Assembly: GCA_016202645.1 (NCBI GenBank)
Contig: JACQOF010000133.1
Location: 1-36,854 of the forward strand
Direction of reading: 5' to 3'
Source: a bacterium
Lineage (GTDB): Bacteria; Lindowbacteria; 2-12-FULL-62-27
DNA: 36,854 nt
The translations under genes were made by a program, and so were the position numbers. Positions 1 through 36,854 of this stretch are shown here, one piece after another (positions within the stretch are counted from its first letter, which is position 1; each line of letters begins with the position of its first letter). The notes under the pieces were generated by a model. That model saw nothing but the letters and a program-made list of their open reading frames with translations. It was not told the origin of the DNA and did no database searches.

Positions 1-3000
1 GATCTGAAAAACATCGTTTGAAGTATCGTTTACCGCCGCGTCCGACGTGTCGCTCACGCGGACTTTGGCCTGCGTCGTGCTCACGTTCGGCACGGTCCAC
101 GAGTACACGCCGGTATTGACAACCGAAGGCGTGATGACCGACCACGTCACGCCCGAGTCAGTTGAATAATCGAGCCGCGACGCCGAGATCGTGCCGGTGG
201 AAAGCCACGTTATGCTGAACGGACCCGGCGACTGGATGGAATCGCCGCCGTTGGGGCTTGTGAGGGTGAACCCGCCCCGGATCGTGAAATTCGCGTTGGA
301 GGTGTCGAAAATGGCGGCGTCCAGAACGTCCGTTATGCGGATGCGGACGCCCGAGCCGATCGAGTCGGCCACATTCCAGGCGTAACTGCCCGTGTTGGAG
401 ACGGACGGCGTGATCACGTTCGGGAAGGTCGCGCCGCTGTCGGTCGAAAACTCGATCTTGACGTTCGCGACCGTTCCCACCGTCGACCACGCGAGGGTCT
501 GGGTGTCGCCCACGGTCCAGACCTGGCCGCCGTTCGGCGCCGACAAAGTGAAACTCGACGGCTGGGCGGTCTGGGAGGTCGTATCTGTAAAGAAAGACTC
601 ATTCACCGACGCCGCGGCGTCGCGCGACGTCAGGCGGTAATAGTACACCGAGTTCGCGACAACCTGCGTGTCGATCCACATGGTGTCGCCCGCGCCGGCC
701 GTCCAGACAAGGGCGTTCGCCCAATGCGTCGTGTCGGGCGTGTCCTTGAGGCGATAAACCTTCACCCCCGCGAACCCCACCGCGCCGCCGTTGGCTTCCT
801 CAAGGGTCGTAGGGTTCTGCCACGCCACCACGATCTGCCCGGGTGTGCTCGTGTCGAGCGTCACGGTGTCGGGCTTCGCGGGCGCGGTGGTGTCGGCGCC
901 CGCGGCGGTGTCGACCTGCCCCAGCCGGAACGGTTGCCAGATGATCGAGTCGCCGTTCGACGCCTGAAAGATCATCTTCTTGATCCGGTCCGTGTCGGTC
1001 GAGTTCCACCAGTTGCGGGTGAAGGTGAATTTGCTGGCCGCGTCGGATGAGCCGTTATAGACCCCGCTGTCGGGATTCGTCCCGGACGTCTTGATGTCGT
1101 TCTTGACAACCGTGTCGGAGGATGGCGCGCCATCGATGTAAATCTGGTACTCCGTGTTGTTCCTCACGTCATTTTGGACAACCGTGTTGTTCGAACTCGA
1201 AGACAGCCAGATACCGTCGAACGAATTCGAACTGACCGTGTTGCTCGTCACCGTGTTGTTCGAACTCGTATCCAGAATGATGCCGAGCGAATTCGAACTG
1301 GCCGTGTTGCTCGTCACCGTGTTGTTCGAACTCCCATACAGATAGATGCCGTAGTCCAAATTCGAAGTGACCGTGTTGCTCGTCACCGTGTTGTTCGAAC
1401 TCGAATCCAGATAGATGCCGTAGTCCGAATTCGAACTGGCCGTGTTGCTCGTCACCGTGTTGTTGTTCGAATTCGAATACAGAGCGATGCCGAAGGTCGA
1501 ATTCAAACTGGCCGTGTTACTCGTCACCGTATTGTTGTTCGAATTCGAAGACAGATAGATGCCCGCCGACAAATTCGAACTGGCCGTGTTGCTCGTCACC
1601 GTGTTGTTCGAACTCGAAGACAGACGGATGCCGTACGCATTCGAACTGGGCGTGTTGCTCGTCACCGTGTTATTCGTCACCGTGTTGTTCGAACTCGTAT
1701 CCAGATAGATGCTGGAGTTCGTATTCGAACTGGCCGTGTTGTTTTTGATGGTGTTGGTGTCGGAATTGACGCGCACGTATATCCCGTAGTGGCCGTTGGA
1801 ACTGACGCTGTCGCTTTCGATCGTCGAGTTGTCGACGTTGTAGAAATGGATCCCGTCATACGCCCCCGTCACGCCGAGGTTTTTGATCGTCAGGCCCGTC
1901 TGCGTGTCGGCGTAGATGCCGTACAGACCAACCGTCGTCTTCGCGCCCGGCGGGTCAATCACGGTCGCGACTGAGTCCTTGCCGATGAGACTGACGTAGT
2001 CGGTGTCGATGACGACGGTTTCGGAGTAGAGTCCGGCGTCGACGTAGATCGTATCGCCAGCCTTGACCTGCGACACAGCCTTGGTGATCGTCCGGTACGG
2101 GTTCTGTGCCGTCCCGTTGCCCGTTACATCGTTACCCGTTGCCGACGTAAACGAATCCCCGGCTGTGCCTGCGTCGTTCACGTACCAGACGCCGCTCACG
2201 TTCGCCGCCAGCGCGGGCGCGGCCCACTTGGTGTCGGTGAAAAACGACTCGTTCAAAAGCACCGCGCCGTCCTTCGACGTGAGGCGGTAATAGTACGTCA
2301 CCGCCAGCGACACGTTCGTGTCGGTCCAGGTGGTGTCGGTCGATGCCGTCTGCTTGACGAGGTTGGCCGAATTGGCCCAGTTGTTTGTGTCGGGCTGGGT
2401 CGACCGCCAGATGTTGACGCCGGAAAATCCGACCGCACCGCCGTTGGTCTCCTCGTTGATGGTCGGAATCACCCACGTGAGCATGATCGCGGACGCAACA
2501 CTCGTGGTGTCCAGCGTCACCGACGCCGGCAGGCCCGGCGCGGTCGTGTCGGCGCCCGATGCCGTGTCGACGGCGCCAAGGCGGTAGGGGCTGAAGGTGA
2601 TGGTATCAGCGCCGGGACCCCGGAATCGGCCGCGGATGGAGGATTCGTCGGTTGTGCCCCAGAAGTTCCGCGCGGCGTCTACGGACGACGTGGTGTTGTT
2701 GAAGGCGCCGCTGTCGGGGAAGACCGTCCCCGCGGGAAACTGATTTTTCGTGATGACGTTGCCGGCGGAATTGCCGTCGACGTAGATCGCGTATCCCGCG
2801 ACGGAATCAAACGTGTTCTGAACGACGACGTTTCCATGCGAATTGAAGAGGTTCAGCGCGCGCCAGGGCAGGCCCGCGGTCTGGCCGTTGTCCTGGACGA
2901 CGTTTCGGGCGATGACGTTCGAGTCGGTGGTGTCGAGGGGGATGGCGATGTTGCTCTGTTTGACGAGGGTATTGCCGAGAACGCGGTTATTGAAAGCGTT

Positions 3001-6000
3001 GGTCTGATTAAGCCAGATGCCGTACGTGCCGCCCGTGAGGTGGTTGGCTTCGACGAGATTGTTCTGCGCGGGCGCGGAAACGATGATGTTCGCGCCGACG
3101 TTGTCGACGAACCGGTTCTGGCGCAGCGTGTTGCCGTGGCCCGACACGAGAAGGGCGTATACGGACCCGCCGCCGGTCGAATTTCGCGCGAAATCGCATT
3201 TCTCGACCGTGTTCGAGTCGCTCCCAGTGGTCAGGTGGACTCCGCCAACCGTCGAATTGGAGAAACTGTCCCCGGAAATCGTCGCGAAGTCGACATTGTC
3301 GAAAAGGATCCCGTAGTTGGTGCTTCGGACCCCGAGGGTCTTGATCAGAAGGCCCGTCCGGGCGCTCGCGTATATCCCGGTGTCATTCCCGGGAGGATCG
3401 ATCACCGTGGCGTTCGAGTCGACGCCGATGAGGCTGATCTGGTCCGCGGCGATGACGACCGCCTCGGCGTAGAGCCCCGCGTCCAGCCAGACGGTGTCCC
3501 CCGCCGTCGCCAGGGTCATGGCCTTGGCGACCGTCCCGAACGGAGATTGAGGAGTGCCAAGGCCCGTAACGTCCGAACCGGCCGCGTAGGTGTAGCTGTC
3601 CCCGGCCGTCGAAGCGTCGTTCACGTACCAGTTCACCCGCGACTGCGCCTGCGCGGAATCGGACGGCTGGCTGTCCGAGAAAAACGACTCGTTCTCGAAC
3701 GGAGTCGCCGCGTCGAAGGCGGTCACGCGGTAAAAATAGTTCACGCCGAGCTCCACGTCCGTGTCCTGATACCGGATCCCCGTTGTCTGACCCGCCTTCA
3801 CCCACGACGACGTGTCCTTGGTCTTGCTCCGGTACACGCGGTAACCGGACAGGCCGACCGCGCCGCCGTTCGATTCCTCCAGCGCCGTCACCGCGCTCCA
3901 CTCCAAAATCACGCTCGTATCCGACGGCGTGCCGATGATGGCAATGGTATCCGGCGCTTTCGGCGCGGTCGTGTCGGCGCCGGCGGCGGTGTCGACCAGG
4001 GCAAGCCGGTAGGGCGACCAGGCGTTTGCGGTGTCGCTGATTTTGGCCGCGACCGTCACCGAGTCCGCGGACCCGAACCAGTTGCGGGTGAGGAGACTCT
4101 GGGCGAGGCCGCCGGGGTTGGCAAGACCCGTGGTCGAGTTGCCGGCGAGATTGTTTTTCGTGACTGTATTGTTTTTGGACGAAGACGAGAGTTTCACCCC
4201 GTCGGCGTTGCCGGAACACTCGTTCAGGGCGACCGTGTTGGTGTCGGAACTGTCGATCTGAACACCGCCCTGGGTGTTTGACGCGCAGACATTCCTCGAT
4301 ATGACGTTGGCGTTCGCTCCCACGGCGAGGTTGATCCCCCGGGTGTTGGAACTGGCGGTGTTTCCGCTCACGGCGTTGTTCGACGCGTTGGACAGATGGA
4401 TGCCGTAGGTATTCGATTTGGTCGTGTTGCCCGTCACCGTGTTTTGATTGCAGCCGACAATGCTCAAGCCGTTTCCGGTATTGGATGTGGCTGTGTTGTT
4501 CGACAGCGTGATGTTCGAGCCGGAATTAATATAGAAGCCGTCAAACGAATTGAAGCCGAGCGTGCTGTTTTTCACGGTATTCGTGTCTGAACCCCCGGTG
4601 AAATAAATCCCGTTGTCGCCGTTGGAACAGATGCTGTCCCCGTCGAGCGTGGAATTGTCGACGTTGCTCCACTGGATGCCCTCATACGCGCCGGTTATAC
4701 CGAGGTTCCGGATTCGAAGCTCGACCCGGTTGGTCGCGTAGATGCCGTAGAGGCCGCTAAGCGTCTTCGGCCCCGGCGGGTCGATCACGGTGGCGCCGGA
4801 ATCCTTGCCGATCAGCGTGATCTGGTCCTTGTCGATGTTGACCCCAGCGGTCTCGGTCGAATTGACGATGACGTACGAGTCGTACAGCCCCGCGTCGAGG
4901 AAGATCGTGTCGCCGGCGGTGGCGAAACGCATGGCGAGGGGGATCGACTTGAACGGCTTTTGCGCCGTGCCCTGTCCCGTCACGTCCGATCCGGCCGCAT
5001 ACGTGTACGAATCGCCAGCGGTGGCGGCGTCATTGACGTACCAGTTGACGCGGGAGGTAAAGGACGCTGAATCGGACGGCTGGGAGTCGGAGAAGAAACT
5101 TTCATTGTCGAGCGTGACCGTGTCAAAGGCCGTCACGCGGTAGTAATAGATCCGGCCCGGAACCACGTCAGTGTCCTGATACCGGATCCCCGTCTGCTTC
5201 GCGACTTTCACCCACGACGACGTGTCTTTGGTCTCGCTTCGGTAAATTCGGTACTGTGACAGGGCCACCGGGCCTCCGTTGGATTCCTCATTCGTCGTCA
5301 CCGCCGTCCACTCGACAATCATCGACGTGTCGCTTGGCGTCACAGCCACCGTGTCCGGGGCTTTCGGCGCGGTCGTGTCAGCCCCGGCGGTGGTGTCGAC
5401 CAAGCCCAGGCGGTGGGGCTGCCAGGCCGACACCGCGTCGCTGATTTTGCTCTTGATCGCCGCCGTGTCGGTTGATCCGAACCAGTTGCGGGACAGTGTC
5501 TGCGGGTTGCCGGACTGATTGTAGATGAAATTCACAGCGCTGCCCGTGATGTTGTTCTTCGATGCCGTGTTCAACGTGGACGCGGCCTCGAAGTGAATCC
5601 CCGTGTCGCCGCCGCTTACGTCGTTCTGCACGACCAGATTGAAGTCCGCGTCCTTGATCCACATCCCCTGCCAGGCGCTTGATCGGACGACGTTGTTTCG
5701 CACGATGTTGGTGTCGGCGTTTGTCGCCAGCACGATGCCCCGCTGGGAGTTTGAGGTCAGACTGTTGCTTGAAATGACGTTGTTGGAACTGCCATTCAGG
5801 TAGATGCCCTGACCGCCATTGGAATTGGCCGTGTTGTCGCTGATCGTGTTGTTGTTCGAAGGCGAAGCCAGCATGATTCCTTCGCTCAAATTCGAATTCA
5901 CCGTGTTGTTCGAAATCGTGTTGTTGGAACTCGCCGACAGCCGGATGCCATCTACCGTGTTCGATCCGGTTGTGTTGCCGTTCAGGGTGTTGCCAAAACT

Positions 6001-9000
6001 CGACTGAATCTGGATCCCGTAGACGCCATTGGAATTGGCCGTGTTGCTTGAGACGGTGTTCGTGTCGGCGTTCGTCGTGAGATAAATCCCGTTGCTCGAT
6101 GAGGCACTGTTGGCCGCGTTGCTCGACACGGTGTTATTCGAGCTGCCGTTCAATACAATATTGTCGTTGGTGTTCCCGATCGCCTGATTGGAACTTACCG
6201 TATTGTTGTTGGAACCGCTCAAAAGATAGATGCCATAAAGACCGTTGGCAGAAACGCTGTCGCCCGTGATCGTGGACAAATCGACGTTGTCGAACCGAAT
6301 TCCTTCGCTCGCCCCCGTCACGCCGAGGGATTTGATCGACAGCCCCGTCCGGCCCGTGGCGTAGATGCCGTAGAGACCGGTCGTGGCGATCGATCCCGGC
6401 GGGTCGATCACGGTGGCGTTGGAATCCTTGCCGATGAGGCTGATCGAGTCGGTGCCGATGACAACGGTTTCGGCGTACAGCCCCGCGTCGACCCAGACCG
6501 TATCTCCCGCCGTCGCCAGTTTCAGCGCCCTTGTGATCGTCGCAAACGGATTCGTCACCGTCCCCTGGCCCGTCACGTCGTTTCCGGCCAGATACGTGAA
6601 ACTGTCCCCCGTCGTCGACGCGTCATTCACGTACCAGTTCACCCGAGACTGCGCCTGCGCGGAATCGGACGGCTGGCTGTCCGAGAAAAACGACTCGTTC
6701 TCGAACGGAGTCGCCGCGTCGAATGCCGTCACGCGGTAAAAATAGTTCACGCCGAGCTCCACGTCCGTGTCCTGATACCGGATCCCCGTTGTCTGACCCG
6801 CCTTCACCCACGACGATGTGTCCTTGGTCTTGCTCCGGTACACGCGGTACCCGGAGAGGCCGCCCGCGCCGCCGTTCGATTCCTCCAGCGCCGTCACCGC
6901 GCTCCATTCCAGAATCACGCTCGTGTCGGACGGCGACCCGATCACCCCCACCGTGTCCGGCGCTTTCGGCGCGGTCGTGTCGGCGCCGGCGGCGGTGTCG
7001 ACGGCGCCGAGGCGGAAGGGCTGGAACTGGATCAATTTCCCCGTCGCCGTATCAAAAATCATTTTGTTGATTGCGATAGAATCGGTCGTGCCCCACCAAT
7101 TGCGCATAAAATATTGCGGATTGTTGGTGCTATTGAAAACCCCACTGTCGGGGTTAGAGGTGGATGGAATAATAACGTTCTTCATAAAGGTGTCGGATGG
7201 CGTGGTCCCGATTCCCTGCCGATAGATATAGATTTGGTATTCAGTATTAGAAACAAGTGTGTTTTGTACGAAAACATTATTTGAGCTCGACATGAGATCG
7301 ATTCCTGACGCCGTGCTGGATTTGACAATGTTGCTTGATATCAAGTTGTTGTTCGAGCTGGCAGACAAAGCAATGCCTCGATTATTTGAAAGGGTGGTGT
7401 TGTTGAGCAACTGATTGGTGGAAGATTGCGAAAGCAGGATCCCGTAGTTATTTGAATTGGTGGTGTTGTCGCGGACTGTGTTGTTGTCCGAAAATCCGTT
7501 GAGTTCGATGCCTTCCGTATTGGAGTTGGAAGTGTTCCCGCTCACGGTACAGTTCAAACTCCCTTGCAAAAACATCCCGTAATAACCGTTTAAATTGGTT
7601 ATGTTGTTGCTGATGGTGTTATTATCCGAACCGGTCAAGAGATAAATTCCATATTGACCCGTGGCGCTGGCACTGTCAGACGTAATGGTGGATTGATCGA
7701 CGTTGTTAAACCGAATTCCGACATAGGCACCGGTCACTCCGAGGTTTTTGATCAACAACCCCGTCCGGCCCGTGGCGTAGACGCCGTACAGAGTCGTTAT
7801 CGAATTCGCCCCCGGCGGATCGATCACGGTGGCGTTGGAATCCTTGCCGATGAGGCTGATCGAGTCGGCGTTGATGACAACCGTTTCGGCAAACAAGCCG
7901 GCGTCGACGAATACGGTGTCGCCCACTGTGACCAGAGACAACGCCTTCGTGATCGTCGCAAACGGCTTTTGCGCCGTGCCTTGGCCCGTCACATCCGATC
8001 CGGCCGCGGACGTGTACGAGTCGCCGGCCGTGGAGGCGTCATTGACGTACCAGTTGACGCGGGACGTGAACGCGGCGGAGTCGGAGGGCTGGGAGTCGCT
8101 GAAGTAGCTTTCGTTCTCGAACGCGGCGGCGTCGAAGGCGGTGACGCGATAATGATATGGAGTGCCGAGCGCGACATCGGTGTCCTGATATCGAGTGATG
8201 CCGGATGCCAGTTGCTGGATGCGGGTCCAAGACGAGGTGTCCTTCACGGTACTGCGGTACACCCGGTACCCCGACAGCCCCACCGCGCCGCCGTTGGATT
8301 CCTCCAGCGCCGTCACCGCGCTCCACTCGATGATGATCGACGTGTCGGATGGCGCGCCGATGACCGCGACGGTATCCGGGGCTTTGGGCGCGGTCGTGTC
8401 GGCGCCTCCCGCGGTGTCGACGAGGCCGAGCCGATAAGGTTGGAATTTGATTTTTAGATCCGGCGCCGTGTCAAAAATCATCTTTTTGATCGTGGTCGAG
8501 TCGGTTGTTCCCCACCAGTTGCGCTCGAACCCAAACAATTCGTTCGTGTTGTTAAAAACGCCGCTGTCCGGGTTGGAGGACGAGGGAGAAATGACGTTCT
8601 TGGAGAACGAATCATTTGTCGAGGCGCCGCCTGTCGGGTCGTATGTCAAATAAATTTGGTACTGCGTATTGGCGGAAAACTGATTTTGAACAAGGATGTT
8701 GCTCTGAGACCGTTGGAATTGAATCCCACGCACATTTCCGGATGAGAGATTTCCCACAAACGTGTTCGTATCTGATGTTCGGAGGTAAAAGCCGTCACCG
8801 GTGTTGGAAATGGCTTGATTGCTCTTGAACATTACGAAGTTTGCGTTCTGAAGCGAAAACCCTGTGGTGTTGGTTTGCGCCAAATTTCCGGAATACGTGC
8901 TGTTGGAATTCTGGACAGAATATCCCGTGGAGGCGCCCTTGACGACGTTGTTGGTCACGGCATGCCCATTTCCACCGGATATGTAAATGCCGTAGGTTGG

Positions 9001-12000
9001 ATTATTAACAGCGGCGCATCCGTCAATCACCGCCGTGTCGGAAGAATTGTAGATGAAAATTCCCCCGTCGGAATTAGAACTAAAACTGTCACCCTTGGCC
9101 GTGATCTGGTCGACATTATTTAAAAAGAGTCCATAGTTTCCGCCGATGCAGGCCAAATTTTTAACGACCAAGCCTGTCTGATTTGTCGCGTATATGCCAT
9201 AGGGCCCTTCCAACGCCGCACCGGTAGAACCCGGGGGATCGATGATGGTTGTGGTGGAGTCAACGCCGATCAGCGAAATGTTGTCCTTGTCGACTCGAAC
9301 GCCCGCCGTATCGCTTGACGTGGAGATGACATACGAATCAAAAATACCGGCGTCGAGCCAGATCGTGTCTCCGGCGGTGGTGAACCGCATGGCGAGGGGG
9401 ATCGACTTGAAGGGCTTCTGCGCCGTGCCCTGCCCTGTCACGTCCGATCCGGCCGCGTACGTGTACGAGTCGCCCGACGTGCTCGCGTCATTGACGTACC
9501 AGTTGACGCGGCTGGTGAACGCGGCGGAGTCGGAGGGCTGGGAGTCGCTGTAGAAGCTCTCGTTCGGAAATGCCGCGGCGTCGAAGGCCGTCACGCGGTA
9601 GTAGTACACGCGGCCCGGAACCGCGTCCGTATCCTGATACCGGATGCCGGTCTGCTGGGCGACTTTGACCCACGACGACGTGTCTTTCGTTTCAGCGCGA
9701 TAAATCCGGTATCCCGAAACCGCCGGTGCGCCGCCGACGCTCTCCTCGTTCACCGTCACCGCGCTCCACTCGAGAATGACGCTCGTGTCCGACGGCGCGC
9801 CGATGACGCCCACCGTATCGGGCGCTTTCGGGGCTGTCGTGTCGGCGCCCGCCGTCGTGTCAACGACGCCTATTCTATATGGAGAGAAGGCCGACGCCGT
9901 GTCGCTGATTTTGGCCTTGACTGTCACCGAATCGGCCGAGCCGTACCAGTTGCGGGTGATGGTCTGGGCGATGCCGGCCGAGTTATACACCGAATTGACG
10001 GCGGAGCCGGTGATATTGTTTTTGGAGACGATGTTGTTGGCGGAAGATCCCTCGATTCGGACGCCGGTGTCGCCGCCGGTGATTTCGTTCTGATAAACCA
10101 AGTTCGTATCGGAACTCTGGATCAGGATCCCCTGCTCCGCGCTCGACGCGATGACGTTATTGCGGATGGTACTGCTGAACGCCGACGAGAAGCCGATGCC
10201 GGTCGGATTGGCGGTCAGCGTGTTGTTGAAAATGTCGAAGTTGGCGGTTTGGGTTACTGAGCTAAGAAAAATCCCGTACGTCGAGTTTGAACTGGCCGTG
10301 TTGTTCTTGACGATATTCTTTGAAGCGTTCGTACTGAACCGGATGCCGATACTCAAATTGGAATTGGCGATGTTGTTGTCGACGGTATTGTTGGCGCTGC
10401 TCTGAATGTCGATCCCCCGCTGCGAATTGTTGCTGGTGGTGTTATTTTTCACCGTATTGCTGTCGGACCCGGACGTGAAGAGGATGCCGGCGTTCCCGTT
10501 GGAGCCGACGCTGTCGCCCGAAATGGTGGAGAGGTCGACGTTGTTGAAATTAATGCCGTTATAGGCGCCGGTCACACCCAGGTTTTTGATGGTCAATCCC
10601 GTCCGTCCGGACGCATAAATGCCGTTGAGATCGGGCTGTGTTTTAGGCCCCACCGGATCAATCACCGTCGCGCCGGAGTCCTTGCCGATCAGCGTCAAAT
10701 TGTCCGTATCCAGATTTACGGCGGCGGTTTCCGTCGTGGAAATCATCTCCCACGTGTCGGAGCCGAACGTCCCGGCGTCCAGCCAGATCGTGTCGCCGGC
10801 GGTCACGTACTGCATCGTTTTGGCCAGAGACGCAAACGGCTTGCCGACGGTGCCTTCGCCCGTCACATCCGATCCCGCCGCGGTGGTGAAACTGTCGCCC
10901 GAGGTCGACGCGTCGTTCACGTAAAAATTCATCCGGCCAACCCACGCCTGGCCCGAGGGCTGGCTGTCCGAGAAGAACGACTCGTTATCGAGGGTCGCCG
11001 CGTCGAAGGCCGTCACGCGGTAGTAATACACGCGTCCCGGGACGACATCCGTGTCCTGGAACCGGGTGATGCTGGATGCCAGTTGCTGGATGCTCGTCCA
11101 GGACGAGGTGTCCTTCACGGTACTGCGGTACACCCGGTAGCCCGACACCCCGACAGCGCCGCCGTTGGACTCCTCCAGCGCCGTCACCGCGGACCACTCC
11201 AGCACCACCGTCGAATCCGATGTCGTACTCACCACCGCCACCGTGTCCGGGGCTTTCGGCGCGGTGGTGTCGGCGCCGGCGGCTGTGTCGCTCACGCCGA
11301 GGCGATACGGCGACCAGGCCGACGCAGTGTCGTTGATTTTATTTTTGATCGCCGACGAGTCGGTCGACCCCCACCAGTTGCGGCTGAGGGTCTGGGCGAC
11401 GGCGACGAGGCTGGACCAATTGCTGGAGGTATTGCCGGTGATGTTGTTTTTGGCGAACGTATTGGCGACGGATGCGTCATAGATGCGGACGCCGGTGTCG
11501 TTGGCGGAAATCTCGTTCTGTGTGAACGCATTGCCGGATCCGAGGTTAAAATCTATGCCATTCAGAGCATTCGACCGGATTGTATTGTTCGAGATGACAT
11601 TGTTGTTGCTGGATGCCAGAAAGATGCCGTGGTTGTTCGAATTGACCGTGTTGCCGCTCACCCCGCAAGCCGACGTCTGTTCGAAGTAAATGCCGTACTG
11701 GCCGTTGGCATTGGCCGAGTTGTTCTTGATCGTGATATTGCTGCTCACATAGGCATAAACGCCGTATGACGAATTGGAATTTATGAAATTGTCCGACAGC
11801 GTGTTCGTGTCGCAACTGTTCAAAAGATACGCGCCGACACTGCCGTTATTGCTCAGACTGTCGCCCGAAATGGCCGACGCATCCACATTTTCAAAAAAGA
11901 TCCCGTAATACGCGCCCGTCACCGCCAGGTTTTTGATGAGAAGCCCCGTTACGGTGTCCGCATGGATGCCGTAATAGCCCGGCCGTCGCGTTCGATCCCG

Positions 12001-13297
12001 GCGGGTCGATGATGGTCGAGGCCGAGTCTTTGCCGATCAGCGCGATGCTGTCGGTGTTGATGACGACGGTTTCGGTGTAAAGCCCGGCGTCGATGTAAAT
12101 CGTGTCCCCCGCCTTCGCCTTCGTCAGCGCCTTCGTGATCGTCAAAAACGGCCTGATGTGCGACCCGTCTCCGGTGGTGTCGTGCCCCGAAGCCGTTGTG
12201 AACAAGTCGCCGCCAGTCGACGCGTCGTTCACGTACCAGTTCGGGCCGGAATAAAAAGGAACCGTGTAGCCCCAGAAGTTGGTGGTGGCATTACCTCCGA
12301 AAGCATAGATCGTGTCGCCCGAACCAGGATACACCAACGCGCCACCAGGATACACGGTGGCCGGGGCGGCGGCCATCGTTGTCCATGCGTTATTTTTGAT
12401 GGAATACGCCCAGAAGTCGGTTACGTTATTACCTCTGAAAGCGTAAATCGTGTCACCCGAACCGGGATACACCAACGATCCACCGTTAGCCACAGTGGCC
12501 GGGGCGGCCGCCTTGGTTTCCCATGCGTTATTCGTGATGGAATACGCCCAGAAGTTGGTGGTGGCATTACCTCCGAAAGCATAGATCGTGTCGCCCGAAC
12601 CAGGATACACCAACGATCCACCACCCTGCACGGTGGTCGGGGCGGCCGCCTTGGTTTCCCATGTGTTATTCGTGATGGAATACGCCCAGAAGTTGGTGGA
12701 GGTATTACCCCCGAAAGCATAAATCGTGTCACCCGAACCGGGATACACCAACGATCCGCCATAGGCCACCATGACCGGGGTGGCCGCCATCGTTGTCCAT
12801 GTGCCATTGTTGATAGAATACGCCCAGAAGGTCATGGAGGAAGCACCTCTGAAAGCATAAATCGTGTCACCCGAACCGGGATACACCAACGATCCACCAC
12901 CCTGCACGGTGGTCGGGGCGGCCGCCTTGGTTTCCCATGTGTTATTCGTGATGGAATACGCCCAGAACTTGGTGGAGGTATTACCCCCGAAAGCATAAAT
13001 CGTGTCACCCGAACCGGGATACACCAACGCGCCGCCATCATCCACGGCGGCCGGCGCGGCGGCGAGGGTGGACCAGGTGTTGGGGGCGGCGTGGGACTGG
13101 GGAGTGCAAAGTGCAAAGTGTAAAGTGAAAAGTAAAAGCAGGGCGGCGAGGAAGTGGGATTTTATGTTACATTCGCGGCGTGGGCCCGGGCGGGTCGCCG
13201 TCCGACGAACGTCATTCGACCGGATGAGGGTTCGACTCCCTCCGGGTCCACGCATTGTCAATCCCACCCGTCCGGAGAATTCCTCAACAATTTTCAT
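1..13297 (-). CDS. Giant secreted kelch / beta-helix / FnIII repeat protein (3' end off window, one frameshift)
   Basis: Translation order: a polar 36-residue N-region, a hydrophobic signal segment ending near Ser-His-Ala, six kelch repeats (13077-12249), then eight blocks. Each block has a DUF1565-like start (NWYVNDA, AGDTIW-DAG, LIGKDS-ATVIDPPG), right-handed beta-helix repeats of the type SSNNTVTSNTA, an RNWWGSTD-like exit, and an FnIII domain (GYRVYRS, YYYRVTAFDA, NESFFSD). The last two modules (about 560-1) carry PNGG, STDSG and W motifs like Ser-Thr-rich/KNH-type Ig domains. The reading frame was checked at W or F codons at 10924, 9499, 8050, 6634, 5041, 3628, 2185, 517 and 205; all are in phase. 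The codon at 12236 is one phase off, so there is a one-base frameshift near 11977. The start ATG at 13297 was chosen for its GGAGGA site at 13307-13312; ATG 13255 is the alternative. The family predicts an extracellular adhesin or carbohydrate-binding surface protein; no catalytic motif was seen, so function is unknown. The C-terminus and any sorting domain lie outside the window. Confidence 0.85.
1180..1760 (-). repeat. Tandem parallel beta-helix coil array (about 66-78 bp units)
   Basis: The plus-strand word GTTGTTCGAACTCG or a near copy recurs roughly at 1186, 1255, 1321, 1393, 1462, 1534, 1603 and 1681. Each copy encodes one Asn/Ser/Thr-rich coil of the form SSNNTVTSNTASSN-xGIYL. Spacing is always a multiple of three (66, 69, 72 or 78 bp). 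This is the most homogeneous coil stack in the giant gene and looks like the product of recent coil duplication. Confidence 0.8.
11971..11984 (-). other. Single-base frameshift in the giant gene
   Basis: In the other seven blocks the segment after IDPPG reads GLYGIYA or close to it. Here the coding strand has GGGCTATTACGGC, one base longer than the expected Gly-Leu-Tyr-Gly codons. The upstream frame stops at 11891 after about 28 unrelated residues, while the correct beta-helix sequence resumes at once in the next frame (YGIHADTVTGLLIKNL). This is either a sequencing or assembly indel or a real inactivating or phase-variable mutation. No homopolymer longer than three bases is present at the site, so slippage is not an obvious cause. 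Confidence 0.85.
12249..13077 (-). repeat. Six tandem 138-bp kelch repeats
   Basis: The marker GAACC(A/G)GGAT on the plus strand recurs at 12321, 12459, 12597, 12735, 12873 and 13011, always exactly 138 bp apart (46 codons). Each unit translates as NxWxTxAAAPxxV, GGxLVYPGSGDTIYAF(G/R)G, xxFWAYSI. The YAFGG core followed by W-containing strands is the kelch blade signature. Some units differ at only a few bases, so the array probably expanded recently. Six blades can form one beta-propeller at the N-terminus of the mature giant protein. Confidence 0.9.
13178..13253 (+). other. tRNA-like cloverleaf, probably a degenerate tRNA or mimic
   Basis: An 11-bp outer stem pairs 13178-13188 with 13243-13253 (one G-U). 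Inside it lie three hairpins: 13189-13199 (GGCG/CGCC, 3-nt loop), 13201-13224 (TCCG/CGGA, then CGAA/TTCG, loop CGTCA) and 13226-13242. The last is a perfect T-arm, GAGGG, TTCGACT, CCCTC. The tRNA-length acceptor would be 13182-13188 with 13243-13249, discriminator A13250. It is not a normal tRNA: the D-loop is only 3 nt, there is no U33, the body is 69 nt and no CCA is encoded. With a 7-nt loop the anticodon position would read GTC (Asp). It overlaps the N-terminal codons of the giant gene on the other strand. Confidence 0.45.
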
Positions 13298-13326
13298 TTG
13301 ACAGATTCCTCCAAATCGCCTATAAT
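13298..13326 (+). promoter_or_regulatory. Perfect consensus sigma-70 promoter
   Basis: TTGACA at 13298-13303, a 17-bp spacer and TATAAT at 13321-13326 match the consensus at all twelve positions, which is very unlikely by chance in GC-rich DNA. It points right, away from the giant gene, and starts next to that gene's start codon on the opposite strand. Transcription would begin near 13333. No open frame of note follows; an intrinsic terminator does. Confidence 0.85.
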
Positions 13327-13332
13327 GAGGGC

Positions 13333-13407
13333 AGTCGGACGGTTCAATCGAACCTTCGGTCGAATGACACAAACGGCCTTGGCAACCCCAAGGCCGTTTT
13401 GTTTTTG
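13333..13407 (+). ncRNA. Predicted small RNA of about 75 nt
   Basis: The transcript runs from the consensus promoter to an intrinsic terminator. It contains a GGTTC-AATC-GAACC hairpin (13341-13354), then CGGTCGAATGAC (13357-13368), then the terminator stem. The 12-nt segment is the exact reverse complement of 13211-13222 in the cloverleaf. No start codon with a ribosome site is visible inside. It belongs to no RNA family I recognise. Its role could be regulation of the neighbouring genes, or it could be the leftover of a longer gene. Confidence 0.6.
13371..13406 (+). terminator. Intrinsic terminator of the small RNA
   Basis: A perfect 12-bp stem (AAACGGCCTTGG at 13371-13382 and CCAAGGCCGTTT at 13388-13399) with a 5-nt loop is followed on the plus strand by TGTTTTT. 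The minus-strand exit lacks a good T-run, so the terminator works for rightward transcription. Confidence 0.85.
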
Positions 13408-13569
13408 TAGTCGTTGTTCGTTGTTAGCGTTGTTAGGGTCAGACCGTAAGTTGTTAAGTTGTTTGCCAAGTTAGGCACGATGAGCGATTTCCGTTTTGAG
13501 GTGATAGGTGCCAGTCCTTGACTTATTGACTTTTTCCCAAGTCCTCGTTTTTGGATGCGGAAGAACATG
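13408..13569. other. Intergenic, GTTGTT-type word repeats and an IR-like fragment
   Basis: The left part (13408-13470) is built of short words such as GTTGTT, GTTGTTAG and AAGTTGTT. In the middle, GGGTCAGACC (13436-13445) matches the core of the transposase ends at 26071 and 27042. No gene is visible here. Confidence 0.5.
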
Positions 13570-13650
13570 TTATCTGAATTTCGGCGGCGACACACCGAGG
13601 TCCTTGCAGATGCCGCGCGCGGTGAATGTGTTGATCTCACGATGGCGACC
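13570..13650 (-). pseudogene. hicA toxin remnant (C-terminal fragment)
   Basis: Just after the hicB stop, in another frame, the minus strand reads GRHREINTFTARGICKDLGV followed by SPPKFR and a stop (TAA at 13572-13570). The pattern His-Arg-Glu-Ile ... Thr-x-Ile-x-Lys-x-Leu-Gly matches the last strand and helix of HicA/YcfA mRNA interferases. The N-terminal half with the catalytic Gly-Ser-His is absent; the space between hicB and this tail is too small to hold it. The toxin therefore looks deleted and inactive. Homology rests on a short motif, so certainty is moderate. Confidence 0.5.
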
Positions 13651-13813
13651 GAAACCGTTTCCGATTGGATTCCAAGACCAACGCAATCGCCTCTTTAATA
13701 TTCTCCCGTGCCTCCGCCAGCGTCCGGCCCTGGGAGTGCGCTCCCGGCAACTCGGGCACAAATGCCGCGTACCATTTACCGGATTTGACGAAATGCACCT
13801 TAAACGATTCCAA
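13637..13813 (-). CDS. hicB: HicB-like antitoxin (58 aa)
   Basis: The 58-residue product begins with TTG (13813), supported by an AAAGGAGG site at 13822-13829, 8 nt upstream; no ATG is available. It reads ESFKVHFVKSGKWYAAFVPE, then LPGAHSQGRTLAEARENIKE, then AIALVLESNR. This is the partial RNase-H-like fold of the HicB/UPF0150 family (beta-beta-beta, then the helix AxxNIxEAIxL). Short HicB proteins of this type normally pair with HicA, and the usual C-terminal tail after LESNR is replaced by RKRFRSPS. Because only a hicA tail follows, it is probably an orphan antitoxin. It normally binds and neutralises HicA and may repress its own operon. The frame is too short and starts with TTG, so automatic calling may miss it. 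Confidence 0.75.
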   Translation of the reverse strand: MESFKVHFVKSGKWYAAFVPELPGAHSQGRTLAEARENIKEAIALVLESNRKRFRSPS

Positions 13814-14061
13814 TTGAAACGCCTCCTTTGGGGAACGCCCTTTGGGATGTGCTGTGGACCACAGAACGGATTGAAGTCGACACGTCTAACCTTGGGACGG
13901 CGAGCACTTGAGCGCGTCGTGGGAGCAGGCAAATCCGCGGAGCGAGGCGTCGAGCACAGGATGAACATCATTCATAAGTCCCCGTCACTATAGGCGGCTG
14001 AACCCCTCAGCTCCAACCGTGTCATTGTGCCCACGAAGAGCGTAAATGTCAATGTGCAGTT
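13814..14061. other. Intergenic region without recognisable gene
   Basis: The stretch upstream of hicB has several short frames on both strands but none with a convincing ribosome site or a recognisable motif. Apart from the hicB ribosome site at 13822-13829 I see nothing in it. Confidence 0.5.
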
Positions 14062-14129
14062 AAATCGCTCATAGCTATTTGCTATTAGCTAATAGCTAAC
14101 AGCCAATAGCAAACAGCAAATAGCGATTA
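14062..14129. repeat. Word-repeat hairpin after the LCP gene
   Basis: The sequence consists of variants of TAGCTATT, TTTGCTATT and AATAGC, and folds back on itself: AATCGCT (14063-14069) pairs with AGCGATT (14122-14128), with many inner pairs such as ATTTGCT/AGCAAAT. The stop codon of the LCP gene (TAA, 14129-14127) lies in its edge. It may act as a terminator for the housekeeping cluster. It is AT-rich compared with its surroundings. Confidence 0.7.
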
Positions 14130-15305
14130 ATTCAACGCGTCCCTGCCGATCACCACGGTGACGTCGACCATCGGTTTGGGGTTGATGTCCTGCTGGAGGA
14201 CGCCCGCGCGGAGGAGGTCGCGGATGCGTTCGGCGGAGCCGAGGTGTCCGGCGCGGTCTATGATGCGGGTTTTTTCGTAGTCGAAGCGGTCCGCGTTGCC
14301 GAGTTCGACGACGTCGACGTCCGCGAAGGCGGCCAATTTTTCCCGGAGGAGACTTGCGGCGTGAGGCACGCCGGACCCATTCAGGAGCTGGACCGTGATC
14401 CGGGATTTGGGCGCGCCGGCCGCGATGAGCGGCTTCAGTTCCTTCGGGAGGGCCTCCGCCAATTCCCGGCGCGACATCCAGAAGACGCCTGCGGCGGGGT
14501 CCAGTCTGCCGGGAAGGGAGACCACGTCGAGAGACTCGGGGAGAACGCCCGCGAGGGCGGCGCTGACGGACATCAAGTTGGCGGCGTTCGCTCCGCGGAA
14601 ACTTGCGGCGAATTCGGCCGCGAACCAGGATTGTTTGAGAAAAGAATTCAGCCGCCCGAAAAACGCGGCCGCGAACCGGCGCGCCCGGAAGAGCTGACCG
14701 CGGACGCCGAGGCCGTCATACCGGTAGGAGAGATACATTTCGGACTTGTCGGAATCAAAGAAAACATTCTCGCCGCCCGGAATTTCGATCCATTCCGCGG
14801 CGCGGTCGACCGGCGAAGTCTGGGTCTGCGCGCTGCGGAAACTGATCCGGGCCGGCACGTCGAGATAGACGCCGCCCATGAGATCGACCAGGCGGAAAAA
14901 CCGGTTTGCGGGAAGGACCGACACAAGGGCGAGTTCTGAGCCGAAGAGTTTTTGGAGCCGCAGGCGAACTTTCGGCAGGGATTCGCGCGCGAAAGCCGCC
15001 TCCAGGGTGGTCGCCGCGCCGCCGCGCCGGATCCGGGCGGTATCCTCGAGGACCGCGTCCAGACAGAGGTTCTGCGGCACGTTGAGAAAAACCGCCCGGC
15101 CGGACGGCGGTTCATAGGAGACGAGAACGGCCGCCGCGAGACCCTCGTGCGCGTCGGTCGCCAGCACCATGGCGCTGACCCGGCGGCCCTCCTTCAGGGT
15201 CATCTCGACGTCCCGGGCCCAGCGCCGTTCGGCCTCGCGGTTCCAGTAGATCCACCAGACCGCGGCCATGAAGATGAAAAACAGAATCAGCTTGACCCGC
15301 CGCAT
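14127..15305 (-). CDS. LCP (LytR-CpsA-Psr)-like protein with LytR_C domain
   Basis: 392 residues: a short cytoplasmic start (MRRVK), one membrane helix (about 5-21), a divergent LCP-like domain (about 40-260, with the recognisable end VDLMGGVYLDVP) and a LytR_C-type C-terminal domain (about 295-388, ITVQLLNGSGVPHAASLLRE, later VDVTVVIGRD). LCP enzymes transfer glycopolymers from lipid carriers to peptidoglycan outside the membrane. Here the usual Asp-Ser-Arg ... Arg-Ser-Asp-Thr phosphate- and metal-binding motifs are not visible, so the enzyme may be inactive or have another role. It follows yqeK by 5 nt, the place where LytR/LCP genes stand in many nadD-yqeK-lytR-rsfS clusters. rsfS does not follow. 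Confidence 0.7.
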   Translation of the reverse strand: MRRVKLILFFIFMAAVWWIYWNREAERRWARDVEMTLKEGRRVSAMVLATDAHEGLAAAVLVSYEPPSGRAVFLNVPQNLCLDAVLEDTARIRRGGAATTLEAAFARESLPKVRLRLQKLFGSELALVSVLPANRFFRLVDLMGGVYLDVPARISFRSAQTQTSPVDRAAEWIEIPGGENVFFDSDKSEMYLSYRYDGLGVRGQLFRARRFAAAFFGRLNSFLKQSWFAAEFAASFRGANAANLMSVSAALAGVLPESLDVVSLPGRLDPAAGVFWMSRRELAEALPKELKPLIAAGAPKSRITVQLLNGSGVPHAASLLREKLAAFADVDVVELGNADRFDYEKTRIIDRAGHLGSAERIRDLLRAGVLQQDINPKPMVDVTVVIGRDALN

Positions 15306-15310
15306 GCGCG

Positions 15311-15901
15311 TCAGTCCTGCTTCCTCTCCGCCCGTTCCAGCAGATGATTGTAGAGCAGGATCGACTTCGGATGGATGTTTCTATTCTTCAAAAGCAGAAA
15401 CCGGATCTTGAAGGAAACGGTTTCGATCGAAGCGCGCACGAGGTCCCGCTCGGCCGTCTGACGGACCGCCGCGCATTCCTCGTAGGCCCTCGTCGGCTCG
15501 GCGAAATCTGAAATATACAGGATCATTTCTTCCCTGGTAAACGGCGCGCCTCCGAGCGTGTGGCCCCGGACGGCCCGGACAAAATTTTCAGGGGGGGCAA
15601 GCTCGGATTTAAAAAAAGCGGCGGACGCGGCGGCGTGCATGAGGGAAGGACTCAGCGATTCCATTTCGTCAAATTCGATCCCGCCTTCCTTCGCGGCCGA
15701 TATCATCTGCTCCAGGTCGAGGATCTTGCCGAGATCATGGTACATGCCGGCCAGGTACGCCCAGTCCGGATCACAGCCGTGCAGGCTTGCCAAGCGCTCC
15801 GCCAGCGCCGCGACGTGCCGGCTGTGTTCGAAGAGTCGCGGCGAAAGACGCCCCCGGAGAGACGCTTCGACGCCCGCGCGGTCAGGCGGCCTGGCGCCCA
15901 T
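15311..15901 (-). CDS. yqeK: YqeK-type HD-domain hydrolase (probable symmetrical Ap4A hydrolase)
   Basis: 196 residues with an HD fold: H in LFEHSRHVA (about 25-30), HD in GMYHDLGK (about 54-55), H in SLMHAAASA, H in VRGHTLGG and D in YISDFAEP. This order H...HD...H...H...D is the metal-binding set of YqeK proteins, which split diadenosine tetraphosphate symmetrically into two ADP. The gene overlaps the end of nadD by 20 nt and has a GAGGAGGG site about 11 nt before ATG 15901. The nadD-yqeK pairing is widely conserved and supports the call. Confidence 0.85.
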   Translation of the reverse strand: MGARPPDRAGVEASLRGRLSPRLFEHSRHVAALAERLASLHGCDPDWAYLAGMYHDLGKILDLEQMISAAKEGGIEFDEMESLSPSLMHAAASAAFFKSELAPPENFVRAVRGHTLGGAPFTREEMILYISDFAEPTRAYEECAAVRQTAERDLVRASIETVSFKIRFLLLKNRNIHPKSILLYNHLLERAERKQD

Positions 15902-16484
15902 CCCGGTAAAGGCCCTCCTCTTCGATGATGTCCTGAACCTGCGCCGGCACCAGATAGCGGATGCTCTTGCCGGCCGCCACGCGCGCGCGGATGAGGCTGG
16001 AGGAAATCGCGACGCCCGGAATTTCCAGGAGTTTCACGAGTCCCAGGTCCTGGAGGTCTTTCGGCGGATCGCCGGGCGGCTGGCCCGGGCGGTGGACGCC
16101 GACGAAGGTGGCGAGTTTTCTCGCGTCCGGCCAGCGGCGCCAGTTGGGAAGGTCCGCGAGGAGGTCCGATCCGAGGATGAAATAAAGTTTCGATCCCGGA
16201 TCGCGCGAAGCCAGTTCACTCAACGTATCGACGGTGTAGGATGTTCCCGCCCGCAAAATCTCCATGTCGGATACGGCAAACCCGATGTGCGAGCGGATGG
16301 CCGCTTCCGTCATTTTCAGCCGAAGCGCCGGCGGCGCGACCGGAAAATCCGTTTTGTGCGGCGGCCGGTACGCCGGAATGAATAGAACGCGGTCGAGCTG
16401 AAAAGCCTCCCGGACCGTCTCGGCCGCGATGAGGTGGCCGATGTGTATCGGGTCGAATGATCCGCCGAGGATGCCTACTCGCAC
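15882..16484 (-). CDS. nadD: Nicotinate-nucleotide adenylyltransferase
   Basis: 200 residues, the usual length. It makes deamido-NAD from nicotinate mononucleotide and ATP in the cytoplasm. The nucleotidyltransferase motif GGSFDPIHIGHL (8-18) holds the HxGH loop, and the late motif ISSSLIRARVAAGKSIRYLV (about 160-179) is the ISSTxIR adenylate-binding element. The start is GTG (16484), directly after the TAG stop of proA with no gap, so translation is probably coupled. The RPPHK motif near 40 is also typical. Confidence 0.95.
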   Translation of the reverse strand: MRVGILGGSFDPIHIGHLIAAETVREAFQLDRVLFIPAYRPPHKTDFPVAPPALRLKMTEAAIRSHIGFAVSDMEILRAGTSYTVDTLSELASRDPGSKLYFILGSDLLADLPNWRRWPDARKLATFVGVHRPGQPPGDPPKDLQDLGLVKLLEIPGVAISSSLIRARVAAGKSIRYLVPAQVQDIIEEEGLYRDGRQAA

Positions 16485-17741
16485 CTAAGTCCGGACCTGT
16501 CCTTGCCCCGTCACCACGAACTTCGTGGTCGTCAGGTCCTCCGCGCCCATCGGGCCCCGCGCGTGGAGCTTGTCGGTGCTGATGCCGACTTCGGCGCCAA
16601 GGCCGAATTCGCCGCCGTCGGAAAACCGCGTGGAGGTATTCACAAACAGCGCGGCCGAATCGACGCGGTCGATGAAACGGTCCGCGGCCCGGCGGTCGCT
16701 CGTGAGGATGGCGTCGGAGTGGCGGCTGCCGAAAGCGTTGATGTGGTCGATCGCCTCGTCGAGAGACCCGACGGTCTTGACGGCCAGAATCAGGTCCGAA
16801 AATTCCCTGCCGAAATCGGACGGCGCCGCGGGCCGGCAGGCCACGCCGGCCTGCCTGAGCAGGCGCAGGGACCGCGGACATGCCCGGATCTCGACGCCGG
16901 CGGCATCGAGCGCGCGCGCCATCGGCGGCAGGAACTTCGGAGCGACTGCGCCGTGGACGAGCAGAGTCTCCATCGCGTTGCAGACTCCCGGGCGCTGGAC
17001 TTTCGCGTTGAAGCAAACTTTCTGCGCCATCGCCAAGTCCGCGCGCGCGTCGACGTAGGTGTGGCAGACGCCAAGATAATGTTTGATGACCGGTACCCGC
17101 GCCGACCGGACGACCTCCGCGATCAGGCCGGGCCCGCCGCGCGGGATCGCGACGTCGACGAGGCCTTCCGCGCGAAGCAGGGCCGTCACCAGGCGGCGGT
17201 CCGGCGAGTCGATGAAGAGCACGCATTCGGGCGGAAGGCCCGCGCGTTTGAGCGCCCACTCGAAACACGCCGCGATCCGGCGGCTCGTCCGGATCGCCTC
17301 CCGGCCCGTCCGGAGGACCACCGCGTTGCCCGCGCGCAGAGCCAGGGCGGCGGCGTCGGCGGTGACGTTCGGCCGTGACTCGTAGATCACGGCGACGACG
17401 CCGAGCGGCACGCGGACTTTGTCGACCCGCAGGCCGTTCGGCCGGCGGCGCGTCGACATGCGTTGGCCGACGGGATCGGGCTGGCCGGCGACGGCGCGGA
17501 CGCCGTCGACCATCGCCCGCAGGCGCGATTCATTCAGAACCAGCCGGTCCATGAAGGCCTTCGATTGGCCCGAGCCCGCGGCGTCCCGCCGGTTTTCCGC
17601 GAGGATGGACCGCCGCGCGGCCCAGATTCGTTCGGCCGCGAACCGGATCGCCGCGCTTCGGCGAGCGGCCGGGACCGATCCGAGATCGATCTGAGACTGC
17701 CGGGCGCGTTTGAGTTTGGCGATAAACTGTTTCGGATTCAT
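16485..17741 (-). CDS. proA: Gamma-glutamyl phosphate reductase
   Basis: 418 residues of the aldehyde dehydrogenase superfamily, normal length. It reduces gamma-glutamyl phosphate with NADPH to glutamate semialdehyde, the second step of proline synthesis. Seen: VIYESRPNVTADAAALALRA (NADP-binding region), the catalytic cysteine in QRPGVCNAMETLL, and the C-terminal FSDGGEFGLGAEVGISTDKL followed by ARGPMGAEDLTT. The ATG overlaps the proB stop as ATGA. The start of nadD abuts its stop. Confidence 0.97.
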   Translation of the reverse strand: MNPKQFIAKLKRARQSQIDLGSVPAARRSAAIRFAAERIWAARRSILAENRRDAAGSGQSKAFMDRLVLNESRLRAMVDGVRAVAGQPDPVGQRMSTRRRPNGLRVDKVRVPLGVVAVIYESRPNVTADAAALALRAGNAVVLRTGREAIRTSRRIAACFEWALKRAGLPPECVLFIDSPDRRLVTALLRAEGLVDVAIPRGGPGLIAEVVRSARVPVIKHYLGVCHTYVDARADLAMAQKVCFNAKVQRPGVCNAMETLLVHGAVAPKFLPPMARALDAAGVEIRACPRSLRLLRQAGVACRPAAPSDFGREFSDLILAVKTVGSLDEAIDHINAFGSRHSDAILTSDRRAADRFIDRVDSAALFVNTSTRFSDGGEFGLGAEVGISTDKLHARGPMGAEDLTTTKFVVTGQGQVRT

Positions 17742-18880
17742 TCCTGTCCTCCGTGGCCGACTGTCGCCACCAGGCTGTCCCGGTGGATCACTTCCGGGGG
17801 CGCGGCCGCCGTTTCCGGCAAGCCTAGCTTATGACGGATGCCGGACGAAGGCCCGCCGGCGATGAGACCGATTTCCGCGGAGGAATAGAAACTCACGCCG
17901 CGCGCGATCTCCCGGCCTTCCTCCGTCACGACCGAGACACAGCTCTGCCTCGGAAAATGCCCCACCGCGCGGAGAATGCCGCTCGGAAGAAGGCTCCGGC
18001 AGTTTTGCGTGACGGCGTGGACGGCGCCGGGGTCCACGACGATCTGGCCCGCGGGCACCGGAAAAAAGGAGAGCCACTTCTTCTTCCCCTTCAGAGCCGA
18101 TCCCTTCGGAACAAATCGCGTGCCGACGTCCGCGCCGCAAAGCAGGCGCGCCAGCACGCGCGGCGTCCGTCCGCCGGCGATGACGACGGGGATGCCCGAC
18201 TGAAGAGCGATCTCGGCCGCTTTCAGTTTCGCGGTCATCCCGCCCAGCGTGAGCCCACGCGCCGGCTCCGGCGCGAGCCACTCCGGCCGGATGTCCGTCA
18301 CGACTTTCATCAACTCCCGCTTGCCCGTGCCGGAGGTTGCGTAAAACCCGTCGACGTCGGTCAGGTTGACCAGAAGTTCCGCGTCGACCATCGCGGACAC
18401 CAGTGCGGAAAGCTTGTCGTTGTCGCCGAAGGTCAGTTCCTCGACCGCCACCGTGTCGTTTTCATTGACGATGGGGACGACGCCGAGATCCAGAATTTTC
18501 GAGATCGCCTTCTTCGCGTTGAGAAACCGCCAGCGCTCGCGGAGGCCCTCGTTGGTCAGGAGGACCTGGGCCACCTGAAGATCCTGCGCCGAAAATGCGG
18601 CCGCCCACGCCTGCATGAGCCGGGGCTGGCCAATCGCGGCGGCGGCCTGAAGAGTCGCGGTGTCGGTCGGCCGGCGGGAGAGCCGCAGAGTCATCATGCC
18701 GCCGCCGACCGCCCCGGAGGAAACCACGACGACTTCGCACCCGGCGCGGCGGACTTCCGCGATCTGTTTGGCGAGGCTCCGCATCATCCGCCGGTTTAGA
18801 CCGGGGCCGCTCTGCCTCAGGAGTGACGTGCCGATCTTGACGACCATCCGGCGCGCGGCGGGCCGGTCAGCCGCCTTCAT
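17738..18880 (-). CDS. proB: Glutamate 5-kinase with PUA domain
   Basis: 380 residues. It phosphorylates L-glutamate with ATP, the committed and usually proline-inhibited step of proline synthesis. The amino acid kinase domain shows KIGTSLL near the start, [34 protein letters not shown] and LTDVDGFY. The C-terminal PUA domain covers about 275-355 ([11 protein letters not shown]). Start ATG 18880 is supported by GGAGGTG 4-5 nt upstream, inside the last codons of obgE, so the genes overlap by 14 nt. The alternative ATG (MVVKIG) lacks as good a site. Confidence 0.96.
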
Positions 18881-20099
18881 AGGGCACCTCCAGCGGGCCG
18901 ACTTTCAGGACATCGCCGGGGTTCGCTCCGGCACGCTTCATCTGCCGAAGGACGCCGTCTGTTTTGAGTTTCCACTGAAACCATTGGAACGCCTCTTGGT
19001 GGTCCCGGGGAACCATGGTCGACAGCTCCTCCCATTCGGAAGACAGCAGCCGGAAGCCGGCACCGTCCTTCACGATTTCGAACGCGCCCGCTTGCAGATC
19101 CAACACCTGCGGCGTCAGGGGCGCGTCGCGCGGCGTCCGGCCGATGAGAGTTTCAATGTTCTTCAAAAGTTTTTCAATCCCCTCGCCGGTTTTTGCGCTG
19201 ACGACGAGCGGTGTTCCGCCCAGTGACTTGGACCAGGTTTTCACCGGAGGGTGTTTGACGAGGTCGGCCTTGTTCACCGCCACGATCCGGGGCCGGTCCC
19301 AGATGTCGGGATTGTACAGACGGATCTCGTCCCTTAGAAGCCGGAAATCGTCGGCGACGTTCGACGACGCGTCCAGCAGGACCAGAATCGCCGGGGCGCG
19401 CTCGATGTGCTTGAGAAACCGGTTGCCCAGTCCCCGGCCGTCATGGGCGCCCGCGATGAGACCCGGAATGTCCGCGAGAACGATCCGGGTGTCGGCGCCG
19501 AGGAGAACTCCGAGGTTCGGCGTGAGGGTGGTGAACGGATAATCGGCGATTTTCGGGCGCGCGGCTGTCATAGCGGAGAGCAGGGTCGACTTGCCGCAGT
19601 TCGGAAGGCCGACAATGGCAATGTCCGAAAGAAGTTTCAGGGACAAGTGCAGTTTCCGGAATTCGCCGGGGGCGCCTCGAAGCGCAAACCGCGGGAGGCG
19701 GAACTTGGACGAGGCGAACCGCGCGTTGCCGCCGCCGCCGCGACCGCCCCGTGCCGCGCAGAGGGTTTCCTTGTCGAGCAAAATTTCCCAGACCCGCGCG
19801 CCGCCCCGATCCGTGACCACGGTGCCGACCGGCACCCGGAGCGTCACGTCGGATGCGTGCCGGCCGTTTTTTCGGTTCGAACCGCCGTTGGCGCCGTGCT
19901 TCGCCGCAACGCTCGGCTGGGCCATGAGGTCCGACAGCGACGCTAGGCGGCGGTCGCCTTCCAGATAAATGCTTCCGCCGCGGCCGCCGTCTCCGCCGTC
20001 CGGCCCGCCTCTCGGGACGAATTTTTCGCGGTGGAAGGAGACACACCCGTCCCCCCCGCGCCCGGCGCGAACGCGGACTTCGCCTTCATCAATGAACAT
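18867..20099 (-). CDS. obgE: Obg/CgtA GTPase
   Basis: 410 residues. It is a slow GTPase that assists large ribosomal subunit assembly. Domain order: glycine-rich Obg fold (1-157, GGDGCVSFHREKF, RGGPDGGDGGRGG), G domain (158-330: G1 GLPNCGKST, G2 FTTLTP, G3 DIPG, G4 NKAD, G5 SAKTG) and a C-terminal OCT domain (about 335-405, [27 protein letters not shown]). It lies 44 nt after rpmA, its classic neighbour. The proB ribosome site is encoded in its final codons. Confidence 0.97.
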   Translation of the reverse strand: MFIDEGEVRVRAGRGGDGCVSFHREKFVPRGGPDGGDGGRGGSIYLEGDRRLASLSDLMAQPSVAAKHGANGGSNRKNGRHASDVTLRVPVGTVVTDRGGARVWEILLDKETLCAARGGRGGGGNARFASSKFRLPRFALRGAPGEFRKLHLSLKLLSDIAIVGLPNCGKSTLLSAMTAARPKIADYPFTTLTPNLGVLLGADTRIVLADIPGLIAGAHDGRGLGNRFLKHIERAPAILVLLDASSNVADDFRLLRDEIRLYNPDIWDRPRIVAVNKADLVKHPPVKTWSKSLGGTPLVVSAKTGEGIEKLLKNIETLIGRTPRDAPLTPQVLDLQAGAFEIVKDGAGFRLLSSEWEELSTMVPRDHQEAFQWFQWKLKTDGVLRQMKRAGANPGDVLKVGPLEVPYEGG

Positions 20100-20143
20100 G
20101 GGATTTGCGGCTCCTCAGGCCCGGAATGATCCGGGAGAAAAGG

Positions 20144-20416
20144 TCAGGCGGCTGCTGGAAGGGATTCCGGCTGGACGATGCTGATGAAACAACGGCCAAG
20201 GCGGTGGATGAATGCAACCTGCCCGGTGCGCTTGGCGAACAGCGTGTCGTCCTTGCCGATTCCGACGTCCCGCCCCGGATGAAACTGGGTTCCGCGCTGG
20301 CGGACGATGATACTGCCCGCGAGGACCTGCTCACCGTGGGTCCGCTTCACGCCCAGCCGCTGTGAATTGCTATCGCGGCCGTTCTTGGTCGACCCCTGCC
20401 CTTTTTTGTGCGCCAT
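20144..20416 (-). CDS. rpmA: 50S ribosomal protein L27
   Basis: 90 residues. The N-terminus [16 protein letters not shown] is the conserved tail that reaches into the peptidyl transferase centre, followed by [20 protein letters not shown] and [20 protein letters not shown]. The site AGAGGTG lies 7 nt before the ATG. No N-terminal FF-A extension precedes MAHKKG, although a Prp protease gene lies directly upstream. Confidence 0.98.
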
Positions 20417-20428
20417 CGTGATTCACCT

Positions 20429-20800
20429 CTATTTCGTCGCCGATGCGTTGCAGACCGCCTCGCCGCTCGCGCCGATTTCCGAAACCAGAATGTTCTCCGG
20501 ATACTGCTCGGCAATCGACAGAATCGACGGATAAAAATACACGGCCAACTGCTCGACCGCCTGGCGCTTGTCGGCTTCCAAATCCTGCGGGACGATGAAC
20601 ACCATCCGGCCCGCTTTGCGGTCCAACTCCACGTGGAGCCGGTCGCCCAGAAGCTCGATCAGATTTCTCAACCAGGCTTGCAGGAGCGCCGACGCCGCGG
20701 CGCAGACCACGTCTTTGCCGCGCACGCTGTACTCGGCGTGCCCCAGCGCCCGAACGGACACAAAGCCCTTCGGGCCGATCTCACGAACAATGCGGATCAT
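20429..20800 (-). CDS. prp: Ribosomal-processing cysteine protease Prp family
   Basis: 123 residues from ATG 20800, chosen for GGGGAGGT 8 nt upstream; an ATG 24 nt further up has no such site. The catalytic pair is visible: His21 in ALGHAEYS and Cys33 in [14 protein letters not shown], the Prp/YsxB signature. In Firmicutes, Prp removes the N-terminal extension of L27 before it enters the ribosome. It lies between rplU and rpmA, the standard location, 12 nt before rpmA. Its L27 here has no extension, so the substrate is unclear. It is longer than many Prp proteins (about 105-110), with a C-terminal extension after [10 protein letters not shown]. Confidence 0.85.
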
Positions 20801-20835
20801 ATCCCCATACCTCCCCGTATTCAACCACCCCGCAA

Positions 20836-21147
20836 CTAACTCTCTATCTTTTCAATCACCAACCTCGTTAACGGCTGACGGTGCCCGATCGTCTTCTTGG
20901 AGCCCTTCCGGCGGCGGTAGCGGAAACTGACCACCTTCGGGCCTTTGACGTGAGACTCGATCTTGGCCGTCACCTGGGCGCCTTCCACATAGGGCTGGCC
21001 GACGCGGACTTTCTCCGAGCCGCCGACAAAGAGCACCTCGGATATGCTGAGCGTAGATCCCGCTTCCCCCTCACGGCGCGGAACATCCACCCGCATGCCC
21101 TCGTCCACCCAAAATTGCATGCCTCCGACTGATACGATCGCGTACAT
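20836..21147 (-). CDS. rplU: 50S ribosomal protein L21
   Basis: 103 residues from ATG 21147 (MYAIVSVGGMQFWVDEG). The motif GSKKTIGHRQPLTRLVIEKI at the end is the L21 signature for 23S rRNA binding. The usual Lys-Gln of the GGKQ motif near residue 10 is replaced by GGMQF. An upstream in-frame start would add 12 unrelated residues. No ribosome site precedes the ATG; the promoter described separately ends 7 nt before it. It heads the rplU-prp-rpmA-obgE cluster. Confidence 0.96.
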   Translation of the reverse strand: MYAIVSVGGMQFWVDEGMRVDVPRREGEAGSTLSISEVLFVGGSEKVRVGQPYVEGAQVTAKIESHVKGPKVVSFRYRRRKGSKKTIGHRQPLTRLVIEKIES

Positions 21148-21154
21148 GGACGGC

Positions 21155-21183
21155 AGTCTAGTTAAACTCGGACCACTTGTCAA
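21155..21183 (-). promoter_or_regulatory. rplU promoter, predicted leaderless
   Basis: On the minus strand TTGACA (21183-21178), a 17-bp spacer and TAGACT (21160-21155) form a strong sigma-70 promoter. Only 7 nt (GCCGTCC) separate the -10 box from the rplU ATG at 21147, so the transcript should begin at or within a base or two of the start codon. This fits the absence of a ribosome site. Confidence 0.7.
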
Positions 21184-21206
21184 ACGCCTTTTTCCGCTCG
21201 ACGCGG

Positions 21207-21413
21207 CTAGGCGGACTTGACGACGTTCAGAGCCTGCTTGCCCTTCTTGCCATCCCCGACTTCGAACGTGACCTTCGCGCCTTCTTCAAGCGTCTTGAAT
21301 CCGTCGCCTCCGATGCTTGAAAAGTGGACGAAAATGTCTCCCGCTCCGTCGTCCTGCTCGATAAACCCGTAACCCTTTTTCGCGTCAAACCACTTCACCT
21401 TGCCTGTTGCCAC
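21207..21413 (-). CDS. Cold-shock domain protein (CspA family)
   Basis: 68 residues, full family length. A single OB-fold nucleic-acid-binding domain with RNP1 (KGYGFIEQ) and RNP2 (DIFVHFSSI), preceded by [10 protein letters not shown]. It binds single-stranded RNA or DNA and acts as an RNA chaperone. The start is GTG at 21413, with GAGGTGAGGA a few bases upstream. It sits just upstream of rplU on the same strand but rplU has its own promoter between them. A long leader of about 75-80 nt is typical of csp genes. Confidence 0.95.
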
Positions 21414-21489
21414 TGCTTCCTCACCTCTTTCGTGTTATCACGGCTTTCTGTTCCCAGCAGAGCACACGGCCTCCGGGAATGCCTACATG

Positions 21490-21516
21490 GGTATATAATT
21501 CCGGGAAATTTGTCAA
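21490..21516 (-). promoter_or_regulatory. Probable promoter of the cold-shock gene
   Basis: TTGACA at 21516-21511 is exact. The AT-rich stretch after it offers TATACC (21495-21490, 15-bp spacer) or TATATA slightly closer. Spacing is short, so the -10 choice is uncertain. It would give a leader of about 75 nt before the GTG start. Confidence 0.45.
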
Positions 21517-21583
21517 TAGCTTATTTGGAAGTTTTGGACATTCGTGTTAAAGGGTTCCGCTCTTGACCGATTTGGGGTAGAAT

Positions 21584-23407
21584 ATGGCGCATATGTCTGA
21601 AACCATTCTCATCAGCATTGCCGGCATTTTGCTCTTCGGCATCGGCGCGCAGTGGATCGCTTGGCGGTTTCACCTGCCGGCGATTCTGCTTCTGCTGGTG
21701 GCCGGCATTCTCATGGGGCCGATTTTTGGGTTCCTCGACCCGGATCGCCTCTTTCAAGATCTTCTTCTGCCGCTGGTCTCTCTCTCCGTGGCGGTCATTC
21801 TGTTCGAAGGCGGTCTCACGCTCCGGTTCGCGGAAATCAAGGAGACCGGATCCGTGGTCTGGCGGCTCGTGATCGTCGGGTCCGCCGTGACGTGGGTTTT
21901 GTCCACGGCGCTTGGGGCCATCCTGCTCGGCCTTTCCCTCAATATCGCGGTCCTGTTCGGAGCGATCCTGGTCGTGACCGGTCCCACCGTTATTTTGCCC
22001 CTGCTCAGGCACGTCCGGCCCAACCGCCGGGTGGGGAGCGTGGTCAAGTGGGAAGGGATCGTGAACGATCCGATCGGCGCGATCCTTGCGGTGCTGGTGT
22101 TCGAAGCCATCCTCGCCGGAGGCCTGCAAAAAACGGGGGGGCTGGCGGCGGTCGGCGTCGTCAAGGCGCTTGCGGTCGGGATCATCTGCGGGCTGGCGGG
22201 GGCGGGGATTCTCGTGCTTCTCTTGAAACGATTCTGGATCCCGGATTTCCTGGAAACTCCGGTCACGCTCGTTTTGGTCATTGCCTCGTTTCTCATCTCC
22301 AACCGCGCCCAGGCCGATTCCGGCCTGCTCGCCGTCACGCTCATGGGTATCCTCATCGCCAATCAGAAATGGGTGTCGGTGGGGGAGATCGTCAAATTCA
22401 AGGAAACCCTGCGTCTGCTTCTGGTTTCCTGTCTCTTCATTGTCCTGTCCGCCCGCCTGGACATCCGAACGATCGAGTCCCTCGACGCCGGAAGTTTCGC
22501 GTTTGTGGTTCTCCTCATCGTCCTCGTCAGGCCCCTCGCGGTCATCTGCTCGACCCTCGGGACGGGCGTCGACTTCAAGGACAAAATCTTCATGATGATG
22601 ATGGCGCCGCGAGGCATCGTGGCGGCGTCGGTCGCGGCGGTCTTTTCTCTGCGGCTCGCCGGCGAGGGCATCCCGTCGGCGGAGATGCTGGTGCCGTACA
22701 TGTTTCTCGTGATTGTCGGCACCGTCACGGTCTACGGCCTTCTGGCCGCGCCGGTCGCGCGGAAACTTCGGCTGGCGGTGAAAAATCCGCAGGGATGCCT
22801 GATCCTCGGCGCCGGACCCTGGGCGCGGGACATGGCCAAAATCCTGCGGGACCAGAAAATCCCGGTGATGCTGGCCGACTCCAACCGCGTCAACACACAG
22901 GCGGCGCGCATGGAGGCCCTGCCGGCCTACCGCGGAAACATCCTGGCTGAAAACATCTTTGACACTCTCGATCTCGAAGGCATCGGCCGGTTCCTGGCGC
23001 TTTTATCCAACGACGGCGTCAATTCCCTTGCGTGCATCCATTTCCTCTCCATCTTCGACAAGAACGAGGTCTACCAGCTTCCGCCCGAATCCGACGGCGG
23101 CACGACCCGGGTGACGGCGGAACTGCAGGGGCGGCTGCTCTTCGGAAATGGCATCACTCACTCGGAGATATCCAGGCGATACGCGGAAGGCGCAAGAATC
23201 AAGCTCACGCCAATCACGCGGGAATTCGATTACGAGACATTTCAAAAAACGTACAAGGACAACGCCGCGCCGCTTTTTCTCATCGACCGCGACAAACGCC
23301 TGAAAGTCTTCACCGCCGACCAATCTCTCTCCGTCCCCGACGGCTCGGGAATCATCAGCCTGGTTGGCAGCGGGGTTGTGATGCAATCTTCCCGCCCCCA
23401 TGACTGA
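21584..23407 (+). CDS. Cation:proton antiporter (CPA1/NhaP type) with Rossmann domain
   Basis: 607 residues. The N-terminal ~395 residues hold about 11-12 membrane helices with GAILVVTGPTVILPLLRHVR (126-145) and WEGIVNDPIGAILAVLVFEA (156-175); Asp162 in the NDPIGA motif is the likely ion-binding residue. The C-terminal soluble part (about 397 onward) begins with a TrkA-N/RCK-like nucleotide-binding motif, LILGAGPWARDMAKIL. The family exchanges Na+ or K+ for protons across the inner membrane. The ATG at 21584 has GGGG upstream; an in-frame ATG three codons later is possible. It overlaps the CDGSH gene by 8 nt, suggesting co-expression. Confidence 0.9.
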   Translation: MAHMSETILISIAGILLFGIGAQWIAWRFHLPAILLLLVAGILMGPIFGFLDPDRLFQDLLLPLVSLSVAVILFEGGLTLRFAEIKETGSVVWRLVIVGSAVTWVLSTALGAILLGLSLNIAVLFGAILVVTGPTVILPLLRHVRPNRRVGSVVKWEGIVNDPIGAILAVLVFEAILAGGLQKTGGLAAVGVVKALAVGIICGLAGAGILVLLLKRFWIPDFLETPVTLVLVIASFLISNRAQADSGLLAVTLMGILIANQKWVSVGEIVKFKETLRLLLVSCLFIVLSARLDIRTIESLDAGSFAFVVLLIVLVRPLAVICSTLGTGVDFKDKIFMMMMAPRGIVAASVAAVFSLRLAGEGIPSAEMLVPYMFLVIVGTVTVYGLLAAPVARKLRLAVKNPQGCLILGAGPWARDMAKILRDQKIPVMLADSNRVNTQAARMEALPAYRGNILAENIFDTLDLEGIGRFLALLSNDGVNSLACIHFLSIFDKNEVYQLPPESDGGTTRVTAELQGRLLFGNGITHSEISRRYAEGARIKLTPITREFDYETFQKTYKDNAAPLFLIDRDKRLKVFTADQSLSVPDGSGIISLVGSGVVMQSSRPHD

Positions 23408-23642
23408 ACGTCCGGTCGTCGCGCGGACGCGGCCCTATATTCTGGAAATGGAACCGGGAGATTATTTCTGGTGCCGGTGCGGGCGGTCCAAAACCCAACC
23501 CTTCTGCGACGGATCGCACAAGGGTACGGAGTTCACGCCGGTCAAAGTCACCCTCGAACGCGGTAGACAGGTCTCCTGGTGCGGCTGTAAACACACCTCG
23601 GCGGGTCATCTCTGCGACGGATCCCACGAGAAATTCCGGTGA
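23400..23642 (+). CDS. Double-CDGSH iron-sulfur domain protein
   Basis: 80 residues with two CDGSH motifs: CRCGRSKTQPFCDGSH (about 26-41) and CGCKHTSAGHLCDGSH (about 61-76). Each supplies three Cys and one His for a redox-active, labile [2Fe-2S] cluster, as in mitoNEET/Miner-type proteins; bacterial two-motif forms are usually cytoplasmic. No membrane anchor is present. The ATG lies inside the end of the antiporter frame (ATGACTGA), so translation is coupled. It converges on the alpha-E gene with only 7 nt between stops. Confidence 0.93.
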   Translation: MTERPVVARTRPYILEMEPGDYFWCRCGRSKTQPFCDGSHKGTEFTPVKVTLERGRQVSWCGCKHTSAGHLCDGSHEKFR

Positions 23643-23649
23643 GCCGGAC

Positions 23650-24600
23650 TTAATTCCCCGCCGGTTCGAAGAAGGTCTGCTGGATGCTTTCGCCCGCGCT
23701 GAACAGGCCCTGTTTGAGGTCGGTCAGAAATTCGTGGAGGCCGCCGGTGACGATTTCCTCGATTTGCGTGAAGTCAAGCCGCGTGCGGATCTGGCCCATG
23801 ACTTTTTCGGCGGGGTTCGAAAAGGTGCCGGGGGAGGTGTCGGTGATTTCGTGGATGGAATACTCGGCGCGGAGCAGACAGTAATGGACGGCCCGGGGGA
23901 AGTCCCGGTCAAGGATCAGGAAATCCGCGACGCGCTCGTGCGTGATGCGCTGCCAGCGCTTGCGGTACATCTCCAGCGCGCTCGCCGATTTCAGGACGGC
24001 GGACCACTGGATGTTATCGAAGGGCGATCCGACGTCCGAGATGTCCGGGAGGAGAATATAGTATTTGACGTCCACGAGGCGCGCGGTTTTGTCCGCGCGT
24101 TCCAGCAGACACCCGAGCCGGTGGAAGTGCCAGGCTTCGCCGTGCGACAGCGTCGCGTCGGTGATGCCGGCGAAGAGATGGCAGGACCGCTTGATGTCTC
24201 CGAAAAACTGGTGCGGCGCGGCCATCGCCTGGCCGCTGTCGGTCAGGGTTTTGAGGTTCAGATAGAAGGTGTTCATGTGCTCCCACATTTCGGAAGAGAT
24301 GACTTCCCGGACGCTTCGCGCGTTTTCACGGGCTTTCTCGATGCAGGAGATGATCGAGTTCGGATTGTCCGTGTCGAAAGCCAGAAACCGGATGACGTTG
24401 CGGCCGCTGGCCGAGTCGTAGCGTTCCTGGAAAAGCGGGTGATCGTCGGTGATCCGGACGAGGGGTTCCCACTGGTCGGACCGGTTGAGGGGAAGATCCA
24501 GGTTGAGATGGAAATTCACGTCGATGACCCGCGCCACGTTCTCGGCGCGCTCGATGTGCCGGCTCATCCAGTAGATCGCCTCCGCCACACGGCTTAACAC
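23650..24600 (-). CDS. Alpha-E domain protein (DUF403)
   Basis: 316 residues, the usual length, starting MLSRVAEAIYWMSRHIERAE, the family hallmark. It is an all-helical protein of unknown biochemical role. Family members occur next to a circularly permuted ATP-grasp protein and often a transglutaminase-like peptidase; a role in peptide ligation or modification has been proposed for such clusters. Here the ATP-grasp gene stops 4 nt upstream of this start, so they form an operon. Confidence 0.93.
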   Translation of the reverse strand: MLSRVAEAIYWMSRHIERAENVARVIDVNFHLNLDLPLNRSDQWEPLVRITDDHPLFQERYDSASGRNVIRFLAFDTDNPNSIISCIEKARENARSVREVISSEMWEHMNTFYLNLKTLTDSGQAMAAPHQFFGDIKRSCHLFAGITDATLSHGEAWHFHRLGCLLERADKTARLVDVKYYILLPDISDVGSPFDNIQWSAVLKSASALEMYRKRWQRITHERVADFLILDRDFPRAVHYCLLRAEYSIHEITDTSPGTFSNPAEKVMGQIRTRLDFTQIEEIVTGGLHEFLTDLKQGLFSAGESIQQTFFEPAGN

Positions 24601-24604
24601 GGGA

Positions 24605-26035
24605 CTACTCCAGCACCCACGTGTCTTTGCTCCCGCCGCCCTGCGAGGAATTCACGACGAGGGATCCGCGCCGAAGCGCCACGCGGGTGAGGCCGCCCGG
24701 AAGAACGTAGATATCGTCGCCGTAGAGGATGTAGGGCCGCAGATCGACGTGTCGGCCCTCGAAGTGATCGTCGATGATGGACGGCGCGCGGGACAGGGCC
24801 AGGGTTGGCTGGGCGATGTAGTTTCTCGGATTTGAACGTATTTTTTCGGCGAACGCCGACCGGTCCGCTTCCGACGCGGCCGGGCCGACCAGCATCCCGT
24901 ATCCGCCGGATTCGTTTGCGGACTTCACGACGAGTTTGTCCAGATTCGCGAGGACGTGCTCCCGCTCCTTCTCTCGCCAGCAAAGAAACGTCTCGACGTT
25001 CGGGAGGACGCTTTCTTCGGATAAATAATATTTGATGAGGTCCGGCACAAACGCGTAGATCACTTTGTCGTCGGCGATGCCGGTCCCCGGCGCGTTCACG
25101 AGCGTGACGCGGCCCGACTGATAGACTTCCATCAGGCCGGGCACGCCGAGCAGGGAATCGGGGCGGAAGACTTTGGGATCGAGGAAGACGTCGTCGATCC
25201 GGCGGTAGATCACGTCGACCCGCTGAAGGCCCCGCGTGGTCCGCATGTAAACGCGGTTTTTCGACACCACAAGGTCCCGGCCCTCGACGAGTTCCACCCC
25301 CATCTGCTGGGCGAGAAAGGAATGCTCGAAATAGGCGGAATTATAAACACCGGGCGTCAGCACCACGACGGTGGGAGATGTGACACCTTCCGGCGCCATG
25401 GCATGAAGCATCTCCAGAAGACGCGTCGGATAGTCGTCCACCGGGCGGATCGGGACGGCCTCGAAAACTTTTGGGAAAATGCGTTTCATGACGAGGCGGT
25501 TTTCCAGAACGTAGGAAACCCCGGACGGACAGCGGAGGTTATCTTCAAGAACGTAGAATTTTCCGGCGTTGTCCCGGACGAGATCGGTGCCGGTGATGTG
25601 GCACCAGACGTTCTTGACGGGCCGGATCCCGGCGCAGGCCTTGAGATACCCTTGCCCGCCGAGTACCAGCTCCTCGGGGATGATCTTGTCCTTGAGGATT
25701 CTCTGCTCCCCGTACACATCGCCCAGAAACAGATTCAGCGCGCGGATCCTCTGCTTGAGGCCGGTTTCGATCAACGCCCAGTCCGGCGCTTCGACGATCC
25801 TGGGCAGAATGTCGAACGGAAATATCCGCTCCTTCCCGGACGTGTCGCTGTAGACGGTGAACGTGATCCCCATATTGAGCAGGGCCAACTCCGCCGCCGT
25901 CTGGCGTCGCTTCAGCTCCCCCCGATCCAGACTGTCGATCCGCTCCACCAACACGCGCGCCCCGGACCGCGGCACACCGTCGGCCTGAAACAACTCGTCG
26001 TAAAATCCCTCGGTCCGATAGCCTTCAAATCTCAT
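24605..26035 (-). CDS. Circularly permuted ATP-grasp protein (type 2)
   Basis: 476 residues, the usual length. Conserved elements: DEL near the start, [12 protein letters not shown]-like segment ([18 protein letters not shown]), [69 protein letters not shown] and [17 protein letters not shown]. The permuted fold puts the ATP-binding lysine and glycine loop near the C-terminus. Proteins of this family are predicted peptide-bond-forming ligases; the substrate is unknown. It is followed by the alpha-E gene with a 4-nt gap. No transglutaminase or protease partner is in the window. Confidence 0.92.
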
Positions 26036-26070
26036 GGGGTCAATAGTGGGGTCAATGGGGTCGGGTCAAT
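26036..26070. repeat. GGGGTCAAT-type short tandem repeats left of the transposase
   Basis: Between the ATP-grasp start and the left inverted end, GGGGTCAAT or GGGTCAAT is repeated about four times in 35 bp (GGGGTCAATAGTGGGGTCAA and onward). The last copy runs into the inverted end, which itself begins GGGGTCAGACC. The repeats resemble slipped copies of the element tip. Confidence 0.75.
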
Positions 26071-26984
26071 GGGGTCAGACCTACGTTTTTACGTTTATTT
26101 TCCTGGCGGGGATCCCCATACCGTTTCACAACAGTCACGACCGATGACGGGCAGATTTTGAAATAGCGACTGATATCCGTTATTCCGTGTCCAACAGCAA
26201 GGCACTCCAAGATTGCCTCACTCCGCACTCTTGTGATGAATCGGAATCGACGGGTAGATTTCAGCAATTTGATGGAGATGTTTCTGCGGCGGGCGATTTT
26301 CCGAATAATCTGATCCAATGACGTAATGCCCCTCTGCTCAAGGCGCTTTCTGCCGCTTCTACCCCGCTTTCTACGTTCATACTCCTTCCATGAACCAGAC
26401 GTTCCGTAGGCCCAGGGCCGTTCCGGAACGACAGGAGGCAATTCCGTTTCAGCAATATCACCCATCAATTCCCTGTAGGCCCGTGTCCCGTGTATTCCCT
26501 CATAGCCCGGAGCGGGGCGCCACTGAGTCCACGGCTTCTGTTTCTGATTCATATATAACCGGTGACTGGACCACAACCAGTTACGGTTTTCCTTGCTCAG
26601 TCCCGCTTCCGGAAGATTGCGATGAATATACCGAATGAGAGCGGCCAAATATCTGTCGTCAGTGACCAGATATGCGTGATAACGGCCTTCAAACAGATGC
26701 CCCTTTCGATGGTGGTGTTTGTTAAAATGGGCGGCATAATTCCCGTGAAGTCGCTGTATCATGCTTGCAAGGCTCATTCGGCCGCGATAGATCAGCAGAT
26801 GGACATGATTGGGAACCAGGCTGTAGGCGCTGAAGCTTGCGCCGCTGAGACGCGTCACCTGATCCAGCAATCGAAGGTAAAAGATACGTTCCTCATTTGA
26901 GGTGAAAATCGGGCGGCGCTCATTACCCCGCGCCACGACGTGATACCAGCACCCCTCCAGATCAACTCGAACCGCGCGACTCAT
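26052..26984 (-). CDS. REP-associated-type tyrosine (Y1/HUH) transposase
   Basis: 310 residues from ATG 26984; a TTG further up would add nine residues. The Y1 domain shows [20 protein letters not shown], the HUH motif in VPNHVHLLI (His60, His62) and [13 protein letters not shown] with the probable catalytic Tyr119. The C-terminal part (about 225-295) contains a helix-turn-helix like DnaA domain IV. Such enzymes nick and join single-stranded DNA at hairpin ends; RAYT members act on REP-type palindromes. The last codons (VGLTP) are read from the left inverted end, and the stop lies in the flanking GGGGTCAAT repeats. The gene is intact, so activity is possible. Confidence 0.9.
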
Positions 26985-27042
26985 GCCGCTCTTATACTCT
27001 ATTCTGATCAAAAAATAAACCTAAAAACTTAGGTCTGACCCC
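26071..27042. mobile_element. Transposase-bearing element with 21-bp inverted ends
   Basis: The left end (26071-26091) and right end (27022-27042) are inverted copies, 20 of 21 bases alike. Both carry the core TAGGTCTGACCCC when read outward. They enclose only the Y1 transposase gene. Elements with this core are seen with Y1 transposases in other GC-rich genomes (recollection, not searched). There is no sign of a target duplication, as expected for HUH enzymes. Confidence 0.8.
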
Positions 27043-27115
27043 TGATGCCTCCTGATGCCTCTCTGATGCCGCTGATGACGACCCCTGATGCCTGATGCTC
27101 CTCCGATGCCCCTGG
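27043..27115. repeat. CTGATGCC-type short tandem repeats right of the transposase
   Basis: The 75 bp between the right inverted end and the glgB stop contain about seven copies of CTGATGCC or close variants (CCGATGCC, CTGATGAC). They differ in sequence from the repeats on the left side. They may serve as the 3' end of glgB; no clear hairpin with a T-run is visible. Confidence 0.75.
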
Positions 27116-27126
27116 CGCCGCTCCGG

Positions 27127-29027
27127 TCAGGCGGGCTTGAAGGCAAGCATCCCCAGAGGGGGGATGGTCAGATAAAGACACTGATCGCGGCCGTGCGTGG
27201 GGATCGGGACGGACGTCACGCCGCCGGGGTTGCCCTGCTGGCCGCTGCCGCCGTAGATTGACGCGTCACTGTTCAGGACTTCCTGCCAGTGTCCGGCCCG
27301 GGGAACTCCGACGGCGTAGGTGTGGCGGGGGAGGGGCGTGAAATTGAACACCAGCAGGATCGGGTCGCCCGTTCCGGGGGCTTTTCTCAGAAGACTGATG
27401 ACGCTGTTGTCCCCGTCGTTGCAGTCGACCCATTCGAAACCTTCGGGCGAAACCTCCGCGCCGTGCAGGGCGCGCTCGCCGCGGTAGAAGGTGTTGAGGT
27501 CGCGGATCCAGCGGTTGATGCCCTGATGCGGCGCGAAGTCCATGAGATGCCACTCGAGGCTCTCTTCGCAGTTCCACTCCCGCCACTGGCCGATGTCCGC
27601 GCCCATGAAGAGCAGTTTTTTTCCCGGCTGGGCGAACATGTATCCGGTCATCGCCCGGAAGTTCGCCATTTTCTGCCAGTCGTCGCCGGGCATTTTGTTT
27701 AGAAGAGACCCTTTGCCGTGGCAGACTTCGTCGTGGGATAGAGGCAGGACGTAGTTTTCGAACCACGCATAGAGCATCCGGAAGGTCAGGCGGTCGTGGC
27801 TGAATTTCCGGTAAACGGGGTCCTTCGACATGTAATCCAGCGTGTCGTGCATCCAGCCCATGTCCCACTTGTATCCGAAGCCGAGGCCGCCGAGGTAGGT
27901 CGGCCGGGAGACCATCGGCCACGACGTTGATTCCTCGGCCATCGTCAGGGTGTCGGGATATTCCTTGTAGACGGTTTCGTTCAGTCGCCGCAGAAACGCG
28001 AGCGCGCCGAGATTTTCCCGGCCGCCGTACTCGTTCGGGACCCACTCGCCCTCCTTGCGGGAATAGTCGAGGTAGATCATCGAAGCGACGGCGTCCACGC
28101 GGAGGCCGTCGATGTGGTATTTGTCGAGCCAGAAGAGGGCGTTGCTGATGAGAAAATTGGCGACTTCGGTCCGGCCGAAATTAAAAACGTAGGTGCCCCA
28201 GTCGGGATGCTCGCCCTGGCGCGGGTCGTCGTGCTCGTAGAGATGCGTGCCGTCGAATAGCCCGAGTCCGTGGCCGTCCTTCGGAAAATGCGCCGGCACC
28301 CAGTCCAGCAGGACTCCGATGCCGGCTTGATGCAGAGTGTCGACCAGGAACATGAAATCGTCCGGCGTGCCGAAACGGCTGGTCGGCGCGAAATAGCCGA
28401 TCGTCTGGTAGCCCCAGGAAATATCCAGCGCGTGCTCGGCCAGGGGCAGAAACTCCACGTGGGTGTAGCCCATGCGGCTCACGTAGTCGGCCAGCCGCGC
28501 GGCGGCTTCGCGGTACGTCAGCCAGCGGTTGCCGTCCTCCGGCACGCGCATCCAGGAACCGAGATGGACTTCGTAAATCGAGATCGGCGAGTCCAGGCGG
28601 TGCAGTCCGCCGCGGCGGGACATCCAGTCGCGGTCGCCCCAGACATACTTGGAGAGGTCCCACACCCGGGAGGCGCTTTTGGGGCGGACTTCGGCGGCGA
28701 AACCGTACGGGTCGGCTTTTTCGGCGCGGGAATCGTTGCACTGGGACGCCACCAGATATTTGTAGGTCTCGCCGGGGCCGATGCCCGGAATGAAACATTC
28801 CCAGACGCCGGAATCGCCCAGGACGGCCATCTTGTTTTTTTCCGGCGACCACTGGTTGAAATCGCCGACGACGGAAACTTCGCGCGCGTTCGGCGCCCAA
28901 AGCGCAAAACGCGTCCCGGCCCGGCCGTCGACGGAGGCCGGGTGCGCGCCGAATTTTTCGTAGGACCGGTAGAAGGTCCCCTGGCGCTGGAGATAAATGT
29001 CGTAGTCGGTCAGCGACACGGGGGCGG

Positions 29028-29031
<4 letters not shown>
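27127..29031 (-). CDS. glgB: 1,4-alpha-glucan branching enzyme
   Basis: 634 residues from ATG 29031. It forms alpha-1,6 branches in glycogen in the cytoplasm. CBM48 lies at about 30-100 ([20 protein letters not shown]), then the GH13 barrel: nucleophile Asp313 in [10 protein letters not shown], acid Glu366 in [10 protein letters not shown], transition-state Asp434 in [20 protein letters not shown], and a C-terminal beta domain ([19 protein letters not shown]). The frame stays open upstream but that part overlaps glgX and has no homology. The start overlaps the glgX stop as ATGA, so the two are translationally coupled. Shorter than the E. coli form, lacking an extra N-terminal module. Confidence 0.96.
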
Positions 29032-31157
<2,126 letters not shown>

Positions 31158-31218
31158 AGGCCCGAATATAGCTAAAGAATCATCGGGCAACAAATCTTAT
31201 TCAGAATGGGGCACTACA

Positions 31219-33444
31219 CTAGACGTTCGCGGCGAGGGCGCGGTCGATGAAGGCGGCGACGCTTTCGACGAGGAAAGGTTTTTCCATGATGCCCAGGGCG
31301 CCCATGCCCGAGGCGCGTTCCAGGTTTTCGGGGGTTGGGGCGCCGGTCATGAAGACGATGAGGGGCATCGACGCGGGGCGGTCCAGTTTGATCTGATCGA
31401 AAACCGAGAAGCCGTCCATGTCGGGCATGAGAAGGTCCATAAACAGCAGGTCGTAATTTTCGGTGCGGACCATCTGAGCGGCGGCGTGGCCGTTCGGGGC
31501 CGCGTCGACTTCGTGTCTCATCCGCCGGAGAGTCTTGACGAGAGACGTGCGGATGGCGTCCTCGTCGTCGACCACCAGTATCCTGAGCGAGTCCGTGGAT
31601 CTTCGCGGCGGCCGCGCGGGCGCCGGTTTTTCCTCGACTCCCCGCGCCGCCTCCTCGTCCACCGGCAAAAACACCGTCACCGTGGTGCCCTTGCCGGGTT
31701 TGCTTGAAACCGTAATATCCCCGCCGTGATTTTGAAGGATGGTATGCGAGACGGAAAGTCCCAGTCCGGTTCCCGGCGTTTCGGCGCCGCCGAGGGCGCC
31801 CTTCGTCGTGAAAAAGGGCTCGAAGATCTTGCTCAAATTTTCCTCCGGGATGCCAAATCCCGTATCGACGAACGAAATCTCGACCGACCGCCGCGCGCCC
31901 AGGGGTTTTTGCTGGGGCACGGCGGCGTACCAGGGCGCCGGGCCGGATTTCGGGAGCACGCCGCTTTCGCGGATCCGCACCGTCAGAGTATCGCCGCGGC
32001 GCATGGCCTGGCGGGCGTTGGTGAGGAGATTCAGGAACACCTGCTGCATCTGGCCGCGGTCGAAGAGCAAAAAGGGGACCGATTCAAGTTCCCGTTTGAT
32101 GTGCATGCCGTCGGCCGCGAAAATCTGTTTGACGACGTTGAGGGTGTCCTCGAGGACTTCGACGATGTTCCCCGCGGTTTTTTCTCCGGCCGGAGTCTGC
32201 CGCGCGAACCCGAGAAGATTTTTGGCGATGGCGCTGGCCCGAAGCGCGACCTTCCGGACGAGTTCCAGGTCCTCCCGAACGGACGGCGACGTCACTTCGT
32301 GAAGGGCGCTTTCGACGTTGGAGACGATCCCGCCGAGAGCGTTGTTGAACTCGTGGGCAACGCCGCCCGCCAGGGTCCCTAGGCCGGCCATTTTTTCGCG
32401 GAGGGCAAGCTGTTGAAGCAGGCGCGCCTCGTTTTCCTTGGTCTGCCGGATCTGGGTGATGAAGTCATTAAAACTTCTGGCCAGGGACGCCGTTTCGGCC
32501 GTGCCTTCCTCCATGACCGACCCCGCGTCCTTGCCGGAGTGGGCCATGTGCCGGACTTGGCGGTCGATCTCGGCGATGGGCCGGGAGATCAGACGCGTGA
32601 GGTAGACGGTAACGGCGAGCACCAGAAGACCCAGGAGGACAAACGCAACGGAGAGCTGGCGCCGGAGCGCCGCGAGGGGGCCTTCGACTTCCGACACGAG
32701 CGCCACGCTCAACAGTTCGAACACGACGTCGCCGCTTCGGAAGGCATGCCGGACGGCGATGTCGTCGCCGAGCCTGAAGATCGGGCTTTCCCGCGCCGCG
32801 GACTTCCACTCCTCCGCATGCCGTTTCCGGGAGGCGATCCGGACGCTGCCGTCCGCCGCGAGGAGATAATCCCGGGGCCCGCCCTGGTTGAGGCCGACGC
32901 CGATGTGAGACCAGGGGACTTCGACCGTCAGATTGCCGATGAGTTCCGCGCCGGAGAGAATGGGGAGCACATGGACGATCCCGCGGTCCCGGACGAAGGT
33001 TTGTTCCTGACGAATGAGGGGGACGCCCTCGAAGGTCACGGCCCCGGCGCGGGCGGTCGCGACGGAGGCGCGGGCGGCCTCGGCCAATCGCGACCCGCGA
33101 AGGTCTGTGACGAGGAGACGGGACCCGATCGGAAAGGATTTGGCGCTTTCACTGAGAAGCAGAAACGCGGTCAACCGGTCCCGGTCCTTGAGACTCCGGC
33201 GAATCCCCGGGTGAATGGCCAGCCGGCGCGAGGAGACTTCAATGTCATCGAGGGCGCGAGTGACGGTGAGGCTCCGAAGGGTCGCGTCTTCGAGGAGGCT
33301 CTCCCGGATTTGTTCCTCAAGCCCGCGGCGGGCGACGAAATCGGCGAGAAATACCGCGAGAATCGTTTCGACGACGACAACCGGCACCCAGAACGTAAGA
33401 ACGCGGTGGCGGAAGGATTTGGGCTGGGCGGAGTCGGTGAACAT
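31219..33444 (-). CDS. Hybrid sensor histidine kinase with C-terminal receiver
   Basis: 741 residues. Membrane helix 1 (about 15-37), a periplasmic dCache-like sensor region (about 40-262), helix 2 (about 263-285), HAMP (about 286-340), HisKA with phospho-acceptor His364 in GVAHEFNNAL, HATPase (N box NLLTNARQA, G1 DTGFG, F box FEPFFTTK, G2 GTGLGLS) and a receiver domain (620-740) with acceptor Asp670 in LLFMDLLMPDMDG and the Lys of MEKPF. The output regulator is not in the window, so the signal probably leaves by phosphotransfer. It lies downstream of a binding-protein gene on the same strand, which suggests a shared sensing role. Confidence 0.93.
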   Translation of the reverse strand: MFTDSAQPKSFRHRVLTFWVPVVVVETILAVFLADFVARRGLEEQIRESLLEDATLRSLTVTRALDDIEVSSRRLAIHPGIRRSLKDRDRLTAFLLLSESAKSFPIGSRLLVTDLRGSRLAEAARASVATARAGAVTFEGVPLIRQEQTFVRDRGIVHVLPILSGAELIGNLTVEVPWSHIGVGLNQGGPRDYLLAADGSVRIASRKRHAEEWKSAARESPIFRLGDDIAVRHAFRSGDVVFELLSVALVSEVEGPLAALRRQLSVAFVLLGLLVLAVTVYLTRLISRPIAEIDRQVRHMAHSGKDAGSVMEEGTAETASLARSFNDFITQIRQTKENEARLLQQLALREKMAGLGTLAGGVAHEFNNALGGIVSNVESALHEVTSPSVREDLELVRKVALRASAIAKNLLGFARQTPAGEKTAGNIVEVLEDTLNVVKQIFAADGMHIKRELESVPFLLFDRGQMQQVFLNLLTNARQAMRRGDTLTVRIRESGVLPKSGPAPWYAAVPQQKPLGARRSVEISFVDTGFGIPEENLSKIFEPFFTTKGALGGAETPGTGLGLSVSHTILQNHGGDITVSSKPGKGTTVTVFLPVDEEAARGVEEKPAPARPPRRSTDSLRILVVDDEDAIRTSLVKTLRRMRHEVDAAPNGHAAAQMVRTENYDLLFMDLLMPDMDGFSVFDQIKLDRPASMPLIVFMTGAPTPENLERASGMGALGIMEKPFLVESVAAFIDRALAANV

Positions 33445-33456
33445 CAGGGAGAAATC

Positions 33457-33593
33457 CCACCACAGAGAGCACAGAGTCTGGCCACAGAGGACACGGAGAT
33501 TTTTGGGGGTTCGAATGATTCTAAAAACCTTACAAAATATTTCTCTGTAAACTCTGTGCTCATCTCTGTGACCTCTGTGGTGAAGATGTTCAA
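33457..33593. repeat. CTCTGTG word-repeat hairpin between kinase and binding protein
   Basis: Left arm words CACAGAGAGC, ACAGAGTCTG and CACAGAGGACAC face right arm words TCTCTGTAA, CTCTGTGCT, CTCTGTGACC and CTCTGTGGTG. Outer arms CACCACAGAG (33458-33467) and CTCTGTGGTG (33573-33582) are perfect inverted copies. Similar CTCTGTG-word repeats are scattered in other bacterial genomes (recollection). It fills most of the 165-bp gap. Confidence 0.75.
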
Positions 33594-33609
33594 TTTTTTC
33601 ACAATCGAA

Positions 33610-34635
33610 TTATTCATAGACCTGTACCGATTCTCCCAAAAAAGATTCCGGGATGCGGACGCCCAGGGCGCGGGCGGCGGAACGGTTGACTACGACGCGA
33701 GGGGGAGCGGCGGCCTGGGACTGCAGGGACGTGGGCGTCCGGCCGCCGAGGATCTGCGAAGCCTGCTGGCCGGCCAGACGCCCGGCGACTTCGGGATCGA
33801 CCGTGACGCCCGCCAGCGCGCCCTTTTCGACGGCCGCCGACGCGCACGAAAGAACGGGAATCCCGCGGCGTGCCGCGAAGTCGATGACCGCATCGGCGCC
33901 CGAACCCTGGATGATGGAATCACACGTCAGATAAAACGCGTCGACCCCCGATAGCTGGGGGTCGGAGAGCGCGCGGGCAAGTCCCGCCGCGTCCGGCGAC
34001 TCGACGGGCAGGACGTGGGCGCCTTGAAGCGAAAGGACCTTGCGCATTTCCTCCAGGAGGAGTTTCGCGTCGGGATCGCCGGTCCGCAGGCACAGCGCGA
34101 TTTTGTTGATCTCTTTGGGAAGAAGCCTCATGACGAGCGCCATCTGTTCCTCGATCGGAACGTAGGTCTGGATGCCGACCGACTGGTTGGCGGAAAATTC
34201 CATCCGTTCGACCAGGCCGTGTTCGAGGGGATAGGCGACGTCCGAAAAAATCAGGGGAACGCCAGGAGCTTCTTCCTGCGCGATCCGCGCGCCCTCGGCC
34301 GTGAGGACGTAGACAAGGTCAGCCGGCCACGCGGAGAAATCGCGGATGATGCCCGACTGGGTGGACGCACTCCCGACCGCGTCGACGATTTTGACCTGAA
34401 GATTGGCGTCGGATCTGTATCCGGCGGACGCCAGCGCCGCGAGGAAGGACTCAATGTTTTTGACGTGAGGCTTGTCCAAAATCCACGGCGCCACGCCAAC
34501 CCGGAACGTCCGGCCGGCCTGAGGCCCCTCCGCGTCGGCGCCTTTCCATCCGCCGCAGGCGGACAGGCCCGCCGCAAGGCCCAGCAACGCCACCGCCGCC
34601 CGCGCCCATTTCCCCCGGACAGGTTTGCCTTTCAT
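33610..34635 (-). CDS. ABC_sub_bind-family (DUF534, TrpX-like) substrate-binding lipoprotein
   Basis: 341 residues from ATG 34635. A lipoprotein signal peptide ends with LSAC and Cys27 would be lipidated. The mature part is a periplasmic binding-protein type I fold, with VGVAPWILDKPHVKNIESFL (about 45-64), ADLVYVLTAEGARIAQ, VPLIFSDVAYPLEHGLV, NKIALCLRTGDPDAKLL and GIPVLSCASAAVEKGALAGV. Family members bind small ligands for ABC importers or feed sensor kinases. No permease or ATPase gene is adjacent; the next gene downstream is the hybrid kinase, so a role as ligand sensor is the better guess. The ligand is unknown. Confidence 0.85.
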   Translation of the reverse strand: MKGKPVRGKWARAAVALLGLAAGLSACGGWKGADAEGPQAGRTFRVGVAPWILDKPHVKNIESFLAALASAGYRSDANLQVKIVDAVGSASTQSGIIRDFSAWPADLVYVLTAEGARIAQEEAPGVPLIFSDVAYPLEHGLVERMEFSANQSVGIQTYVPIEEQMALVMRLLPKEINKIALCLRTGDPDAKLLLEEMRKVLSLQGAHVLPVESPDAAGLARALSDPQLSGVDAFYLTCDSIIQGSGADAVIDFAARRGIPVLSCASAAVEKGALAGVTVDPEVAGRLAGQQASQILGGRTPTSLQSQAAAPPRVVVNRSAARALGVRIPESFLGESVQVYE

Positions 34636-34690
34636 TGCGCGAGAGTATACCAAAACGCGGATGGACACGCCAGATACGGGACGTGCGAGC

Positions 34691-34756
34691 CTACAGCCCA
34701 TAGCCCACAGCCCTCGGCGGACTGAAGGACGAATGCTGTGGGCTGTGGGCTGTAAG
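34691..34756. terminator. CTGTGGG word-repeat hairpin after the kelch gene
   Basis: The plus-strand left arm 34691-34711 (CTACAGCCCATAGCCCACAG...) and right arm 34735-34755 (...GCTGTGGGCTGTAAG) are nearly perfect inverted copies of 21 bp with one G-U type mismatch and a loop of about 23 nt. It begins 8 nt after the stop of the kelch gene, so it may terminate that transcript. There is no T-run on the minus strand, so a rho-independent role is uncertain. Confidence 0.55.
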
Positions 34757-34763
34757 CTTACAG

Positions 34764-36566
34764 CTAGTACTTAAAGCGTTCCCCCGTGTACAGGTAGGTC
34801 GTCACGCCGGTCGAGGAACTGAAGTGCGCGCCGCCGCAGAGGAAATAGTCCTTGCCGCCGACGTCGGTGACCATGTCGGCGCCGTTCGAGAAGGGAAAAC
34901 TGCGGGAGTTGACGAGGGAGCCGACGAGGGTCCAATTGTTGAGGACGTTGTCATAGAGGAGAATGTCGCCGGCGTCCGTGCCCTGGACGTCAAAGCCGTC
35001 AAAAATGAGGACCCGGTCGTAGCCCGGACTGACCACCGCGAAATCGTACATGCTGCGGGGCAGAGGCGCCGCGGACGTCCAGACGTTCGTCGAAGCGTCG
35101 TATATTTCCACATCGGCCGTGGAGATAAAGAAGGGAGTCGAAGCGGGCGGAGAGGGACGCTGATAGGACAGTCCGCCGGAGGCCTGAAACCGGTTGCCGC
35201 CGATGTCGACGAAACCAAATCGCGATCTCGAAGCCACCATCGGCGCGGCGGAGGCGACCGTACCCAAGGCCGGATCGTAAATTTCGCAGTCGGGGACGGC
35301 GATGTCAATCAGGTCCGGGCCGTTGATCATGCCGCCCGCGATGAAAACGCGGCCGTCGGCCAGAAGCGCCATTTTATGCCCGTACCGGGCGGTGATGAGG
35401 TCCGGGCCGGCCGTCCAAGTGGACAAGACCGGGTCGAAAATTTCAGTCGAACGAATCGCATGACCCCCCGTGTCCTCCACCCCGCCCGCCACGAAAATCC
35501 GGCCGTCGGCCAGCTTGACCGCCTCCGGCAGACGCCGACGCCAAGCCATGTTCGGGCCGGCCGTCCAGGCCTGCGTGGCGGCGTCGAAGAATTCACAGCT
35601 CGCCAGCGCCGTGATGCCCCATGTGACGGAATTGCCGTCGTTGAACTGCGGCGTTCCGCCCTGATCGCCGCCGATGAGCATGGCGCGGCCGTCATTGAGT
35701 TTGACGATGGCGGGATTGATGCGGCCCTGGGTCATGTTGCCGGAGAGGATGAAGGTCTGGGGGACGGAGTCGTAGAGTTCAGAGCGGGTGACGAGGACGC
35801 CGTCGGTGTCGACGCCGCCGGCGACGAGGACGCGGCCGTTGTTCAGGGTCATGACGCGGTGGCCGATTCTCGGAACGACCATCTCCGTCGCAGCAACTTC
35901 GGCTTCCGACGCCTGGTCCGACGCCTTCGGACGGCGGACGACGACGACATAATTGCCCTGCGCGCCGGTGGTAGATCCCTCATTGCCGCCGAGCCGCACC
36001 GTGCCCAGAGGCAGAACAGCCAGATAGACGTTCATGGTCGGGACGGCGGGGTTGCTGGTGGTGACGACGTCGCCGGTGTTGGAAAACGCGCTCATCCAGG
36101 ACGGAAGACTTGTCGCGTTGGCGTCGTACAAGACGTAAACGCGGGCGTTGTCGCTGATGTCAAACTGCACGTAATCGGGCGTGCTGACGAGCTTGTCGTC
36201 GTCCAGCCCCACAATCCAGACTTTGCCTGAAATGTACCCCGGCACGCTGGTGAGGATGAACCCGCGGTCGAGGTAGTAATAGTCGCTGTTGTAGACGTAT
36301 CGCAGTTTGTAGGTGATGGGCGAAACCAGGGTCACAGAGAGAGACCCGTCCGTCAGGTATGTGTCGGGATTCAGGATTTTGATTTTGCTGATGACTTGGA
36401 GCCGGAGATCCTTGCCTATAAATATGGAGAAGAGCGACCGCCGCTTGGCTTCCGCCGCGTCCGGAGATCCCAAAACGACGGTGAGGGCCATCAAAACAGC
36501 CATCAGCGCCGCGCCCATGTTGAAAAACCTACTGCGACTTGTCGAAAGATCGCCTGCTGTCCGCAT
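34764..36566 (-). CDS. Secreted seven-repeat kelch / galactose-oxidase-like beta-propeller protein
   Basis: 600 residues from ATG 36566, chosen for GGGGGGTGAGGG directly upstream; the frame stays open 42 codons further but that part is leader RNA. Signal peptide: h-region about 18-34, likely cleavage after AEA. The N-terminal domain (about 45-225) contains ARVYVLYDANATSLPSWMSA and TVRLGGNEGS, a beta module known in exported carbohydrate-active proteins. Seven kelch motifs follow (RVLVAGGVDTDG, AMLIGGD, IFVAGGVED, VFIAGGMIN, RFQASGGLS, VLIFDGFDV, YFLCGGAHF). Exported; no catalytic Cys/Tyr of galactose oxidase was identified. The second kelch protein in the window, unrelated in repeat sequence to the first. 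Confidence 0.88.
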   Translation of the reverse strand: MRTAGDLSTSRSRFFNMGAALMAVLMALTVVLGSPDAAEAKRRSLFSIFIGKDLRLQVISKIKILNPDTYLTDGSLSVTLVSPITYKLRYVYNSDYYYLDRGFILTSVPGYISGKVWIVGLDDDKLVSTPDYVQFDISDNARVYVLYDANATSLPSWMSAFSNTGDVVTTSNPAVPTMNVYLAVLPLGTVRLGGNEGSTTGAQGNYVVVVRRPKASDQASEAEVAATEMVVPRIGHRVMTLNNGRVLVAGGVDTDGVLVTRSELYDSVPQTFILSGNMTQGRINPAIVKLNDGRAMLIGGDQGGTPQFNDGNSVTWGITALASCEFFDAATQAWTAGPNMAWRRRLPEAVKLADGRIFVAGGVEDTGGHAIRSTEIFDPVLSTWTAGPDLITARYGHKMALLADGRVFIAGGMINGPDLIDIAVPDCEIYDPALGTVASAAPMVASRSRFGFVDIGGNRFQASGGLSYQRPSPPASTPFFISTADVEIYDASTNVWTSAAPLPRSMYDFAVVSPGYDRVLIFDGFDVQGTDAGDILLYDNVLNNWTLVGSLVNSRSFPFSNGADMVTDVGGKDYFLCGGAHFSSSTGVTTYLYTGERFKY

Positions 36567-36696
36567 TACCCTCACCCCCCACCGCTTGGTGCCCCCCTTG
36601 ATGCTGTGACCGAAGTCACAACGCCCCAGATCGGGCAGAACCTCCGTATACGATTGAAAAAGAGCCGCTCGAGTTTCTGAGCTTTTGAGCAATCAT
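36567..36696 (-). promoter_or_regulatory. Structured leader of the kelch gene
   Basis: The 5' leader has a UUCG-type hairpin (36605-36620, GTGAC/GTCAC stems around TTCG on the minus strand) and a second small hairpin CACC-AAGC-GGTG (36580-36591) that overlaps the edge of the G-rich ribosome site. A -35-like TTGACT (36725-36720) with weak GACAAC (36702-36697, 17-bp spacer) may be its promoter. It does not match a riboswitch class I know. Confidence 0.4.
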
Positions 36697-36753
36697 GTTG
36701 TCTCACGCCGGGCGGGGAAAGTCAACAGTTTTTTTTGAATTAATCTTAACTAA

Positions 36754-36781
36754 TTGACATATGGGTTATTAGAGTTATATA
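36754..36781 (+). promoter_or_regulatory. Possible rightward promoter in the AT-rich right edge
   Basis: TTGACA (36754-36759), a 16-bp spacer and TATATA (36776-36781) on the plus strand sit in an AT-rich stretch (36720-36800). It would drive a gene beyond the right edge. AT-rich DNA makes chance matches easier, so this is tentative. Confidence 0.4.
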
Positions 36782-36836
36782 TAAATTCTATTTGTGGGCC
36801 AGACCAAGGGCGCTATTCCGATGATTCCTGCCCATG

Positions 36837-36854
36837 TCCGTCATTCCCGCGAAA
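36837..36854. repeat. Partial palindromic repeat at the window edge
   Basis: The window ends in CCGTCATTCCCGCGAAA. GTCATTCCCGCGAAA followed by GCGGGAAT is a common intergenic palindrome in many bacteria (recollection), so this is probably its left half. The second half lies outside the window. Confidence 0.4.

Follow-up and report, generated by a model that had tools for sequence, protein, structure and literature searches.

The left end of the window, by which we mean the whole 36,854-nucleotide stretch analysed (the entire contig C107 of a draft genome of 146 contigs that is 82% complete), raises the question of whether its minus strand encodes one giant modular protein and, if so, what such a protein might do outside the cell. 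The giant gene occupies window positions 1-13,297 on the minus strand and codes for a modular product of more than 4,400 amino acids, and its frame runs off the contig end, in agreement with the original prediction of >4,400 codons with no stop in the window. The body of the gene is an open reading frame at 11922..1 (-) that has 3,974 codons with zero stops and is open at the contig end. Using mononucleotide odds, a stop-free run as long as this has a log10 P of about -58, and the remaining two minus-strand frames contain 145 and 72 stops. GC3 along the giant's frame is 0.71-0.84. Comparison of the left end of the contig with the rest of the same genome gave no match, and leftward extension to the stop codon is thus not possible with this assembly.

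The head of the gene is in a separate open reading frame at 13372..11891 (-) that overlaps the body in another frame. The two are out of frame because of one extra base near 11,985, where the window reads GGGCTATTACGG versus GGGCTA-TACGG in C90, a paralogue from the same genome, and where two relatives from the sister genome Ca. Lindowbacteria RIFCSPLOWO2_12_FULL_62_27 (G001) likewise lack one base. All three of these homologues are in frame across the kelch-helix junction, and apart from this base the window sequence aligns through the junction. Thus, the predicted single continuous coding region needs one correction: machine translation finds no in-frame stops in the body, but the extra base splits the gene into two reading frames. 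This base most likely reflects an error in sequencing or assembly, or else a mutation that arose very recently. An assembly chimera at this position was rejected, as only a one-base gap interrupts the alignment of the homologues across the site. In regards to a programmed frameshift, inspection by eye revealed no slippery heptamer at the site near 11,985. The dN/dS values are 0.24-0.44 between kelch heads and 0.24-0.56 between modules, and are therefore well below 1 on both sides of the frameshift, indicating that the protein sequence has been kept by selection.

In coding order the product has a leader with a signal peptide, six kelch repeats, eight beta-helix/FnIII units and two KNH-like Ig modules, which map to the window as follows.

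13091..13297 (-), N-terminal leader and Sec-type signal peptide (IKSHFLAALLLLFTLHFALCTPQSHA), from sequence
12239..13087 (-), kelch head of six 46-residue repeats, predicted six-bladed beta-propeller, from Kelch_6, 138-nt repeats, AlphaFold2 and Foldseek
11278..12238 (-), beta-helix 1, broken by the frameshift, from sequence and homologue alignment
~11982..11988 (-), single-base frameshift (near 11,985), one extra base versus C90 and two G001 homologues
10927..11277 (-), FnIII 1, from Pfam fn3 and Ig_RIMBP2 matches slightly below cut-offs
9850..10926 (-), beta-helix 2, from unit alternation and Pfam
9502..9849 (-), FnIII 2, from unit alternation
8407..9501 (-), beta-helix 3, from unit alternation and Pfam
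8053..8406 (-), FnIII 3, from unit alternation
6988..8052 (-), beta-helix 4, modelled jointly with FnIII 4, from Pfam, AlphaFold2 and VIA-align to the AlgE6 A-module
6637..6987 (-), FnIII 4, with seven modelled strands, from AlphaFold2 and titin profile matches at residues 370-458
5386..6636 (-), beta-helix 5, from unit alternation and Pfam
5044..5385 (-), FnIII 5, from unit alternation
3982..5043 (-), beta-helix 6, from unit alternation and Pfam
3631..3981 (-), FnIII 6, from unit alternation and repeat comparison
2557..3630 (-), beta-helix 7, from unit alternation and Pfam
2188..2556 (-), FnIII 7, from unit alternation
901..2187 (-), beta-helix 8, the most regular, with NNTVTSNTASSN coils, from sequence and Pfam
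559..900 (-), FnIII 8, from unit alternation
1..558 (-), two KNH-like Ig modules and then the contig end, from a Kre9_KNH match for the first module

The leader has two candidate starts, ATG 13297 behind GGAGGA and ATG 13253, and no in-frame ATG is present beside its hydrophobic segment. The kelch head expected from the original prediction is recovered as six 46-residue repeats that match Kelch_6 at 4.8e-25 (87 bits) with a direct-repeat period of 138 nt. The eight beta-helix/FnIII supermodules are likewise borne out as eight plus eight units in exact alternation, where a DUF1565/NosD/Beta_helix region of ~354-429 residues is followed by an FnIII-like domain of ~115 residues. Specifically, Pfam NosD and Beta_helix are above cut-off in 7/7 full-length supermodules tested and DUF1565 is above cut-off in 5/7, with TIGR03804 matching 24 stretches. 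The alternation in Pfam hits thus holds for NosD/Beta_helix in each supermodule tested, but not for fn3, which is below cut-off per module; here the seven strands of the model and the titin profile matches favour FnIII. A 300-nt tract at 3554-3853 (FnIII 6) has 92% identity to the FnIII 4 region at 6560-6859. Finally, the first KNH-like module scores 26.0 bits with Kre9_KNH against a Pfam cut-off of 24.6, which upholds the predicted KNH-like modules for one of the two, and no second copy of the KNH tail was found in any of the fetched loci.

The profile matches also brought up a NosD copper maturation protein (TIGR04247) as a candidate identity. The TIGR04247 cut-off is passed only when the scores of 11 stretches are added up, the best of which covers positions 1-280 of 377, and no NosF/NosY gene is present among the window genes scanned. 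This identity was rejected since no helix spans the whole 377-position model and the scanned window genes lack NosF/NosY.

Several additional elements lie near the leader or elsewhere on the contig. At 13178-13258 (+) there is a tRNA-like hairpin with a T-arm and a loop containing GUC for which ARAGORN gives no call; it has 80% identity over 76 nt to C6:252761-252836 of G001, where the loop also has GUC, and it gives weak Rfam matches to tmRNA/mascRNA-like families. The segment at 13298-13407 (+) contains a perfect sigma-70 consensus (TTGACA-17-TATAAT) and, ~45 nt beyond it, a strong terminator hairpin; with a fold z of -4.9 and a 3' part conserved in G001, it is a candidate sRNA antisense to the giant's leader. 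Note that the signal peptide owes its hydrophobic core to heptamer-like repeats (TTTACACTTTGCACTTTGCAC) in the DNA, found at 13080-13130 and 14030-14125 (-), and that similar short repeats (GCTATTAGCTAATAGC) occur at many sites genome-wide. A second kelch-repeat protein of 642 aa is encoded at the opposite end of the contig (34764-36692, minus strand).

Structure prediction with AlphaFold2 yielded both the propeller head and the beta-helix plus FnIII-like fold that the module map calls for. The supermodule composed of beta-helix 4 and FnIII 4 was modelled on an alignment of 44 supermodules (pLDDT 88.1, pTM 0.83), and is predicted to form a right-handed beta-helix followed by the seven strands of an FnIII-like sandwich. 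Beta-helix 4 superimposes on the AlgE6 A-module with a VIA-align Z of 38.0 (rmsd 2.1 Å over 315 residues, 16% identity), while supermodule sequence profiles match AlgE4 and NosD and the FnIII part matches titin. For the kelch head, the best model has a pLDDT of 84.5 and a pTM of 0.87, where the pLDDT of the five models is 52.5-84.5, and Foldseek matches it to the designed six-bladed SAKe6 propellers and to Keap1. These models support a closed six-bladed kelch propeller as the predicted form of the head. Roughly estimated from the usual coil rise and FnIII length, a rod of eight units would measure ~70-80 nm.

The protein is one member of a large Lindowbacteria family and no single oddity. A 974-residue probe gave, at E<=1e-30, 71 matches in the window's genome and 101 in G001. 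The latter genome contains an intact kelch-headed ORF of 4,954 codons (contig C24, MFPR01000024) and another of 9,114 codons that has both the kelch head and a tail (contig C6, MFPR01000006). These giants have kelch heads 75-79% identical to that of the window, the same helix/FnIII units and, like the window copy, a signal peptide. They differ in that they reach a sorting-domain tail, whereas the window copy ends in KNH-like modules absent from the fetched relatives. In the window's own genome, the end of C53 (L015) and the start of C83 (L018) share an exact 141-base overlap inside a giant ORF, which implies one ORF of >7,800 codons; in this case the assembly breaks within repeats, hiding even longer proteins.

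The common rod of the paralogues carries different N-termini that consist of kelch, NHL repeats, FG-GAP repeats, an M6-type peptidase domain or none, as in C121 which has a helix directly at its start with no separate head. In paralogue C90 (L009, 30-464) the signal peptide is followed by just three kelch repeats, too few to form a closed propeller by themselves; either this number is real or repeats were collapsed during assembly. Our genome-wide kelch scan used two peptide patterns only and its counts are a lower bound. Low-complexity in-frame inserts (SLPLSLSPSLPLSL, EGEREKGREGE) are present in the C-terminal regions of L014, L016, L017 and L019, and recur across giants whose heads differ, much as if coding DNA had been invaded by a dispersed repeat. 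Another bacterial family (f133) also has a kelch-headed helix-FnIII relative, in G134/JAKPEO, and helix-FnIII arrays occur in G271. When 386 genomes were surveyed with the head-plus-helix profile, 13 matched at E<=1e-12, several of them through one of its two parts only. The original prediction knew of no description of this architecture, and we found none in the limited literature searched, but it is intact in the sister genome and shared by the f133 relative.

The sorting domain is not visible in the window copy because the contig ends, and thus the export of the family has to be judged from complete relatives. Their C-terminal domain, whose last residues are LAIVR, passes the TIGR04183 (type A sorting domain) cut-off in 3/3 Lindowbacteria genomes, and this sorting-like tail is also similar to FlgD_ig and CHU_C. 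PorV-family proteins are above cut-off in 3/3 Lindowbacteria genomes as well. A SprA-like protein of 1,825 aa is present in G001 (contig C20) with a 66% identical counterpart in G002; its match has an E of 1.3e-19 and 69.1 bits against a family cut-off of 200. No SprA-like gene was found in the window's own draft genome (82% complete), and the SprA_N profile gave no match in the genomes searched, where the positive control gave none either, so that this result does not speak for absence. Taken from sequence comparisons, type IX-like export of the family appears likely, though not established, and the window copy would share the export route and C-terminal sorting domain of its intact relatives.

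What the protein might do was addressed by the pattern of variation in the head and the rod. Among 20 kelch blades the most variable positions include 14 and 15 (DA loop), 35 and 38 (BC loop) and 45, while the AB loop (positions 22-27) is nearly invariant. The DA and BC loops of kelch propellers share one face, and Keap1 uses this face to bind Nrf2. In the rod, what the beta-helix coils conserve is mainly ladders of Asn and Gly, without any charged cluster in common, and a profile alignment (2pyg) places the DPHE stretch of AlgE4 on residues of the giant that have no conserved acid or histidine at D and H. The conserved ladders together with the lack of conservation of DPHE favour a binding rod over an enzyme. 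An AlgE-type epimerase or lyase function is made improbable by the absence of a conserved active site in the beta-helices.

The best reading of the giant, and one we regard as fairly probable, is that of a rod or adhesin which is exported and binds ligands multivalently. The signal peptide would send the giant through Sec, and a C-terminal type IX-like sorting domain would allow it to cross the outer membrane and then hold it at the surface. There it would present a six-bladed kelch propeller, mounted on the N-terminal tip of a stiff, extended rod composed of the eight beta-helix/FnIII units plus the Ig modules. The propeller would bind ligand via its variable DA/BC-loop face, with the beta-helices serving as spacers and possibly as weak glycan-binding surfaces. 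We infer surface display, ligand binding and an adhesive role on this basis, and the giants probably function in gripping molecules or surfaces outside the cell. In line with the two roles first suggested, a rod-like adhesin or a multivalent carbohydrate binder, a long rod that is adhesin-like or binds multivalently has the best support among functions. Points against the binding-rod reading are the missing C-terminus of the window copy, the failure to find a SprA-like gene in the draft, a SprA-like score far below cut-off and the three repeats of C90.

Other readings were weighed against the same evidence. The rods could instead pack into a coat or matrix as a structural, sheath or S-layer-like protein, with the heads capping the rod or mediating self-assembly. 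The many long paralogues that share the rod in one genome would fit such a role, as would the interchangeability of heads and the direct helix start of C121, but the blades of the head vary mainly on the canonical ligand face and the copies vary widely in length and in the type of head, which a uniform coat protein would not, so that we consider this reading unlikely. That the giant is a multi-domain polysaccharide enzyme, with lyase or epimerase activity in each beta-helix and FnIII domains as linkers, is suggested by the closest solved folds, which are AlgE/AlgG epimerases, PL6 lyases and tailspikes. A shared fold by itself shows no function, however, and with the DPHE alignment and the lack of a conserved charged cluster in the coils this proposal appears quite improbable. 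Least probable, and in our judgement very much so, is a decaying pseudogene in which the frameshift is real and the frame no longer yields the giant. This explanation draws on the extra base that sets beta-helix 1 apart from three in-frame homologues; it has to contend with 3,974 downstream codons without a stop, sustained GC3 and codon constraint, and with a draft assembly of 146 contigs of a kind where single-base errors are common.

Comparison of the binding rod with known systems shows that every module of the giant is already known. The A-module of AlgE mannuronan C5-epimerase (2pyg, 5lw3) has a right-handed beta-helix fold like the giant's helices, but the giant has no conserved DPHE stretch and its eight helices are spaced by FnIII domains. 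The pneumococcal beta-helix surface adhesin PfbA (4mr0) aligns with the giant's beta-helix at a VIA-align Z of 30.0; PfbA is a single secreted helix on a Gram-positive surface and has no propeller head. Keap1 and designed SAKe6 are six-bladed kelch propellers like the giant's head, which has near-uniform blades as in designed propellers; unlike both, this head would be secreted and is fused to a giant rod. Type IX secretion has been studied mainly in Bacteroidota. Very large proteins of uncultured bacteria, such as those of Omnitrophota, are likewise known (as cited in PMC11573180), although they belong to a different lineage and the main text of that paper names neither kelch nor helix.

What look new are the architecture and its lineage-wide expansion, though another bacterial family shares them. 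In the limited literature searched, kelch, beta-helix, FnIII and type IX were not found described together, nor were such a size or an expansion with differing heads within one candidate phylum, and we found nothing on type IX in candidate phyla and no account of the Lindowbacteria cell surface. A more far-reaching and tentative reading, to which we give less than even weight, is that Lindowbacteria have a combinatorial surface proteome, serving as a dedicated system for recognition, in which interchangeable heads are mounted on a shared rod with a type IX-like tail. It is similarly conceivable, and no firmer, that duplication of modules and gene conversion drove the diversification of these heads (kelch, NHL and FG-GAP propellers and an M6 peptidase). 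The family suggests type IX-like export of proteins near 9,000 residues outside the usual groups, and its rods with swappable heads offer testable candidates for the means by which an uncultured phylum makes contact with surfaces, polymers or other cells.
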